Below, in pieces: positions 1 through 64,000 of a DNA stretch of 64,000 bases. The position numbers were made by a program, and so were the translations under genes. Origin of the DNA: Burkholderiaceae bacterium (GTDB lineage: Bacteria > Pseudomonadota > Gammaproteobacteria > Burkholderiales > Burkholderiaceae_E); NCBI GenBank assembly GCA_021463505.1, contig JAJTYR010000011.1:1-64000 (forward strand), given 5' to 3'. Numbering within the stretch: the stretch's first letter is position 1; every line of letters begins with the position of its first letter. The notes beneath the pieces are model-generated. The model was not told the DNA's origin, did not search any database, and saw nothing but the letters and a program-made list of their open reading frames with translations.

Positions 1-513
1 GGGCACCGGCGGGGCTGCGGCGCCGGTCGTCGACGCTGCGGCGCGCGCCGGGCCCGCCCAGAGCGTCGCCACCGACGGGCGTTGCGGTGCGGGCAGTTCG
101 ATGCGCGCCCCGTTGCGTTCGATGGTGACGGCGCCGGAGTGCACGGCCACCAGCCTGGTATCGGCGCTCACCGCATCGCCCACCATGAATGCGCGCGGCG
201 GCTTTCCGTCGACCACGAGTACCGCACTGCCGCGCAGATCGCTGGCGGCAACGCCGAGCACCTGGATGGCTGACTGCGCAACCGCCGACGGCGCGCCGCC
301 GCTGCCGGCTGGCAGGCCGAACAGCCGGGCTGCGGCTGCGAGATCGGGCGTGTCGCGCTGGTCGGCCAGCGAGCCGGCCGGTGCGATCGGGATGGCCGGA
401 GCGAGCAACTGCAGTGTCCAGTAGGCGATCGCCGCGCACAGCAGCGCGAACATCGCGAGCGTGGTCGCCGTCGGCGTCCATCGGCGCGTGCCAGCCGTTC
501 GTTCGATACGCAT
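1..513 (-). CDS. gspC: Type II secretion protein GspC, cut by left window edge
   Basis: Inner-membrane T2SS component that links the inner-membrane platform to the secretin GspD. The frame starts at ATG 513-511 and is still open at base 1, so only the first 171 codons are present. Visible: a short basic N-terminus (MRIERTAGTRRW), one membrane segment at about residues 14-32, an Ala/Pro-rich periplasmic linker, then a homology-region-like beta domain (VLGVAASDLRG, AVLVVDGKPPRAFMVGDAV) at about residues 78-140. It is transcribed away from gspG with only 72 bp between the start codons. The C-terminal PDZ or coiled-coil part lies outside. The divergent gspC arrangement is common in Burkholderiales and related groups. 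Confidence 0.85.
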   Translation of the reverse strand, partial: MRIERTAGTRRWTPTATTLAMFALLCAAIAYWTLQLLAPAIPIAPAGSLADQRDTPDLAAAARLFGLPAGSGGAPSAVAQSAIQVLGVAASDLRGSAVLVVDGKPPRAFMVGDAVSADTRLVAVHSGAVTIERNGARIELPAPQRPSVATLWAGPARAAASTTGAAAPPVP

Positions 514-542
514 CTCTTCGGGGAGGGGGTGCGTGAATCCAC

Positions 543-551
543 TGGTATCAT
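543..551 (+). promoter_or_regulatory. Extended -10 promoter candidate for the gsp operon
   Basis: TGGTATCAT reads as an extended -10 (TGn followed by TATCAT), 34 bases upstream of the chosen gspG ATG at 586, in the only intergenic space between gspC and gspG. No good -35 is visible, which an extended -10 can tolerate. Inference only. Confidence 0.35.
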
Positions 552-585
552 AGCCCGAGTCGCCATGGCGTTTTCAGGAGCATCG

Positions 586-1038
586 ATGCACCGTCCGTCG
601 GCCCGGCGGGGGCCGTATGTTCGCCAGCGCGGCTTCACGCTGATCGAGATCATGGTCGTGATCGTGATCCTCGGTGTGCTGGCCGCGATCGCGGTGCCGC
701 GCATCATGAGCAAGCCCGACGAGGCGCGCGTCAAGGCCGCGCAGACCGAGATCGCGCAGATCCTGCAGGCGCTCGACCTGTACCGGCTCGACAACCAGCG
801 CTACCCGAGCACCGATCAGGGCCTGGCCGCGCTCGCGCAGCGCCCGACCACCGAGCCGCTGCCGCCCAACTGGAAGGCCTACCTGAAGCAATCCCCGATC
901 GATCCCTGGGGCAAGCCTTACCAGTACCTGAATCCCGGTGTGCGCGGCGAGATCGACGTCTTCAGCCTGGGTGCCGATGGCCAGCCCGGCGGCGAAGGCG
1001 TTGCCGCCGACGTCGGCAACTGGTCGCTGAACCGGTAG
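586..1038 (+). CDS. gspG: Type II secretion major pseudopilin GspG
   Basis: Major subunit of the T2SS pseudopilus. The 150-residue protein has a basic leader and the prepilin peptidase site G16/F17 in RGFTLIEIMVV, followed by the hydrophobic N-terminal helix. The C-terminal part has the GspG signatures: LDLYRLDNQRYPSTDQGL, DPWGKPYQYLNPG, and the calcium-site region near the end (DVFSLGADGQPGGEG). ATG 586 is preferred because AGGAG at 576-580 sits 5 bases upstream. In-frame starts at 529 and 565 would add an unnaturally long leader. First gene of the rightward gsp operon. Confidence 0.95.
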   Translation: MHRPSARRGPYVRQRGFTLIEIMVVIVILGVLAAIAVPRIMSKPDEARVKAAQTEIAQILQALDLYRLDNQRYPSTDQGLAALAQRPTTEPLPPNWKAYLKQSPIDPWGKPYQYLNPGVRGEIDVFSLGADGQPGGEGVAADVGNWSLNR

Positions 1039-1074
1039 CGGCATCCGAAGCCGACGCGAAACGAGGTGCGGCGC

Positions 1075-1542
1075 GTGAACGGCCCGGCCTTCGCCGCCCG
1101 GACGCGCGAGGCGGGCTTCACGCTGCTCGAACTGCTGGTGGCGATGGTGATTGCCGGCGTGCTGATCGGCATCGCGTCGCTGTCGATCGGCGGCTTCGAT
1201 CGCGGGTTGCGCTTCGAAGCCGAACGGCTCGCGCAGCTGCTGGTGCTCGCGCGCGAGGAGGCGCAGGTGCGCGGCGCACCGATCCGCTTCGAGACCGATG
1301 ACGAGCGCTACGGTTTCTTCGTCTGGCGCGAGCGCCGCTGGCAGCCGCTGCTCGACGATCGCGACCTGCGTGAGCGCAACTGGGACGAGCCCACGCGGTT
1401 GCACGTCGAGCGCGCCGACGGCAGGCGGGAAATCGAGTTCGGCCGCGACCAGGTGGACACGCCTTTCGTCCTGCATCTGAGCCGACGCGGGTCCGCGGTG
1501 GCGATCGTCGCCAACGGCCTCGGGGCCTTCGAGGTTCGATGA
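1075..1542 (+). CDS. gspH: Type II secretion minor pseudopilin GspH
   Basis: Minor pseudopilin of the T2SS. It has a prepilin leader ending at G14 (EAGFTLLELLVAMVIAGVL), a hydrophobic helix, and a variable globular domain ending in the GspH-like RRGSAVAIVANGLGAFEV. The start is GTG 1075, with GAGGT seven bases upstream; an in-frame GTG at 1066 is possible and would add three residues. The stop codon overlaps the gspI start (ATGA at 1539-1542), so the two are probably translationally coupled. About 155 residues, within the family range. Confidence 0.88.
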   Translation: MNGPAFAARTREAGFTLLELLVAMVIAGVLIGIASLSIGGFDRGLRFEAERLAQLLVLAREEAQVRGAPIRFETDDERYGFFVWRERRWQPLLDDRDLRERNWDEPTRLHVERADGRREIEFGRDQVDTPFVLHLSRRGSAVAIVANGLGAFEVR

Positions 1543-1910
1543 TGCGCCGGATGCCGCGCGGCTTCACGCTGATCGAGGTGCTGGTCGCGATGACCATCGC
1601 GGCGGTCGCGCTGATGGCTGCGATCCGCGCGACGGCCTCGCTCGCGGTGAACAGCGTCGACCTGCGCCACCGCACGCTGGCGCAGTGGAGCGCCGAGAAC
1701 CGTCTGGCGCAGATCCGAATTGCCAGCGAATGGCCGAACCTCGGACGCCGCCAGTACGACTGCAGCCAGGCGAACGTGACGCTGCTGTGCCGCGAAGACG
1801 TGATCCAGACGCCGAATCCGCTGTTCCGGCGTGTCGAGGTCGGCGTATTCGGCGACGACGGCGCTTTCCGGCTGGCGCGGCTGGTCGGCTTCTCGACGAG
1901 GCTTCCGTGA
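1539..1910 (+). CDS. gspI: Type II secretion minor pseudopilin GspI
   Basis: Minor pseudopilin that in characterised systems forms the tip complex with GspJ and GspK. The 123-residue protein has a very short leader cleaved after G8 (PRGFTLIEVLVAMTIAAVA). The globular part contains the GspI-like WSAENRLAQIRI and two cysteines (C68, C76 region, YDCSQANVTLLCRE). The start ATG overlaps the gspH stop by four bases. The stop TGA at 1908-1910 overlaps the gspJ GTG start. The tight overlaps and position between H and J support the call. Confidence 0.92.
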   Translation: MMRRMPRGFTLIEVLVAMTIAAVALMAAIRATASLAVNSVDLRHRTLAQWSAENRLAQIRIASEWPNLGRRQYDCSQANVTLLCREDVIQTPNPLFRRVEVGVFGDDGAFRLARLVGFSTRLP

Positions 1911-2572
1911 GTGGACGGCGCGCCGCCCGCGGCTTCACGCTGCTCGAACTGCTGGTGGCGGTGGCGCTGCTGTCGGTGCTGACGGTGCTGACCTGGCGCG
2001 GCATGGACTCGGTGCTGCGCGGGCGCGACCGGATCGTCTCGGCCTCCGATGAACTGCGCTCGCTCAGCGTCGCGATGGCGCAGATGGAGGAAGACCTGCG
2101 GCGCTCCTGGCCGATCCGTCTGCTCGGCCTTCCCGAGCCGTCGATCGCGTTCTCGATGCCCACCGACCGCGAGCCGGCCTCGCTCGCGCTGCTGCGCGAG
2201 ACGCGTGGCGCAGACGCGGTGCAGGTGCAGCGGGTGATCTACCGGTTGCGTGACGGCGTGTTCGAGCGCGGCTTCAGCGCCTGGGCCGCACCGTCTCCCG
2301 ACGGCACGCAGCAGGTGCCGCCCACGCCGTTCACCTGGCAGCCGATCCTGCGCGAGGTGCAGGCGGTCGATTTCCGCGGCTGGCTGGATGGTCGCGGCTG
2401 GTTGGCGGCCGCTGCGCTCGCGCCGTTGCTGGCGGCCGCCGCACAGACGCCGGCGGGTCCGGCGCCTGCCGCCGCTGCGGTCAGGCCGGCGATACCGCAA
2501 TTGACCGGCGTCGAGGTCGTGCTGGTGAGCCGCGGCGAGCGCATTGCGCGTGTCTTCGCGGTGGCCGATTGA
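1907..2572 (+). CDS. gspJ: Type II secretion minor pseudopilin GspJ
   Basis: Tip-complex minor pseudopilin. The start is GTG 1907, overlapping the gspI stop (GTGA), which gives the leader SGRRAARG cut before FTLLELLVAVALL. The conserved GspJ features are LTWRGMDSVLRGRDR near the N-terminus and MEEDLRRSW around residue 60. The frame is open further upstream inside gspI, but only the GTG at 1907 places the prepilin motif correctly. An Ala/Pro-rich low-complexity stretch at about residues 165-195 is unusual for the family. About 221 residues. Confidence 0.92.
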   Translation: MSGRRAARGFTLLELLVAVALLSVLTVLTWRGMDSVLRGRDRIVSASDELRSLSVAMAQMEEDLRRSWPIRLLGLPEPSIAFSMPTDREPASLALLRETRGADAVQVQRVIYRLRDGVFERGFSAWAAPSPDGTQQVPPTPFTWQPILREVQAVDFRGWLDGRGWLAAAALAPLLAAAAQTPAGPAPAAAAVRPAIPQLTGVEVVLVSRGERIARVFAVAD

Positions 2573-2574
2573 GC

Positions 2575-3564
2575 ATGCGCGCAAGCGTCGCGCATCGCCG
2601 GGGCGTCGCTGCGCAGGCGGGCGTGGCGATCGTCAGCACGCTGCTGGTGATCACGCTGGCTACGCTGATCGTGAGCGGTCTGTTCTGGCGCGAACACGTC
2701 ACCGTGCGCTCCGTGGAGAACCGGCTGGCGCTCGCGCAGATGCGCTGGATCGAGACTGCGGTGCTCGACTGGGCGTCGGTGGTCCTGCGTGTCGATCGCA
2801 ACAGCACCGGCGCCGTCGACCACCTCGGCGAACTGTGGGCGATGCCGGTGGCCGACACCGTGCTCGACGAGACCGTGACGGGGGGCGCGCGGCTGGGCGA
2901 CGAAGCCGGCAAGGCGCGGCTGGCCGGGCAGATGTTCGACGCCCAGGCGCGCATGAACCTGAACAACCTGGTGATCGACGGCTTGCCGTCGGCGGCGCAC
3001 CGCGAGGCGTTCGAGCGCCTGCTGGCGATCGTCGGGCGCCCGGAGAGTCTGGCCGGGCCGTTGCAGGCACGGCTGCAGCACGCCTATCCGCCGCGGGTGC
3101 AGGGGCGCAGCGCAGTCGCGTCGGCGCTGCCGCTGCTCAAACTCGCCGATCTGCGCGGCGTGCCCGGGTTCGACGAAGCGACCATCGCAGCGCTCGAGCC
3201 GTTCGTCGTCTTCCTGCCCAAGCGGGTGCGTCTGGGCGCTGGCGAGGTCGTCACCGAGGGTTCGAAGGTGAACATCAACACCGCGCCACCCGAGGTGCTG
3301 GCCGCGGAAATCGCCGACATCGACCTGCAGTCGGCGCGGCGCTTCGTCGAGGGTGTGCGCCAGCGCACCTATTTCGCGAGCCTCGAGGTGGCGCGCTCGC
3401 GCCTGGACGGATCGCCGATGCTGCATGCCGGTCTGCTGTCCGTCGGCTCGGACTTCTTCCTCGTGAAGGGGATGGTACGCTTCGGGCGGGTCGAATCGCA
3501 GAGCGAAGCGCTCCTTTACCGCGGTGCGAGCCGCGTGGAACTCATATGGCAGCACAGGTACTGA
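2575..3564 (+). CDS. gspK: Type II secretion minor pseudopilin GspK
   Basis: Large minor pseudopilin that caps the pseudopilus. The leader is cut after G16 (AQAGVAIVSTLLVI). The residue at +5 of the mature protein is Ser rather than Glu, and GspK is the pseudopilin known to lack Glu5. The body has FDAQARMNLNNLV at about residue 125 and the helix-hairpin-like GSKVNINTAPPEVLAAEI. ATG 2575 lies two bases after the gspJ stop; an in-frame TTG at 2569 overlaps that stop and is an alternative. The last 19 bases overlap gspL. Confidence 0.92.
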   Translation: MRASVAHRRGVAAQAGVAIVSTLLVITLATLIVSGLFWREHVTVRSVENRLALAQMRWIETAVLDWASVVLRVDRNSTGAVDHLGELWAMPVADTVLDETVTGGARLGDEAGKARLAGQMFDAQARMNLNNLVIDGLPSAAHREAFERLLAIVGRPESLAGPLQARLQHAYPPRVQGRSAVASALPLLKLADLRGVPGFDEATIAALEPFVVFLPKRVRLGAGEVVTEGSKVNINTAPPEVLAAEIADIDLQSARRFVEGVRQRTYFASLEVARSRLDGSPMLHAGLLSVGSDFFLVKGMVRFGRVESQSEALLYRGASRVELIWQHRY

Positions 3565-4961
3565 GGAAGGGGCAGGCGATCGTCTGGGTGCCGCCGCGCG
3601 CGATCGGCGAGCGCGCCTTCGCCACCGAACCGGTGCTGCTGGCAATGCTGCCCGTGGCCGTGTCCGACAAGGTCGGCGGCGCTGCGAATCCGGGCGGCCT
3701 GCCGGTGACCGTCTTCGGCAGCGCGAGCACGGCTCGCTATGTGCGCGTGAGTCTCGACGCGCTGCCGGTACTGAAGACGGCCACGCTCGTCTTCGACGCG
3801 CGCGACGTCAACCTGCTGCAGGTCGTGGTGCCTGCGCTTTCGGGCGCCCGGCTCCAGCAGGCGCTGCCGAACATCGTCGAGGAGATGCTGCTGCAGGATC
3901 CGCAGTCCTGCGCCTATGCGATCGGGCCGCGCGTCGGCGCCGAGGGGCAGCGCCTGGTGGCGGCGATCGACCGCGGCTGGCTGGAATTCGTGGTCGGCGC
4001 ATTCGAGCGTCGCGGCATCGCGGTGCAGGGCGCCTGGCCGGCGCAGCTCGCGCTGCCGGTGGGTGCCGACCGCACGGCGTTCGCGTGCCTGAACGACGGG
4101 CTGGCACTGCGCACCGGACTGTTCGACGGCATCGGATGGAATGCGACGTCCGGCGCCGATGCACGCGCCGAGGCGATCGTGGCGTTGCTGGCCAGTGCCG
4201 GGTCGCCTTGTGCGCCGTTTGCACCGCCCGCGGCCGATGTCGCGCCGGCGATGGCCGAGCGTGTGACGCCGGCCGGGCTGGCGGCACGCGAGCTGCCGTC
4301 GGAGCCGCCGCAACTGCGTCGTCGCCTGGCGGTGTTCGTCGAAGACGCGAGCTGGCAGACGCCGGTGCTGAAGGCAGCCGCACGCGCCGGGTTCGACGCA
4401 GACATCCGGGCGCTGCCGTTTCCGCTGCCTGCGCCGCTCGACCTGCTCACGGCGCGCCGCGGCAGTGCCGCCGGCCGGTGGTTCGCCGACATCGACTGGC
4501 GCGCCTGGCGGGGCGCGGCGATGCTCGGTGGCGCCAGCGTCGCCGCCGTGCTGCTCGGGCTGAACCTGCACTGGGGCGTGCTCGCGCAGGAGCGTACCGC
4601 ACTCAAGGCGCAGACCGAGCGTGTGTTCCGCCAGGCATTTCCGGACCGGCAACTGGTGGTCGAACCCTTGCTGCAGATGCAGCGCGAAGTGGCGGGCCTG
4701 CGCACGCGCGCAGGTCAGGCAGGCCCCGATGACTTCCTTCCGCTGCTGACACGCTTTGCGCTCGCGCTCGGAGCGCAGGGCGCCGACTCGATGGCGAGTG
4801 TCGAGTTTCGCGAGGCGCGTCTGCGGGTGCGTTTTCAGCCGGGCTTCCTCGAGGCGCGCTCGGTGCGCGAGATCCTGGTGCGCGACAGCCAGCGGCAGGG
4901 GCTGTCGGTGAAATTCGATGGCGAGCGCGAGCCGACCGCCACGGTTGCGCTGTTGCGTTGA
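3546..4961 (+). CDS. gspL: Type II secretion inner-membrane platform protein GspL
   Basis: Bitopic platform protein that recruits the GspE ATPase through its cytoplasmic actin-like domain. About 471 residues: a cytoplasmic domain to residue ~320, with conserved VVVPALSGARLQQALPNIVE and DRGWLEFV, one membrane span at ~323-343 (AAMLGGASVAAVLLGLNL), then a periplasmic ferredoxin-like domain. The start ATG 3546 lies inside the end of gspK. The frame stays open far upstream, but that stretch is antisense-like high-GC sequence covered by gspJ and gspK. Confidence 0.9.
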   Translation: MAAQVLRKGQAIVWVPPRAIGERAFATEPVLLAMLPVAVSDKVGGAANPGGLPVTVFGSASTARYVRVSLDALPVLKTATLVFDARDVNLLQVVVPALSGARLQQALPNIVEEMLLQDPQSCAYAIGPRVGAEGQRLVAAIDRGWLEFVVGAFERRGIAVQGAWPAQLALPVGADRTAFACLNDGLALRTGLFDGIGWNATSGADARAEAIVALLASAGSPCAPFAPPAADVAPAMAERVTPAGLAARELPSEPPQLRRRLAVFVEDASWQTPVLKAAARAGFDADIRALPFPLPAPLDLLTARRGSAAGRWFADIDWRAWRGAAMLGGASVAAVLLGLNLHWGVLAQERTALKAQTERVFRQAFPDRQLVVEPLLQMQREVAGLRTRAGQAGPDDFLPLLTRFALALGAQGADSMASVEFREARLRVRFQPGFLEARSVREILVRDSQRQGLSVKFDGEREPTATVALLR

Positions 4962-4975
4962 GGGCGCAGGCAGCG

Positions 4976-5476
4976 ATGCTCGAGCAACTGCTCCAGAGAT
5001 GGCAAATGCTCACGCCGCGCGAGCGGCACGTCCTGGCCATGGGTGCCGCGCTGCTGGCGGTGGCGCTGATCTGGCTGGTGCTGTTCGAGCCGGCGTGGAA
5101 CGCACGCCGGCGGCTGCAGGCCGAGCTGCCCGCGATGCGTGTGCAACTGGCCGAGGTCGAGCAGCTGGCGCGCGACGCACGCCTGCTGGGGGCGGCGCCG
5201 GTTGCAGGCGACGCCCCGCAGGCCGTGAAGGCGCAGCTCGAGCAGTCGATCGAGGCCGCAGGGCTGAAGCCGGGGCTGGCGCAATTCACGTTAACCGGCC
5301 ACCTGTTCGAACTGCGTTTCAAGAGCGTGCCCCACGCGATGTGGCTCGCCTGGCTCGAGGCGGCCGCGCGCGAGACACGGCTGCGTGTGATTGCGGCGTC
5401 GATCACGCGCGAGACCGGTGTCGGCGTGATCTCTGCGCGACTGGCGCTCGAGTTGCCACGCCGGGAAGGTCGCTGA
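4976..5476 (+). CDS. gspM: Type II secretion platform protein GspM
   Basis: Small bitopic partner of GspL. About 166 residues: a short cytosolic segment with TPRERHVLAMG, one membrane span at residues ~20-38 ending in FEPAW, a coiled-coil-like helix (RRRLQAELPAMRVQLAEVEQL) and a periplasmic ferredoxin-like fold. The ATG at 4976 gives the normal GspM beginning. An in-frame TTG at 4958 overlaps the gspL stop and would couple translation. Length and order after gspL fit the family. Confidence 0.88.
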   Translation: MLEQLLQRWQMLTPRERHVLAMGAALLAVALIWLVLFEPAWNARRRLQAELPAMRVQLAEVEQLARDARLLGAAPVAGDAPQAVKAQLEQSIEAAGLKPGLAQFTLTGHLFELRFKSVPHAMWLAWLEAAARETRLRVIAASITRETGVGVISARLALELPRREGR

Positions 5477-5477
5477 C

Positions 5478-6263
5478 GTGCGCCTGCACCCCGGACGGGC
5501 ACTGCTGTATGTCGTTGCCGGACTGCTGGGGGCGGCATTCGCGCTGGTGGCGACCGCGCCGGCCAGTTTTGCCGACCTCGCGCTCGCGCGCGCAACCGGT
5601 GGCCGGATGCGGCTCGCCGAGACCGGCGGAACCGTCTGGCAGGGTTCCGGAAGGCTGGTTCTGGTGGACATTGGTGCCGAGGGTGGTGACCGGCACACGG
5701 TCGCCGGGGTTGCGGTGCCGGGCCGGATAGACTGGAACGTGCGCGTGCTGCCGCTGCTGATCGGCCAGGTCGACGCATCGTTGCGCATCGAGGGCATGGC
5801 GCAGCCGGTGCGCGTGCAGGGCGGCTACGGCGAGATCAGGGTGGGCGGCGGCGCGGTGGCGCTGCCGTCGGTTGCGCTGGGCAGGATGGGCTCGCCGTGG
5901 AACACGCTGCGCCCCTCCGGGGCACTCAGCCTGCGCTGGGAAAACCTGGCGCTGCGGGCGGGCGCACTCGAGGGGCGCGCGCAGATCGAATTGCGTGATG
6001 CCGCGTCGGCGATGACCCCGGTCAGACCCCTGGGCAGCTATCGGGTGGAGATCGTCGGCCATGGCGGGCAGGCCGAGCTGAGCATCCAGACCCTGGCGGG
6101 GCCGCTGCGGTTGCAGGGCAGCGGACATTTCACGGTGCAGACCGGGCTGCGCTTCACTGCAGAGGCCAGTGCCGAGCCTTCCGCGCAGGCGAGCCTGAGT
6201 TCGTTTCTCGGCCTGATCGGGCGGCGCGATGGCGACAGGACAATCATTAGAATAGGGGCATGA
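5478..6263 (+). CDS. gspN: Type II secretion protein GspN
   Basis: Accessory T2SS protein found in only some systems. 261 residues: one N-terminal membrane segment (LLYVVAGLLGAAFALVATAPAS) and a periplasmic domain with the GspN-type ETGGTVWQGSGRLVL and VRVLPLLIGQVDASLRIEG. The GTG start at 5478 is one base after the gspM stop. The stop overlaps the gspD start (ATGA at 6260-6263). Its presence between M and D matches the gene order of Burkholderia and Xanthomonas type systems as I recall them. Confidence 0.88.
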   Translation: MRLHPGRALLYVVAGLLGAAFALVATAPASFADLALARATGGRMRLAETGGTVWQGSGRLVLVDIGAEGGDRHTVAGVAVPGRIDWNVRVLPLLIGQVDASLRIEGMAQPVRVQGGYGEIRVGGGAVALPSVALGRMGSPWNTLRPSGALSLRWENLALRAGALEGRAQIELRDAASAMTPVRPLGSYRVEIVGHGGQAELSIQTLAGPLRLQGSGHFTVQTGLRFTAEASAEPSAQASLSSFLGLIGRRDGDRTIIRIGA

Positions 6264-8704
6264 GCGTGGACGAGTCGGGCAGGGACGGACCTGCGTGTGC
6301 GCCTGACGGCGGCTCCACGCCGCGAGTGATGCATGGTCGCGCGTCGATCGTTGCGGCGGTTGCAACGCTGGCGCTGGCCGGTGCCCTCGGCGCCGGGTCG
6401 GCACACGCGCAGCCCGCACCGTCCGGCGATGCGCGTGCAGGCAAGACCGCTGGCGACGTTGCCGTCGGCAAGCCCGCCGGCGCACCGGTCGCAGGCCATA
6501 CCGTCACGCTGAATTTCAAGGACGCCGACATCGATTCGGTGATCGGTGCCTTCGGTCACCTGCTCGACCGGACCTTCGTCATCGATCCGCGGGTGCGCGG
6601 CAAGATGACGCTCGAGACGCCGCGCCCGGTGACGCGTGCGCAGGCCTGGCGTCTGCTGCAGGCGGCGCTGCGCTCGCAGGGCTTTGCGGTGGTCGAAACC
6701 GGCACCCTCACGAAGATCGTTCCCGAAGCCGATGCCAAGCTGCAGGCCACGCCGGTCACCGCCGGGCGCGCACCGTCGGCGGCCGGTGACCAGGTGGTCA
6801 CGCAGGTCTTCCGGCTGAACTACGAATCGGCGACCAATCTGGTGCCGGTGCTCAGACCGCTGATTTCGCCGAACAACACTGTCGTCGCCTACCCGAGCAA
6901 CAATTCGCTGGTGGTCACCGACTACGCGGCGAACCTGCAGCGGATCGCGCGCATCGTCGCCACCCTCGACAGTCCGTCCACCGGCGAGGTCGAGGTGGTG
7001 CACGTGGAATACGCAGTGGCCAGCGACATTGCGGTCTCGGTCCTGCGGATGCTCGAGGACGCCGCGCGCGCTGGCCCGGGTGCCCAGGTCGACGCGGGCC
7101 AGCGACTCACGGTGATGGCCGATCCACGGCTCAATTCGATCATGATCCGCGCCGCCAGTCCGGCCCGGCTGAACTTCGCCAAGAGTCTGATCGCGCGGCT
7201 CGATCAGCCCAGTGCGCGGCCCGGCAACATCAACGTGGTCTACCTGCGCAACGCCGAAGCGGTGAAGCTCGCGCAGACGCTGCGCGGCGTGCTCGGCGGC
7301 GAGGGCGCGGGTGGCGCGGCCGGCGGGCCGCTCGCCACCGCGCAGACGCCGCCGGCACAGATGCCGCAGGGCTCGGCGCTGCAGCCGGGGCAGCCCGGCA
7401 CGCAGGGCCAGGGCGCCGCAACGCCGCTACAGCCGTCGAGCAGTGCACCGGTCACGGTGAGCGCCGGCGGCGCGATCATCGCCGCCGATCCGGCCACCAA
7501 TTCGCTGATCATCACCGCCCCCGAACCGGTCTATCGCAACCTGCGCGCGGTGATCGACAAGCTCGATGCGCGCCGTGCGCAGGTGTACATCGAATCGCTG
7601 ATCCTCGAGATCAGCGCCGAGAAGGCCGCCGAACTGGGCGTGCAGTGGCAGTTCCTCGGCTCGCCGCAGGGCTCGACCCGGGTGATCGGCGGCACCAACC
7701 TTGCTGCGCGCGGCAGCGGTTCGAACATCCTCGATGTCGCGGCGAACATCGGTGCGGTGGGCACCGGGCTGAACCTCGGCGTAGTGCGCGGCACGATCAA
7801 CGTCCCGGGTGTCGGCGAAATCCTCAACCTGGGCTTTCTCGCGCGCGCGCTCGAAAGTGGCGCCAACGCGAACATCCTGGCCACGCCCAACCTGCTCACG
7901 CTGGACAACGAGGAAGCGCGCATCATCATCGGTCAGAACGTGCCGTTCGTCACCGGGCAGTTCACGGCCACCGGCACCGGCGGCGCCTCGGTGAATCCGT
8001 TCCAGACGATCGAGCGCAAGGATGTCGGCACCACGCTGCGCGTGAAGCCGCAGGTCTCGGAGTCGGGCACCGTCAAGCTGCAGATCTTCCAGGAGGTCTC
8101 CAGCGTGCAGAACACGACGCTGTCGGCGGGGATCATCACCAACCGGCGCGCGATCGAGTCGAACGTGCTGGTCGACGACGGCCAGATCATCGTGCTCGGC
8201 GGCCTGATCGAGGAGCGCATCCAGGGCAACGAGGACAAGGTGCCCGGGTTGGGCGACGTGCCGGTGGTCGGGCAGCTGTTCCGCTACGACTCGCGCAAGC
8301 GCGTCAAGACCAATCTGCTGGTGTTCCTGCGCCCGGTGATCGTGCGCGATGGTAGCGACGCGCACGGCATCACCGCCGACCGCTACGACTACATCCGCGG
8401 GCTGCGCGGCGACTCGACGTTGCCGCCCCACTGGGCGCTGCCCGACCTGAAGCCCAGCCCGCTTCCGCCGATGCCGCCGGCGCCGCCGCGCGAACCAAGA
8501 CGGCCGGCGGGCGAGACGCCGCAGCAGGGCGACGCACCCGCGCCCGGGCCAGGCACGCAACGCGATGCGGTGGCCCCACCGCCTGCGCAGCCGCCGGCGC
8601 CGGTGTCGGCGTCGCGGCCGAGCACGGTGATCCAGAATGCGCCGAACGAGGTCCTGGTGCCTTTGCGTCCCGGCACCGCGCTCGTTCCGGCCTCCGGAGA
8701 CTAG
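6260..8704 (+). CDS. gspD: Type II secretion outer-membrane secretin GspD
   Basis: Secretin forming the outer-membrane channel. 814 residues: a signal peptide (hydrophobic part ~30-50, cut near AHAQ), the N0 domain (VTLNFKDADIDSVIGAFGHL), N1-N3 repeats, and a Gly/Gln-rich insert at about 345-395. The C-terminal secretin domain has VQWQFLGSP, LATPNLLTLDNEEA and VPGLGDVPVVGQLFRYDSR. An unusually long Pro/Ala tail follows at ~715-790. ATG 6260 puts about 23 residues before the signal peptide, so ATG 6329 may be the real start. Confidence 0.95.
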   Translation: MSVDESGRDGPACAPDGGSTPRVMHGRASIVAAVATLALAGALGAGSAHAQPAPSGDARAGKTAGDVAVGKPAGAPVAGHTVTLNFKDADIDSVIGAFGHLLDRTFVIDPRVRGKMTLETPRPVTRAQAWRLLQAALRSQGFAVVETGTLTKIVPEADAKLQATPVTAGRAPSAAGDQVVTQVFRLNYESATNLVPVLRPLISPNNTVVAYPSNNSLVVTDYAANLQRIARIVATLDSPSTGEVEVVHVEYAVASDIAVSVLRMLEDAARAGPGAQVDAGQRLTVMADPRLNSIMIRAASPARLNFAKSLIARLDQPSARPGNINVVYLRNAEAVKLAQTLRGVLGGEGAGGAAGGPLATAQTPPAQMPQGSALQPGQPGTQGQGAATPLQPSSSAPVTVSAGGAIIAADPATNSLIITAPEPVYRNLRAVIDKLDARRAQVYIESLILEISAEKAAELGVQWQFLGSPQGSTRVIGGTNLAARGSGSNILDVAANIGAVGTGLNLGVVRGTINVPGVGEILNLGFLARALESGANANILATPNLLTLDNEEARIIIGQNVPFVTGQFTATGTGGASVNPFQTIERKDVGTTLRVKPQVSESGTVKLQIFQEVSSVQNTTLSAGIITNRRAIESNVLVDDGQIIVLGGLIEERIQGNEDKVPGLGDVPVVGQLFRYDSRKRVKTNLLVFLRPVIVRDGSDAHGITADRYDYIRGLRGDSTLPPHWALPDLKPSPLPPMPPAPPREPRRPAGETPQQGDAPAPGPGTQRDAVAPPPAQPPAPVSASRPSTVIQNAPNEVLVPLRPGTALVPASGD

Positions 8705-10144
8705 ATGGCCACCGTTTCGCCGGCGCGTTACGTGCCCTACGGTTTCGCCCGCGCCCACCAGTTGCTGGTCACCGGCGTATCGGGCGACGCAGTCGAGGTG
8801 TGGATCGGCGACCGCACACCGCGCCAGGCACTGGCCGAGTTGTCGCGCACGCTGCCGCTGCGGCTGGTCACGGTGCACAAGCCCGAGGCGGAACTCGCGG
8901 CGGCGATCTCGCGCGCGTATTCGCAGCAGGAAGGCTCGGCCGCCTCGGTGGTCGACGAGGTCGAGAGCGATCTCGACCTGTCGCGGCTGCTGCAGGACAT
9001 TCCGAAGATCGAAGACCTGCTCGAGGCCGAGGACGACGCGCCGATCATCCGGATGATCAACGCGCTGCTCACGCAGGCGAGCCGCGACGGCGCCTCCGAC
9101 ATCCACATCGAGCCGTTCGAGAGCAGCTCGCTGGTGCGCTTCCGCATCGACGGCACGCTGCGCGACGTGGTGCGCCCGCGCCGCGAGCTGCACGCCGCGC
9201 TCATCTCGCGGATCAAGATCATGGCGCAGCTCGACATTGCCGAGAAGCGTCTGCCGCAGGACGGTCGCATCACGCTGCGCATCGGCGGGCGCCCGATGGA
9301 CGTGCGCGTGTCCACCCTGCCCACCGGGCACGGCGAGCGCGCGGTGCTGCGGCTGCTCGACAAGGAGGCCGGGCGGCTCGATCTCGCAAAGCTCGGCATG
9401 AGTGCGCAGACGCTCGCCGCGTTCGATCGCCTCGTACACCAGCCGCACGGCATCGTGCTGGTCACCGGCCCGACCGGCTCGGGCAAGACCACCACGCTGT
9501 ACGCCGCGCTCGGGCGGCTCGATTCGTCGACGACCAACATCCTGACGGTCGAGGACCCGATCGAATACGACCTCGAAGGCATCGGGCAGACGCAGGTCAA
9601 CGCGCGCATCGACATGACCTTCGCCAAGGCGCTGCGCTCGATCCTGCGACAGGACCCCGACGTGGTGATGATCGGCGAGATCCGCGACCTCGAGACCGCG
9701 CAGATCGCGGTGCAGGCCTCGCTCACCGGACACCTGGTGCTGGCCACGCTGCACACGAACGATGCGGTCTCGGCGGTGACGCGGCTCATCGACATGGGCA
9801 TCGAGCCGTTCCTGCTGTCGTCGTCGCTGCTCGGCGTGGTCGCCCAGCGGCTGGTGCGCAGGCTGTGTACGCAGTGCCGGCAACCCGACCCGGTCACGCA
9901 CGGCTGGCGCGCGGTGGGCTGCGTGGCGTGCAACCGCACCGGTTTCCTCGGCCGCACCGGCATCCACGAGCTGTTCGCCGTCGACGACGGGATCCGCGGC
10001 CTGATCCACCGCAATGCGCCCGAGACTGCCATTCGCGCGGCCGCGCTGCACGCCGGCATGCTGTCGATGCGCGACGACGGCCGCCGCTGGGTCGAGGCCG
10101 GCGTCACCTCGGCCGACGAGGTCGTGCGCGTGACCCGCGACTGA
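8705..10144 (+). CDS. gspE: Type II secretion ATPase GspE
   Basis: Cytoplasmic hexameric ATPase that powers pseudopilus assembly. 479 residues: an N-terminal GspL-binding domain, the bridging segment DGASDIHIEPFES, Walker A GPTGSGKTTT at ~255-264, the Asp box ILTVEDPIEYDLEG, Walker B DVVMIGEIRDLETA, the His box TGHLVLATLHTNDA, and the CTQC...CVAC zinc site at ~388-411. It starts immediately after the gspD stop with no gap. All catalytic motifs are intact. Confidence 0.96.
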   Translation: MATVSPARYVPYGFARAHQLLVTGVSGDAVEVWIGDRTPRQALAELSRTLPLRLVTVHKPEAELAAAISRAYSQQEGSAASVVDEVESDLDLSRLLQDIPKIEDLLEAEDDAPIIRMINALLTQASRDGASDIHIEPFESSSLVRFRIDGTLRDVVRPRRELHAALISRIKIMAQLDIAEKRLPQDGRITLRIGGRPMDVRVSTLPTGHGERAVLRLLDKEAGRLDLAKLGMSAQTLAAFDRLVHQPHGIVLVTGPTGSGKTTTLYAALGRLDSSTTNILTVEDPIEYDLEGIGQTQVNARIDMTFAKALRSILRQDPDVVMIGEIRDLETAQIAVQASLTGHLVLATLHTNDAVSAVTRLIDMGIEPFLLSSSLLGVVAQRLVRRLCTQCRQPDPVTHGWRAVGCVACNRTGFLGRTGIHELFAVDDGIRGLIHRNAPETAIRAAALHAGMLSMRDDGRRWVEAGVTSADEVVRVTRD

Positions 10145-10165
10145 CCGCGCCCCGCCGATCGCATC

Positions 10166-11377
10166 GTGCCGGCCTACCGCTACGAAGCCGCCGAGCCGTC
10201 AGGCCAGCTCGCACGCGGCATCGTCGACGCCGACTCGCCGCGGCATGCGCGCAATCTGCTGCGCGAGCGCGGCCTCACGCCGCTCGAACTGAACCCGGTG
10301 CAGCCGGCGGCCGGGGGCGCCGGCCTGCGCGTGCTCGCCGGACGGCTCGGAGCGGCCGAACTCGCCCTTGCCACGCGCCAGCTGGCGAGCCTGCTGGCAG
10401 CGCGCCTGCCGATCGAACAGGCGCTGGGCGCCGTGGTCGAGCAGGCCGACCGACAGGCCGTGCGCGACCGGTTCGCGGCGGTGCGCAGCGAAGTGATCGG
10501 CGGGCAGACGCTCGCGCAGGCGCTGGCCAGGTTTCCGCGCGACTTCCCGGAGGTCTACCGGGCGCTGGTGGCCGCCGGCGAGCAGTCGGGCGACCTCGCC
10601 CTGGTGATGAACCGGCTGGCCGACTACGTCGAGTCGCGCACCGCGCTGTCGCAGCGGATCGTGCTCGCGTTCACCTATCCGGCGATCGTCACGGTGGTCG
10701 CCTCGCTGGTGATCGTCGCGCTGCTCACCTACGTGGTGCCGCAGGTGGTGGGCGTGTTCGCGCAGACGCGCCAGGAATTGCCGCTGCTCACCGTCGCACT
10801 GATCGCGACGTCGGATTTCGTGCGCGCGTGGGGGCTGTGGCTGCTCGTGCTGGCGGTCGCGGCAGTCGTCGCGGTGCGCCTGGCGCTGCGCGCGCCGACT
10901 GCAAGGCTTTCCTGGGACCGCCGGATGCTCGCGCTGCCGATCGCCGGCAAGCTGATCCGCGGGATGAACACCGCGCGCTTCGCTTCGACGCTGGGCATTC
11001 TCGCGAGCAGCGGCGTGCCGCTGATCCGCGCGCTCGAGGCCGGCGCGCGCACGCTGTCGAATGAATCGATGCGCTCGAACGTGCACGACGCGGTCTTGCG
11101 GGTGAGGGAGGGCGCGCCGCTGTCGCGCGCGCTGAAGGCGGGTGCGCAGTTTCCGCCGATGATGATCCACATGATCGCCAGCGGCGAGGCCACCGGCGAC
11201 CTGCCGCAGATGCTCGAGCGCACGGCGACGATGCTGTCGCAGGAGACCGAACGCCGGGCGCTGATGCTTACCAGTCTGCTCGAGCCGCTGCTGATCCTGC
11301 TGATGGGTGCGGTCGTGCTGATGATCGTGCTGGCGGTGCTGTTGCCGATCATCGAAATCAACCAGCTGGTGCGCTGA
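10166..11377 (+). CDS. gspF: Type II secretion inner-membrane protein GspF
   Basis: Polytopic platform protein of the T2SS. 403 residues with two repeated cytoplasmic GspF domains (LATRQLASLLAARLPIEQAL and RFASTLGILASSGVPLIRAL) separated by membrane segments, and a C-terminal membrane helix (LLILLMGAVVLMIVLAVLLP). The N-terminus PAYRYEA is standard for the family. GTG 10166 is the start. Last gene of the gsp operon; the MFS gene starts 16 bases later on the same strand and may be read through, but is unrelated in function. Confidence 0.95.
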   Translation: MPAYRYEAAEPSGQLARGIVDADSPRHARNLLRERGLTPLELNPVQPAAGGAGLRVLAGRLGAAELALATRQLASLLAARLPIEQALGAVVEQADRQAVRDRFAAVRSEVIGGQTLAQALARFPRDFPEVYRALVAAGEQSGDLALVMNRLADYVESRTALSQRIVLAFTYPAIVTVVASLVIVALLTYVVPQVVGVFAQTRQELPLLTVALIATSDFVRAWGLWLLVLAVAAVVAVRLALRAPTARLSWDRRMLALPIAGKLIRGMNTARFASTLGILASSGVPLIRALEAGARTLSNESMRSNVHDAVLRVREGAPLSRALKAGAQFPPMMIHMIASGEATGDLPQMLERTATMLSQETERRALMLTSLLEPLLILLMGAVVLMIVLAVLLPIIEINQLVR

Positions 11378-11393
11378 GCGCACCGCGACCAGG

Positions 11394-12671
11394 ATGCACG
11401 CGCGCAGCCGCGGCGGCCAGACCATCGCCGACGCCTTTCCGCTGCTGGTGGCGGGTCTGGTCGCAGCGGTCGCGACGGTCGGCGCGACCATCTTCGCGAT
11501 CTCGCCGCTGCTTCCGGACATCGCTGCCAGCTTCGGCGTCACGCCGGCGCAGGCGGGGCGGCTGATCGGCTTCTACGGCCTGTCGATGGCGATCGTGGCG
11601 CCGACGGTCGGCCTGCTCGCGCGACGGCTGCCGCGGGCGCAGGTCATCATTGCCGGCCTGCTGCTGTTCGCGCTGGTGTGGCTGCTCGCGGGCGTGACAC
11701 GGCGCTTCGACGTGCTGCTCGGCCTGACGCTGCTCGCCGGGGCGGCCACCGGCGCGGTGATTCCGGCCGCCTATGCGTACGCCGGTGATCTCTCGAACTT
11801 CGCGCAGCGCGGCCAGGTGATGGGCCGCATCGTGAGCGGCTGGTCGATCGCGATCCTGCTGGTGGTGCCGGTGATGGCGACCGCCTCGCAGGCGGTCGGC
11901 TGGCAGGCGGCGTTCGCCGCGCTGGGCGTGACGGCGCTGCTGGCCGCGGCCACGCTGGCGCTTGCGCCCAGGCCGCGGGTCACCGCCGGCGGCGAGACGG
12001 CCGCAGCGCTGCCGGTGGGGCCGAGCCTGCGGCGCGTGCTCTCGCACCGGCCGACGCTGTTCGTGCTGGTGGTCAACGGCATCGACATGGGCGCTTTCTA
12101 CGCGGTCTACGCGTTTCTCGGCAACGAGATCCGGCGCATCAACGACTGGGGCGCGGCGCCCGTCGGCCTGGCGATCGCCGCCTACGGTGCGGGCCTGCTG
12201 CTGGTCACGCTGAACGGCCGCTTCATCGATCGCGTGGGCAAGACGCGCAGCGCGGTGGCTGCGCTGGCGGTGCTCGCAGGGCTGCTCGGGGGGCTGCCGT
12301 GGGTGGTTGGTGCGCCGGCGTTGCTGATACCGGCGATCGTCGTCTGGGGCTGCACGCAGGGCGTGTTCTTCACTGCCATCACGTCGCTGGCCACCGAGCA
12401 GATCCCCGAGTTGCGCGGCGTCGTCACCGCGTTGCTCAGCGGCGCCACGTACCTCGGCGTCACGCTGTTCTCGCCGCTCGCGGTGCTGCTGTACGAGCGC
12501 AGCGGTTTCGCGGCGGTCGGCGCACTCGCCGGTCTGGCCAGCATCCTCGCGGCGCTGCTGCTGGCGTGGCCGGGTGCACGCGTGGCGTCGGTCGAGCGTC
12601 TCGGGGCACCGGGAGACACCCCGAGAGAGGCTCCGAGAGAGGTCCCGGACAAGACCCGAAGCAGGACCTGA
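11394..12671 (+). CDS. MFS transporter, substrate unknown
   Basis: 425-residue major facilitator with about 12 membrane segments. The first spans are at ~16-40, with ISPLLPDIAASFGVT following in the DHA-like manner, and the loop 2/3 motif is reduced (GLLARRLPRAQ). RIVSGWSIAILLVVPVM and VFFTAITSLATEQIPELRGVVT resemble drug:H+ antiporter or sugar-efflux members, but I cannot name a substrate. The last ~30 residues are hydrophilic and repeat-like (DTPREAPREV) and may come from the adjacent scar sequence. Only 16 bases follow gspF; a separate promoter is not evident. Confidence 0.8.
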   Translation: MHARSRGGQTIADAFPLLVAGLVAAVATVGATIFAISPLLPDIAASFGVTPAQAGRLIGFYGLSMAIVAPTVGLLARRLPRAQVIIAGLLLFALVWLLAGVTRRFDVLLGLTLLAGAATGAVIPAAYAYAGDLSNFAQRGQVMGRIVSGWSIAILLVVPVMATASQAVGWQAAFAALGVTALLAAATLALAPRPRVTAGGETAAALPVGPSLRRVLSHRPTLFVLVVNGIDMGAFYAVYAFLGNEIRRINDWGAAPVGLAIAAYGAGLLLVTLNGRFIDRVGKTRSAVAALAVLAGLLGGLPWVVGAPALLIPAIVVWGCTQGVFFTAITSLATEQIPELRGVVTALLSGATYLGVTLFSPLAVLLYERSGFAAVGALAGLASILAALLLAWPGARVASVERLGAPGDTPREAPREVPDKTRSRT

Positions 12672-12680
12672 AGAGCGGCG

Positions 12681-12763
12681 GCCGCGTCGAGGATTTCGCT
12701 GGACCGTTCGCCATCGAGCCAGGCAACGCCTTCGACGGCGGTGCGCGCACCGCCGACGCCGAT
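12681..12763 (-). pseudogene. Fragment of a lipocalin-like (CrtC/AttH) gene
   Basis: On the minus strand this stretch encodes IGVGGARTAVEGVAWLDG followed by ERSSEILDAAA. It matches the intact gene at 15473-16648, which has IGIDGAHTAVEGVAWLDH then EWSSEILDAAA. By hand alignment, 12684-12763 and 15876-15955 are about 69/80 identical at DNA level, including a run of 30 identical bases. The reading frame is kept but the flanks are unrelated, so this is a broken duplicate. At its 12763 side it joins transposase-like sequence directly. Confidence 0.75.
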
Positions 12764-12905
12764 CTCGCGCCACCCGGGCCATGTGCACCACTGCCGGATA
12801 GCTGTCGACGAAACCGTGCTCGCGCTGCAGCGCGGTGTGGATCGCGCGGCTCTGCACGTCGGCATCGACCCGACTGCCGGAAGCCGGTGCGGCACTGGCT
12901 TCGAG
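12762..12905 (-). mobile_element. Remnant of an IS21-like transposase (IstA N-terminal part)
   Basis: The minus strand encodes VDADVQSRAIHTALQREHGF followed by VDSYPAVVHMARV. This resembles the helix-turn-helix segment of IstA transposases (pattern ...sRaIhdaLvreHGy.GSYs.V.R...). No catalytic DDE domain, IstB helper gene or terminal repeats are present within the window. It abuts the lipocalin fragment in a different frame. I recall the family pattern only; a profile search would decide. Confidence 0.5.
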
Positions 12906-12950
12906 ACCGGGAATAGAATGATCTCTCACCCGGCAAGCAGGATCCGGTCG

Positions 12951-14248
12951 ATGGCTGCCTGCGCTGACTCCAGTACACCCGATCATGCCCGCATCAGCCG
13001 CTGCGTCGCAGCTCAGTGGGACGACGAAGTGGTGCCACGCCTGATCGAGTACATCCGCATTCCGAACAGGTCGCCGGCGTTCGACGCCGACTGGGCCATC
13101 CATGGCTACATGGACGCAGCGGTCGAGTTGATGCAGGCCTGGGCCAGGGCGCAACCGATTGCCGGCATGGCGGTGGAGGTGGTGCGTCTGCCCGGACGCA
13201 TGCCGTTGATCTTCATCGACGTCCCGGCCTTCGGTCGCGGCAGCCGCGACGACTGCGTGCTCCTCTACGGACATCTCGACAAGCAGCCGGAGACGACCGG
13301 CTGGGCCGATGGCCTGGGTCCCTGGACGCACGCATCGGAGATCCGTCACTGGTGGTGTGCCTGGACTCGGGTTGCGGCAACTACGAGCAACTGTGGTGCA
13401 CGACTTCCCTGCGCGGCCTCGTCGGTGGCCAGCTCAGCGTCCGGGTGCTCACCGAAGGGGTGCATTCCGGCGACGCGTCCGGGGTGGTTCCCTCGAGCTT
13501 TCGCCTGCTTCGGCAACTGCTGTCGCGCATCGAGGACGAGGCCAGCGGGCGCATCCTGCTCGATGCGCTGCACGCCGAGATCCCGGCCACGCGCCGGGTG
13601 CAGGCGCAGCGCGCCGCCGAGGTACTGGGTGCGGCGGTTCACTGCCGGTTTCCGTTCACGCCTGGCATGACGCCGATGAGTGCCGACCTCGCTGAACTGG
13701 TACTCAACCGCACCTGGCGCCCGGCGCTCTCGGTGACCGGGGCCGAAGGCCTTCCGCCGCTGGAGTCGGCGGGGAACGTGTTGCGGCCCTGCACTGCGGT
13801 GAAGCTGTCGCTGCGCCTGCCGCCCACGACCGATGCCCGCGAGGCTGTCGAGCCACTGCGGGCGGCACTGCTGCGCGATCCCCCGAATGGGGCCGAAGTC
13901 CGTCTCGATCTGGAGAAGACGGCCAACGGCTGGAATGCTCCCGCCATGGCACCCTGGCTCGAGCAGGTCATCGACGCCGCCAGCCGGGCCTTCTACGGCA
14001 AGCCCGCGATGTACATGGGCGAAGGCGGCTCGATCCCCTTCATGGGCATGCTCGGCGAGAGGTTCCCGGCCGCGCAGTTCCTGATCACCGGCGTGCTCGG
14101 TCCGCACTCCAACGCGCACGGCCCGAACGAGTTCCTGCATGTGCCGACGGGCAAGCGCCTGACCGCCAGTGTGGCGCTGGCACTGGCGGGACACTTCGCC
14201 GCCAGCCTGCGCGGCGAGACCCGCGTCGCCTCGCCAGTGGCTTCCTGA
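12951..14248 (+). pseudogene. M20-family metallopeptidase, internal deletion and frame change
   Basis: The first part (start ATG 12951, AGGA eight bases upstream) reads as a normal M20 dipeptidase: EVVPRLIEYIRIPNRSPAFD and the metal-ligand His in VLLYGHLDKQPE. After GLGPWT at about 13326 the frame shifts, and homology resumes in another frame at ARIGDPSLVVCLDSGCG, continuing to the stop at 14248 with EGVHSGDASG, GGSIPFMG and GVLGPHSNAHGPNEF. The missing 65-70 residues carry the bridging Asp (usual GRGxxDD) and the catalytic Glu pair (EExGS). The remnant cannot be an active peptidase even if translated. The deletion is too large for a simple base-call error. Confidence 0.85.
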
Positions 14249-14269
14249 TCGCGCAGGCGCACGGACTGC

Positions 14270-14986
14270 ATGACACCGGACGTCGTGTTCCTGCTCGATG
14301 TCGACAACACCCTGCTCGACAACGACCGCGTCATCGCCGAACTGCGCCAGCACCTCGAGGCGCAGTTCGGGCCGGCCCGTTCTGCGCACTACTGGTCGAT
14401 CTTCGAGACGCTGCGCCGGGAACTGGGCTACGCCGACTACCTCGGTGCCCTGCAACGCTACCGTGACGAGGTCGAGCGCGACGGCGCCGGTGATCATCGC
14501 CTGCTGATGATGTCGGGTTTCCTGGTCGACTATCCGTTCGCCGAACGGCTGTACCCGCGTGCCTTCGAAGTGATCGCACGGTGCGAGCGCATCGGGCCGA
14601 CCGTGATCCTGACCGACGGCGACGTGGTGTTCCAGCCGCGCAAGCTGCAGCGCTCCGGCCTGTGGGAAGCGGTGCAGGGTCGGGTGCTGATCTGCGTCCA
14701 CAAGGAGCAGAGGCTGGCCGCCGTCGAGCGCATGTTTCCGGCGCGGCACTACGTGATGGTCGACGACAAGTTGCGCATCCTCGCAGCGATGAAGGCCGTC
14801 TGGCAGCAGCGCCTCACCACCATCTTCCCGCGCCAGGGACACTACGCGCGAGACCCGGCCGTGCTGGCGGGCTACCCGTCGGCCGACCTGGCGATCGAAC
14901 ACATCGGCGAACTGGCCGACATCGACCTCGCTGCGCTGCTCGAACCTCGCATCGGCGCGGCACGGGCAAACGAGGAGTCCGGATGA
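14270..14986 (+). CDS. HAD-superfamily hydrolase
   Basis: 238-residue haloacid-dehalogenase-like phosphatase. Motif I is LLDVDNTLLDND (nucleophile Asp9 and Asp11), motif II VILTDGD at ~108, motif III Lys in VFQPRKLQ or HKEQR, and motif IV HYVMVDDKLRIL. The cap is all-helical (residues ~20-95). The substrate is not recognisable. The gene looks complete and lies between two broken genes. It starts 21 bases after the M20 remnant, and the truncated SWIM gene begins within about 20 bases of its stop. Confidence 0.82.
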   Translation: MTPDVVFLLDVDNTLLDNDRVIAELRQHLEAQFGPARSAHYWSIFETLRRELGYADYLGALQRYRDEVERDGAGDHRLLMMSGFLVDYPFAERLYPRAFEVIARCERIGPTVILTDGDVVFQPRKLQRSGLWEAVQGRVLICVHKEQRLAAVERMFPARHYVMVDDKLRILAAMKAVWQQRLTTIFPRQGHYARDPAVLAGYPSADLAIEHIGELADIDLAALLEPRIGAARANEESG

Positions 14987-15002
14987 CCAGGACGGAACAC
15001 CC

Positions 15003-15497
15003 CTCTATCGGATCGAGATCGACATCGCCGCCGTCCCCGATGCGCGCTGGAAGTCGCTCGCGAACGATTGCACCGGCTCCATCGCCTCCCTGGTGGACCT
15101 GCTGCAGGGCAAGCTGTCGAAGGCCGTGATGGAACGCATCTGCCAATCGAAGACCGGCCTGTTCCCCGCACCGAAAGACACCCAGCTCGACTGTTCCTGT
15201 CCGGACCGGGCGACCGTGTGCAAGCACGTTGCCGCCGTGCTCTATGGCGTGGGCGCGCGTCTGGACGAGCAACCGGAGTTGTTGTTCACGCTGCGCCGGG
15301 TGGATGCCGCTGACCTGGTGACGCAGGCCGCGGAATTGCCCATCAGGACGAAGAAGACGCCGCCCGGTGCCAGGGTGCTCGACGATGCCGGATTGGCCGA
15401 TGTCTTTGGCATCGAGATGGCGACTGCCGCCGAGGCACCGCCCGTCACGAAGAACAAGTCCGCGCCGCGCCGCTACAGGCGCAGCGCTCCCGCGTAA
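15003..15497 (+). pseudogene. SWIM zinc-finger protein, 5'-truncated
   Basis: Homology starts abruptly at LYRIEIDIAAVPDARW and continues through LVDLLQGKLSKAVMERICQ, FPAPKDTQLDC, the SWIM motif CSCPDRATVCKH (bases 15192-15227) and HVAAVLYGVGARLDEQPELL to a Lys/Arg-rich tail. Intact members I recall are about 250-280 residues with an N-terminal FWGKAWC domain; roughly the first 110 residues are absent here. No ATG, GTG or TTG suits the breakpoint; GTG 15093 would give a 134-residue product. The last 25 bases overlap the end of the convergent lipocalin-like gene. Confidence 0.75.
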
Positions 15498-16648
15498 CCG
15501 GTCAACTCGAGATAGCCGCGCCCGACCTCGCGGCCGGCTTCGAAGGCGCGCACGGCGCCTTCCCAGTAGATCGTGCCGGTGCTCGCACGTGTGTCGAGCT
15601 CCTGGTCGTCGAACAGCGGCTCCAGGTCGAGCGTGCGCGCACCGAGTTCGAGGCGCATCGCCACCGGGTAGCGCGCGCCGGTGCGCGGCGAGGTCCAGTG
15701 GCGCGCCGGCACGAAGCGCACGGCGGGATCGTCTCCGGCGATTGCAACGCCGTCGGCGGTGCTCCAGCGCGCATACGACCAGGCGAGGCCACCGTTGCGC
15801 AACCGGATCCGGAACGCCACCAGCGCCGAGCCATCGTCCAGGTTCAGTCCGGTCCAGTCCCAGCCGTTGGCCGCTGCGTCGAGGATCTCGCTGGACCACT
15901 CATGGTCGAGCCAGGCAACGCCTTCGACGGCGGTGTGCGCGCCGTCGATGCCGATGACACCGGTGGTGCGCAGCTGCGGGCGACTGTAGTAGTGGCTGGC
16001 CTGCGGCCCGAGTGGCCCCTTGCGCGAGAAGCCCGCATCGCCTTGCAGCACGGGCGGTGCGTGGGCGGCGGCGTCGAGTTCGAGCGTAAAGCGCCGGTCG
16101 TCGATGCGCGCGTGGTAGCGGTCGGCCTCATCGCGCGCGAGCGACCAGCCGTCGATGGCCAGTGCGGTGTCGTCGCCCGAGGCGCCCGCCAGCCCGAAGC
16201 CGGCGCGAGCGGCGCGCTGCGCGTGCACGAGGCGGCCGTGTTCGGGCAAGGCCAGCGCGGCGTGCGCGAGCAGCAACTGCGTGGGCGCGAAGCGACTCGG
16301 GTTGGCCGCGTCGTGGCGGGTGCGCGAGCGGAAGAACGTCACCTGCACGCCCAGCGGCTGGCCGCGCCGGTCGCCGTCGAGGCGGCGCAGCCAGCCGGTG
16401 AGGTACCACCACTCCGTGCGAAACGGCGGATGCGCGCCGTGGTCGCGCGGAAACTTCAGCGGCTCGCCGCGTACGACCGGCCGATAGAAGGCCTCTCCGG
16501 CAGCGAGGGCATCACCGGTAGCGAGAGCATCACCGGTAGCCGGGGCATCACCGGCGGCGGCCTCGGCACACGTGGCGCGCAGCCCGCAGACGGCGGCGGC
16601 CAGCGTTGCGAGCACCCGGCGGCGCATGTGACGGCAGGGTGGGTTCAC
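15473..16648 (-). CDS. Lipocalin-like exported protein, CrtC / AttH family
   Basis: About 391 residues with a signal peptide (MRRRVLATLAAAVCGLRA, cut near AEAA) and two lipocalin-like beta domains of the carotenoid 1,2-hydratase/AttH type. Signature stretches are FPRDHGAHPPFRTEWWYLTG, FFRSRTRHD, GLAWLDHEWSS-type VEGVAWLDHEWSSEILDAAA and GWDWTGLNLDDGSALVAF. It is encoded after an ABC ATPase and an FtsX-like permease in the order seen in AttEFGH-type operons, where it acts as the exported partner; the biochemical role is unknown. GTG 16648 is preferred: it overlaps the permease stop (GTGA) and has GGAGG four bases upstream. ATG 16627 is the alternative. Bases 16509-16562 are an in-frame tandem repeat just after the signal peptide. 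Confidence 0.8.
   Translation of the reverse strand: MNPPCRHMRRRVLATLAAAVCGLRATCAEAAAGDAPATGDALATGDALAAGEAFYRPVVRGEPLKFPRDHGAHPPFRTEWWYLTGWLRRLDGDRRGQPLGVQVTFFRSRTRHDAANPSRFAPTQLLLAHAALALPEHGRLVHAQRAARAGFGLAGASGDDTALAIDGWSLARDEADRYHARIDDRRFTLELDAAAHAPPVLQGDAGFSRKGPLGPQASHYYSRPQLRTTGVIGIDGAHTAVEGVAWLDHEWSSEILDAAANGWDWTGLNLDDGSALVAFRIRLRNGGLAWSYARWSTADGVAIAGDDPAVRFVPARHWTSPRTGARYPVAMRLELGARTLDLEPLFDDQELDTRASTGTIYWEGAVRAFEAGREVGRGYLELTGYAGALRL
16509..16562. repeat. Three tandem 18-bp units in the lipocalin-like gene
   Basis: Units at 16509-16526, 16527-16544 and 16545-16562 share GCATCACCGG and differ at a few 3' positions. In the coding (minus) strand each unit encodes a GDA(L/P)ATG-like hexapeptide, so copy change keeps the frame and only lengthens the mature N-terminal linker. 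Confidence 0.8.
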
Positions 16649-19239
16649 CAGTCCTCCCGCAACGCCCGCACCGGCGCTGCGGACATGGCCGAGCGTGCGG
16701 CGAGCAAGGCCGCGCCCACACCCAGCGCGAGCAGCGCGAGGCCGGCCGCGACGAGCAGGCCGATCGGCCAGGACAGGTCCATGGTCCAGTGAAATGACTG
16801 CGGGTTCACGCGATGGACGAGCACCATGGCGATGATCGCGCCGAGCACCGTGCCCCACGCGGCGGCGATGCCGGTCTGCAGCGCCGCTTCGGTGGCGAAC
16901 AGTCGCGCGACCTCGCGCCGGCGCAATCCGAGGTGGCGCAGCACGCCGAACTCGCGCACCCGCGCCAACCCCTCGGCAGTCCAGGCCGAGGCGGCGCCGA
17001 ACAGTGCGACGACGATGGCGATCGCCTCGAGCGCGTAGGTGACCGCGAAACTGCGATCGAAGATGCCCAGCGACCGTGCGCGCAGTTCGCCGCTTGCGCG
17101 CAATTCGAGTCCGGCGATGTCCGACAGCGCAACGCGCAGGGCGGCGATCGCCGCGGCGGGCGTGATCGATGCGTCGAACCACAACGCGGCGTCGCTGGTC
17201 GTGGCGTCGCCGGTGAGCGCGCGATAGTCGCCCGCATCGAGCGCCACCGCGCCGTGCTGGCGCGCGTAGTCGCGCCAGATCGCGGCGACGAAGAAGCGCT
17301 GTGCCGGCGCTGTTCCCGGCAGCGGCAACGTGACGAGACTGCCCGGGGCCCATCCGTAGAGGTCGGCTGCGGCTTCGCTCGCGTACACCGGGAGCGCGCC
17401 CGGTGGCGCGGCCCGCACCTCGCCGGTGATCGCCAGCCGCCGTTGCGGATGCCGCGGGTCGATCGGGCGCGCCACCAGTATCAGTGGCGGGCGCGATGGA
17501 TCGAGCGTGAGCGCCAGGCTGCGCGAGAACTCGGCGCGCGCCACGCCCGGAGCGTGTGCGAGACGCTCGCGCAATGCGGGATCGATGGCGCCCGTCGCTG
17601 CTCCGGAGGCGATCCGCGCATAGGCGTCGGCCGGAAGCACCGCGCCCAGCCAGCGGTCGACCGAGTCGCGAAAGCTCGACACCATGATGGCCATCGCTCC
17701 GGCCAGTGCAACGCTTGCGACGATGCCCGACATCGCCGCCGAGGCGCTTGCGGGCGCGCCGCGCAGCCGCTGCGCGGCCAGCCATGCGATCGGCCCGGCG
17801 GCGCGCAACGAGGCCAGCAGCGCGAGACCGCGCGCGCTTGCCGACACCACGCGCGGCACCAGCGCGATGCCGCCGGCAAGCCATGCAGCGATCGTGGCGT
17901 ACGCGGACCAGGGTAATCCGTCGAGGGGCGGCAGCGCGAGTGCCGCCGCGCCGAACAGGAAGCAGCCGAGTGGCCAGGCCCACGCGGCTGCACTGCGGCG
18001 CCCGCGCAGCGTCTCCTCGACGCTGCCGGCGCGCAATGCGCGCGCGCCCGGTGTGCGACTCACGGCCAGAGCCGGCGCCAGTGCACCGAGCAGCGCGGTG
18101 CCCAGGCCCGCAGTGGCGAACGCGAGCAATGCCGACGCATCGAGCGCAAGGGCAGGCCGGCTGCCCGCGAAGTAGCCGCCACCCAGGTCGCCACCGACCC
18201 ACGCGAGCAGCGCGCCGGCCAGCGCGATGCCGGCCAGCGTGCCCAGCGCCGCGCCTGCCGTGCCCAGCAGCAGTGCCGGTCCGAGCACGTGCGCGAGCAG
18301 CCACCGGGGGCGTGCGCCGAGCACGCCGAGAAGCGCCAGTTCGCGCTGCTGGCGCGCCACGCCCAGCGCCAGCGTCGCGTGGACGATGTAGCCACCGGTG
18401 AGCAAGGCCACCAGCGCCAGCATCCCCAGGTTCACGCGATAGGCGCGCGACAGGTTGGACATGCGCTGCCGGCTCGCATCGGGTGCGCTCCAGACGACGT
18501 CGGCGGGCAGCATCGCCTGCCAGCGTGCGCGGATGCGCGTCACGTCGCTGTCCTCGGGAAAGCGCAGGTCGAGGCGCGAGAGCCGGCCGAGCCAGCCCAG
18601 GCGCCACTGCATCGCACCCAGGTCCATGACCGCCAGCTGCTGGCCGGCCGCGACGCGCGGCAGCGTGCCGGCGATGCGCAGTGCCACCGTGCGTGTGCCG
18701 GCGCGCAGTCGCAGGGTGCCGCCCTCGGACAGCTTCAGCGCCGCCAGCGCCGCGTTCGACAGGAACACGGTGTCGTCGGCGAACAGCGGCGAGGCCGCGC
18801 CCGGCTGTTCGCCGGCAGCGGCCGACGGCAGCAGTGCCGGTGTCACCCCGGCGGCGCGAAACGCGTCCAGGCCGATCACCTGCAGGGTCTCGCCCGGTCG
18901 GTCGGCGAGCGCGAAGACCGCGTCGATCACCGGGCTCACCGATGCGCCGCTCGCGTCCGCAGCCAGCCGTGGATAGAGTTGCTCGTCGAAGCTGCCGGCG
19001 CGTGCACGCAGCTGCGCCTGTGCGTCGCCGTTCACCGTGGACATCGCCGTTGCGAACTCCTCGAGCGCCGAGCGGTTCACCAGGTGGATCGCCAGGGCGA
19101 GTGCCACGCCGACTGCAATCGCGACGACCGCGGTCAGCGCGCGCCCGGGCTGCGTGCGAACCTGGACACGCCACAGCCAGGCGAGCAGCGCCAGGCGGCC
19201 ATCGGCGGCGCGTGCGCATGCCGGCGCGAGTGTGCTCAC
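16645..19239 (-). CDS. ABC transporter permease, FtsX/MacB-like, fused double permease
   Basis: 864 residues. N-terminal membrane span (ALTAVVAIAVGVALALAIHL), a large periplasmic domain to ~265, and a first FtsX core with three or four spans (~265-420). A middle group of spans lies at ~430-520, followed by a second periplasmic domain and a C-terminal FtsX core (~710-864) with VREFGVLRHLGLRRREVARL. Such ~800-residue permeases act as lipoprotein or lipid extrusion or export partners (LolC/AttFG type) rather than importers. The GTG start at 19239 overlaps the ATPase stop, and the stop overlaps the lipocalin gene start, so all three are probably co-translated. Confidence 0.88.
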   Translation of the reverse strand: MSTLAPACARAADGRLALLAWLWRVQVRTQPGRALTAVVAIAVGVALALAIHLVNRSALEEFATAMSTVNGDAQAQLRARAGSFDEQLYPRLAADASGASVSPVIDAVFALADRPGETLQVIGLDAFRAAGVTPALLPSAAAGEQPGAASPLFADDTVFLSNAALAALKLSEGGTLRLRAGTRTVALRIAGTLPRVAAGQQLAVMDLGAMQWRLGWLGRLSRLDLRFPEDSDVTRIRARWQAMLPADVVWSAPDASRQRMSNLSRAYRVNLGMLALVALLTGGYIVHATLALGVARQQRELALLGVLGARPRWLLAHVLGPALLLGTAGAALGTLAGIALAGALLAWVGGDLGGGYFAGSRPALALDASALLAFATAGLGTALLGALAPALAVSRTPGARALRAGSVEETLRGRRSAAAWAWPLGCFLFGAAALALPPLDGLPWSAYATIAAWLAGGIALVPRVVSASARGLALLASLRAAGPIAWLAAQRLRGAPASASAAMSGIVASVALAGAMAIMVSSFRDSVDRWLGAVLPADAYARIASGAATGAIDPALRERLAHAPGVARAEFSRSLALTLDPSRPPLILVARPIDPRHPQRRLAITGEVRAAPPGALPVYASEAAADLYGWAPGSLVTLPLPGTAPAQRFFVAAIWRDYARQHGAVALDAGDYRALTGDATTSDAALWFDASITPAAAIAALRVALSDIAGLELRASGELRARSLGIFDRSFAVTYALEAIAIVVALFGAASAWTAEGLARVREFGVLRHLGLRRREVARLFATEAALQTGIAAAWGTVLGAIIAMVLVHRVNPQSFHWTMDLSWPIGLLVAAGLALLALGVGAALLAARSAMSAAPVRALREDW

Positions 19240-19928
19240 GGCTGCGTCCCGTCGTCGGCGCGCAGGCGGCCCGCAACGAGCCGCAGCCTGCGGTGAGCGA
19301 TCGCAGCCGCCTGTGCCGAGTGCGTGACCAGCACCAGCGCGGCGCCGCTCGACTCGACGGTCGTGGCGATCAGCGCCAACGCCTGTGCGGCGGTGGCCGG
19401 GTCGAGGTTGCCGGTGGGTTCGTCGGCGAGCACCAGTGGCGGTGCGTGCACCAGCGCGCGCGCGAGCGCCACGCGCTGCTGCTCGCCGCCGGAGAGTTCG
19501 CGCGGCCAGGCGTTCGCGCGCGAGGCCAGCCCGACGCGCGCAAGCATCGCGGCGGCCCGTTCGAGGGCAGCGCCGGGGGCGGCGCCCTTCAACAGCAGCG
19601 GCACGGCGACGTTGCGCGCCGCATCGAGGTGCGGCAGCAGGTGGAACGCCTGGAACACGAAGCCGATCGCGTCGCGCCGGAACGCTGCGGCGTCGTCGGC
19701 GCCGAGCGCCGAGACCTCGGTGCCTGCGACGCGCACCGTTCCGGCATCGACGGGCTCGAGGCCGGCGACGAGGTTCAACAACGTCGACTTCCCGCTGCCC
19801 GACTCGCCGCGCAGCGCGACGCGCTCGCCGCGCGCCACGCCCAGGTCGACGCCGTCGAGCACTGCGTGCCCGCCGAACGCCTTGCGTACGCCGATCAGTT
19901 CCAGCGCGGGAGTCGTCGGTGCGGGCAA
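19236..19928 (-). CDS. ABC transporter ATP-binding protein, LolD/MacB-like
   Basis: 230-residue ATPase: Walker [13 protein letters not shown] at ~42-53, Q-loop in GFVFQAFHLLPHLDAARNV (the VFQxFxLLP pattern is typical of the LolD/MacB/FtsE class), signature LSGGEQQRVALARAL, Walker B LVLADEPTGNLD, and H-loop VLVTHSAQ. It pairs with the FtsX-like permease through a 4-base overlap. The start ATG is 25 bases after the selD stop, so it may be part of the fabI-senB-selD transcript. Confidence 0.93.
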   Translation of the reverse strand: MPAPTTPALELIGVRKAFGGHAVLDGVDLGVARGERVALRGESGSGKSTLLNLVAGLEPVDAGTVRVAGTEVSALGADDAAAFRRDAIGFVFQAFHLLPHLDAARNVAVPLLLKGAAPGAALERAAAMLARVGLASRANAWPRELSGGEQQRVALARALVHAPPLVLADEPTGNLDPATAAQALALIATTVESSGAALVLVTHSAQAAAIAHRRLRLVAGRLRADDGTQP

Positions 19929-19953
19929 GGGCGGACGACGTGAATCAGGCGGA

Positions 19954-21015
19954 TCAGGCAGTCACTTCGATGCCGGGCTCGCCGACGGCGAGTTCGCCGA
20001 TCTCGCAGGCGGCATCGAAGCCATCGCGCCGGAACACCGCGAGCACATCGCCGACCGCCTCGGGCGCGCAGGCCACCAGCAGGCCCCCCGATGTCTGCGG
20101 ATCGGTCAGCAGCGTGCGCGGGTGCGCGTCGATGCCGGCACCCAGCCGCACTTCGTGCCCATAGCCGTCCCAGTTGCGCTGCGAGGCGCCGGTGGCAAAG
20201 CCGCGCGCGATCAATGCGTCGACGCCGGCGATCCGCGGCACCGAAGCTGCCGAAATGCGCGCCGCCAGGCGCGCGCCGCGGCACAGCTCGAGCAGGTGCC
20301 CGAGCAGTCCGAAGCCGGTGACGTCGGTCAGCGCGTGCACCGCGTCGAGTTTCGCCAGTGCCGGGCCGGGCGTGTTGAGGCGGGTCGTGCTGGCGAGCAT
20401 CGCGGCGTAGCCTTCGGCCGACAGTTCGCCCTTCTTCAGCGCCGCCGACAGCACGCCCACGCCGAGCGGCTTGCCGAGCACCAGCCGGTCGCCCGGGCAC
20501 GCGCCGGTGTTGCGCCTGATCCGGTCAGGATGGCCGAGGCCGAGCACCACCAGCCCGTAGATCGGCTCGACCGAATCGATGGTGTGTCCTCCCGCCACCG
20601 GAATGCCCGCTGCGGCGCACACCGACTCGCCGCCTTCGAGGATGCGGCGAATCACGTCGAGCGGCAGCCGGTCGATCGGCATCGCCACGAGCGCGAGCGC
20701 CATGATCGGCGTGCCGCCCATTGCGTAGACGTCGGAGATCGCGTTGGTGGCGGCGATGCGCCCGAAATCGAACGGATCGTCGACGATCGGCATGAAGAAA
20801 TCGGTGGTCGCGATCAGCGCCTGCTCGTCGTTGAGCCGATAGACCGCGGCGTCGTCGGCACTTTCGATGCCCACCAGCAGCTGCGGTGGCACCGGAAGGC
20901 GCGCGGCGCCCCGCAGGATTTCGGAGAGCACTCCCGGAGCGATCTTGCAGCCGCAGCCGCCGCCGTGCGAAAACGAGGTCAGTCGCGGCGCCTGCGCGAT
21001 CTCGGGTGCGTTCAT
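19954..21015 (-). CDS. selD: Selenophosphate synthetase (SelD; SenC when in a sen cluster)
   Basis: Makes selenophosphate from selenide and ATP. 353 residues. The catalytic loop GGGCGCKIAPGVL at ~19-31 uses Cys, not selenocysteine, at the active position, with the catalytic Lys following. Other conserved parts are DDAAVYRLNDEQALIATTDF, FGRIAATNAISDVYAMGG, GGHTIDSVEPIYGL, DVTGFGLLGH and DPQTSGGLL. The start ATG overlaps the stop of the upstream glycosyltransferase by four bases, the arrangement expected when selenophosphate is fed to a dedicated enzyme. No selA, selB or mnmH is in the window. Confidence 0.95.
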   Translation of the reverse strand: MNAPEIAQAPRLTSFSHGGGCGCKIAPGVLSEILRGAARLPVPPQLLVGIESADDAAVYRLNDEQALIATTDFFMPIVDDPFDFGRIAATNAISDVYAMGGTPIMALALVAMPIDRLPLDVIRRILEGGESVCAAAGIPVAGGHTIDSVEPIYGLVVLGLGHPDRIRRNTGACPGDRLVLGKPLGVGVLSAALKKGELSAEGYAAMLASTTRLNTPGPALAKLDAVHALTDVTGFGLLGHLLELCRGARLAARISAASVPRIAGVDALIARGFATGASQRNWDGYGHEVRLGAGIDAHPRTLLTDPQTSGGLLVACAPEAVGDVLAVFRRDGFDAACEIGELAVGEPGIEVTA

Positions 21016-22013
21016 GGCTGGATGTTCCCGGAAGTGGGGGCGGGCGCACCGCCGGCGCGCCCGCGGGCAAGCAGATTATGCGCCAGCGCGAGCACGGCGG
21101 CCGCCTCGCGCTGCGGCGTGAAGCGCCACGCGTGCCGCGCGCAGTACGCGCGCAGCAGTTCGAGGAAGCCCGGTTCGTCGCGGCAGCGCCGGATCAGCGT
21201 GGCCAGCGCAGCGTCGTCGCCGGTCGGGAACAGGCCCGGGTAGTCGGCGCCGAGCAGCCCGATCGAGCCGCCGATGCGCGAGGCCAGCACCGGCACGCCG
21301 GCGGTCACCGCCTCGATCAGCACGTTGGCGCCGCCTTCGATCAGCGACGGCAGCAACAGCAGCCGGCCGCGGCGGATCAGCGCGCGCGTGGCGGCGTGCG
21401 CGAGCGGGCCGCGCAGTTCGATGCGCGCATCGACGTGCGCCGCTTCGCGCATCTGTCGCGCGAGCGCTTCGTCGTGCGCCCCGCCGACGTGGATCAACCG
21501 CAGGCGCCGCGAGGGCGCGTCGTCGAGCCGCGCCAGCGCGCGCACCGCGGTGAGCGGATCCTTCTCCCCCCGCAGGTGGCCGACCAGCAGCAGGTCGAAG
21601 GTTCGCCGTCGCGGCGTGCCCGGCGCGAGCGCCGGTGCCGATTGCTCGATGACCGTTGCGTGCGCGCGCAGCGCGGCAGGCAGTTCGTCCAGGCCTTGCG
21701 TCTGCAGCACCACGAGCGGCCGGGCGAGCGCGAGCGAGCGCTGCGCGGCGCGATCGTGGCGGATGTCGCGATACAGATCGGTGCCGGTGAGCACCAGCGC
21801 CACCGGACGCCCGCTGGCGGCGAAGGCGGCGATCATCGCTGCCGAGCGCCGCGCGTGCAGCGCGATCATCGCGTCGTCGGGTTCGCCGTTCCAGTCGCGC
21901 GCGATGCGCACGCGATGGCGGGTGCGCAGGAACCGTGCCCAGCGGCGCGCGGTCTGCCAGTTCCCGGTGTTGGCGTCGGCCAGCGCCGGCGAGACGATCA
22001 GGATCCGGCCGAT
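21012..22013 (-). CDS. senB: Selenosugar synthase SenB-like glycosyltransferase (TIGR04348 type)
   Basis: GT4-type glycosyltransferase; SenB of selenoneine synthesis couples selenophosphate with a UDP-sugar. Recognised by the N-terminus ILIVSPALADANTGNWQTAR, then MIALHARRSA, VLVLTGTDLYRDI-type ALVLTGTDLYRDIRHD, VVLQTQGLDELP, VGHLRGEKDPLTAVRAL and the nucleotide-sugar site SLIEGGANVLIEAVTAGVPV. The conserved N-terminus begins at about 22007, but no ATG, GTG or TTG precedes it after the fabI stop. The first normal start is GTG 21911, which would remove about 30 conserved residues. GGAGGT at 22025-22030 points to an unusual start (ATC 22013 or ACG 22019). The coordinate given is therefore the conserved extent, not a proven start. 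Confidence 0.78.
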   Translation of the reverse strand: MGRILIVSPALADANTGNWQTARRWARFLRTRHRVRIARDWNGEPDDAMIALHARRSAAMIAAFAASGRPVALVLTGTDLYRDIRHDRAAQRSLALARPLVVLQTQGLDELPAALRAHATVIEQSAPALAPGTPRRRTFDLLLVGHLRGEKDPLTAVRALARLDDAPSRRLRLIHVGGAHDEALARQMREAAHVDARIELRGPLAHAATRALIRRGRLLLLPSLIEGGANVLIEAVTAGVPVLASRIGGSIGLLGADYPGLFPTGDDAALATLIRRCRDEPGFLELLRAYCARHAWRFTPQREAAAVLALAHNLLARGRAGGAPAPTSGNIQP

Positions 22014-22020
22014 CGGCGTA

Positions 22021-22806
22021 CTAGACCTCCATGCCGCCGACGACCTGGCTGAATCCGGCGTCGACGTAGGTGATCTCCGCGGTGATGCCGGCGGCGAGAT
22101 CGGACAGCAGGAACGCGGCGGCGTTGCCGACGTCCTCGATCGTGACGTTGCGTCGCAGCGGCGCGTGACGGCCGACGACGTCGAGAATGCGCGAGAAATC
22201 CTTGATGCCGCTGGCCGCCAGCGTGCGGATCGGTCCGGCCGAGATGCCGTTCACGCGAATGCCCTGCGGGCCGAGGTCGCTCGCCAGGTAGCGCACCGCC
22301 GCCTCGAGGCTCGCCTTGGCCAGCCCCATCATGTTGTAGTGCGGCAGCACGCGCACCGCGCCGAGGTAGCTCAGCGTGAGCATCGCGCCGGCGCGGCCGC
22401 GCATCATCGGCAGCGCCGCCTTTGCCAGCGCCACCAGACTGTACGCGGAGACGTCGTGCGACACCCTGAACGACTCGCGGTCCGCACCGTCCAGGAACGC
22501 TCCGGCGATCGCCTCGCGCGGCGCGAATGCGATCGCGTGCACCAGTCCGTCCAGCGCGTCCCAGCGTTCGCGCAGCGCCGCGAACAGCGCGTCGATCTGC
22601 GCGTCTTCGGCGACGTCGCAGGGGAACACCAGCGACGAGCCGAACCCGGCGGCCATCTCGGCGACGCGGCCCTGGAAGCGCTCGTTCTGATAGGTGAAGG
22701 CGAGTTCGGCGCCCTGGTCTCGGCAGGCCCGCGCGATGCCCCAGGCGATCGAACGGTTCGACAGCAGACCGGTGATCAGGATGCGCTTGCCGGCAAGGAA
22801 TCCCAT
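22021..22806 (-). CDS. fabI: Enoyl-ACP reductase (NADH) FabI
   Basis: Last reductive step of each fatty-acid elongation round, NADH dependent. 261 residues of the short-chain dehydrogenase fold: [20 protein letters not shown] nucleotide-binding loop (the FabI-specific TGLxSxRSIAxG), [11 protein letters not shown], and the catalytic group [20 protein letters not shown] with Tyr-x6-Lys spacing. It is the first gene of the leftward operon. Its stop lies seven bases before the SenB-like reading frame, and the SD for that gene is inside the last fabI codons. Divergent from yejA with 27 bases between the starts. Confidence 0.95.
22025..22030 (-). promoter_or_regulatory. Strong ribosome-binding site before the SenB-like gene
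   Basis: GGAGGT on the minus strand, inside the last codons of fabI. It lies 5 bases before ACG 22019-22017, 8 before CCG and 11 before ATC 22013-22011, all in the SenB frame. No ATG, GTG or TTG lies at a suitable distance in that frame. It decides that translation should begin here rather than at GTG 21911. Confidence 0.55.
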
Positions 22807-22819
22807 TCGGGGTCTCCGC

Positions 22820-22825
22820 TAGAAT
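22820..22825 (+). promoter_or_regulatory. -10 element (TAGAAT) 8 bp before yejA
   Basis: TAGAAT ends 8 bases before the yejA ATG at 22834 in the 27-base gap between divergent fabI and yejA. If used as a -10, transcription would begin within a few bases of the ATG and the mRNA would be almost leaderless. The -35 position falls in fabI codons and is weak. Confidence 0.3.
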
Positions 22826-22833
22826 CTTCGACG

Positions 22834-24627
22834 ATGACGATTGTCGCACGCGTTGCACTGGCGCTGACGCTGGGCGCCCTGGCCGGCCCGGCGCTGGCCG
22901 TCCACGCGCTGGCGTGGGGCGACACCCCGAAGTACCCGCCGGGTTTCGCGCACTTCGACTACGTGAACCCGCAGGCACCCAGGGGCGGCACGCTGAACCT
23001 CGCGGGCTACGGGTCGTTCGACAAGCTCAATCCGTTCACGCTGCGCGGCCTGCCGGCCGCGGGGCTCGGAACGCTGATGTTCGAGACGCTCGCCGTGGCG
23101 AGCGACGACGAACCGTTCTCGATGTACGGACTGCTCGCCGACGACATCCGTTTCGCCGACGACGGCCTGTCGATCACCTTCCACCTGAACCCGCGCGCGC
23201 GGTTCTGGAACGGCGACCCGGTCGCTGCCGAGGACGTGCGCCACTCGTTCGCGGTGCTCACCGGCAGTCAGGCGCATCCGCGCTTCCGGCAGTATTTCGC
23301 CGACGTCGCGCGCGTGGTGGTGGTCGATGCGGCGACGGTGCGCTTCGAGTTCGCGCGCCGCAACCACGAGCTGCACATGATCATCGGCATGCAGCTGCCG
23401 GTGTTCTCGCGCAAGTGGGGCGCGGGCCAGCCGTTCGACCGCGTGGTCCAGGACGAACCGGTGACCAGCGGCCCGTACCGGATCGAGCACTTCGACTGGG
23501 GCAAGACGATCACCTACCGCCGCGATCCCGCCTGGTGGGCGGCTGACCTGAACGTGCGCCGCGGCATGTTCAACTTCGGGCGCGTCGTCTACAAGTACTT
23601 CAAGGACGAAACCGCGCGGCTCGAAGGCTTCAAGGCCGGCGAGTTCGACTGGGTGGCCGAGAACTCGGCGAAGAACTGGGCGCGCGGCCACGTCGGCCGC
23701 CACTACGACTCGGGCGAGATCGTCAGGCGCGAATTCCGCCATTCGAACTCGGCCGGCATGCAGGGCTTCGTGCTGAACACCCGGCGTTCCGCGTTCGCCG
23801 ACGTGCGTGTGCGCCACGCGCTCGCGCTCGCGATGGACTTCGAGTGGATGAACCGGCAGGTGTTCTACGGTCAGTACGTGCGCAGCACCAGCTACTTCAC
23901 CAACAGCGAGATGGAAGCGAAGGGCCTGCCGTCGGCCGACGAACTCGCGCTGCTCGAGCCGCTGCGCGCGCAACTCGACCCGGCGGTGTTCGGCGAGGCA
24001 GTGGTGCCGCCCGTCACCGATCCGCCGTCGAGCCTGCGCGGCAACCTGCGGCGCGCACTCGCGCTGCTGGCGCTGGCCGGCTGGAACGTCGACGACGGGG
24101 GCGTGCTGCGCAACGCGCAGGGGCAGGCAATGGGCTTCGAGATCCTCAGCTACTCCAAAGGCCTCGAACGCGTCGCGGTGCCGTGGGCGCGCAACCTCGA
24201 GAAGCTCGGCATCGCGGCGCGGCTGCGGATCACCGATCCGGCGCTCTACCAGAAACGGATGGACGAATTCGACTTCGACGTCGCGATCCACCTGTACGCG
24301 GCCAGCCAGACGCCGGGCAACGAACTGATCGAGCGTTTCACCTCGGCCTCGGCGACCGAAAAGGGCTCGGACAACTTCGCAGGCATCCGCGACCCGGCGG
24401 TCGATGCGATCGTGCAGCGGCTGCTGGCGAGCCGCACGCGCGCCGAACTGGTCACCGCGGCGCGCGCGCTCGATCGCGTGCTGCGCGCCGGCTGGTACCT
24501 GGTGCCGCACTTCTACGCGCCCACGCACCGCGTGGCCTGGCGCGCGCGGCTGGCGCACCCGGACACGCTGCCGCTCTACTACGCGGCCGAGACCTGGCTG
24601 CTGGAAACCTGGTGGGAGAAGCGCTGA
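22834..24627 (+). CDS. yejA: Peptide ABC transporter substrate-binding protein YejA
   Basis: Periplasmic binding protein of the Yej importer (oligopeptides; microcin C in enterobacteria). 597 residues with a signal peptide (ARVALALTLGALAGPALA), then HALAWGDTPKYPPGFAHFDY, which is the YejA-type N-terminus. The SBP_bac_5 fold follows with GGTLNLAGYGSFDKLNPFTL, VTSGPYRIEHFDWGKTITYR and FEWMNRQVFYGQY. ATG 22834 has no good SD but gives the correct signal peptide. The stop overlaps the yejB start by four bases. Confidence 0.92.
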   Translation: MTIVARVALALTLGALAGPALAVHALAWGDTPKYPPGFAHFDYVNPQAPRGGTLNLAGYGSFDKLNPFTLRGLPAAGLGTLMFETLAVASDDEPFSMYGLLADDIRFADDGLSITFHLNPRARFWNGDPVAAEDVRHSFAVLTGSQAHPRFRQYFADVARVVVVDAATVRFEFARRNHELHMIIGMQLPVFSRKWGAGQPFDRVVQDEPVTSGPYRIEHFDWGKTITYRRDPAWWAADLNVRRGMFNFGRVVYKYFKDETARLEGFKAGEFDWVAENSAKNWARGHVGRHYDSGEIVRREFRHSNSAGMQGFVLNTRRSAFADVRVRHALALAMDFEWMNRQVFYGQYVRSTSYFTNSEMEAKGLPSADELALLEPLRAQLDPAVFGEAVVPPVTDPPSSLRGNLRRALALLALAGWNVDDGGVLRNAQGQAMGFEILSYSKGLERVAVPWARNLEKLGIAARLRITDPALYQKRMDEFDFDVAIHLYAASQTPGNELIERFTSASATEKGSDNFAGIRDPAVDAIVQRLLASRTRAELVTAARALDRVLRAGWYLVPHFYAPTHRVAWRARLAHPDTLPLYYAAETWLLETWWEKR

Positions 24628-25673
24628 TGCTGGCCTATGTCGCCAAGCGGCTGCTGCTGATGGTGCCCACGCTGGTCGGCATCCTGCTGGTGTCCTTCGT
24701 CGTCATCCAGTTCGTGCCCGGCGGCCCCGTGGAACAGCTGGTGCGCGAGCTGCGCGGCGGCGGTGTGGGCGGCGAGGTCGCCGCCACCGGCGGCGTGTAC
24801 CGCGGCGCGCAGGGCGTGGAGCCCGAGCGCGTCGCCGAATTCCGCAGGATGTACGGTTTCGACCGGCCGGCGCACGAACGCTTCCTCGAGATGCTGGCGC
24901 GCTACGCGGTGTTCGACCTGGGCACCAGCTACCTGCACCACAAGGGCGTCTGGCAGCTGATGGTGGAGAAGCTGCCGGTGTCGATCAGCCTGGGCGTCTG
25001 GAGTTTCCTGCTGGTCTACGCGGTGTCGATTCCGCTGGGCATCGCCAAGGCGGTGCGCCACGGCAGCCGCTTCGACCTGTGGACCTCGGTGGCGATCCTG
25101 GCCGGCTACGCGATTCCCGGTTTCGTGCTCGGCGTGGCGCTGCTGGTGCTGTTCGGCGGCGGCAGCTTCTGGCAGCTGTTTCCGCTGCGCGGACTGACGT
25201 CGGACAATTTCGCCGGCCTGTCGCTCGCGGGCAAGGTGCTCGACTACTTCTGGCACCTGGCGATGCCGCTGGCCTGCCTCACGGTGGGCAGCTTCGCGGT
25301 GACCACGATGCTCACGAAGAACACCTTCCTCGAGGAGATCCGCAAGCAGTACGTGCTGACCGCGCGCGCCCGGGGGCTGCCGGAGAGCCGCGTCTTCTAC
25401 CGGCACGTGTTCCGCAACGCGATGATTCCGCTGGTCACCGCATTCCCGGCGGCCTTCGTCGGCGCGTTCTTCGCCGGCTCGTTGCTGATCGAGACGCTGT
25501 TCTCGCTCGATGGACTGGGGCTGCTGTCCTACGAGGCGGTCATCCGGCGCGACTATCCGGTGGTACTCGGCTCGCTGTACGTGTTCTCGCTGCTCGGCCT
25601 GCTCACCCGGCTGGTTACCGACCTGGCCTACACCTGGGTCGATCCGCGCGTGAAGTTCGAGGCGGCCGGCTGA
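24627..25673 (+). CDS. yejB: Peptide ABC transporter permease YejB
   Basis: First permease of the Yej importer. 348 residues: MLAYVAKRLLLMVPTLVGIL, an extended periplasmic insert between spans 1 and 2 with RMYGFDRPAHERFLEML and FDLGTSYLHHKGVWQLM (YejB type), six membrane segments, and the EAA loop ARARGLPESRVFYRHVFRNA. Start and stop both overlap neighbours by one ATGA or TGATG unit, so yejA, B and E are probably coupled. Confidence 0.94.
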   Translation: MLAYVAKRLLLMVPTLVGILLVSFVVIQFVPGGPVEQLVRELRGGGVGGEVAATGGVYRGAQGVEPERVAEFRRMYGFDRPAHERFLEMLARYAVFDLGTSYLHHKGVWQLMVEKLPVSISLGVWSFLLVYAVSIPLGIAKAVRHGSRFDLWTSVAILAGYAIPGFVLGVALLVLFGGGSFWQLFPLRGLTSDNFAGLSLAGKVLDYFWHLAMPLACLTVGSFAVTTMLTKNTFLEEIRKQYVLTARARGLPESRVFYRHVFRNAMIPLVTAFPAAFVGAFFAGSLLIETLFSLDGLGLLSYEAVIRRDYPVVLGSLYVFSLLGLLTRLVTDLAYTWVDPRVKFEAAG

Positions 25674-26707
25674 TGGCGACGCCGCGGCGCTCGCTGTCGC
25701 CGGGCCGACGCGCCTGGCTGCGCTTTCGCGCCAACCGGCGCGGCTACTGGAGCCTGTGGGTCTTCGCACTCGTCTTCGGCGTGAGCCTGGTGGCCGAGGT
25801 CCTGTCGAACGATCGCCCGATCGTCGCGCACTACCAGGGCGAGCTGTACTGGCCGCTGTGGCGGCAGTATCCGGAGACCACCTTCGGGGGCGACTTCCGC
25901 ACCGCCACCGACTACCTCGACCCGTTCATTCGCCAGCGCCTGTCGCACGACGGCAACTGGGCGATCTACCCGCCGAATCCATACCGCTTCGACACGATCA
26001 ATTATTTCGCGCCCAGCCCGAACCCGGCGCCGCCGTCGCCGGCGAACCTGCTCGGCACCGACGACCAGGGACGCGACGTGCTCGCACGGCTGCTCTACGG
26101 CTTTCGCCTCTCGGTGCTCTTCGGCATGGCGCTCACCGCCGTCGGCATGCTGTTCGGCATCGCGGCGGGCGCGGTTCAGGGCTATTTCGGCGGTCGCGTC
26201 GACCTGACGCTGCAGCGCCTGACCGAGATCTGGGGATCGATCCCCGAGCTGTATCTGCTGCTGATCCTGGCGTCGATCTTCGAGCCGAGCATCTGGATCC
26301 TGCTCGCGATCCTGTCGCTGTTCGCGTGGATGGGGCTCTCGGACTACGTGCGCGCCGAGTTCCTGCGCAACCGCCAGCTCGAATACGTCACCGCGGCGCG
26401 CGCGCTCGGGCTGTCGAGCCTGCAGGTGATCGGCCGGCACGTGCTGCCGAACTCGCTCACCCCGGTGATCGCGTTCCTGCCGTTCCGGATGAGCGCGGCG
26501 ATCGTCGCGCTCACCAGCCTCGACTTCCTCGGTCTGGGCGTGCCGCCGTCGACGCCGAGCCTGGGCGAGCTGCTCGCGCAGGGCAAGGCGAACCTCGATG
26601 CGTGGTGGATCTCGCTCGGCACCTTCGGCGTGCTGGTGGGCATGCTGATGCTGCTGATCTTCATCGGCGAAGCGCTGCGTGATGCACTCGACACGCGCAG
26701 GGGTTGA
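25673..26707 (+). CDS. yejE: Peptide ABC transporter permease YejE
   Basis: Second permease of the Yej importer. 344 residues. The N-terminus LSPGRRAWLRFRANRRGYW is the usual YejE beginning. A long periplasmic segment follows the first span (DFRTATDYLDPFIRQRL), then LGTDDQGRDVLARLLYGFRL and the EAA loop AARALGLSSLQVIGRHVLPN. The coupling ATG is at the yejB stop. Motifs are intact. Confidence 0.94.
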   Translation: MATPRRSLSPGRRAWLRFRANRRGYWSLWVFALVFGVSLVAEVLSNDRPIVAHYQGELYWPLWRQYPETTFGGDFRTATDYLDPFIRQRLSHDGNWAIYPPNPYRFDTINYFAPSPNPAPPSPANLLGTDDQGRDVLARLLYGFRLSVLFGMALTAVGMLFGIAAGAVQGYFGGRVDLTLQRLTEIWGSIPELYLLLILASIFEPSIWILLAILSLFAWMGLSDYVRAEFLRNRQLEYVTAARALGLSSLQVIGRHVLPNSLTPVIAFLPFRMSAAIVALTSLDFLGLGVPPSTPSLGELLAQGKANLDAWWISLGTFGVLVGMLMLLIFIGEALRDALDTRRG

Positions 26708-26710
26708 CGG

Positions 26711-28363
26711 GTGAGCGCGTCCGCAGTCGCCCGATCCGCGCAGGTCGGCACACCGGCCGAGGCTCCGTTGCTGTCGGTCGAGGACCTGGTGGTCGAATTC
26801 GCGACCGCCAGCGGTACGGCGCGCGTGGTCGATGGGGCGGGTTTCACGGTCGGGCGCGGCGAGAAGTTCGCGCTGGTCGGGGAGTCGGGCTCGGGCAAGA
26901 CCGTGACCGCGCTGTCGGTCCTGCGCCTGAACGCCGACGCGCGCTACGCCGGGCGCGTCGCGTTCGATGGCCGCGACCTGCTCGGCGCGAGCGAGCGGCA
27001 CCTGCGCGGCGTGCGTGGGCGCGAGATCGCGATGATCTTCCAGGAGCCGATGACAGCGCTCAACCCGGTGTACCCGATCGGCCGGCAGATCTGCGAGGCG
27101 ATCGAGTTGCACGAGGGGCTCGGGCGCCGCCAGGCCGAGCAGCGTGCGCTCGAACTGCTCGAGCGCACGCACCTGCCCGAACCCCGACGACGCCTGGCGA
27201 GCTATCCGCACGAGCTCTCCGGCGGCCAGCGCCAGCGCGCGATGATCGCGATGGCGCTCGCCTGCCATCCGAAGCTGCTGATCGCCGACGAGCCAACGAC
27301 CGCGCTCGACGTGACGATCCAGCGGCAGATCGTTGCGCTGCTCGATGAACTGCAGCGCGACACCGGGATGTCGGTGCTGCTGATCACGCACGACCTGCCG
27401 CTGGTGCGCACGTTCGCCGACCGCGTGGCGGTGATGAAGGGTGGTTGCGTGGTCGAAGAGGGCGCCACCGCGCAGGTGTTCGCGCAGCCGCGCCACCCGT
27501 ACACGCGGATGCTGATCGACAGCCGGCCGCGCCGTGCGGTGTCACCCGTGCCGGCGGGTGCCACACCGCTGCTCGAGGCACGCGGCGTTGGTTGCCGCTT
27601 TCGCCTGCGCCACGGCTGGTTCGGCGCGCGCGCGTTCGACGCGGTGCGTGCGGTGGACCTGCGCCTGGCGCGCGGCGAGACGCTGGGCATCGTCGGCGAA
27701 TCGGGCTCGGGCAAGAGCACGCTCGGCCTGACCTTGCTGCGGCTGGCACAGGGTCAGGCGAGTGGCGAGATCCGCTTCTCGGGCCGGCGCATCGACGCGC
27801 TCGGCCAGCGCGCGCTGCGCTCGCTGCGGCGCGACATGCAGGCGGTGTTCCAGGACCCGTTCAATTCGCTGTCCCCACGGCGTACCGTGCTGCAGATCGT
27901 CGAGGAAGGGCTCGCGCTGCACCGTCCCGGGCTCGGCGCGGTCGCCCGCCGCGACGCGGTCGTGGCGATGCTCGACGAGGTGGGCCTGGGGGCCGACGCG
28001 CTCGGGCGTTATCCGCACGAGTTCTCCGGTGGCCAGCGCCAGCGGATCTCGATCGCGCGCGCGGTGATCCTGCAACCGGCGCTGCTGGTGCTCGACGAGC
28101 CGACCTCGGCGCTGGACGTGTCGGTGCAGCGCCAGGTGCTCGAGTTGCTGGCGGCGCTGCAGCGGCGCCATGCCATGGCTTACCTGTTCATCACGCATGA
28201 CCTGGCGGTGGTGCGCGCGATGGCGCACCGCGTCGTCGTGATGAAGGATGGCAGGATCGTCGAGACCGGCGAAACCGGTGCGCTGTTCGCCGCACCGCGC
28301 GAGGCGTATACCCGTGAACTGCTGGCGGCGTCGCTGCCGGGGCTGGAGCCAGGGCGGACGTGA
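26711..28363 (+). CDS. yejF: Peptide ABC transporter ATPase YejF (two nucleotide-binding domains)
   Basis: 550-residue fused ATPase. Domain 1: Walker A GESGSGKT at ~57-64, signature [10 protein letters not shown] at ~170, Walker [13 protein letters not shown]. Domain 2: Walker [10 protein letters not shown] at ~329-337, signature [10 protein letters not shown] at ~438, Walker [13 protein letters not shown]. Each has the oligopeptide-type tail ([19 protein letters not shown]). GTG 26711 lies three bases after the yejE stop. It completes yejABEF. It converges on mltD with 19 bases between the stops and no visible terminator. Confidence 0.94.
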
Positions 28364-28382
28364 AGCCGCGGTGCCGGGACGC

Positions 28383-30206
28383 TCAGGTGCGCTTGTGGGG
28401 GCGCTTCGCGGATCGTCTGGCCGGGGCGCCCGGATCCGCGTCGTTGCGCCCGGTTGCGCGCACTTTCTTCGCCGTCGTTGCGGGGCGTGTTGCGCCCTGC
28501 TTGTGGCTGGCCGCGCGCTTGCCGTGCGCGCCGGCGCTGCGCGTGGGCCTGGCGGCGGCGGGTGCTGCCTCCTCGCGCGGTTCGGGGGCAGCCTGCTCGC
28601 GGCGCAACACCGCGTGGACGATGTGCGCTTCGTCGGTTCGGGTGCGCACGACGCGCCGGTCGCCGTCCTCGGTGGTGAGCAGCGTCTGCGCGCTGGCCGG
28701 GCGCACGAGCAGGTTCATGCCGGCGTGCACGCCCCTGGACAGCACGTTCCACGCCTTCAGGTTGGCGATCGTCGTGCCGTAGCGCCGCGCGATCGATGCA
28801 AGCGTCTCGCGGCGCCTGACGGTATGCCAGGCGGCCGGACGCTCCACCAGTTCGTAGACGCGCGGCCCTTCGAAGCGTTCGACGCGCGATTCGTCTTCCA
28901 CAGCGCGTTGCGGCGCGAGAATGCGTGTGCCGGGCAGGATGTGCTGGCCCGGACGCAGGTCGTTGGCCTCGCGCAACTCGGCGATCGCGACGCCGCCTCG
29001 CTGCGCCAGTGCTTCCAGGGTTTCGCCCGTCTGCAGCGTGTGTGGCTGCCAGGTGGCGAAGGCGCGATTGGCGTTCCCGTGGCGCTCGACGGCTGCCATG
29101 AACGCGTCGATCCGGTCGGCGGGCAGCTTGATCTGGTTGTTGCGGCTTGCGGCGATCACCGGTCGGTTGTGCGCCGGATTCAGCGCGACGAATTCATCCA
29201 CGCTCATCCCGGCGAACTGCGCGGCCAGCTTCAGGTCGATCGGACGGGTTTTCTCGATCGTGACGAAGTACGGCTGGTTGGGCAACTCCGGCAGCACGAC
29301 GCCCAACTCGTCGGCGCGCAGCAGGATGTTCTTGAGTGCCATCAGCTTCGGCACGTAGTGGCGCGTCTCCGCCGGCATCTTCAGCGACAGGTAGCCGGTG
29401 GGCAGGCCGCGCAACTGGTTGTGGCGCACCGCTCGCGCCACGGCGCCTTCGCCCCAGTTGTACGAGGCGAGCGCGAGGAACCAGTCGTTGCCGTGCATCG
29501 CATGGATCTTCTGCAGGTAGTCGAGCGCTGCCTCGGTGGACTTCACCACGTCGCGACGGTTGTCGACCCACCAGTCCTGCTGCAGGTTGTAGGCACGCCC
29601 GGTCGACGGAATGAACTGCCACAGCCCGGCAGCCTGGGCGTGCGACAGCGCAACCGGGTTCATCGCGCTCTCGACGAATGGCAGCAGTGCCAGTTCGGTG
29701 GGCATGCCGCGCCTTTCGATCTCTTCGACGATGTGGAACAGGTAGCGGCTGCCTCGCGAGAACATGCGCTGCAGGTAGTCGGGGCGCTCCAGGTAGAAGC
29801 GTTCCTTCCGGGCCACCAGCGCACTGGCGAGTGGCGGCATCGCGAAGCCCGCGCGGATGCGGTCCCAGAGGCTGCCGAATGGTGCAGCCGGCTGTGCAGG
29901 CCGCCCGGTGGGCGCCGGCAGCGACGCGAGCACGTCGGTGCGCCCGGCAGCGGGTGCGGCAGGTGCGGTCGATGCAGCCGACGAGGCGGGTGCGGCAGGT
30001 GCGGTCGATGCGGCCGACGAGGCGGGTGCGGCAGGCGCAGCCGGCGCAGCGGAGGCGGCGTGACTCGCGACTGGCCGAGCAGCGGCGGCCGGCGCTGCCC
30101 GGCCGATCGGCGCCGGCCGCTGCGGTTCGACCGGGGTCAGCGTGGAACAGCCGGCGGCGACGAGCAGGCCGCCCAGCAGTGCGCCAAAACGAAGAAAATG
30201 CACCAA
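28383..30206 (-). CDS. mltD: Membrane-bound lytic transglycosylase D, lipoprotein with LysM repeats
   Basis: Cleaves peptidoglycan glycan strands with formation of 1,6-anhydro ends. 607 residues: lipobox ending at Cys20 (LLVAAGC), an Ala/Pro-rich linker (~25-105), a transglycosylase domain with catalytic Glu in LALLPFVESAMNP and LWQFIPSTGRAY, LASYNWGEGAVARAV, then two LysM-like motifs at ~388 (HTLQTGETLEALAQRGG) and ~459 (HTVRRRETLASIARRYG). The tail is very basic and Ala-rich, which is longer than usual. The linker holds 36-bp tandem repeats. Confidence 0.92.
   Translation of the reverse strand: MVHFLRFGALLGGLLVAAGCSTLTPVEPQRPAPIGRAAPAAAARPVASHAASAAPAAPAAPASSAASTAPAAPASSAASTAPAAPAAGRTDVLASLPAPTGRPAQPAAPFGSLWDRIRAGFAMPPLASALVARKERFYLERPDYLQRMFSRGSRYLFHIVEEIERRGMPTELALLPFVESAMNPVALSHAQAAGLWQFIPSTGRAYNLQQDWWVDNRRDVVKSTEAALDYLQKIHAMHGNDWFLALASYNWGEGAVARAVRHNQLRGLPTGYLSLKMPAETRHYVPKLMALKNILLRADELGVVLPELPNQPYFVTIEKTRPIDLKLAAQFAGMSVDEFVALNPAHNRPVIAASRNNQIKLPADRIDAFMAAVERHGNANRAFATWQPHTLQTGETLEALAQRGGVAIAELREANDLRPGQHILPGTRILAPQRAVEDESRVERFEGPRVYELVERPAAWHTVRRRETLASIARRYGTTIANLKAWNVLSRGVHAGMNLLVRPASAQTLLTTEDGDRRVVRTRTDEAHIVHAVLRREQAAPEPREEAAPAAARPTRSAGAHGKRAASHKQGATRPATTAKKVRATGRNDADPGAPARRSAKRPHKRT
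29951..30038. repeat. 36-bp tandem repeat in the mltD linker
   Basis: Two nearly identical 36-bp units (29951-29986 and 29987-30022, one base different) plus a partial third. Each encodes 12 residues of the PASSAASTAPAA type, so copy number can vary without a frameshift and would change linker length between the lipid anchor and the catalytic domain. Confidence 0.85.
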
Positions 30207-30310
30207 CGACGACCCCTGGTTCCCTGATTCGACGCGCCGAGCCGAGCGATCCTACGGAAGGGTGCTGCAGCGGTCAAGGAAGCAGATCACGGCTGCGGGA
30301 CGCGATCCGC

Positions 30311-31144
30311 TCAGCGAAAACCATCTTTCCACGCGCGCAGTGCGGTGAAGCTGTCGAGCCGCGAGACGGGCGCATGGCCCAGACGGCCGGCGATCGCCGC
30401 GAGCACGCCGGCGGCGTCGGCGCGCAGGAACGGATTGGTGGCGAGTTCGATCGCGATCGAACTGGGCACGGTGCGCGCGCCGGCCGTGCGCATCCGGTGC
30501 GCCTCGTCCAGGCGCGCGTGCACCGCTTCGCCATCCGGTTCGGCAGCGGCCGCGAAACGCAGGTTCGACAGCGTGTATTCGTGCGCGCAATACACCAGTG
30601 TCTCGGGGTCGAGGGCGGCGAGTCGGTCGAGCGAATCGAGCATCTGCGCCGGCGTGCCTTCGAACAGTCGCCCGCACCCGGCGGCGAACAGCGTGTCGCC
30701 GCAAAACAGCAGCGGCCGCGGGTCGCCGCCGAACGGCCTGGCGACATAGGCGATGTGCCCGCGGGTGTGGCCCGGCACGTCGAGCACGCGCAGCGTCGCG
30801 CCTGTGTCCGCGATGGTGATCGTGTCGCCGCCGGAGAGCCGGTGGTCGACGCCGGCGATCGACTCGCCGGCCGGGCCATGGACCACGGGTCGCCAGTGCT
30901 CGACGAGTTCGCGCACGCCGCCCACGTGATCCGGATGGTGATGTGTCAGTAAAATGGCCGCGAGGCGCAGCGCGCGCGCCGCCAGCCACCGCTGCACGGG
31001 CGCCGCGTCGCCCGGATCGACAACCACGGCGCTGTCGCTGCCGGGCGTGTGCAACGACCAGATGTAGTTGTCCTCGAACGCGTCGATCGCCTCGACGCAC
31101 GGATGTGGTTGCGGCGCGTAGCGCCAGGCGGATTCGGGCTGCAT
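30311..31144 (-). CDS. gloB: Hydroxyacylglutathione hydrolase (glyoxalase II)
   Basis: Hydrolyses S-lactoylglutathione in methylglyoxal detoxification. 277 residues with the metallo-beta-lactamase motif THHHPDHVGG (T67-H73), further metal ligands in VPGHTRGHIAYV and LLFCGDTLFAAGCGRLFEG, and the glyoxalase II C-terminal part VYCAHEYTLSNLRFA with TNPFLRAD. ATG 31144 is the only start that gives the normal beginning (YAPQPHPCVEAIDAFEDNYIW). Its start codon is three bases from the start of the divergent methyltransferase. The gloB-methyltransferase-rnhA-dnaQ order is conserved as far as E. coli. Confidence 0.94.
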   Translation of the reverse strand: MQPESAWRYAPQPHPCVEAIDAFEDNYIWSLHTPGSDSAVVVDPGDAAPVQRWLAARALRLAAILLTHHHPDHVGGVRELVEHWRPVVHGPAGESIAGVDHRLSGGDTITIADTGATLRVLDVPGHTRGHIAYVARPFGGDPRPLLFCGDTLFAAGCGRLFEGTPAQMLDSLDRLAALDPETLVYCAHEYTLSNLRFAAAAEPDGEAVHARLDEAHRMRTAGARTVPSSIAIELATNPFLRADAAGVLAAIAGRLGHAPVSRLDSFTALRAWKDGFR

Positions 31145-31147
31145 GGC

Positions 31148-31951
31148 ATGAAGATGGGTGACGCTGCAATTATACGAAGCACCGAGGACGTGCGCGCCGG
31201 GCGCGTCGCCTGGCGCGAATGGCTCGGTTCGCCGCCAGGGCGCTATGTGCTCGACTGGCAACAGCAGCAGTTCGACCTCGTGCTGGCCGACGTATTCGGT
31301 TTTCATGCCCTGCAGTGCGGACTGCCGCAGCTCGATGCGCTGCGCGACAACCGCATGCCGCACCGCATCCGCGCCTGCGAGCCCTGCGACCTGCCGCTGC
31401 AGGGTGGCGCGAGCGTGGTGGTCGGGCAGTTCGAGGAGCTGCCATTTGCTTCACAGTCCATCGACCTGGTGGTGCTGCCTCACGTGCTGGAGTTTGCCTG
31501 CGACCCACACCAGGTGCTGCGCGAAGTCGATCGCGTGCTGCGCCCGGAGGGCCGGGTGATGGTCTCGGGATTCAACCCGGTGAGCCTGTGGGGTGCGCGC
31601 CAGTGGCTGACACGCGGCGTCTCGCGCCGGCCGTTCCTGCCTCGCGAAGGTCACTTCATCGGGCTGCCGCGCCTGCGCGACTGGCTCGAGTTGCTGGGCT
31701 TCGAGTTCGATCGTGGGCGCTATGGCTGCTACCGCCCGCCATGCCGCACGCAGCAGTGGCTCGATCGCACGGATTTCATGGAGTCGGCGGGTGACCGCTG
31801 GTGGCCGATCTGCGGCGCGTTGTACATCGTGTCGGGCATCAAGCGGGTGCGCGGCATGCGGCTGATCGGGCCGGCCTGGCGCCCGGCGCATGCGCCGCGT
31901 GCGCCTGCAGCGGCGGTGTCGCCGCGCTGCGAGTCCGGCCGCGAGGCCTGA
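31148..31951 (+). CDS. SAM-dependent methyltransferase, YafS-like
   Basis: 267 residues with a class I methyltransferase fold, Methyltransf_11-like: VVVGQFEELPFASQSIDLVV, LPHVLEFACDPHQVLREVDR and VLRPEGRVMVSGFNPVSLWG. The N-terminal glycine-rich motif I is not obvious, as in YafS relatives. Target unknown. Its place opposite gloB and before rnhA matches yafS. ATG 31148 or 31154 may be the start. With 31148 there are only three bases between the two divergent start codons, so at least one promoter must lie inside the other gene. Confidence 0.8.
   Translation: MKMGDAAIIRSTEDVRAGRVAWREWLGSPPGRYVLDWQQQQFDLVLADVFGFHALQCGLPQLDALRDNRMPHRIRACEPCDLPLQGGASVVVGQFEELPFASQSIDLVVLPHVLEFACDPHQVLREVDRVLRPEGRVMVSGFNPVSLWGARQWLTRGVSRRPFLPREGHFIGLPRLRDWLELLGFEFDRGRYGCYRPPCRTQQWLDRTDFMESAGDRWWPICGALYIVSGIKRVRGMRLIGPAWRPAHAPRAPAAAVSPRCESGREA
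31169..31174 (-). promoter_or_regulatory. Consensus TATAAT -10 for gloB, inside the methyltransferase frame
   Basis: The minus strand reads TATAAT, a perfect -10 in very GC-rich surroundings. Transcription from it would start about 18 bases before the gloB ATG. The matching -35 position is poor. It lies within the first ten codons of the divergent methyltransferase as annotated. Confidence 0.5.
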
Positions 31952-31990
31952 ACAGGTCCGGTGCGGGGATGGTCGCAGTGTGAACAGATC

Positions 31991-33208
31991 CTATTTCGCG
32001 TACATGTAGGCGCGTGACATCGGCAGCGGGCTTTCGGCGCCGCCGGCGCCGCTGCGCGGCCGGATCGCCTGCAACTGGTAGACGTTGACCCAGCCGTGGG
32101 CGAATGCGTGCGCGCATCCGGCCAGGTAGACGCGCCAGATGCGCGCGCGCTTCTCGCCGGCCATCGCGGTGAGCCGCTCGACCTGGCGCTCGAAGCTGCC
32201 GGACCAGAGATCGAGCGTCTTCGCATAGTGGCGCCGCAGCGATTCGGCGTCGGTGAGCTCGAGCCCGGCCTCGGACAGCTCGCGAATCGCCAGCGAGACG
32301 TGGGGCAGCTCGCCATCGGGGAACACGAAGCGGTCGATGAACTCGCCTGCGCCGAGCGCGACCGAGCGGTTGTCGGCGTCAGCCGACGTGATGCCGTGGT
32401 TCAGCGCGACGCCGCCCGGTTCGAGCAACCGGTGGACGGTGTCGAAGTAGCCGCGCAGATTCTTCAGTCCCACGTGCTCGAACATGCCGATCGACGAGAT
32501 GCGGTCGAACCTGGCGTCATCGGGCACGTCGCGGTAGTCCTGCAGACGGATCTCGACCCGGTCTTCGAGCCCCGCCTCGCGGACGCGCTCGCGCGCCAGT
32601 TCGAACTGGTTGGTCGACAGCGTGATGCCCACCGCCTTCACGCCGTAGCGGCTGGCCGCGTGGATGACCATCGCGCCCCAGCCGCAGCCGATGTCGAGCA
32701 GGGTCTGGCCCGGCGCGAGCATCAGCTTTCGGCAGATGTGATCGAGCTTTTGTACCTGTGCGGTGGCGAGGTCTTCGTCGCCGGTGCCGAAGTACGCGCA
32801 GGAATAGACCATGCGCGGGTCGAGCCAGGCCGAATAGAATTCGTTGGAGACGTCGTAGTGGTACTCGATCGCCCTGCGGTCGCTCTTGCGCGTGTGTCGC
32901 GCAAGCCAGGACGGAAGCCTGCCGCGGCCATGGTCCTCGTCGCCGGTGCGTGAGAGGCGCTCGGCGACGGACACGATGTCGCGGATGTCGCCGTCGACGT
33001 CGATGTGCCCTTCGACGAAGGCTTCGCCGAGCGTCGACATCGAGGGTCTCAGGAAATAGCGGGCCGAAGCAGCGTCCTTCAGTCGCAGGTCGACCCGCGG
33101 CTCGTCGCCGAGTGCGACCGTCGAGCCGTCCCACAGCGTGACCCGCAGCGGCATGGACTGGCGGCTGCGCAGTGCTTCGAGGTATTTCAGGACCTGTTTC
33201 TCGATCAT
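31991..33208 (-). CDS. cfa: Cyclopropane-fatty-acyl-phospholipid synthase
   Basis: Transfers a methylene from SAM to unsaturated acyl chains of membrane lipids. About 405 residues: N-terminal lipid-binding domain ([17 protein letters not shown]), [21 protein letters not shown] motif [41 protein letters not shown] with the conserved Glu-His, and the C-terminal [18 protein letters not shown] 33208 gives the usual [10 protein letters not shown] beginning; ATG 33244 in frame would add 12 residues. Divergent from rnhA. Confidence 0.92.
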
Positions 33209-33300
33209 CGGAATGCCCCCCGTGTTTCCAGAGACAGTCGCCATTAAAATGCCTGCGCTGCCGGGCTGCAACCCGTGGCCGGCCGCGAACGGATCCCGGC

Positions 33301-33732
33301 ATGGTGGAAGTGGTCGACATCTATACCGACGGCGCGTGCAAGGGCAATCCCGGCCCCGGCGGCTGGGGCGCCCTGCTTTGCTGGCGCGGGCACGAGCGCG
33401 AGCTGTTCGGTGGCGAGGTGGCGACGACCAACAACCGGATGGAACTGCTGGCGGTGATTCGCGGGCTCTCGGCGCTGCGGCGCAACGCACGCGCGGTGGT
33501 GCACACCGACTCGCAGTACGTGCACAAGGGAATCACCGAGTGGCTGCCGGCCTGGAAGGCGCGAGGCTGGAAAACCGCCGATCGCAGGCCGGTGAAGAAC
33601 GTCGATCTCTGGTGCGAACTCGACGCGCTGGTCGCCCGCCATTCGGTGGAGTGGCGCTGGGTGAGGGGGCATTCCGGCCATCCCGGCAACGAGCGTGCCG
33701 ACGCGCTGGCCAACCGCGGCGTGCCTTCCTGA
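33301..33732 (+). CDS. rnhA: Ribonuclease HI
   Basis: Removes the RNA strand of RNA-DNA hybrids. 143 residues with the full active site: Asp10 in [16 protein letters not shown], Glu48 in NNRMELLAV, Asp70 in HTDSQYV, His in [14 protein letters not shown] and the final Asp in the same motif. The basic handle region [17 protein letters not shown] is present. ATG 33301 matches the normal N-terminus. rnhA and dnaQ are kept close but are separated here by an RND efflux pair. Confidence 0.96.
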
Positions 33733-33786
33733 GGGCGCCGACGACGGGGCCCCGCGCGCTATGTTAGTGTCGCGCAGCCCGGTTGG

Positions 33787-34965
33787 ATGACCTCGATGAA
33801 CAAGCCTGCGCTCTACCTGATCACGATCGTCGCCGCCGCGGGACTCGGCTGGTGGGCATGGTCGCTCGACCGCGGGCGGCAGGCAGCCATCGAGATTCCC
33901 GCGGCGGCTTCGGCCAATACCCGGTCCTCGGGTTCGACGTCCGGCGTGCACGACGGCCCGGCGCGTACGCCGGCGCCCGCGGGGTCCGGCGCGCCGGCGG
34001 CGCGCGGGCCGGTCAATGTCGAGGCCGCTCGCGCCGAACTTGTTTCACTGAGCGAGACGGCGTTCACCGTGGGCACCTTGCGCGCCAACGAGTCGGTGGT
34101 GGTCAAGCCGGAAATTGCCGGCCGCGTCGACCGCATCGCTTTCGACGGCGGGAGTCTGGTGCGCAAGGGTGCGCTGCTGGTGGCGCTGGACGCCACGGTG
34201 GCCGCCGCCGAAGCCGAGCAGATCCGGGCGGAACTCGCGCTCGCACGCTCGAATTACCAGCGTACCGCCGACCTGGCGGGCCAGAAGTTCGTGAGCGAGA
34301 GCGCGCGCGACCAGGCGGCGTCGAACCTGAAGGTGGTGGAGGCGAAATTGAAGCTGGCCGAGGCGAAGCTGGCCAAGACGCAGATCCGGGCACCGTTCAG
34401 CGGGCGGCTCGGGCTGCGCAACTTCAGCGTCGGCGACTTCATCCGCGAGGGTGCCGAACTGGTCGTACTCGAAGACGTCTCGCAGATGAAGGTCGACCTG
34501 CGCCTGCCCGAGCGCTACCTCGGCCAGTTGCGGCGCGGGCAGGCGCTCGAGCTCGAATTCGACGCGTATCCCGGGCGCCGGTTCGGCGCGGTGCTCGAGG
34601 CGATCGACGTGCAGGTCGACGCGAACGGCCGCTCGGTGGTGGTACGCGGACGCATGTCCAATCCCGACGGCCTGTTGCGTGCCGGGATGTTCGCGAAGGC
34701 GTCGCTGACGCTGGCGCAGCGCGCCAATGCGGTGGTGGTGCCCGAGGAGGCGCTCGTGCCCGCAGGCGAGTTGCAGTTCGTCTACCGGATCGAGGACGGC
34801 AAGGCGATGCGCGTGCGCGTGCGCATCGGGCTGCGCCGCGACGGCAAGGTCGAGATCGTGGAAGGCCTGCGCGGCGGCGACCAGGTGGTCACTGCCGGCC
34901 AGCCCAGGCTCACGCGCGACGCGACCGAAGTGCAGGTTCTCGGGGCCGTCCGCCAGGGGGGCTGA
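33787..34965 (+). CDS. RND efflux periplasmic adaptor (membrane fusion protein)
   Basis: 392 residues, AcrA/MdtA class. One N-terminal membrane anchor (LYLITIVAAAGLGWWAW), a Ser/Pro/Ala-rich linker, barrel-sandwich half VVKPEIAGRVDRIAFDGGSL, the coiled-coil hairpin (~130-190, LARSNYQRTADLAGQKF), the second lipoyl half KTQIRAPFSGRLGLRNFSVG, and the membrane-proximal barrel. ATG 33787 or ATG 33796 may be the start. The permease ATG follows one base after its stop. The substrate is not predictable. Confidence 0.92.
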   Translation: MTSMNKPALYLITIVAAAGLGWWAWSLDRGRQAAIEIPAAASANTRSSGSTSGVHDGPARTPAPAGSGAPAARGPVNVEAARAELVSLSETAFTVGTLRANESVVVKPEIAGRVDRIAFDGGSLVRKGALLVALDATVAAAEAEQIRAELALARSNYQRTADLAGQKFVSESARDQAASNLKVVEAKLKLAEAKLAKTQIRAPFSGRLGLRNFSVGDFIREGAELVVLEDVSQMKVDLRLPERYLGQLRRGQALELEFDAYPGRRFGAVLEAIDVQVDANGRSVVVRGRMSNPDGLLRAGMFAKASLTLAQRANAVVVPEEALVPAGELQFVYRIEDGKAMRVRVRIGLRRDGKVEIVEGLRGGDQVVTAGQPRLTRDATEVQVLGAVRQGG

Positions 34966-34966
34966 G

Positions 34967-37900
34967 ATGCGGCTCCCGGAAACCTGCATCCGCAGGCCGG
35001 TGTTCGCGACGGTGCTGTCGCTGATCATCGTGCTGGTAGGCCTGGTGTCGTACTCCAGGCTGCAGGTGCGCGAGTACCCGAAGATCGACGAGCCGACGGT
35101 GACCGTCTCCACCCGGTACCTCGGTGCGTCACCCGACATCATCGAGACGCAGGTCACCAGGCCGCTCGAGGATTCGATCGCCGGCATCGAGGGGGTGGAC
35201 GTGCTTACCTCGATCTCGCGCTCCGAGTCGAGCCAGATCACGGTGCGCTTCCGGCTCGACCGCGATCCCGACGGGGCGGCTGCCGACGTGCGCGACCGCG
35301 TCGCGCGGGTGCGCTCGAAGTTGCCCGATTCGATCGACGAGCCGGTGATCGCCAAGGTCGAGGCCGATGCCAACCCGATCATCTGGCTGGCGTTCTCCAG
35401 CGACGCACTGTCGCCGCTCGAGGTCTCCGACATCGCCAACCGCGTGGTCAAGCCGCGCCTGCAGACGTTGCCCGGCGCGGCCGACGTGCGGGTGTTCGGC
35501 GAACGCAAGTTCTCGATGCGCATCTGGCTCGACCCCGACCGCCTGGCCGGCTTCAGCCTGACGCCCGGTGACGTCGAGGATGCACTGCGCCGGCAGAACA
35601 TCGAGCTGCCGTCGGGGCGCATCGAGAGCAGCCAGCGCGAGTTCACCGTGGTCTCGCAGAGCGACCTGCAGCGCGTGCGCGAATTCGAGGACGTGGTGGT
35701 GCGCACGGTCAACGTCTATCCGGTGCGCATCCGCGACGTCGGGCGGGTGGCGATCGCGCCGCTCGACGAGCGCAGCATCGTACGCTTCAACGGCCGGCCG
35801 GCGATCTCGCTCGGGCTGATCAAGCAGTCGACCGCGAATCCGCTCACGCTGGCGCAGGCGCTGAAGGCCGAATTGCCACGGCTGCGCGAGGAGCTTCCGC
35901 CGGGCGTGAGCGTCGAGATCGCCAACGACTCCACGCTGTTCATCGAGCGTTCGATCCAGTCGGTCTACAGGACCATCGGCGAGGCGGTGGTGCTGGTCGC
36001 GCTGGTCATTTTCCTGTTCCTGGGCACCGTGCGCGCGAGCGTCATTCCGCTGGTCACGATCCCGGTGTGCCTGGTGGGCGCTTCGGCACTGATGCTGGTG
36101 GCGGGTTTCTCGGTGAATTCGCTGACGCTGCTCGCGCTGGTGCTGGCGATCGGGCTGGTGGTCGACGACTCGATCGTGGTGCTGGAGAACATCTACCGGC
36201 ACGTCGAGGACGGCATGGCGCCGCTCCAGGCGGCGCTGCGCGGGGCAAAGGAGGTCGGCTTCGCCGTCGTCGCGATGACGCTCACGCTCGCGGCGGTGTA
36301 CGCGCCGGTGGCGTTCACCAGCGGGCGCACCGGGCGGCTGTTCGTCGAGTTCGCGCTCACGCTTGCCGGCGCGGTGCTGGTCTCCGGCTTCGTTGCGCTG
36401 ACGCTGTCGCCGATGCTGTGCTCGCGGCTGCTGCGCCACGAAGCCCGGCCCGGGCGGCTGGTGCGGGTGATCGACCGGGTCGTCGGAGCGCTCTCGCGCG
36501 GCTACACGCGCGTGCTGCGCGCGAGCCTGCGCGTGCGCTGGCTGGTGGTGCTGGTGGGCCTGGCCGTCGCGGCGACGAGCGTGCTGCTCTTCATGGGCAT
36601 GAAGCGCGAGCTCTCGCCGGTGGAAGACCGCGCGACGATCGTCGCGCTCTTCAACGGCCCGGACGGCGCCTCGATCGACTACACCTACCGCTACGCGCAG
36701 GAAGTCGAGCGGATCGCCGCGTCCGCGCCCGAGGCCGACCGCATCTTCGTGGTCACCGGCAGTCCCACGGTGACGCAGGGCATCGGCTTCTTCCGGCTGG
36801 TCGATTGGGCCGAGCGCGAGCGCAAGGTGCCGCAGATCGTCGCCGATCTCCAGCCGAAGCTGCTCGGCATTCCGGGCGTCCAGGCGTTCGCGGTGGCGCC
36901 GGCTTCGCTCGGGCAGTCGCCACGCGAGCGCCCGGTCAATTTCGTGGTGCTCAGCTCCGATTCCCACGAGGAGATCCAGAAGACCCTCGCGCCGATGATC
37001 GAGCAGTTGCAGGCCGATGCGCGCTTCCAGGGCGTGGACACCGACCTGCGGCTGAACAAGCCCGAGCTGAAACTGCTCATCGATCGCGACCGTGCCGCCG
37101 ATGCCGGCGTGGCGGTCGACGCGATCGGGCGCGCGCTGGAGACTGCGCTGGGGGGGCGCCAGGTCACGCGCTTCAAGCGTGACGGCGAGCAGTACGACGT
37201 GATCGTGCAGTTCGGCGCCAGCAACCGCAGTACGCCGCAGGACATCTCGAAGATCTTCGTGCGCGGACGCAACGACACGATGGTTCCGCTGTCGGCGCTG
37301 GTGCGCATCGACGAGGGCGTCACGGCGCGCGAGCTCAACCACTTCGGCCAGCGCCGTGCCGTCACGATCACCGCGAACCTCGCGCCGGGGACGTCACTGG
37401 GCGAGGCAGTGCAGACGCTCGAGAGCCTGGCGCGCACCCACCTGGCGCCTGGCTACGCATTCGACTACAACGGCCAGACGCGCGAATTCAAGCAGTCTGC
37501 GGCGACGCTGCTGGTCACCTTCGGCCTGGCGTTGTGCTTCATTTACCTGGTGCTCGCTGCGCAGTTCGAGAGTTTCGTCGATCCGCTGATCATCATCCTC
37601 ATGGTGCCGCTGTCGATGACCGGCGCGCTGGCGCTGCTCGGCTGGACCGGCGGCACGCTCAACGTTTACAGCCAGATCGGCCTGATCACGCTGGTCGGCC
37701 TGATCACGAAGCACGGCATCCTGATCGTCGAGTTCGCCAACCAGCTGCGCGACCAGGGCAAGGCCCTGGTGCCGGCGACGATCGAGGCCGCCAGCCTGCG
37801 GCTGCGGCCGATCCTGATGACCACCGGCGCGATGGTGCTGGGCGCGGTGCCGCTGGCGTTCGCCACCGGGGCCGGTGCCGAGAGCCGGATGCAGATCGGC

Positions 37901-38095
37901 ATGGTCATCGTCGGCGGCATGAGCTTCGGTACGCTGCTCACGCTGTTCGTGCTCCCCACCGTGTATACGGCGCTGACCCGGCCGCGGCACCTGGTTCGCG
38001 AGCCCGACCCGGGGGTTGCGGGCCAGGCTGCGCAAACTGCGGATGCGATCGGCGACGCGCGCCACGACGCGCCGGCCGGACAGGCGATGCGATGA
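34967..38095 (+). CDS. RND efflux permease, HAE1 family
   Basis: 1042-residue inner-membrane proton-driven pump. 12 spans in two homologous halves, each followed by a large periplasmic domain. Start LPETCIRRPVFATVLSLIIV. The proton-relay pair of span 4 is visible as LVVDDSIVVLENIYRHVED, and span 10 has LITKHGILIVEFANQLRDQG. Conserved periplasmic SRSESSQITVRFRLD. No outer-membrane TolC-type gene is adjacent. The stop overlaps the dnaQ ATG by four bases. Confidence 0.94.
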   Translation: MRLPETCIRRPVFATVLSLIIVLVGLVSYSRLQVREYPKIDEPTVTVSTRYLGASPDIIETQVTRPLEDSIAGIEGVDVLTSISRSESSQITVRFRLDRDPDGAAADVRDRVARVRSKLPDSIDEPVIAKVEADANPIIWLAFSSDALSPLEVSDIANRVVKPRLQTLPGAADVRVFGERKFSMRIWLDPDRLAGFSLTPGDVEDALRRQNIELPSGRIESSQREFTVVSQSDLQRVREFEDVVVRTVNVYPVRIRDVGRVAIAPLDERSIVRFNGRPAISLGLIKQSTANPLTLAQALKAELPRLREELPPGVSVEIANDSTLFIERSIQSVYRTIGEAVVLVALVIFLFLGTVRASVIPLVTIPVCLVGASALMLVAGFSVNSLTLLALVLAIGLVVDDSIVVLENIYRHVEDGMAPLQAALRGAKEVGFAVVAMTLTLAAVYAPVAFTSGRTGRLFVEFALTLAGAVLVSGFVALTLSPMLCSRLLRHEARPGRLVRVIDRVVGALSRGYTRVLRASLRVRWLVVLVGLAVAATSVLLFMGMKRELSPVEDRATIVALFNGPDGASIDYTYRYAQEVERIAASAPEADRIFVVTGSPTVTQGIGFFRLVDWAERERKVPQIVADLQPKLLGIPGVQAFAVAPASLGQSPRERPVNFVVLSSDSHEEIQKTLAPMIEQLQADARFQGVDTDLRLNKPELKLLIDRDRAADAGVAVDAIGRALETALGGRQVTRFKRDGEQYDVIVQFGASNRSTPQDISKIFVRGRNDTMVPLSALVRIDEGVTARELNHFGQRRAVTITANLAPGTSLGEAVQTLESLARTHLAPGYAFDYNGQTREFKQSAATLLVTFGLALCFIYLVLAAQFESFVDPLIIILMVPLSMTGALALLGWTGGTLNVYSQIGLITLVGLITKHGILIVEFANQLRDQGKALVPATIEAASLRLRPILMTTGAMVLGAVPLAFATGAGAESRMQIGMVIVGGMSFGTLLTLFVLPTVYTALTRPRHLVREPDPGVAGQAAQTADAIGDARHDAPAGQAMR

Positions 38096-38841
38096 CTCTG
38101 CGGCAGGTCGTGCTCGACACCGAAACCACTGGCCTGTCGGCCGAAGACGGTCATCGCATCGTCGAGATCGGCTGCATCGAGATCGTCGATCGCCGGCTCA
38201 CCGGCCGCTCGCTGCATCTGTACCTGAATCCGGAGCGCGAGATCGACGCCGGGGCACTGGCAGTCCACGGTCTGACGCTCGAGCGCCTGCAGTCCGAACC
38301 GTGCTTCGGCGACGTCGCCGATCGGGTGCTGGACTTCCTCGCCGACGCCGAAGTGCTGATTCACAACGCCCCGTTCGACCTCGGTTTTCTCGACGCCGAA
38401 CTGGGCCGCCTGCGCAGACCCCCGTTCGGCAGCTCGGTGGCCGGCGTGGTCGATACGCTCGCGATGGCGCGCGAACTGCATCCGGGAAAGCGCAATTCGC
38501 TCGATGCGCTGTGCGAGCGCTACGCGATCTCGAACGCGCATCGCAAGCTCCACGGTGCCCTGCTCGACGCCGAATTGCTCGCCGACGTCTATCTGGCGAT
38601 GACGCGCGGACAGGACAGCCTGGAAATGGCGATCGGTGGCGACATCACCGCCGTCGATGCGCTGTCGGGCGTGTCATGGCCGCCGTCCGGCCTGCGCGTG
38701 CTGGCGGCGCAGCCCGCGGAGCTCGTCGAGCACCAGGCCACCCTGGAGGCGATCAGCCGCGAGGCGAAGGGGCTGGCGCTGTGGGCGCGGCTGGAGCCCG
38801 CAGCGACCGAGGCGGGCGGCGGCAGCGGGCATTTCGACTAA
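38092..38841 (+). CDS. dnaQ: DNA polymerase III epsilon subunit (3'-5' proofreading exonuclease)
   Basis: 249 residues. The three exonuclease motifs of the DnaQ family are intact: ExoI VVLDTETTGLS (Asp9, Glu11), ExoII LIHNAPFDLGFLDAEL, and ExoIII HGALLDAELLADVY (His and Asp). VDTLAMARELHPGKRNSLDAL is typical of bacterial epsilon. The C-terminal part (~185-249) would bind the alpha subunit. The start overlaps the RND permease stop, so it may be co-translated with the pump, an unrelated gene. Confidence 0.94.
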   Translation: MTLRQVVLDTETTGLSAEDGHRIVEIGCIEIVDRRLTGRSLHLYLNPEREIDAGALAVHGLTLERLQSEPCFGDVADRVLDFLADAEVLIHNAPFDLGFLDAELGRLRRPPFGSSVAGVVDTLAMARELHPGKRNSLDALCERYAISNAHRKLHGALLDAELLADVYLAMTRGQDSLEMAIGGDITAVDALSGVSWPPSGLRVLAAQPAELVEHQATLEAISREAKGLALWARLEPAATEAGGGSGHFD

Positions 38842-38868
38842 ACTTCGTGCTCGACCGCGAAGGACAGC

Positions 38869-40071
38869 ATGAAAGAACATCGCCACGCTCGTGCGCGCGA
38901 GCGCAAGAGCCACCTCGCGCCGGATGCCGAAAAACTGGTCTCGTCGGCGCTCGGCCTGGCCAACTCCGGAAGCAGGCTGGAAGACCGCTTCTGGGAGGCG
39001 CAACTGTCGGCACGAGTCGACCGGCTGCTCGACAGCGGCCACGTCCAGTCGGTCTACGACGCGCTCGATCGACTCAACCAGACCGATGGCGAGGCCTACG
39101 GTGCGCTGATCGAAGCCGTCGAGGAGTCGGCCGAAGCCGTCACGATCGAGGTCGATGACCAGCGCTGGGACGCACTGCTGGTGGCCGCGCCTCTGGTGGT
39201 CTGGACGCGCTTTCGCATCCCGGCCGGCCCGGTTCCGGCCGATCTCGCGCAGACGCTGTCGGCGCACTGGCAGGCGCACACGCTGTCCGGCGCGAGCCGT
39301 TTCCGGCTGGTCCCGTATCTCTACAGCATCGACCAGTTGCCGCGCGACTTCGGGGAACTGCGCCGGCTCACCCGGCGCCTGGCGCAGGCTGCGGTCTCGG
39401 GACAGGGACCACGGCTCGAACTGAAGGCGCTGCCCGAGACCGCCGACATGCTTGCCGACACCCGCTTCCTGCTCGGCGTGGTCACCGCGCCGGCGGGCCG
39501 GCCGTTGTTTCGCTGGCAGGAGCCCGATTCGAGCGAGCACGCCAGCCGTGTCGCGTGCCTCGAGCAGTGGATCGCGCAGGCGCGGCCCAACATCGAGCCA
39601 CTGCTGCAGGGCTGCGGCTTCGAGTGCCTGCTGCCCGATGCCTATCACATCAACTTGCGCGAGTCCGACCGGCGCGTGCGGCCCTATTCGATCCGCGCCG
39701 CGGTGCATTTCCTCACGCACGCGCTCGACATCGAGGCCGAGGAGATCAAGGCGACGATCGCCGCCTTCGGTCACGAGCGGCCCGACGAATACCGCATCGG
39801 CATGAGCATCCGCGACAGCGACGACGTCGCACAGGGTGTCGTCTGGCCGTTGCTGGGCGCCGAGAGCGAACAGGACGAGCCTTCGCCGATCGAGCAGCTC
39901 CGCGAGGTGCTGCGCGAAGTCGGCGTGGGCGAAGTGCGGGTGTGGCCGGAACTGAACGAGCCCGAATTCTGCGAAGACTGCGGGATGCCCCTGTACCCGA
40001 ACGGCAAGGGCGAGATCGTGCACGCCGAGATGCCCGGCGACGTCGAGCCCGAGTCGACCCACTTCCACTGA
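38869..40071 (+). CDS. DUF2863 family protein
   Basis: 400 residues, soluble, no signal peptide. Recognised as the DUF2863 family (to my knowledge restricted to Burkholderiales and near relatives) from the basic start KEHRHARARERKSHLAPDAEKLV, LVVWTRFRIPAGPV, and the C-terminal FCEDCGMPLYPNGKGEIVH, which carries a CxxC pair. Its function is unknown. It follows dnaQ by 27 bases in the same direction. The lone CxxC suggests redox or partial metal binding, which is speculative. Confidence 0.82.
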   Translation: MKEHRHARARERKSHLAPDAEKLVSSALGLANSGSRLEDRFWEAQLSARVDRLLDSGHVQSVYDALDRLNQTDGEAYGALIEAVEESAEAVTIEVDDQRWDALLVAAPLVVWTRFRIPAGPVPADLAQTLSAHWQAHTLSGASRFRLVPYLYSIDQLPRDFGELRRLTRRLAQAAVSGQGPRLELKALPETADMLADTRFLLGVVTAPAGRPLFRWQEPDSSEHASRVACLEQWIAQARPNIEPLLQGCGFECLLPDAYHINLRESDRRVRPYSIRAAVHFLTHALDIEAEEIKATIAAFGHERPDEYRIGMSIRDSDDVAQGVVWPLLGAESEQDEPSPIEQLREVLREVGVGEVRVWPELNEPEFCEDCGMPLYPNGKGEIVHAEMPGDVEPESTHFH

Positions 40072-40146
40072 GCACGCCCCGGGCCCATCCGATGGCCGAT
40101 TCCTGCGCGCGACGGCCACGGGCACGCAGCGCGCGCGGGTGCGCTC

Positions 40147-40695
40147 TCAGCGTGCGCCCAGCCGGGTACGTGCCTGTGCGATGCGCTGGTCGAGGTAGGC
40201 CCCGTAGAACTCGGGGGACGAATAGCCGACGAGCCGCTCGGCGATCTCCTTGCCGTCCGGTCCGAGGAACGCGACTGTCGGCGCAACACGGACGTCGAGC
40301 GAGGCGGCGAGGGCAGCGGCGCTGCGCGGCAGGACCGCACCGGAGGCATCGGCCGCACCGGACGCCGGCTGTGCGGCGCCGGGCGCGTGCGCCGGCGTGC
40401 CGGCGAATGGCGTGCGGTCGGTCAGGTCGTACTCGACCACTCTCAGGCGTTGCGCGGCCTGCTCGCGGGCAAGATGGCGCAACTGCTCGCGGCGGATCGC
40501 TTCGCAATACGGGCAACCGGGCAACGAGAACAGCGCCACGATCACGCTGCCGTCGCGCGCGGCGTCGCGCAGCAGCGTGGCGTGCGCAGCGGGGCGCTCG
40601 AGGCCGTGAGGGCCGTGCGCCGAAGCGGTCTGTGCGTCCGCAGGCAGCACAACGGCGGCAAGCAGGCCGGCGACAGCCAGGTGCAGCGCGCGCAT
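40147..40695 (-). CDS. Exported thioredoxin-fold protein, SoxW-like
   Basis: 182 residues: signal peptide (RALHLAVAGLLAAVVLPADA, cut near AQT), then a thioredoxin-like fold with the redox motif PGCPYCEAIRREQL, VVEYDLTDRTPF and the cis-Pro region VRVAPTVAFLGPDGKEI. An Ala/Gly-rich insert (~103-125) is long for the family. Divergent from soxY. In characterised Sox systems SoxW or SoxS reduces or activates the SoxYZ carrier in the periplasm; that role is inferred here from context. Confidence 0.75.
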   Translation of the reverse strand: MRALHLAVAGLLAAVVLPADAQTASAHGPHGLERPAAHATLLRDAARDGSVIVALFSLPGCPYCEAIRREQLRHLAREQAAQRLRVVEYDLTDRTPFAGTPAHAPGAAQPASGAADASGAVLPRSAAALAASLDVRVAPTVAFLGPDGKEIAERLVGYSSPEFYGAYLDQRIAQARTRLGAR

Positions 40696-40785
40696 GGTTC
40701 GACCACCTCTTCCCGAAGTCCGACAGCCTCCTGAACGGTACCACCGTTCGCGCTGCCGCACCGACCCGGCGGCCCGGTGTGGGTT

Positions 40786-40806
40786 ATCCCTACCCGAATT
40801 GGGGAT
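40786..40806. promoter_or_regulatory. Imperfect palindrome upstream of soxY (possible operator)
   Basis: ATCCCTACCCGAATTGGGGA plus T: the outer arms ATCCC/GGGAT are perfectly inverted around a centre at 40796, with one further A/T pair inside. It lies 19 bases before the TGCTATCGT extended -10 at 40825-40833, i.e. near the -35 region, where an activator could bind. No regulator gene (soxR) is next to it. Confidence 0.4.
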
Positions 40807-40824
40807 GGCGCTGCAGGTCGGATT

Positions 40825-40833
40825 TGCTATCGT
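40825..40833 (+). promoter_or_regulatory. Extended -10 candidate for soxYZAXB
   Basis: TGCTATCGT (TGn plus TATCGT) about 59 bases before the soxY ATG in the 196-base divergent gap. The -35 position overlaps the 3' end of the palindrome at 40786-40806 and is weak, consistent with an activated promoter. Inference. Confidence 0.3.
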
Positions 40834-40891
40834 CCACCGACCGGATTTTGCGCCCGCAGGGCGGGGAATCGCACACGAAGGAGAGTCGAGC

Positions 40892-41362
40892 ATGAATTCC
40901 TCACGACGTACCACGCTGCAGGTTGCCGGCAGCGCGGGCCTGTACGGCGCACTGGTCTCGATCGGCCTGCTGCGGCCCGGCAGCGCGGCCGCGCAGGCGC
41001 TCGACCAGGCTGCATTCAAGACAGCCGGCGTGGCTGCGACGCTCGAGGCGCTGGGCGCCAAAGGTGCGGCGGAGTCCAGGGACGTGGTGATCGTCGCGCC
41101 CGACATCGCCGAGAACGGCGCAGTCGTGCCGGTGGCTGTCAAGAGCGGTCTGCCGAAGACGCAGATGATCGCGTTGCTGGTCGAGAAGAACCCGAACGCG
41201 CTGGCCGGCGCCTACGAGTTCCTCGAAGGAGCTGACCCCGAAGTCAGCATGCGCATCAAGATGGGCCAGACCTCGGACGTCGTTGCGCTGGTGAAGGCCG
41301 ACGGCAGGTTCTACGTGGCCAGGAAAGAGGTCAAGGTCACGCTGGGCGGCTGCGGCGGCTGA
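40892..41362 (+). CDS. soxY: Sulfur-carrier protein SoxY
   Basis: Carries sulfur intermediates on a C-terminal Cys in the periplasm as a SoxYZ heterodimer. 156 residues: a Tat-type signal (SSRRTTLQVAGSAGLYGAL, cut after AAA), an immunoglobulin-like domain (VVPVAVKSGLPKTQMIALLV, KMGQTSDVVALVKADG), and the C-terminal swinging arm GGCGG with Cys154. AAGGAGAG seven bases before the ATG is a strong SD. First gene of the sox operon. Confidence 0.95.
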   Translation: MNSSRRTTLQVAGSAGLYGALVSIGLLRPGSAAAQALDQAAFKTAGVAATLEALGAKGAAESRDVVIVAPDIAENGAVVPVAVKSGLPKTQMIALLVEKNPNALAGAYEFLEGADPEVSMRIKMGQTSDVVALVKADGRFYVARKEVKVTLGGCGG

Positions 41363-41387
41363 CCCCTGCAACGACTGGAGACGATCG

Positions 41388-41702
41388 ATGGCAGACCCGA
41401 TGAAGATTCGCGCCGCCGTCAAGGACGGCGGGGCCGACGTGCGCGTGTTGATGGCGCACGAGATGGAGACCGGACAGCGCAAGGATTCCTCCGGCAAGGT
41501 GATCCCCGCCTGGCACATCACCGAAGTGACCGCCACGCTGAACGGCAAGCCGGTGCTCAAGGTGCACTGGGGTCCGGCGATCTCGAAGAACCCGTACCTG
41601 CAGTTTCGCGTGAAGGGTGCGAAAGCGGGGGACAAGATCGGCGTGAGCTGGGTGGACAACAAGGGCGACAAGCGCACCGACGAGGCGACAGTCGCCGGCT
41701 GA
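41388..41702 (+). CDS. soxZ: SoxZ, partner of SoxY
   Basis: 104-residue all-beta partner of SoxY without its own signal peptide, exported as the folded SoxYZ complex through the SoxY Tat signal. Conserved stretches: KIRAAVKDGGADVRVLMAHE, METGQRKDSSGKVIPAWHIT, WGPAISKNPYLQFRVKGAKA and GVSWVDNKGDKRTDEA. GGAGA lies eight bases before the ATG. It follows soxY by 25 bases. Confidence 0.95.
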   Translation: MADPMKIRAAVKDGGADVRVLMAHEMETGQRKDSSGKVIPAWHITEVTATLNGKPVLKVHWGPAISKNPYLQFRVKGAKAGDKIGVSWVDNKGDKRTDEATVAG

Positions 41703-41738
41703 ATCGCGGGCCGCGGCATCCCGAAGGACGAGGTCCTC

Positions 41739-41822
41739 ATGGAAGCGAAGATCGTCCCTTCGGGGGTCGCCGGGATTGCGAAGTTGCAGGCCGAGAAGCA
41801 CTTCGCCTGCCTGAGGCCGTGA
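41739..41822 (+). CDS. Possible 27-residue peptide between soxZ and soxA
   Basis: ATG 41739 with AAGGACGAGG 7-16 bases upstream opens a short frame encoding MEAKIVPSGVAGIAKLQAEK followed by HFACLRP. It sits in the 208-base gap between soxZ and soxA, which is long for this operon. No homology recognised. It has one Cys near the end. It could be chance, a leader peptide or a gene remnant. Confidence 0.25.
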   Translation: MEAKIVPSGVAGIAKLQAEKHFACLRP

Positions 41823-41910
41823 CGCGGATGGGGCGCCGCTGCGCAATGCGCCGCGGCACTCCCGTTGACGCGGGCAGGTCCCGAAAAAACCGGAAATACG
41901 GAGACAGAAG

Positions 41911-42753
41911 ATGATGAAGCAGTGGCGAAGACCGACGCCTTGCAGGACGATTGCCGGTGCCATCCTCGCGGGTTCGCTGGCGCTGGCTGCCGGTACGGCG
42001 CTCGCGCAGGAGCGCGACATCACTGCGGAACAGTTCGAGAAGTTCCGCATGATGATGGAGGAAGCCAATACGGCTGAGCTGTTCGAAGCCAGGGGCGAGG
42101 ATCTGTGGAAGGCCCGGCGCGGCCCGAAGAACGCCTCGCTGGAACAGTGCGATCTCGGCCTGGGGCCGGGTGTCCTGAAGGGCGCCTACGTGCAGTCGCC
42201 GCGCTACTACCCCGACGTCGGCAAGGTGATGGACATCGAGCGCCGCATCGCCCACTGCATGGTCACGCTGCAGGGCTTCAAGCCCGAAGACCTGTCGAAG
42301 CAGCCGTTCAGCAACGCGAAGAGCACGCCCGAGCTGGTGTCGCTCACGACCTACGTCGCCGGGCACTCGCGCGGCATGAAGATCGCGGTGCCGCAGTCGC
42401 ACCCCGAGGAACGCGAGACCTACAAGCTCGGCGAGGCGGTCTTCTATCATCGTGCCGGCCCCTGGGATCTGTCCTGCGCGAGCTGCCACGGCGAGGACGG
42501 CAAGCGCATCCGCACCCAGAACCTGCCCAACTTCACCAGACCCGGAAACGCCGACCGTGGCTTCATCGGCTGGCCCGGATACCGGATGACCGGCGGGTTG
42601 ATGCACACGTTGCAGTGGCGCATGAACGACTGCTTCCGGCAGCAGCGGTTCCCCGAGCCCGGCTACCTGTCCGACACCGTGACCGCGCTGCTCGCCTACA
42701 TGGGCGTGAACGCAAACGGATCGACGTACAGGGGACCGGGGATCAAGCGCTGA
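41911..42753 (+). CDS. soxA: Sulfur oxidation c-type cytochrome SoxA (single haem)
   Basis: Catalytic subunit of SoxAX, which attaches thiosulfate to the SoxY Cys. 280 residues: signal peptide (TIAGAILAGSLALAAGTALA), then an N-terminal cytochrome domain without CxxCH but with two Cys (EQCD and AHCM) that probably form a disulfide, and a C-terminal haem domain with CASCH at 189-193. The active-site axial Cys241 is in MNDCFRQQRFPEP. This is the monohaem type of SoxA. GGAGACAG precedes the ATG. Confidence 0.95.
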   Translation: MMKQWRRPTPCRTIAGAILAGSLALAAGTALAQERDITAEQFEKFRMMMEEANTAELFEARGEDLWKARRGPKNASLEQCDLGLGPGVLKGAYVQSPRYYPDVGKVMDIERRIAHCMVTLQGFKPEDLSKQPFSNAKSTPELVSLTTYVAGHSRGMKIAVPQSHPEERETYKLGEAVFYHRAGPWDLSCASCHGEDGKRIRTQNLPNFTRPGNADRGFIGWPGYRMTGGLMHTLQWRMNDCFRQQRFPEPGYLSDTVTALLAYMGVNANGSTYRGPGIKR

Positions 42754-42778
42754 GCGTGCTGCGACGAGGAGACAGACG

Positions 42779-43396
42779 ATGAGACGTGCATACCTGTGGT
42801 CGGGCGTCCTTGCCGCGGTGGTTGCCGGCGGCTGTGCAACCACCGTGGACCGCGCCGTCTACGACGCGAAGGCGACCGCGACGATCGAGCGCGATTTTCA
42901 TGCGCGCGGCATCGCCACGATGGACCGACTGAAGCAGGACGAACTGCAGCTCGCCTGCACGAAGTACCGGGATCATCTGCCGGCGGAGATCGGCAGGCGC
43001 ATCGAGGGCCAGCAACTGGCTGCGATCAGGCTGCCGGCCGATGGCAGGCTCTCGGGCGACTGGAAGCGGGGCGCCGCGCTCGCCGAGAACGGCCGTGGCA
43101 TGACCTGGAGCGACAAGGCGGGCGAACCGAGCGGCGGCAGCTGCTACAACTGCCATGAACTCGCGCCGCAGCAGACCTCGTTCGGCACCCTGGGGCCGAG
43201 CCTGCGTCACTTCGGCAAACTGCGTGGCTACACGGCCGAGGTGCAGAAGTACGCCTACGAGCGCATCTACAACTCCAAGGCGTTTACGCCGTGCTCGGCG
43301 ATGCCGCGTTTCGGCACGTCGGGCACGCTCACCGAGGCGCAGATCAAGGATCTGGTGGCCTATCTGATGGATCCCGAGTCGCCGGTCAACAAGTGA
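42779..43396 (+). CDS. soxX: Sulfur oxidation c-type cytochrome SoxX
   Basis: Electron-accepting haem subunit of SoxAX. 205 residues, longer than minimal SoxX because of an N-terminal helical extension (~25-85). Haem motif CYNCH at 122-126 and the distal Met in FTPCSAMPRFGTSGTLTEAQ. The signal region ends in VVAGGC, which may be a lipobox (Cys19) and would anchor it in a membrane. GAGGAGAC before the ATG. 25 bases after soxA. Confidence 0.93.
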   Translation: MRRAYLWSGVLAAVVAGGCATTVDRAVYDAKATATIERDFHARGIATMDRLKQDELQLACTKYRDHLPAEIGRRIEGQQLAAIRLPADGRLSGDWKRGAALAENGRGMTWSDKAGEPSGGSCYNCHELAPQQTSFGTLGPSLRHFGKLRGYTAEVQKYAYERIYNSKAFTPCSAMPRFGTSGTLTEAQIKDLVAYLMDPESPVNK

Positions 43397-43442
43397 CGGG
43401 TGTGCCGGTGGTGCCCGTGGTGTCGCCCGTGGGCGGCCTTCG

Positions 43443-45167
43443 ATGATGGATCGCAGGGAGTTCCTGCAGGTTCTGGCGACCGCTTCGGCGGCGGGGCTGT
43501 CGCTGCAGGGCTGCGCATCGACGGGTGGCGCAGTGGCGGGTCGCAGCGCCGAGGCGATGTACGACATCCCGCGCTTCGGCAACGTCAGCCTGCTGCACTT
43601 CACCGACTGTCACGCGCAACTGCTGCCGGTGCACTACCGGGAGCCGAGCGTCAATCTCGGCGTCGCCGGAGCCATGGGCCGGCCGCCCCACCTGGTGGGT
43701 GAGCACCTGTTGAAGGCGTTCGGCGTGCGGCCCGGAACGCCCGAAGCGCATGCCTTCACCTTCCTCGACTTCGAGGCGGCCGCGCGCACCTACGGCAAGG
43801 TCGGCGGCTTCGCGCATCTGGCGACCCTCGTCAGGCGGATGAAGGCCTCGCGCCCTGGCGCGCTGCTGCTCGACGGCGGCGACACCTGGCAGGGTTCGGC
43901 CACCGCGCTGTGGTCGAAGGGCCAGGACATGATCGACGCGTGCAAGCTGCTCGGCGTCGACGTCATGACCGGTCACTGGGAATTCACGCTGGGCGCGGCG
44001 CGCGTCGAGGAAGTGGTCGCGAAGGACTTCGCGGGCCGCGTCGACTTCGTCGCGCAGAACGTGCGTACCACCGACTTCGAAGACCCGGTGTTCGCCTCGC
44101 ACGCGATGCGCGAAGTGAACGGCGTGCCGGTGGCGATCATCGGCCAGGCGTTCCCGTACACGCCGATCGCCAATCCGCGCCACCTGATTCCCGACTGGAG
44201 TTTCGGCATCCAGGACGAGCGTTTGCAGAAGATCGTCGACGAAGTGCGCGGCAAGGGCGCGCAGGTGGTGGTGCTGCTGTCGCACAATGGCATGGACGTC
44301 GACCTGAAGCTTGCCACGCGGGTCACCGGGATCGACGCGATCCTCGGCGGGCACACGCACGACGGCGTGCCGCAGCCGGTGGCGATGCGCAACGCGAAGG
44401 GCGTCACGCAGGTGACCAACGCGGGCTCGAATGGCAAGTTCCTCGGCGTACTCGACTTCGACGTGCGCGGCGGCAAGGTGGCCGATTTCCGCTATCGACT
44501 GCTGCCGGTGTTCGCGAACCTGCTGCCGGCCGATCCGGCGATGCAGGCGCTGATCGACCGGGTGCGCGCGCCGTATCGCGCGCGGCTCGAGGAACCGCTG
44601 GCGGTCACCGAGGCGCTGCTGTACCGGCGCGGCAACTTCAACGGCAGCTTCGACCAGTTGATTCTCGATGCGCTGATGGAGGTCAAGGGTGCGCAGATCG
44701 CGTTCTCGCCGGGCTTTCGCTGGGGCACCTCGCTGCTGCCAGGGCAGGCGATCACGCGCGAGCACCTGATGGACCAGACCGCGATCACCTACCCGTTCAC
44801 CACGGTGAACGACTTCTCCGGCGAGATGATCCGGACGATCCTGGAAGACGTGGCCGACAACCTGTTCAACCCGGACCCCTACTACCAGCAGGGCGGCGAC
44901 ATGGTGCGCGTGGGCGGACTCACGTATGCCTGCGACCCGAATGCGCCGATGGGCCGTCGCATTTCCGATCTGCGACTCGACGGCAGACCGATCGACGCGA
45001 AGCGCAGCTATCGGGTCGCCGGCTGGGCGCCGGTGGCCGCAGACGCCAGCGGCGAACCCGTCTGGGAGGTGGTCGAGCGCTGGCTGAAAGCCCGGCGCAG
45101 CGTGGCGCCGCGCACGCTGAATCTTCCACGTTTGATCGGAATGAAAGACAACCCGGGCATCGCCTGA
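43443..45167 (+). CDS. soxB: Thiosulfohydrolase SoxB
   Basis: Hydrolyses sulfonate from the SoxY-bound Cys in the periplasm; dimanganese enzyme of the 5'-nucleotidase fold. 574 residues: Tat signal with RREFLQVLATASAAGLSLQG, metal motifs LLHFTDCHAQL and LLLDGGDTWQGS, GHWEFTLG, LLSHNGMDVDLKLA and GGHTHDG, then the C-terminal substrate domain with NFNGSFDQLILDALM, FSPGFRWGTSLLPGQ and TYPFTTVN. Last core sox gene here; no soxCD follows. Confidence 0.95.
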   Translation: MMDRREFLQVLATASAAGLSLQGCASTGGAVAGRSAEAMYDIPRFGNVSLLHFTDCHAQLLPVHYREPSVNLGVAGAMGRPPHLVGEHLLKAFGVRPGTPEAHAFTFLDFEAAARTYGKVGGFAHLATLVRRMKASRPGALLLDGGDTWQGSATALWSKGQDMIDACKLLGVDVMTGHWEFTLGAARVEEVVAKDFAGRVDFVAQNVRTTDFEDPVFASHAMREVNGVPVAIIGQAFPYTPIANPRHLIPDWSFGIQDERLQKIVDEVRGKGAQVVVLLSHNGMDVDLKLATRVTGIDAILGGHTHDGVPQPVAMRNAKGVTQVTNAGSNGKFLGVLDFDVRGGKVADFRYRLLPVFANLLPADPAMQALIDRVRAPYRARLEEPLAVTEALLYRRGNFNGSFDQLILDALMEVKGAQIAFSPGFRWGTSLLPGQAITREHLMDQTAITYPFTTVNDFSGEMIRTILEDVADNLFNPDPYYQQGGDMVRVGGLTYACDPNAPMGRRISDLRLDGRPIDAKRSYRVAGWAPVAADASGEPVWEVVERWLKARRSVAPRTLNLPRLIGMKDNPGIA

Positions 45168-45204
45168 GACAATCGCCGCTACCCCACGCGGGGTCGGGAG
45201 CGAC

Positions 45205-45753
45205 ATGCCGGAATCGATCGAGCCGCAAACCCTTCGGGGCCGGCGCCGCCTGTTGCGCGGCGCGGCGGGCCTGGCGCTGGCGAGCGCGGGGTGCCCGGTG
45301 TTCGCGCAGGCCGGTGCCGCCCGCACCGAGCCGCCGGCGATCGGCACCCGGGTCGAATTGCCGGCCACCCGGCTGCTCGACGGTCGTGAACTGCCGTCCG
45401 CCTACTGGCGCGACAAGGTGCTGGTGATCGAACTGTGGGCCAGCTGGTGCCCGTTCTGCAAGCGGCAGAATCCGTACCTCGACCAGTTGCATCGGGCGCA
45501 TGCGGGTTCGGGGCTCGAGGTGCTGGCGCTGTCGATCGATCGCCGGCCCGAAGACGCGCAGCAGTACATGCGCGAGCACGGCTATGCGTTCCACGCCGCG
45601 ATGTTCGAGCCGCGCTGGCAGGCGGCCATCGGGCGCCCGAAGGGCCTGCCGATCGTCTGGGTCATCGGGCGCGACGGCAGGCTCAGGCAGATCGAGATCG
45701 GCGAGATGTTTCCCGAGGACGTCGAAGAGCTTGCACGCTGGAGGACATCATGA
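45205..45753 (+). CDS. TlpA-like periplasmic thiol-disulfide oxidoreductase
   Basis: 182 residues: a twin-Arg-rich signal (RGRRRLLRGAAGLALASAG, cut after FAQA), then a TlpA/ResA fold with DKVLVIELWASWCPFCKRQ (redox WCPFC) and the cis-Pro region RPKGLPIVWVIGRDGRL. It may keep haem-binding or SoxYZ cysteines reduced. The stop overlaps the next start (ATGA at 45750-45753). It belongs to the sox transcript by spacing (37 bases after soxB). Confidence 0.85.
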   Translation: MPESIEPQTLRGRRRLLRGAAGLALASAGCPVFAQAGAARTEPPAIGTRVELPATRLLDGRELPSAYWRDKVLVIELWASWCPFCKRQNPYLDQLHRAHAGSGLEVLALSIDRRPEDAQQYMREHGYAFHAAMFEPRWQAAIGRPKGLPIVWVIGRDGRLRQIEIGEMFPEDVEELARWRTS

Positions 45754-46256
45754 AGCTCCCTGGTTTCCGCTGTATCGCGATCGGCACGCTGCTGGCGCTG
45801 GGCGCGCCGGCCGCGACGGCCCAGGCCACGTTCACCACGCGCAGCCTCACGGTGGAGACGGCGCTGAAGGCCGCGCAGGCGGCGCTCGAGATCTGCCGCA
45901 AGGGCGGCTATCAGGTCAGCGTGGCGGTGAGCGATCGCAGCGGGGTACTGCAGGTGTATTTGCGCGATCGCTTTGCCGGCGCGCACACGGTCGATGCGGC
46001 GGCCAGCAAGGCGTGGAGCGCGGCGTCGTTTCGCATCTCCACCGCGGAGCTGGCCGCCGAGACGCAGGCAGGCAAGCTGATGAGTGCGATTCGCGACCTT
46101 CCGCGCGTGGCTGCGTTGGGTGGCGGCCTGCCGATCGAAGCCGCAGGTTCGACCGTCGCCGGCATCGGCGTCTCGGGCGCCCCCGGTGGCACCGCCGACG
46201 AGACCTGCGCGCGTGCGGGCATCGAGGCGATCCGCGCCGACATCGAACTTCCATGA
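45750..46256 (+). CDS. Exported HbpS/GlcG-like protein (PF03928 type)
   Basis: 168 residues: signal peptide (IAIGTLLALGAPAATA), then the HbpS/GlcG fold with LTVETALKAAQAALEICRKG, VSVAVSDRSGVLQVYLRDRF, AHTVDAAASKAWSAASFR, and the glycine-rich end GGGLPIEAAGSTVAGIGVSG plus GTADETCARAGIEAI. Family members bind haem or small acids; periplasmic ones are often near c-type cytochrome or sulfur genes. Both start and stop overlap neighbours by four bases. Confidence 0.82.
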   Translation: MKLPGFRCIAIGTLLALGAPAATAQATFTTRSLTVETALKAAQAALEICRKGGYQVSVAVSDRSGVLQVYLRDRFAGAHTVDAAASKAWSAASFRISTAELAAETQAGKLMSAIRDLPRVAALGGGLPIEAAGSTVAGIGVSGAPGGTADETCARAGIEAIRADIELP

Positions 46257-46399
46257 TGCTCGCGCGCCCGCCGCGACGCGCGGCCGACGCCGACGACTGC
46301 GGCTGCGACCGGCATCCGCGGCTGCGACGGGTGCTGTGGCTGCTGTGGCTCGCAGTCGCGCTCGGCCTGGCGATCTTCACCGGCCACGGTCTGGGGTGA
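46253..46399 (+). CDS. Small single-span membrane peptide, 48 residues
   Basis: ATG 46253 overlaps the HbpS-like stop (ATGA), so translation is probably coupled. The product has a basic N-terminus (MMLARPPRRAADADD), a Cys/His cluster CGCDRH, basic RLRR, then one membrane segment VLWLLWLAVALGLAIFTGHG. It is too short to be classified by eye. The overlap, the sensible charge distribution and the CGC motif argue that it is real. It may insert next to periplasmic redox partners, but that is inference. Confidence 0.6.
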   Translation: MMLARPPRRAADADDCGCDRHPRLRRVLWLLWLAVALGLAIFTGHGLG

Positions 46400-46437
46400 C
46401 CGCCCGCAGGCGGGGTTGCCTGCACTGTTGACCGACA

Positions 46438-47586
46438 ATGTCGGCCATGCCGACCGTTCGCATTCACACCGGATTGTGCCGCCGCGGTGGCGCGTGCATT
46501 GCCGCGCTGGTGCTGCCGGCTGGCGTGCACGCGCAGACGCCCGAGGAGCGTTGCCTGCTCGAGGCACTGCGTCAGGCGGCACCGCAGACCACGGTCGAGG
46601 CGCTTCGCGCCGGCTGCGCCGCGCCGGACGCACCAGCGCCGGCGCGCGTCGCGCCGGCGCCGGAGTCCCTCGCGCCGTTGCCCGAAGCCGGTAGTCCGGT
46701 GGTCGGCCCGACGGTGGGCGTCGTGCGCGATACGGAGCAGGGCCTGTCGGTCGCACCGGTGTCGCGCTCGAGGCCGGTCGGTGACTCGCCGGTACGCCGG
46801 CGCATTGCGGAGGAAGGCGTGCTCTGGGGTGAACGCTTCGCGCTGCTGCCGCACCGTCCGAACTACCTGCTGCCGTTCAGTCACGCGTTCGACGTGCCCG
46901 GAACCGCCGGCGCGGCGCCGGTTCAGCGCAACGAGGTCAAGTTCCAGGTCAGCTTCAAGTTCCCGTTGACCCCGCCGCTCCATGACGGACGCCTGGCGGT
47001 GTTCTTCGCCTACACCGGACAGTCGTGGTGGCAGGCCTGGAACAGCGAGCGCTCCAGCCCGTTTCGCGAGTACAGCCACGAACCCGAGCTGTTCGCGTCC
47101 TGGGCGCCCGCGATCCGGTTGCTCGGCTGGGACTGGCGGGTGGCCTCGGCGGGCTTCGCGCATCAATCCAATGGCCGCTCCGGCGCGTTCTCGCGCAGCT
47201 GGAATCGCCTGTTTGCCGAGATGCTGCTCGATCGCCCGGGTCCGTGGTGGGTCGGCATCCGCCCCTGGTGGCGCATCCCCGAGAGCACAAAGCCCGGTCC
47301 CGATTCGCCCCGGGGCGACGACAATCCGGACATCACCCGCTTCGCGGGCCACGGGGAGCTGCGCGTCGGCTACGCCGGCCTGCACAACTGGACGCTGACG
47401 ATGCGCCGCAGTCTGTCGAGCGCCGGCAAGAGTGCCATCCAGCTCGACTACAGTCGTCCGACCGGCTTCAGCCCCAATCTGCGCTGGTACCTGCAGTACT
47501 TCGACGGTTACGGCGAGAACCTGCTCGACTACCGGACACACCTGCGGCACATCGGCGTGGGCGTGATGCTGAACGACTGGTACTGA
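46438..47586 (+). CDS. pldA: Outer-membrane phospholipase A (OMPLA)
   Basis: Calcium-dependent outer-membrane phospholipase A1. 382 residues: signal region (ACIAALVLPAGVHA), a long Pro/Ala-rich N-terminal stretch (~35-115) not found in enterobacterial PldA, and the beta-barrel from ~125. The active site is GFAHQSNGRSGAFSRSWNRL, with the His-Ser pair and the Asn of the triad. The barrel ends in HIGVGVMLNDWY with a C-terminal aromatic residue as expected. Short tandem repeats begin in its stop codon. Confidence 0.9.
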   Translation: MSAMPTVRIHTGLCRRGGACIAALVLPAGVHAQTPEERCLLEALRQAAPQTTVEALRAGCAAPDAPAPARVAPAPESLAPLPEAGSPVVGPTVGVVRDTEQGLSVAPVSRSRPVGDSPVRRRIAEEGVLWGERFALLPHRPNYLLPFSHAFDVPGTAGAAPVQRNEVKFQVSFKFPLTPPLHDGRLAVFFAYTGQSWWQAWNSERSSPFREYSHEPELFASWAPAIRLLGWDWRVASAGFAHQSNGRSGAFSRSWNRLFAEMLLDRPGPWWVGIRPWWRIPESTKPGPDSPRGDDNPDITRFAGHGELRVGYAGLHNWTLTMRRSLSSAGKSAIQLDYSRPTGFSPNLRWYLQYFDGYGENLLDYRTHLRHIGVGVMLNDWY

Positions 47587-47634
47587 GCGACTTGCACTGA
47601 GCGACTTGCACTGAGCGACTTGCACTGAGCGACT
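47583..47634. repeat. 14-bp tandem repeat after pldA (3.7 copies)
   Basis: CTGAGCGACTTGCA occurs perfectly at 47583-47596, 47597-47610 and 47611-47624, followed by CTGAGCGACT at 47625-47634. The first unit contains the pldA TGA stop, and each unit supplies another TGA. The convergent acyl-CoA ligase gene ends 48 bases later. Probably slippage-prone; no function evident. Confidence 0.95.
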
Positions 47635-47681
47635 GCGACCGAACGGCCGGTGCGCCGGGTGGCCGGCACCGGGCGCGCTGT

Positions 47682-49526
47682 TCAGCGATACAGCGCCTCG
47701 ATCTCGGCGGCGTACGCCTGATGGATGCTGGCGCGGCGCACCTTCATCGTCGCCGTGACTTCGCCCTCGTCGTGGTCCAGCTCCTTCGCGAGCAGGTGGA
47801 AGCGCCTGATCCGTGCCACCGGCGCCAATTGCGCATTGCCGTGCGCGATCTCGGCCTCGATCAACGCGCGCACCTTCGGATGCTCCGCCAGCGAGCGGAA
47901 GTGCGTGAAGGCGATGCGCTGCGATTCGGCCCATTTTCCGACCGTCTCGAAGTCGATCTGCACCAGCGCCGACGCGAAGCGGCGGCCATCGGCGATCACG
48001 ATGAACTCGCGGATGAAGGGGCTTGCCTTCATCGTGTTCTCGATCTCGGATGGCGTCAGGTTCTTGCCGCCGGCGGTGATCATGATGTCCTTGAGCCGGT
48101 CGACCACGCGCAACTGCCCGTTGTCTTCGCGCACGACGTCGCCGGTGTACAGCCAGTCGTCGCGGATCGCTGCCGCGGTCGCCTCCGGGCTCTTGTAGTA
48201 GCCGGCGAAGACCATGCCGCCGCGCACCAGCAACTCGCCGTCGGCGCCGATGCGGTGCTCGACGCCGAGCGTCGGTTCGCCGACGGTGCCGATGCGCACG
48301 CGGTCGAGCCGCTGCCCGGTGATCATTCCGGTGGACTCGGTGAGCCCGTAGACCTCGACCAGCGGCACCCCGATGGTGCGGAAGAAGCGCACCACCGCGG
48401 GCGGAATCGGTGCGGCGCCGGTGAGCGCCACGCGTGCGCGCCGCAGCCCGATGAAGTTCTGCAGCGAGCGGAACATCGCCAGCCAGGCGAGGGTGAAGCG
48501 CAGTTTCTCGGACATCGTGCGCTGCGCGGGCGTCTTTTCGGCGAAGCTCCCGCAGGTGGCCAGCGCGCGCTCGAACAACGCGCGCCGCAGCCGCCCGGTT
48601 TCCTGCATCTTGATGTGGATCGACGCGTGCAGCTTTTCCCAGATGCGCGGCACACCGAGGAACATCGTCGGCGCCACCTCGCGGAGATCTTCCTGCACGG
48701 TGCGGATCGACTCGCCGAAGTTCACCTGCGAGCCGAGGTAGATCGGCACGAAGGTGGTCAGCATCTGCTCGGCGACGTGGCACAGCGGCAGGTACGACAG
48801 GTGTGTCGTGTCGGCGCCGAGGCGCAGCCGTTCGACGATGCCCGGGACCACTGCACGGATGTTGCCGTAGCGGATCATCGCGCCCTTGGGTTTGCCGGTG
48901 GAGCCGGACGTGTAGATCATCAGCGCGATGTCGTCGAGCGTCTGCGCGGCCAGCACCTCGTCGACCAGCGCAGGGTGCGCCGCCGCGTGCTGCACACCGA
49001 GCCGCTCGAGCTCTTCGAACGACTTCACCAGGTCGCGGTGCCCGGGGGGCGTGCTGCGCAGGCCCTTCTTCTCCATCACGACGATCGCACGCAGTCGCGG
49101 CAGTTGCGCGCGTGCCGCGATCACCTTGTCGGTCTGCTCCTGGTCCTCGCAGACCACGATGTCGACGTCGGCATGCGCGAGCACCCAGGCGGCCTCCGGC
49201 GTCGGGCTCGTCGGATACACGCCGACGGTGACTGCGCCGACCAGGCTCGTGCCGAGCTGGGCAAGTACCCATTCGACCCGGTTCTCGGAGATGATGCCGA
49301 CGTGTCCGCCCGGCGGCAACCCGAGCGCGCGCAGGCCGTGGCCGACCTGGCGGGCGCGTCGCCACCAGGTCTGCCAGTCGATCGGGTTCCAGATGCCGAA
49401 GTCCTTCTGCCGGATGGCGATCGCGCCGGGCCGCAGCCGCGCCTGCTCGCGCAACATCTGCGCCAGCGTGAGCGGCGGCAGCGCCATGTCGGGCGGAGGG
49501 ACGGCCGGCGCAGCGATGTCGTTCAT
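47682..49526 (-). CDS. Long-chain acyl-CoA synthetase (AMP-forming)
   Basis: 614 residues of the adenylate-forming superfamily, closest in pattern to FadD15/long-chain ligases. Motif I MIYTSGSTGKPKG at ~208-220, LSYLPLCHVAEQM, A5 VYGLTESTGMITG, A7 WLYTGDVV, A8 RLKDIMITAGGKNLTPSEIE, and a catalytic Lys in the last part (VTATMKVRR). It lies 22 bases after livF-like in the same direction. A ligase as the last gene of a liv-type operon suggests that the imported substrate may be a carboxylic acid rather than an amino acid. Confidence 0.9.
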   Translation of the reverse strand: MNDIAAPAVPPPDMALPPLTLAQMLREQARLRPGAIAIRQKDFGIWNPIDWQTWWRRARQVGHGLRALGLPPGGHVGIISENRVEWVLAQLGTSLVGAVTVGVYPTSPTPEAAWVLAHADVDIVVCEDQEQTDKVIAARAQLPRLRAIVVMEKKGLRSTPPGHRDLVKSFEELERLGVQHAAAHPALVDEVLAAQTLDDIALMIYTSGSTGKPKGAMIRYGNIRAVVPGIVERLRLGADTTHLSYLPLCHVAEQMLTTFVPIYLGSQVNFGESIRTVQEDLREVAPTMFLGVPRIWEKLHASIHIKMQETGRLRRALFERALATCGSFAEKTPAQRTMSEKLRFTLAWLAMFRSLQNFIGLRRARVALTGAAPIPPAVVRFFRTIGVPLVEVYGLTESTGMITGQRLDRVRIGTVGEPTLGVEHRIGADGELLVRGGMVFAGYYKSPEATAAAIRDDWLYTGDVVREDNGQLRVVDRLKDIMITAGGKNLTPSEIENTMKASPFIREFIVIADGRRFASALVQIDFETVGKWAESQRIAFTHFRSLAEHPKVRALIEAEIAHGNAQLAPVARIRRFHLLAKELDHDEGEVTATMKVRRASIHQAYAAEIEALYR

Positions 49527-49548
49527 GGCGGGCAGCGGACAATCGAGG

Positions 49549-50370
<822 letters not shown>

Positions 50371-50377
50371 GGACGGA

Positions 50378-51565
50378 TCACTCCAGCGAGATCCAGTCCG
50401 ACACGGGCACCATCTTCTGCTGCTTCATGTCGGCGCGCACGATCCGGCCCACCGGGATCGAGTTGCCCTTGATCGAGATCGGCACACCGATGATGCCGCC
50501 GGTGTCGAAGTTGCGGATCGAGTTGAGCGCGGCCTTCAGGTTGTCGCCGTTCAACGCCTTGCCGGCGTCGAGCGTGCGCCTGGCGGCCTCGGCGAACAGC
50601 ATCGTCGTCAGGAACCCCTGCATGTAGGCGTTGCTCTGGTACTCGGGCCGCATCTGGCGGATCTTCTCGAGCATCGGCGCCTTCGGGTCGGTTTCGTAGT
50701 AGTAGCGGAACGGCATCACGCCCATGAAGCCTTCGGCGGCTTCGCCCATCTTCATGACCATCGAGTGGTCCATGGTCCAGAAGGTGCCCATGAACTGGCT
50801 GGTCATGCCCATCTTCTTCGCCTGCGTCACGAACTCGGGGATCGGCGCCAGCACGTAGCCGTGGAAGATCGTGTAGTCGGGCGCTGCGCGGCGCAGCTTG
50901 ATCACCTCGGCCGAGACGTCGACACTGCCCGGCGGGGTCATGATCTCGGCGACGACGTTCAGGCCCAGTTTTTTCGCCAGCTCGCGGCTGGGCTCGACGG
51001 GGTCGCGGCCGAACTCGGAGTCCGAGTAGACGAACGCCACCTTCGCGCCCGGTTTCGCCTTCGCGATGTAGCGCAGCAGGATGCCGAACATCTCGGTGTA
51101 GTCGGGGCCGACCAGGAACTGGTGCGGGTACTTCTGCGGATTGTTGATCTCGGTGGCGAACGAAGCGCCGGCCATCAGGATCGTGCCCATCCGCTCGAGC
51201 TCGGGGTTGATGGTCTTGGCGAACGCGGTCGAGTCGCCGTAGTACAGGTTGACCTTGTTCTGGCTGGTGATCTTCTTGAACGCCGCTACCGACGCATCGA
51301 CCTTGTAGGCGGTGTCCTCGGGCACGTAGCGCAGCTTGCGGCCCTTGATGCCGCCGGCGTCGTTGACGATCTTCACGTAGTCCTGGATGCCGGCGTGGAT
51401 GCCGATGCCGGCGAACGCGAACACGCCGGTCATCGGGATCGAGCCGCCGATGACGATGTCTTCGGCCTGGGCGTGCGCCGCGGGCACGAGCGCCAGGCCG
51501 GCGGTGGCCGCGATCGCGGTCATCAGTTCGCGGCGCGTCTGCTCGCGGTGGGTCGGGTGCTTCAT
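50378..51565 (-). CDS. ABC transporter periplasmic binding protein, LivK-like
   Basis: 395 residues, type I periplasmic binding fold (Peripla_BP_6). Signal with a possible twin-Arg (TRRELMTAIAATAGLALVPA, cut AHAQ). Then IVIGGSIPMTGVFAFAGIGI, GGIKGRKLRYVPEDTAYKVD, SDSEFGRDPVEPSRELAKKL and the C-terminal half with DMKQQKMVPVSDWISLE. The ligand may be an aromatic or fatty acid given the linked CoA ligase; branched-chain amino acids are the default for the family. It lies between livM-like and livF-like. Confidence 0.9.
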   Translation of the reverse strand: MKHPTHREQTRRELMTAIAATAGLALVPAAHAQAEDIVIGGSIPMTGVFAFAGIGIHAGIQDYVKIVNDAGGIKGRKLRYVPEDTAYKVDASVAAFKKITSQNKVNLYYGDSTAFAKTINPELERMGTILMAGASFATEINNPQKYPHQFLVGPDYTEMFGILLRYIAKAKPGAKVAFVYSDSEFGRDPVEPSRELAKKLGLNVVAEIMTPPGSVDVSAEVIKLRRAAPDYTIFHGYVLAPIPEFVTQAKKMGMTSQFMGTFWTMDHSMVMKMGEAAEGFMGVMPFRYYYETDPKAPMLEKIRQMRPEYQSNAYMQGFLTTMLFAEAARRTLDAGKALNGDNLKAALNSIRNFDTGGIIGVPISIKGNSIPVGRIVRADMKQQKMVPVSDWISLE

Positions 51566-51613
51566 GTCGTCCTCCTTCTCGGGTATGGTCGGTCAGCGGG
51601 TGAGCGGGATCGT

Positions 51614-52654
51614 TCAGGTGCGGAACGGGTAGAGATGAAAGAAGCGGCGCACGCGGCGCCAGATCTCGGCCAGACCGTGCGGTTCGAAGATCAGGAACCC
51701 CACGATCAGGGCGCCGAAGACGATGGTGCGCACCGGCGAAAGGATCAGCGCGGCATTGTCACCCAGCGGCAGCCAGCCGACGACCAGCTTGAGCAACTCG
51801 GGCACCATCGTCATGAATGCCGCGCCGAGGACGCCGCCGAGGATCGTCCCCATTCCACCGACGATGATCGCGGCGAGGAAGAAGATCGACATGATCAGCG
51901 GGAAGCTCTCCGGGGTGACGACGCGGAAGAAGTAGGCCCAGAGTCCTCCGGCGACGCCGGCGTAGAACGACGACAGCGCGAACGACAGCAATTTGTAGCG
52001 CAACAACGGGATGCCGAGCACCTCGGCCGAGATGTCGCGATCGCGGATGGCGATGAATGCGCGTCCGATCCGCGTGCGGAACAGATTGGCCGTGCCGGCG
52101 ACCATCAGCACGGTGATCGGCACGATCAGCCAGTAGATGCGGAACGAGGTGTCGAGCGCCACGCCGAACACGCTCGCCGGTGGCAGCGACAGGCCGGCGG
52201 TGCCGCCGGTGACCGGGGTCCAGTTCGCGAACAGGAAGTGCGCGATGAACGACGCGGCGATCGTGGCGATCGCCAGGTACAACCCCTTGACGCGCAGCGA
52301 GGGGATGCCGACGATCACGCCGCCGATCATCGCGACGCCGCCGCCAGCCACGAGGTTCAGCAACGCCGGTGTTCCCGCGCGCAGTTCCAGCACGGCCACC
52401 GTGTACGCGCCCAGCCCCATGAAGGCGGCCTGGCCGAGGCTGACCAGGCCCGTATAGCCGGTCAGGATGTTCAGGCCGGTGGCGCTGGCGATGTGGATGG
52501 CCACCAGGCAGGCGAGGTAGAGCCAGTAGGAGTTCGCAACGAACGGAAACACCAGCAGCGCGGCACCGAGCACGCTCATCCACGCCCACTGCGTGCGCGT
52601 GTCGAGCAGCGCCTCGTCGGCTGCGTAGCTCTGGCGGGCCGCACCGATCCTCAT
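51614..52654 (-). CDS. livM: Branched-chain-type ABC transporter permease, LivM-like
   Basis: 346 residues with about nine membrane segments. LivM signatures: IASATGLNILTGYTGLVSLG, FMGLGAYTVAVL, the EAA-like RTRIGRAFIAIRDRDISAEV and FALSSFYAGVAGGLWAYF, GGMGTILGGVLGAAFM. It starts ten bases after the livH-like stop. The hydrophilic C-terminus (IWRRVRRFFHLYPFR) is normal for the group. Confidence 0.93.
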   Translation of the reverse strand: MRIGAARQSYAADEALLDTRTQWAWMSVLGAALLVFPFVANSYWLYLACLVAIHIASATGLNILTGYTGLVSLGQAAFMGLGAYTVAVLELRAGTPALLNLVAGGGVAMIGGVIVGIPSLRVKGLYLAIATIAASFIAHFLFANWTPVTGGTAGLSLPPASVFGVALDTSFRIYWLIVPITVLMVAGTANLFRTRIGRAFIAIRDRDISAEVLGIPLLRYKLLSFALSSFYAGVAGGLWAYFFRVVTPESFPLIMSIFFLAAIIVGGMGTILGGVLGAAFMTMVPELLKLVVGWLPLGDNAALILSPVRTIVFGALIVGFLIFEPHGLAEIWRRVRRFFHLYPFRT

Positions 52655-52664
52655 GGCGTGTCCG

Positions 52665-53549
52665 TCACAGCCGTTCGATCTCGGGGGTGCCGAACAGTCC
52701 GTACGGACGCACCATCAGGATCAGCACCAGCAGCAGGAACGTGGCGAGCACCTTGAACTCCCCGCCGAAGTAGGCGCCGGCCAGTGTCTCGACCAGGCCG
52801 ATGAACAGTCCGCCGACCAGCGCGCCGGCGATGCTGTCGAGGCCGCCGAAGATCACCACCACCAGCACCGACAGCCCGAAGATGCCCATCGTCGACGAGA
52901 TCCCGCCGATCGCCCCGACGACGATGCCCGCCACGGCGCCGATCATGCCGGCGACGGTCCAGGACAGCGAGAACACGCGCGCCACGTCGATGCCCATCGA
53001 CCAGGCAGCAGCCTGGTCCGATGCGGTCGCGCGCAGCGCGACGCCCCCCCGCCAGAAGCGGAACACCGCAAGGACCGCGGCGATCAATCCGGACGCGATC
53101 AGGAAGCCGTAGAACACCTTCGGCGAGACGAACGCCTCGCCGATCATGACCGGATCGGACGGCATGAAGTTCGGCAGCAATCGCGGGTCCGCCGTCCAGA
53201 CGAGTTCGACCGCACCGACCAGGATCGACCCCAGTCCGACGGTGACCATGAACACCGCGATCGGCGACTCCCCGAGCATCGGCCGGATCATCGTGCGCTC
53301 GACCGTCGCGCCGAGCAGGCCGCCCGCCACGACGGCGCCGGCGATCGCCATCCAGACCGGCCAGGCCATGCCGGCGGCGAAGGCGAAGAACACGTAGGCA
53401 CCGAACATCAGCATTTCGCCGATCGCCAGGTTCACCACGCGCGTGGCCTTGTAGATCATCACGAAGGCCAGGCCGGTCAGTGCGTACAGTCCGCCGGTGC
53501 CCAGGCCTGCGAGCGAGATCTCGAAGAGGAACAGCCAGTCGACGTTCAC
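52665..53549 (-). CDS. livH: Branched-chain-type ABC transporter permease, LivH-like
   Basis: 294 residues. Start GTG 53549 overlaps the livG-like stop (GTGA), giving VDWLFLFEISLAGLGTGGLY. LivH signatures: ALTGLAFVMIYKATRVVNLA, GEMLMFGAYVFF, the loop GGVALRATASDQAAAWSMGI, and GGLDSIAGALVGGLFIGLVE. About eight spans. ORF continuation upstream of 53549 is antisense-like and overlaps livG. Confidence 0.93.
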   Translation of the reverse strand: MNVDWLFLFEISLAGLGTGGLYALTGLAFVMIYKATRVVNLAIGEMLMFGAYVFFAFAAGMAWPVWMAIAGAVVAGGLLGATVERTMIRPMLGESPIAVFMVTVGLGSILVGAVELVWTADPRLLPNFMPSDPVMIGEAFVSPKVFYGFLIASGLIAAVLAVFRFWRGGVALRATASDQAAAWSMGIDVARVFSLSWTVAGMIGAVAGIVVGAIGGISSTMGIFGLSVLVVVIFGGLDSIAGALVGGLFIGLVETLAGAYFGGEFKVLATFLLLVLILMVRPYGLFGTPEIERL

Positions 53550-54430
53550 GACCGCGCCCCCGAGGCCGCGGCACGCAGCTTGCCGCGCAACTCGGCGACG
53601 TCGCCCGATCCGAGGTAGGCGCGAACCACCTCCGGGTCGTTCTGCACCTCGGCGGGCGCGCCTTCGGCGATCACCTCGCCGAAGTTCAGCACGACCACGT
53701 GGTCGGAGATGTCCATCACCATCCCCATGTCGTGCTCGACCATCAGCACGGTGATGCCCCACTCGGTGCGCAGATCGAGGATGAAGCGCGCCATGTCCTC
53801 GGTCTCCTCGCGGTTCATGCCGGCGACCGGTTCGTCGAGCATCAGGATCTTCGGTTTCATCGCGAGTGCGCGAGCCATCTCGACGCGCTTCTGCAGGCCG
53901 TAGGACAGCGCCGCGACCGGTGCGTGCCGGATGTGGTCGATCTCGAGGAAATCGATGATGTGCTCCTCGATCTCGGCGCGCAACGCCATTTCCTCGCGCC
54001 GCGCGCGGCCGAAGTAGAGCAGTGCGTCGAACACGTTGGTGCGCAGGTGGCAGTGCCGGCCGAGCTTGATGTTGTCGAGCACCGTCATGCCGCGGAACAG
54101 CGCGATGTTCTGGAAGCTGCGCGCCAGGCCGAGTGCGGCGCGCCCGGGCGCCGGCAGCCGGGTGATGTCGCGTCCCCCGAAGCGGATCGAGCCCGACTGC
54201 GGGCGATAGAAGCCGGAGACGGTGTTGAACAGCGAGGTCTTGCCCGCGCCGTTCGGCCCGATGACCGAAGTGATCGACCCGGCCGCCACCGCGAAGCCCA
54301 CGCCGTTCAGTGCCCTGACCCCACCGAAGGAGAGCGTGATCGCGTCGAGCTCGAGCAGGCGCGGTTCGGGTCGTCGTTCGGGGGGCAGTGGGTGTTCGAC
54401 CGGCCGGGTCACGCAGGCGCCGGAGTCCAT
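53546..54430 (-). CDS. livG: Branched-chain-type ABC transporter ATPase, LivG-like
   Basis: About 294 residues from ATG 54430: Walker A VIGPNGAGKTSLFNTVSGFY, RSFQNIALFRGMTVLDNI, signature LSYGLQKRVEMARAL (a YG variant usual in LivG), Walker B LMLDEPVAGMNREE, H-loop LMVEHDMGMVMDISDHVVVL. ATG 54472 (extra 14 residues) and GTG 54412 are alternative starts; none has a strong SD. First gene of the leftward liv-like operon, separated from the upstream gene by a terminator. Confidence 0.9.
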   Translation of the reverse strand: MDSGACVTRPVEHPLPPERRPEPRLLELDAITLSFGGVRALNGVGFAVAAGSITSVIGPNGAGKTSLFNTVSGFYRPQSGSIRFGGRDITRLPAPGRAALGLARSFQNIALFRGMTVLDNIKLGRHCHLRTNVFDALLYFGRARREEMALRAEIEEHIIDFLEIDHIRHAPVAALSYGLQKRVEMARALAMKPKILMLDEPVAGMNREETEDMARFILDLRTEWGITVLMVEHDMGMVMDISDHVVVLNFGEVIAEGAPAEVQNDPEVVRAYLGSGDVAELRGKLRAAASGARS

Positions 54431-54506
54431 GGAACTGGCGCAGAGTCTGTCGGAAGCCGCCGGGCCGCGCAAGCCGCAAGGGATCGGGGTTTCCCCCGTT
54501 GCGGGG

Positions 54507-54548
54507 AAAAACGAAAGCCGGGGCGGACGCGCTGCGTCGGCCCCGGCT
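54507..54548 (-). terminator. Rho-independent terminator of the MliC-like gene
   Basis: Minus-strand hairpin with arms 54540-54548 and 54516-54524 (AGCCGGGGC / GCCCCGGCT) extended by an inner GACGC/GCGTC stem around a 3-base loop, followed by TTCGTTTTT. It is the clearest intrinsic terminator in the window and separates the MliC-like gene from livG. A second small inverted repeat (TTTCCCC/GGGGAAA) lies just beyond it. Confidence 0.85.
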
Positions 54549-54568
54549 CGTCGAGGATCAGCCGCGGA

Positions 54569-54937
54569 TCAGGTCTTGCACTCGTTGGCCAGCTGGCGGC
54601 CGTGCTTGGTGTCGAGCAGCATCGACTTGGTGGAAATGACGAGCCAGACCAGTCCGGACTTCGGATCTTCGTAGCGCAGCGCGCCGCTGCGCGCGCCCAC
54701 CGCCTGCATCCGGTATTCCTTCCTGTCGAATTGCACGACTGCCGACGACAGGTCGGCCGAGACCTCACGCACGTTCACGCTGCGATTCAACTCGCAGCGG
54801 TAGACGCCGGTGGGCAGCTTGAAGCCGTGCGGGTTGAAGCCGGCCTGGTCGGCCGCAGACACGGGCATCGGGGCGCTGGCGAGGGCCGCGCCCAGGGCGG
54901 ACGCAACGAGCGCAGAAGACTGGATGATCGAACGCAT
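54569..54937 (-). CDS. Small exported protein, MliC-like
   Basis: 122 residues: signal peptide (IIQSSALVASALGAALASAP, cut near VSAA), then a small beta protein with two Cys far apart (GVYRCELN and LANECKT) that could form a disulfide. YRMQAVGARSGALRYED resembles the MliC/PliC lysozyme-inhibitor pattern (SGarY), so that family is the best guess. ATG 54937 with GGAG seven bases upstream. Single-gene transcript: own terminator downstream. Confidence 0.6.
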   Translation of the reverse strand: MRSIIQSSALVASALGAALASAPMPVSAADQAGFNPHGFKLPTGVYRCELNRSVNVREVSADLSSAVVQFDRKEYRMQAVGARSGALRYEDPKSGLVWLVISTKSMLLDTKHGRQLANECKT

Positions 54938-55157
54938 TTCGGACTCCGCTTGGACCCGGCCGGCAAGCCCCGTCATGGGACCACCCTGTGTTATTGCGCC
55001 GGAGTATACGGTCACCCACCGGCGTCGGATAGGGATGCTGCGCGTGGCGCCGCCTTCGCGCAAGCGGGTGAGGGTGGGTGCGGCGACGGGCGGCGGGGCG
55101 GCAGGCGCGGACGGTCGCCGGGAATGCGCCGGCGCAGGGATGGCCGCAGGCGATGCG

Positions 55158-56681
55158 CTACGCGCCCGGATCGGTTGTTTCCCCGGCGTGCCCGCCGGCG
55201 GCACCGGCGACGACCGAGCCCGGATACAGTCGCGCGAGCACCTCGGTGGCCGACTCCGACAAGGCGGGACGCAGCGCCGTCTTCAGCACGGATTCCGCAT
55301 CGGTGCGTGCGCGCAGCGCCCAGATCGCCTCGAATGCCCGGCGGCGCTCGACAAGGGTGGCCACCACGATCGCGTGCCAGTGCGGTGGGCATTCCGACGC
55401 CGCCCAGTCGCCGCGGCCTCGTCCGTAGTGCGTCACGGCCAGGTACCCGAGCAACGCGGTCACCGCCAGTTCGTCGAGCGCCGCGTCGGTCCAGGCGACC
55501 GACGAGGACTGCGCGCCACGCACCACGTTGTAGCCGCGCGCCAGGCCGAAGGCGCCCAGCGCGCCCAGGATCCCGCCGGTGAGCATGCCGGCACCGAAGC
55601 TCAGGCCGCCGGTGGCGAGATCGGCCTTCAGGCCGGCGAGCGCGCCGGTGACGACGCCGCCCAACACCGCCGCCCGGCCTTCGTCGAGCCGCTCGCTCAC
55701 CGCGAAGTGGTCGGCGAGCCGTGTCAGCACCTCGCCCGGCGAGGCGTGCCCTTCGAGTCCGTGCAGCGCGATCAGTCGCGCGGTGCCTGCATGCACGTCG
55801 GCGTCCAGCCGTTCGGCGAGCAGGCGCATCGCGCGACGACGGTCCGGCGCGCTTTCTCCGGTGTCGTCGTGCCCGCCGCGCAGCGTACCCAGCGTGGCGC
55901 CGGCCTCGCGCAAGCGTCCGAGGACGCCACTGTCGGGCAGCGGCTCGCGGTCGACGGCGGCGCGCGCAAGCCGCTCGGCGAGGACGGCGATCGATGCGTC
56001 GAAGACCGCCCGGCGCCGTGTCAGCCATTCGTCGAGCAGCCGCGCGCAGGCGGCGCGCCTGGACTCCGGGAGCAATCCCTGCACGGTGCGCAGCAACGTG
56101 GCCTCCTGCACCCAGCAGCGCGCGAAGGCGTCGAGCGGCAGCACCGCACGCACTGGCGCCACCGCCGCCAATCGGTTGCGCCAGGCCTGGACCTCGGCCG
56201 CCTCGTCGGCCGGCGCGCGCGGGGGGCCGAGCTGGTTGAGCAGTACCACGGCGGGCTTTCCGATCCACTGCAGCAGCTGCAATTCGCTGGCCAGGTAGCC
56301 GGGGCCGTCGGTGAGCTCGGACGCGTTGACCAGGTACAGCACCACGTCGGCGCCGTCGCGGACGTTGCGTATCGCCTGCTGGGTCGACCAGAACGCCCGG
56401 TCGCGGAAGCGGTCCCAGACCTGGCCCAGCAACCAGCCGATCGGCTCGGACGAGGCAGCCAGGCGGCGTGCCAGCCGCGCGCTGTCGCCGAAGCCGGGCG
56501 TATCCCACAGCAGCATGCGGTCGCCATCGGCGGTTTCGATCATCGGATACGCCTCGGCGGCTTCGGTGACGTGCGCCTGATCGCGCACCACGCCCACGTC
56601 GCGGCCCAGCAGCGTGCGCGCCAGGGTCGTCTTGCCGACGTTGGTGTGCGAGACGAGACTGAGGGCGATGGTCTGCGGCAT
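55158..56681 (-). CDS. GTPase with C-terminal DUF3482 domain
   Basis: 507 residues. N-terminal Era-like G domain: P-loop SLVSHTNVGKTTLARTLLG (Ser in place of the first Gly, normal in this family as I recall), G3 MLLWDTPGFGDSARLARRL, G4-like VVLLNQLGPPR. The C-terminal DUF3482 part has Gly/Ala-rich hydrophobic stretches (GGVVTGALAGLKADLATGGL, GGILGALGAFGLA) that may contact membrane. The start overlaps the DUF2868 gene stop by four bases. Biological role unknown. Confidence 0.85.
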   Translation of the reverse strand: MPQTIALSLVSHTNVGKTTLARTLLGRDVGVVRDQAHVTEAAEAYPMIETADGDRMLLWDTPGFGDSARLARRLAASSEPIGWLLGQVWDRFRDRAFWSTQQAIRNVRDGADVVLYLVNASELTDGPGYLASELQLLQWIGKPAVVLLNQLGPPRAPADEAAEVQAWRNRLAAVAPVRAVLPLDAFARCWVQEATLLRTVQGLLPESRRAACARLLDEWLTRRRAVFDASIAVLAERLARAAVDREPLPDSGVLGRLREAGATLGTLRGGHDDTGESAPDRRRAMRLLAERLDADVHAGTARLIALHGLEGHASPGEVLTRLADHFAVSERLDEGRAAVLGGVVTGALAGLKADLATGGLSFGAGMLTGGILGALGAFGLARGYNVVRGAQSSSVAWTDAALDELAVTALLGYLAVTHYGRGRGDWAASECPPHWHAIVVATLVERRRAFEAIWALRARTDAESVLKTALRPALSESATEVLARLYPGSVVAGAAGGHAGETTDPGA

Positions 56682-58189
56682 CAGGTGGTGGTCTGTGCAG
56701 GCACGCCGCTGGCCATCCGGTCGAGCGCATCGCGTAGCGCGCGCACCGCCTCGGTGGGGTCGCCGTGGGCGAGATCCAGGATCAGCGGGTGCTGCCCGTG
56801 CCCCGCCAGGAAGCTGCCCCAGGCCGCACGGCGCTCGTGACGGCGACGCAGCGCGGCCGGATCGGTGCTGCCGAAGCGTGTGACGAACGCCGACTCGTCG
56901 ACCAGTGACAGCAGTCTCGCGCTGGCCGGCAGCGCAGTTGCCAGGGCGTCGACGAAGACGCCCTGGGCCTGGGCCTCGGGGGTTGCGGTCGACGCGAACA
57001 GCGCCACCACCAGCGTGACTGGCGAGGTCCCCGGCACGGCTTGCGCCAGCACGCGTGCTGCTGTCTCCTCGTCGCCGTAACCGATCGACGGGGCCACATT
57101 CAGGGTGGTCTTCTCGCCCAGCACGGTCACCAGCATCGCGCGCAGCCCCAGTGCCGCCTGGGGGGCGAGCGCCTGCGCGTGGGCGACGGTCACCACGGTT
57201 GCCGCTTCGCCGCGATGCGCGCGCACCAGCGACGTGAAATAGGCGTCGTCGAGCGGCAGCGGAAAGCGCGTGGCAAGGCGGTACTCGCGCATGCGGTCGA
57301 CCACCGCCAGCGCCAGGCGCGGCAGCAGCACGACGAGTCCGACCGTGACCGCATACAGGTGGATCCAGCCGGCGGCCGGCTCTCCGGGCGAGGCCGTGAA
57401 GCGCATCGCCTCGAGGCGCGCGGCATCGGGCAGCGCGATGCCGGTGAGTGCGGAGGCCGGCCCCAGCACCAGTGCGAGCAGCGCCTGCACCGCGGGCGCG
57501 CCCAGGAATGTGCTCTCCCAGCCGGCGCGGTACTCGAGACCGAGCCCACGGACGTACATGCCGCACAGCGCGCCCAACGCGAATGCAATCGCAGCCGTGT
57601 GCAGCACCCGTGCGACGCGCGTCGCAGCGAGCTTCGCGCTGGCGCGCGTCCAGTCGAGCGCGAAACGCGCGAGCGGCGAGGCATCGGTTGCCGCGGCGGG
57701 CTGCGCCTGTGCGGCATGCGCGGCGTGCGCGAGCCGCGCGACGAGCCGCGCGATCGGGCCGTGTCGGGCCGGCTGACGCCATACCAGCGAGGCCAGCGCA
57801 CGCACACCGATCGCGACGTAGACCGCGAGGTTCCAGGCGATCAGCGCCAGAAGTGGCGGTGCCAGCACGTTGATCCGGTGCCGCGCACCCACCGCATCGC
57901 CGGCCGCACCGAGCGCGAATGCGAACAGCAACAGCACCCAGGCGATCCAGGGGCGCCAGTCGAGCGCACGCAGGGCGCGCCGCACCCCTGCGTCGACCGC
58001 ACCCAGGCGCTCGGCTGCCAGCCGCGCGCGCCGTGCGACGAAGGCCGCGACGCTCGCGTGCTCGCCTTCGACTTCGGCTGCCGCCCGGGTTGCCCAGGCG
58101 CTGTCGTCGATGCTCCAGCCCACGGTCCGCGGCAGTGCGGTCTCGTAGGCGCGCACCAGCAGCGCATCGCGGGCGTCGTGCTCGTTCAT
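56681..58189 (-). CDS. DUF2868 membrane protein
   Basis: About 502 residues from ATG 58189 (MNEHDARDALLVRAYETALP, the usual DUF2868 N-terminus, with DSAWATRAA). Membrane pairs at ~80-140, another set around ~205-265, then a soluble domain with VLPRLALAVVDRMREYRLAT and a C-terminal domain containing ALGLRAMLVTVLGEKTTLNV. It is translationally coupled to the DUF3482 GTPase, an arrangement I recall as conserved in proteobacteria, so the two probably form one membrane GTPase module. An in-frame ATG at 58249 is less likely. Confidence 0.85.
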   Translation of the reverse strand: MNEHDARDALLVRAYETALPRTVGWSIDDSAWATRAAAEVEGEHASVAAFVARRARLAAERLGAVDAGVRRALRALDWRPWIAWVLLLFAFALGAAGDAVGARHRINVLAPPLLALIAWNLAVYVAIGVRALASLVWRQPARHGPIARLVARLAHAAHAAQAQPAAATDASPLARFALDWTRASAKLAATRVARVLHTAAIAFALGALCGMYVRGLGLEYRAGWESTFLGAPAVQALLALVLGPASALTGIALPDAARLEAMRFTASPGEPAAGWIHLYAVTVGLVVLLPRLALAVVDRMREYRLATRFPLPLDDAYFTSLVRAHRGEAATVVTVAHAQALAPQAALGLRAMLVTVLGEKTTLNVAPSIGYGDEETAARVLAQAVPGTSPVTLVVALFASTATPEAQAQGVFVDALATALPASARLLSLVDESAFVTRFGSTDPAALRRRHERRAAWGSFLAGHGQHPLILDLAHGDPTEAVRALRDALDRMASGVPAQTTT

Positions 58190-58314
58190 CGCGGGTTCGC
58201 CGTCACGCCATGCGATCGCTGGCGCTCGCGTGCGCGAGTCGTTCGGCAAGGTCGCCGTGAACGGCGCACGAGCGGGTGCACAATGGGTGTCCGGTTCACT
58301 GTGTGGAGTATCCG

Positions 58315-58521
58315 ATGAACGAGGAAGCCTTCAATCTTGGCGTGCGCAAGTTCCTGAAGATGGTCGGCGTGAATTCGCAGCGCGAGATCGAGCAGGCGGT
58401 CGCGAAGGCGATCGCCGACGGTCGCATTGCCGGCATCGGATCGCTGTCGGCCGCGGTCACGCTGCAGATTCCGGAACTCGGCGCCGAGGCCCGCTTCGAA
58501 GGCAGGATCGACCTGGAATAG
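58315..58521 (+). CDS. DUF6494 family protein
   Basis: 68-residue soluble protein: NEEAFNLGVRKFLKMVGVNS, QREIEQAVAKAIADGRIAGI, VTLQIPELGAEARFEGRIDL. It matches the small DUF6494 family from memory; function unknown. GGAG seven bases before ATG 58315 supports this start over an upstream in-frame ATG. It stands alone between two leftward units: its start faces the DUF2868 gene start and its stop faces the kinase stop. Confidence 0.75.
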   Translation: MNEEAFNLGVRKFLKMVGVNSQREIEQAVAKAIADGRIAGIGSLSAAVTLQIPELGAEARFEGRIDLE

Positions 58522-58532
58522 GCGGCGCCGGT

Positions 58533-61247
58533 TCACGCCGTTCCCCGGCCCGCCAGTGGCAGGGTCACCCTGAAACAGGCGCCGGGTGCGGCGTCCGACA
58601 CCAGTGTCAGCGATCCGCCGTGCCGACGCATGATCTGCGCACTGATCGCCAGCCCCAGACCCGCTCCGGCGGCCGGCGTCTGCGTGTGCGCCCAGCCGCG
58701 CAGGAACTTGGAGAAGATCAGTTCGCGCTCCTCGGCAAGGATGCCCGGGCCGTTGTCCTCGACCAGCACCTCGTAGTCGCCGCCGGTGATGCGGCTGCTC
58801 ACGCGCACCCATGGCGCGGGGTTGGTGTTGTACTTGATCGCGTTCGAGATCAGGTTGATGAACACCTGGTTCAGCCGGTCGGCGTCGGCCCGGGCGATTG
58901 CGCCGTGGGTGCGCGCCTCGCTGTGCAGCCGCACTGCGGCCTTCGCGGCCAGGCCCTGGCAGGTTCGCAGCGCGCTCTCGAGGGCCTCTTCCGGGTTGGC
59001 CGGCGCAAGCTTCAGCGGCGCCTCGCCGTGCTCGACCAGGCTCAGGTCGAGGATGCTGTCGAGCAGGCGTGTCAGGCGAATGCTTTCGGCGTGAATCACC
59101 TGCACGAAGTGCGCGGCCTGTCGTTCGTCGAGGCCCCTGGTGTCGAGCAGGATTTCGGAGAACGAGCGGATCGAGGTCATTGGCGTGCGCACCTCGTGGC
59201 TGACCTGGCTGAGGAAATCGTCCTTCTCGGCGTCCAGCCGCGTGAGCCGCTCGTTGGCATCCCTCAACTGGCGCGCCGTGGCTTCGAGCTCGCGCGACTT
59301 CTGCTCGAGCTGACGGCTGTATTCGCGCACGCGCTGCGTCTCGTCGGCGATTTTCATCAGCGCGTCCAGGCTGATCGTCTCGCCGGTGATCACCTGGGAG
59401 ATCATCGCGTGGGCCGAGGCGGCGCCGATGCTGCCCGCGAGCTTGCGTTCGAGCAACGTGATGAAGGCGTCGTCGGCCAGCGGCACCCGACTGCCCGCGT
59501 CCTGCGCGCGGCCGGCTTCGCGAAACAGCCGTGTCGCCTCGTCGGTGCCGAGAATGCGCTGCGCGAGGATACTCAGGTCGGCGGTGGCGGCCGAACGCCG
59601 CACCAGTCGGCTGGCGGCTTCGGCCGGCGTGCGGAACACGTCGACGAACAGCGTGCCCTGCAGTCTCTCCAGCGGCCTGGCCTCGCGCACCAGCGACAAC
59701 AGGACGAACAGCAGCGTGTTCACCGACAGGCTCCAGAAGAGCGAATGCATCAGCGGGTCGAGCCGGTCCAGCCCGAAGAGCGCGTGCGGGCGCAGCAGCG
59801 ACAGCCCGAAGGGGCCGTCGGCGATCACCTGCGAGGACACCAGGAAGTCGCCGCCGAAGCTCGGCAGGAACAGCGTGTAGGCCCAGAGCAGGCTGCCCGT
59901 CGCCAGGCCGGCGAGCGCGCCATCGGAGTTCGCGCGCCGCCAGAACAGACCGCCTGCCAGGCTCGGCATCACCTGCGCGACGCCGGCAAACGAGATCAGT
60001 CCGATCGATGCCAGCGCGTCGGAGTTGCCCTTGACGCGGAAATACAGGAAGCCGAGCAGCAGCATCAGGCAGATGCTGGCGCGCCGGCTCGCGAGCAGGA
60101 AGCGGCGGATTTCGCCGCTCGCGTTCAGCGACACCCAGCCCAGGCGCAGCGCCACCGGCATGATCAGGTGGTTCGAGACCATCGTCGACAGCGCGATGCA
60201 GGTCACGATCACCATCGAAGTGGCCGACGAGAAGCCACCGAGAAAGGCCAGCAGTGCGATCGACTCCTGGCGCGCCCACATCGGCAGCGTCAGCACGAAC
60301 ATGTCCGGGTTGGAACCCTCCGGCAGGAAGCTCAGGCCGGCGATCGCGATCGGCAACACGAACAGCGAGATCAGCATCAGGTACAGCGGAAACAGCCACG
60401 ACGCGGTGCGCAGATGGCGCTCGTCGGTGTTCTCGACCACCGTCACCTGGAACTCGCGCGGCAGGCAGACGATCGCCGCCGCCGACAGCAGCGTGACCGC
60501 CACCCAGCGCGGCCCGAACACGTCGTGCGCGTGCAGGATCTCGGGCGAGGCGCGTGCAAAGATGTCGTGCGGTCCGTTCGAGATTCCGTAGATGACCATC
60601 AGGCCCACCGCGAGCAGCGCCACCAGCTTGACCACTGCCTCGAGGGCGATCGCCGCGACCACGCCGTGATGGCGCTCCTTGGCGTCGATGTTGCGCGTGC
60701 CGAACAGGATGGTGAACACCGCCATGCCGGCCGCGATCCAGAATCCGAGGTGAAAATCGGGCGTCGCGGCGGGAAGCCCCGACAGGGGCTCGGGGCCGGC
60801 GTTGCCGATGACCTGGAAGCTGACCGTGACCGCGCGCAACTGCAACGCGATGTACGGCGTGGCGCCGACCACCGCGATCAGCGTGACCAGCGCCGCCAGG
60901 CTCGGGCTCTTGCCGTAGCGCGAGGAAATCATGTCGGCGATCGAGGTGATGCCGTGCACGTGGCCAATGCGCACGATCTTGCGCAGGAACACCCACCAGC
61001 CGACGAACACGAGGGTCGGACCGACGTAGATCGTCGCGAATTCCAGGCCATTGCGAGCGGCCGAACCCACTGCTCCGTAGAAGGTCCACGAGGTGCAGTA
61101 GACCGAGATCGACAGCGTGTAGACGAGCGGCGACTGCAGCCATCCGAGCCGACCGGTGCGCGCGCGCCGGTCGCCGACGAAGGCGACCGCGAACAGCAGC
61201 GCCACGTACATCAGCGCGATCGTCAGCACCAGGTTGGCCGACAGCAT
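58533..61247 (-). CDS. Sodium/solute symporter-histidine kinase fusion (CbrA/CrbS-like)
   Basis: 904 residues. N-terminal SSS transporter-like domain, ~12-13 spans to ~500 (LSISVYCTSWTFYGAVGSAA, VATGTPYIALQLRAV-type VGATPYIALQL, LAFLGGFSSATSMVIV), a linker (~540-660), coiled coil (~640-680), HisKA with SQVSHEVRTPMTSIRSFSEI, and HATPase_c with NLISNAIKYN, VEDNGPGILAEE and GAGLGLAISAQIMRRHGG. CbrA/CrbS-type kinases couple nutrient (histidine, acetate) sensing to gene control; the ligand here is unknown. Start ATG 61247 overlaps the upstream small gene's stop. Confidence 0.92.
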   Translation of the reverse strand: MLSANLVLTIALMYVALLFAVAFVGDRRARTGRLGWLQSPLVYTLSISVYCTSWTFYGAVGSAARNGLEFATIYVGPTLVFVGWWVFLRKIVRIGHVHGITSIADMISSRYGKSPSLAALVTLIAVVGATPYIALQLRAVTVSFQVIGNAGPEPLSGLPAATPDFHLGFWIAAGMAVFTILFGTRNIDAKERHHGVVAAIALEAVVKLVALLAVGLMVIYGISNGPHDIFARASPEILHAHDVFGPRWVAVTLLSAAAIVCLPREFQVTVVENTDERHLRTASWLFPLYLMLISLFVLPIAIAGLSFLPEGSNPDMFVLTLPMWARQESIALLAFLGGFSSATSMVIVTCIALSTMVSNHLIMPVALRLGWVSLNASGEIRRFLLASRRASICLMLLLGFLYFRVKGNSDALASIGLISFAGVAQVMPSLAGGLFWRRANSDGALAGLATGSLLWAYTLFLPSFGGDFLVSSQVIADGPFGLSLLRPHALFGLDRLDPLMHSLFWSLSVNTLLFVLLSLVREARPLERLQGTLFVDVFRTPAEAASRLVRRSAATADLSILAQRILGTDEATRLFREAGRAQDAGSRVPLADDAFITLLERKLAGSIGAASAHAMISQVITGETISLDALMKIADETQRVREYSRQLEQKSRELEATARQLRDANERLTRLDAEKDDFLSQVSHEVRTPMTSIRSFSEILLDTRGLDERQAAHFVQVIHAESIRLTRLLDSILDLSLVEHGEAPLKLAPANPEEALESALRTCQGLAAKAAVRLHSEARTHGAIARADADRLNQVFINLISNAIKYNTNPAPWVRVSSRITGGDYEVLVEDNGPGILAEERELIFSKFLRGWAHTQTPAAGAGLGLAISAQIMRRHGGSLTLVSDAAPGACFRVTLPLAGRGTA

Positions 61248-61513
61248 CACGGGGCCGCATCCGGGTGGCCGGTATCGTCGCGCGCCGGGCCGGCAGTCCG
61301 CTCGCTGCGCCCGATGGCGCGTGCCAGCAGCGCGGCGCAGGCGATCAGCGCGATCCACACTCCGAACAGCCAGGCCACGATCAGCGGCACGCCGGCGATG
61401 TGGTAGCGGGCCGTGAACAGCGTGATCGTCGGCGGCATCAGCAGGAACAGTCCGACCAGCGGCAGGATCGCCGCGGCGTCGCGCAGCCGGGACGAGGTGG
61501 GCGGTGCGTTCAC
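61247..61513 (-). CDS. Small two-span membrane protein coupled to the symporter-kinase
   Basis: 88 residues with two membrane segments (AAAILPLVGLFLLMPPTITL and GVPLIVAWLFGVWIALIACA) and a hydrophilic tail. The stop overlaps the kinase start by four bases. Small membrane proteins of the DUF485/DUF3311/YhdT kinds are often encoded directly before SSS transporters, and this one fits that pattern, but I cannot assign it to one family by eye. Probably an accessory subunit of the sensor. Confidence 0.75.
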   Translation of the reverse strand: MNAPPTSSRLRDAAAILPLVGLFLLMPPTITLFTARYHIAGVPLIVAWLFGVWIALIACAALLARAIGRSERTAGPARDDTGHPDAAP

Positions 61514-61548
61514 GGCTCGGGTGGGGCGCCGGCGCCGGTGCGCGCGCC

Positions 61549-61917
61549 TCAGCCGCGTGCCAGCCGCCGCACCTGCTCGACGATCTCGCGGTTGGAGAAC
61601 GGCTTGGTCATGAAGCCGTCAACGCCGAGTTCCTCGGCCATGCGGCGGTCGTGTGCCTGTCCTTTGGCGGTCAGGACGATGACCGGGATCGAGCGCAGCG
61701 ACGGATCGGACTTCACACGCTTGAGCACTTCGAAGCCGTTGAGCCGCGGCAGCATCACGTCGAGGATCATCAGGTCGGGATGGGTGGCGCGCAGCCGCTC
61801 GAGTGCCGACTCGCCGTCGGGCACGGCCTCGACTTCGAAGCCGTCGCGGCCGAGCACGAAGCTCAGCGATTCGACGATGTTCGGCTCGTCTTCGGCAATC
61901 AGCACACGCGTGGCCAT
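61549..61917 (-). CDS. Single-domain response regulator (CheY-like receiver)
   Basis: 122 residues, receiver domain only: acidic pair in VLIAEDEPNIVESL, phospho-Asp in LMILDVMLPRLNGFEVLKRV, Thr in VIVLTAKGQ, and Lys in FMTKPFSNREIVEQ. No output domain. ATG 61917 gives the compact receiver. It lies 35 bases upstream of the small membrane gene in the same direction, so it is probably a partner of the symporter-kinase. The acceptor of its signal is not visible. Confidence 0.9.
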   Translation of the reverse strand: MATRVLIAEDEPNIVESLSFVLGRDGFEVEAVPDGESALERLRATHPDLMILDVMLPRLNGFEVLKRVKSDPSLRSIPVIVLTAKGQAHDRRMAEELGVDGFMTKPFSNREIVEQVRRLARG

Positions 61918-62025
61918 GCTTCGTCCCCCTCTCGCGCTGCGGATTCCGGACACCGCGGCGAGTGTAGCGCCTGGCCGGGTCCGCGTGCGCGCAGGCGCTG
62001 GCTGCGCAGCCGCCATGACATCGGC

Positions 62026-63600
62026 CTACGCATCGATGATCGGGTCTTCCTCGCGATAGACGCAGTCGCGTCGCACGCACAGCCGGCAGTTCGGGCCGAC
62101 CGGCACCGCCGGGGCCGAGGAGGACAGGTCGAGTCCGTCAGCGTACACCGTGCGGTCGGCGTGCAGCGCATGGCAGGCGAGCATCACCGACACCAGTCGG
62201 CGCGGCATGGTGAACGCCGGGCGCGGCTTCTCGATCGACCGGGCCAGGAAGAGGTAGCGATCGCCGGTGGGGAAGGCCGCGAGCTGGCGCACGATCGCGC
62301 CGGGGCTCTGGAACGCCTCGTAGACGGCCCACATCGGGCAGGCGTTGCCGTGGCGCGGCAGCAGCAGGTGCGGTAGCGGAAAGCGCTTGGTCACGAAGCC
62401 GGCGGGATCGGCACGCATCAGCCCGAACGCAATGCCTTCGGCACCTGGCCGGCGCAGCGTCACGAGGCGGTGGCAGACCTGCTCGTAGCTCGCGTCAAAG
62501 CGCCGCGCGAGGTGTTGCAGGTCGTAGCGCGATCGCTCCGCGGCGTCGCGGAAGGCGTCATAGGGCATCAGCACCGCCGCGGCCAGGTATGCAGAGAGCG
62601 CGCGCTGGGCGCGCCGGCGAGCGGCCGCGCTGGTCAGGCGCGCGGCCGCGTCGATCTGCGCAGCCACCGGCCGCCCCTGGTGGAACAAGCCGGCGGCGGC
62701 CAACGCAAGCTGGAAACGCCGCGTCCGATGCGGTGCAACGTCGGAGAGCATCAGGGTGCGGCCATCGGCGGCGAAAGCCGCCGCGCGCCCCGGCGCGAGC
62801 GCCTCGATCTCGGCCGCCGGGCGCAGTTCGGCACGCACCGAGTGGGTGTGCAGCAGGTAGTCCGCCAGCGCGCTTTCGCGACAGTTGCCCTCGATCGCCG
62901 CGGCGGCACGCAGGTCGGTGGCGGCCTGTTCGAGCGCGGCAAAGTGGTTGTCGTGGTCGAACAGGAGGTCGTCGACCTCGTCGGCCGGCGTGATCGAGCG
63001 TGTGGTGGTGTGTGCCTGATCGAAGAACGCGGCGAGCGCGTGTGCCAGGTCGGACAGGCGCGCGCTCTCGGCGCCGACGATCGAGACGAAGCGCTGGCGT
63101 TGTGCGGGCTCGAGGTCTTCGACCGTTTCCAGGATTTCCGAGGAGGACCGGATCGCGGCGACCCGGCTCAGCACGTTGTGCACGGCGTCGCCCAGGAACG
63201 GATCATGGCTCAACCGGTCCGACAGCGCCGCCACCGCCCGGTCGCGGTCGAGCAGCGCGCGTTGCAGCACGACGAGGGCGCGTGCCCAACCGGGATGGCG
63301 GCCGGCGAGGTCGTCGATGCTCTCCGGATCGAGTTGCAGTGCAGTCAGCCGCGAATCGCCCGTGAGATCGCCCAGGTCGTCGAGCAGGCGACGCCCGGCG
63401 GCGCCGTCGAGTTCGTCCAGTGCCATGCCGAGCGCGCCCGCGACACGCTTGAGCAGCGCGCCGCCGATGTTGCGCCTGTTGCGCTCGATCAGGTTCAGGT
63501 ACGAGGCCGAGATGCCGATCCTGGCCGCCAGGCCCGCTTGCGTGATGCCCAGCGAACGGCGCTGCTCGCGAATGCGCGCGCCGATCAGCGAGCGCGGCAT
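62026..63600 (-). CDS. XRE-family regulator, ScfR/RamB type, with HisKA-like segment
   Basis: 524 residues. XRE helix-turn-helix at ~8-62 (IREQRRSLGITQAGLAARIG, SASYLNLIERNRRNI). A helical segment at ~132-194 aligns with histidine-kinase dimerisation domains (H141 NVLSRVAAI then SSEILETVEDL, and SIVGAESARLSDLAHALAAF). Then a ScfR/DUF2083-like region (FQLALAAAGLF, LSAYLAAAVLMPYDAF, RRFDASYEQVCHRLVTL) and a Cys-containing C-terminus (CPMWAVYEAF, NCRLCVRRDCVYREED). Relatives control short-chain acyl-CoA or propionate genes. ATG 63600 matches the usual MPRSLIGARIREQR start. Confidence 0.88.
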   Translation of the reverse strand: MPRSLIGARIREQRRSLGITQAGLAARIGISASYLNLIERNRRNIGGALLKRVAGALGMALDELDGAAGRRLLDDLGDLTGDSRLTALQLDPESIDDLAGRHPGWARALVVLQRALLDRDRAVAALSDRLSHDPFLGDAVHNVLSRVAAIRSSSEILETVEDLEPAQRQRFVSIVGAESARLSDLAHALAAFFDQAHTTTRSITPADEVDDLLFDHDNHFAALEQAATDLRAAAAIEGNCRESALADYLLHTHSVRAELRPAAEIEALAPGRAAAFAADGRTLMLSDVAPHRTRRFQLALAAAGLFHQGRPVAAQIDAAARLTSAAARRRAQRALSAYLAAAVLMPYDAFRDAAERSRYDLQHLARRFDASYEQVCHRLVTLRRPGAEGIAFGLMRADPAGFVTKRFPLPHLLLPRHGNACPMWAVYEAFQSPGAIVRQLAAFPTGDRYLFLARSIEKPRPAFTMPRRLVSVMLACHALHADRTVYADGLDLSSSAPAVPVGPNCRLCVRRDCVYREEDPIIDA

Positions 63601-63635
63601 GGCGGTTGTCGCAGCACTCGATGCTGCGCCGCAAG

Positions 63636-63703
63636 GTCAATTATCGACAGATTTCCATAATGCATTCTGTATTCTTGACAAAAATATCTCGTCAAGTCAA
63701 TTA
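63636..63703. repeat. Two GTCAATTA direct repeats 60 bp apart
   Basis: GTCAATTA at 63636-63643 and 63696-63703, bracketing the predicted promoter of the XRE regulator. The overlapping GTCAA at 63691-63695 adds a third half-copy. They are candidate operator half-sites, for example for autoregulation. Confidence 0.45.
63667..63695 (-). promoter_or_regulatory. Sigma-70-like promoter for the XRE regulator gene
   Basis: On the minus strand, TTGACG (63695-63690), a 17-base spacer, and ATACAG (63672-63667), 67 bases before the ATG at 63600. It lies in a visibly AT-rich stretch (about 63640-63740) unlike the rest of the window. Confidence 0.45.
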
Positions 63704-63723
63704 GATATTGATGTATTGACTTT

Positions 63724-63739
63724 ACAAGAACATTCTTGT
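63724..63739. promoter_or_regulatory. Perfect palindrome ACAAGAACATTCTTGT (operator candidate)
   Basis: Arms ACAAGAA and TTCTTGT around CA, fully self-complementary in the arms. It lies directly downstream of a plus-strand TTGACT (63716-63721), where a promoter spacer would be, and 82 bases before the ATG of the rightward gene at 63822. Typical size and symmetry of a dimeric regulator site; the regulator is unknown. Confidence 0.55.
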
Positions 63740-63821
63740 CGCGAGTTCTGGCGCCGTGGTCGTGCGATTCGAGCCGATCCGGACACCGGGTGAATGGTCA
63801 CACAGCCACACAGGAGGCGAA

Positions 63822-64000
63822 ATGAGCGGATTCGACGGCAATGGCCGCCGCAAGGTGCTCGGGGCAGTTGCGGCAGCGACGAAGAACGAGGCACAGATCG
63901 GGCTCGCGAACGCGACGCCACCCGTCGCGTCGCGCCGCCGGGTGTTGCGTGCGGGGGTGAGTGCGGCCGGCGTGACGCTGATTCCCGGTCTGGGCCACGT
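63822..64000 (+). CDS. Exported (Tat-type signal) protein, cut by right window edge
   Basis: Frame from ATG 63822 (AGGAGG four bases upstream) open to the window end, 59 codons. The N-terminal 35 residues are hydrophilic (SGFDGNGRRKVLGAVAAATK), then a second twin-Arg stretch SRRRVLRAGVSAAGVTLIPG resembles a Tat signal. The protein cannot be identified from this piece. Having two RR segments is odd; the true mature protein may start after either. Divergent from the XRE regulator, so it may be its target. Confidence 0.6.
   Translation, partial: MSGFDGNGRRKVLGAVAAATKNEAQIGLANATPPVASRRRVLRAGVSAAGVTLIPGLGH

Follow-up and report, generated by a model that had tools for sequence, protein, structure and literature searches.

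It is asked here which selenium compound is made from a pair of overlapping genes for a selenosugar synthase (SenB) and a selenophosphate synthetase (SelD) when senA, the third gene of the selenoneine pathway, is not found beside them. The pair lies in a stretch of 64,000 nucleotides from a Burkholderiaceae bacterium, referred to as the window. A sequence-only reading had noted that the window lacks senA, which is correct for the 64 kb, and had proposed that the final product is another selenometabolite, perhaps handled by the neighboring transporter. The features of the locus are as follows.

15473..16639, minus strand, AttH-like CrtC/Lipocalin_9 protein, start uncertain (PF07143 181.7 bits, PF17186 124.9 bits)
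16645..19239, minus strand, ABC permease with two FtsX stretches (PF02687 82.8 bits)
19236..19928, minus strand, ABC transporter ATPase, LolD-like, 25 nt after selD (PF00005 117 bits)
19954..21015, minus strand, selD (= senC), selenophosphate synthetase (NF002098, TIGR00476)
21012..21015, minus strand, ATGA shared by the senB stop and the selD start
21012..22013 (true start probably 22019 or 22013), minus strand, senB, selenosugar synthase (TIGR04348 380.5 bits)
22021..22806, minus strand, fabI, enoyl-ACP reductase, immediately upstream of senB (NF005422 461.7 bits, above 440)
22025..22030, minus strand, GGAGGT in the 3' end of fabI, Shine-Dalgarno-like, with a putative function

The senB product was compared with the equivalog profile TIGR04348 and scored 380.5 bits against a cut-off of 300, its residues 4-311 covering positions 1-308 of the 310 in the profile. 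When it was used as a query against solved structures, the best matches were the SenB/Se-glycosyltransferase entries of the PDB (E 3e-65 to 6e-64), and the next glycosyltransferase structure followed at E 5e-9. The profile search thus places the glycosyltransferase inside the SenB family, as had been proposed. It is 48% identical to SenB of Variovorax paradoxus (VpSenB) over 309 aligned residues. PMC10891094 assigns K158 of VpSenB as catalytic, N20, T23, and E231 to donor binding, and N20, H58, R61, T83, T85, and R155 to the selenophosphate pocket, and all of these are identical in the window SenB. Fourteen of the 16 VpSenB residues checked (PMC10891094) are retained in total (N20, T23, H58, R61, T83, T85, D86, Q131, R155, K158, L209, T214, E231, and E239). 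The two that differ are donor-pocket residues, V157, which is replaced by E, and H235, which is replaced by N, so that the donor motif EGGAHV reads EGGANV. In a sample of 78 SenB-like proteins of the order, position 157 was E in 78/78, and position 235 was N in 53, H in 17, L in 7, and F in 1. K158, R155, E231, and E239 were present in 78/78, and N20 and T23 in all 76 proteins that cover the site; H58 was replaced by N in 3 proteins and R61 by K in 10. A SenB search of the contig database returned three loci, two from Methylobacterium at 44% identity and one from Rhodobacteraceae at 39%, which are too few for an analysis of synteny.

The selD product exceeded both equivalog cut-offs (NF002098, 535.6 bits, cut-off 299; TIGR00476, 428.9 bits, cut-off 125) and had been named correctly. 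The names SenB and SelD/SenC are supported by scores above the family cut-offs, by matches to solved structures, and by catalytic residues that are conserved. The four-base overlap of the two genes, also described before, is the ATGA at 21012-21015, and the translation of senB and selD may be coupled through it. A profile search of the whole genome detected this SelD as a single copy over the family cut-off. The same genome encodes SelA (562.6 bits) and SelB (457.3 bits, cut-off 242) together with tRNA-Sec on contig C40, and MnmH (344.5 bits) on contig C38. Since these components are present, SelD would probably supply SelA for selenocysteine and MnmH for selenouridine as well, and one SelD probably serves three selenium pathways, including that of selenoneine.

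The profile search of the genome with NF041186, the SenA equivalog, detected one SenA, encoded on the minus strand of another contig (C24:28498-29670; 499.4 bits, cut-off 420). The three sen genes are therefore not co-located; senB-selD is on C13 and senA on C24. The C24 protein scored 498.6 bits with the SenA model and 218.9 bits with the EgtB model (cut-off 360). Its best solved relatives were 8ryz and 8k5i (E about 2e-128), followed by OvsA (5e-40). C24 SenA is thus closer to the SenA structures than to OvsA and EgtB. It contains PLWELGHIGWFQ and HEDMHHEA, which we take to be the EgtB-type GH and HxxxH motifs with the iron-binding histidines. EgtD is encoded on contig C34 (TIGR03438, 361.5 bits, cut-off 290.9). 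No EgtB was seen in the genome, in which the sole other match to the SenA profile was a 72-bit protein on C89; this candidate was rejected as a PvdO/FGE-like protein that fits PvdO best and falls under all cut-offs. Three EgtBs of relatives that were scanned gave 473-562 bits with the EgtB model (cut-off 360) and 334-378 bits with the SenA model, which indicates that an EgtB in this genome would have been detected. Since none was seen, SenA is the only visible taker of the hercynine from EgtD. The assembly is 97.7% complete in 120 contigs, with a reported contamination of 0.34%.

It is thus very probable that the window pair is the SenB-SenC half of the ordinary selenoneine pathway, that its third gene lies elsewhere, and that the product is selenoneine. 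SelD would convert selenide and ATP to selenophosphate, which would displace UDP from a UDP-sugar on SenB to give the selenosugar. SenA from C24 would then join the selenosugar to hercynine made by EgtD from C34, and the adduct would collapse to selenoneine. Since SenA was found elsewhere in the genome, the genes of the window can be explained without a new selenium compound, and the earlier step from a missing senA to another product fails on the SenA of C24 and the EgtD of C34. The sequence-only reading was prepared to yield to a co-regulated senA elsewhere in the genome; the genomic half of this has been found on C24 at 499.4 bits.

The 5' end of senB is unusual. It had been placed at 22013, where the codon is ATC and not a canonical start. 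The first ATG, GTG, or TTG in the frame occurs only at 21911. Since a start at 21911 would remove the substrate-binding N-terminus of SenB, senB likely starts at a non-canonical codon, ACG at 22019 or ATC at 22013. The Shine-Dalgarno-like GGAGGT at 22025..22030 lies 5 nt before the ACG and 11 nt before the ATC. If senB were annotated from 21911, 34-36 residues including N20 and T23 would be dropped. To count start codons among the 78 SenB frames, we used the 75 with the N-terminal motif; two others are truncated at contig ends and one has a divergent motif. Three of the 75 lack ATG, GTG, and TTG in the 40 upstream codons, namely the window senB and those of its genus mates G102 and G179, and the remaining 72/72 have one of these codons there. 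The sites without a canonical start are at 22013-22030 of the window, near 9130 of L058, and near 10105 of L059. In G102 and G179, the frames are intact, and a CTG behind AAGGA overlaps the fabI stop (CTGA). A FabI-SenB fusion by programmed frameshift was also considered. The offset between the fabI and senB frames is +1 in the window's genome (G000) and +2 in G102 and G179, which argues against a conserved frameshift, and a non-AUG start fits better. Translation of senB would then begin by termination-reinitiation, with a near-cognate start codon coupled to the stop of fabI.

The gene content around the pair fits the earlier description of senB-selD behind fabI and ahead of an AttEFGH-type exporter, a term that we take to cover the ABC ATPase, the FtsX permease, and the CrtC/Lipocalin_9 protein. 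The ATPase scored 203.1 bits with TIGR02211, below the cut-off of 307.75, and is possibly on the same transcript as selD. The order of a divergent ABC transporter with an SBP_bac_5 binding protein, fabI, and senB was found in G102 and G179 and in four genomes of a second family, f17 (G017, G215, G064, and G108). In a fifth f17 genome, G184, fabI-senB lies at the start of its contig, so that the fabI-senB adjacency extends over G102, G179, and five f17 genomes. selD follows senB in G102, G179, G064, G108, and G184, and the fabI-senB-selD block is common to two families.

The proposal that the exporter handles the selenium product is weak. The genus mates G102 and G179 have a putative selenate importer between selD and the exporter (TIGR04553 about 382 bits, cut-off 250, with PhnC-/PhnE-like partners; L058:11332-15422 and L059:3907-7373). 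In G240, of the same family, the order is fabI, senA, senB, egtD, and exporter, and SelD is encoded elsewhere within a 786-codon open frame. The exporter is thus near senB in G102, G179, and G240 with or without the importer, selD, senA, or egtD between them, and it was rejected as the transporter of the product. It appears to be a lasting neighbor within this family, and no link to selenium was found in the loci compared. The profile search of the window's genome gave no match to the TIGR04553 importer. In G102, an egtD-like gene for a histidine-specific methyltransferase (PF10017) is directly followed by senA.

Phylogenetic trees were built from 77 rows of SenB, one short row being dropped, and 73 rows of SenA. 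The window SenB grouped with those of G102 and G179 (100/93) and then with that of G240 (99/92), all of its own family, and SenB of G210, also of this family, stood apart. C24 SenA grouped with SenAs of G181, from another family, and G210 (100/99), and the SenAs of the two genus mates grouped with that of G135 (100/97). Nine relatives formed an outlying clade in the SenA tree, and the three of them that were scanned are EgtB over the cut-off. Forcing the three SenAs of the genus together cost 118.7 log units (p-AU 1.8e-5), and forcing the window SenB together with the SenBs of G181 and G210 cost 137.0 log units (p-AU 5.5e-6), both constrained groups having been chosen after the trees were seen. 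The pathway is thus a mosaic; C24 SenA is of another lineage than the SenA of the genus mates and did not evolve with the window SenB. The SenB-SelD pair behind fabI is vertically inherited.

The senA site on C24 is flanked on one side by an Iso_dh gene (isocitrate/isopropylmalate dehydrogenase family) and on the other by a short conserved frame before clpS-clpA. Measured between matched ends, G179 has a gap of about 160 bp at this site and G240 one of 115 bp. In the window's genome it holds about 3 kb with SenA and a Pyr_redox_2 oxidoreductase (L013:8066-11300). Different inserts occupy the site in G102 and G210, and the one in G102 includes a Pyr_redox_2 gene as well. Most simply, this variable site would have received SenA in a separate acquisition, and the incoming gene either replaced a native copy or persisted after such a copy was lost. 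The loci compared for the site were L161, L162, L163, and L164 together with L013. The divergent neighbor of senA (L013:9610-11076) resembles the selenoprotein subtype of type III sulfide:quinone reductase (84.5 bits, cut-off 525); the first part of this frame is antisense to senA and probably outside the gene.

We surveyed 250 genomes of the order, including that of the window. A SenB-like protein was present at E<=1e-40 in 78, and 70 of these exceeded the TIGR04348 cut-off. A SenA/EgtB-like protein was present at E<=1e-70 in 111 genomes, 55 of them over the SenA cut-off. In the division that follows, at least 418 bits was accepted as over the cut-off; this admitted two borderline rows and left the split counts unchanged. 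Among the 70 genomes with an over-cut-off SenB, 45 have a SenA-family gene within 10 kb, seven of which are clearly under the SenA cut-off and were counted by adjacency. An over-cut-off SenA is on another contig in nine genomes and on the same contig but far from senB in three, which gives 12/70 with a split pathway (more than 10 kb apart or on another contig), the window's genome included. In the two genus mates, senA and senB are 50,136 and 47,124 bases apart, which agrees with a selenoneine pathway whose senA is distant from senB. G210, one of the cases with another contig, is probably an assembly break, because the senA N-terminus and senB are both at one end of its contig C32. One further genome has, elsewhere, only a relative below the cut-off, and 12 have none. 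Conversely, an over-cut-off SenA without SenB was found in four genomes.

SelD is present in 12/12 of the over-cut-off SenB genomes without SenA/EgtB at E<=1e-70 (loci L065-L070 and L072-L077), and selD is outside the examined stretch around senB in 10/12. Four of the SenA-less genomes are in one or two contigs (G043, G069, G182, and G243), and the SenBs of the SenA-less genomes keep K158, R155, E231, and E239. In f17, fabI also precedes the genes for more distant SenB-like proteins (173-229 bits, below the cut-off; L078-L082). Seven f17 genomes have such a protein; five of them have no SenA match, and SelD is present in four of these five, the exception being G215. The block fabI-senB-selD without any SenA match recurs in G064, G108, and G184. 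It is these relatives with SenB and SelD, and not the window, that carry the case for another selenometabolite. They may still encode a SenA that is too divergent for E<=1e-70 or was lost in assembly gaps.

The points counted against selenoneine as the product in this genome are the location of senA and senB on different contigs, the SenA of another lineage, the changes at V157 and H235, the lack of a canonical start in senB, the 97.7% completeness in 120 contigs, and the importer that was not found. The 12 of 70 SenB genomes that have SelD and no SenA/EgtB, and the SenA-less blocks of G064, G108, and G184, would fit an alternative in which SenB and SelD feed another end product, such as a selenosugar in free or conjugated form that the exporter carries, and the distant SenA is otherwise employed. 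We regard this as very unlikely, since SenA and EgtD are encoded in this genome and no EgtB was seen, and since the importer parts selD from the exporter in the genus mates and the exporter of G240 has egtD and senB next to it but no selD at that locus. A broader form of the idea takes SenB-SelD as a two-gene module with the selenosugar itself as its product, which would be an unknown selenometabolite in the SenA-less relatives, including G064, G108, and G184; part of the selenosugar here would have the same fate beside a horizontally acquired SenA. Such a module is unlikely but deserves some weight.

Selenoneine would also not be formed if senB were decayed or untranslated and only selD still mattered, for selenocysteine and selenouridine. 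The lack of a canonical start within 40 upstream codons, the different lineage of SenA, and the TIGR04553 importer that was not found in the genome would agree with decay. However, the frame is open with the catalytic residues kept, and a SenA over the cut-off is present. The genus mates also lack a canonical start, yet their frames are intact and a CTG overlaps the fabI stop, which points to a tolerated non-AUG start. The loss of senB is highly improbable. It is extremely unlikely that C24 is a binning contaminant and that the true genome has no SenA, even though the assembly is fragmented into 120 contigs and the SenA is like that of G210 and unlike those of the genus mates. ClpA, encoded about 2.3 kb from SenA on C24, is 92% identical to that of G179, 91% to those of G102 and G210, 90% to that of G240, G210 and G240 being of another genus of the family, and 77% to that of G181, and it fits the family but alone cannot separate its genera. 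The tetranucleotide correlation with the window was 0.992-0.994 for C24 stretches and 0.93 for a G210 stretch; SenA alone (1.2 kb) gave 0.917. Besides the reported contamination of 0.34%, the genes of C24 are in the order seen at the clp loci of G102, G179, G210, and G240.

The selenoneine pathway proposed here can be compared with the senA-senB-senC cluster of V. paradoxus described by Kayrouz 2022, cited here through PMC9814287, PMC10702425, and PMC10891094; according to PMC9814287, the study looked for genes that overlap selD. As in V. paradoxus, all three enzymes are present, each over its curated family cut-off, and senB and selD overlap. In contrast to that cluster, senB lies behind fabI, and senA is on another contig and belongs to a lineage that differs from the SenA lineage of the genus mates. 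With the Se-glycosyltransferases VpSenB, RsSenB, and CbSenB (PMC10891094; PDB 8jjq, 8k5u, and 8fbx), the window SenB shares the family, K158, N20/T23/E231, and the selenophosphate pocket; it differs from VpSenB in the 48% identity, EGGANV for EGGAHV, E for V157, and its likely non-canonical start. The G240 locus (L062), from another genus of the same family, resembles the window in the order of fabI, senB, and the ABC exporter, but has senA between fabI and senB, egtD after senB, and SelD elsewhere in the 786-codon frame. According to PMC10891094, SenB-like genes occur mainly in beta-proteobacteria, a group that this genome would fit, and a 2026 review (PMC13188914), in the portion available, names selenoneine once and SenB not at all. 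Literature searches found no publication describing a senB locus that is split or lacks SenA, nor one on the senB start codon; Kayrouz 2022, known through citing papers, may mention such loci.

For the window, a false lead is removed, since senA, though not in these 64 kb, is in the genome. The lineage conflict of SenA, the senB without a canonical start, and the SenA-less relatives outrank the original claim of a missing senA. Splits are not rare, and cluster-based searches for selenoneine producers will miss some of them. The SenA-less genomes with SenB and SelD form a concrete list for seeking a second selenometabolite. Conserved partner genes around the SenA-less senB were looked for and rejected, because the neighbors recur mainly within families and the ones that were scanned have housekeeping roles (thymidylate synthase, dihydrofolate reductase, MotA, and MotB). 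An exception is an HlyD-type adaptor scanned after senB in G088. G088 and G201 (L068:5984-7695 and L073) both have senB, a short frame, and the adaptor, and then come frames that group with genes of ABC transporters.
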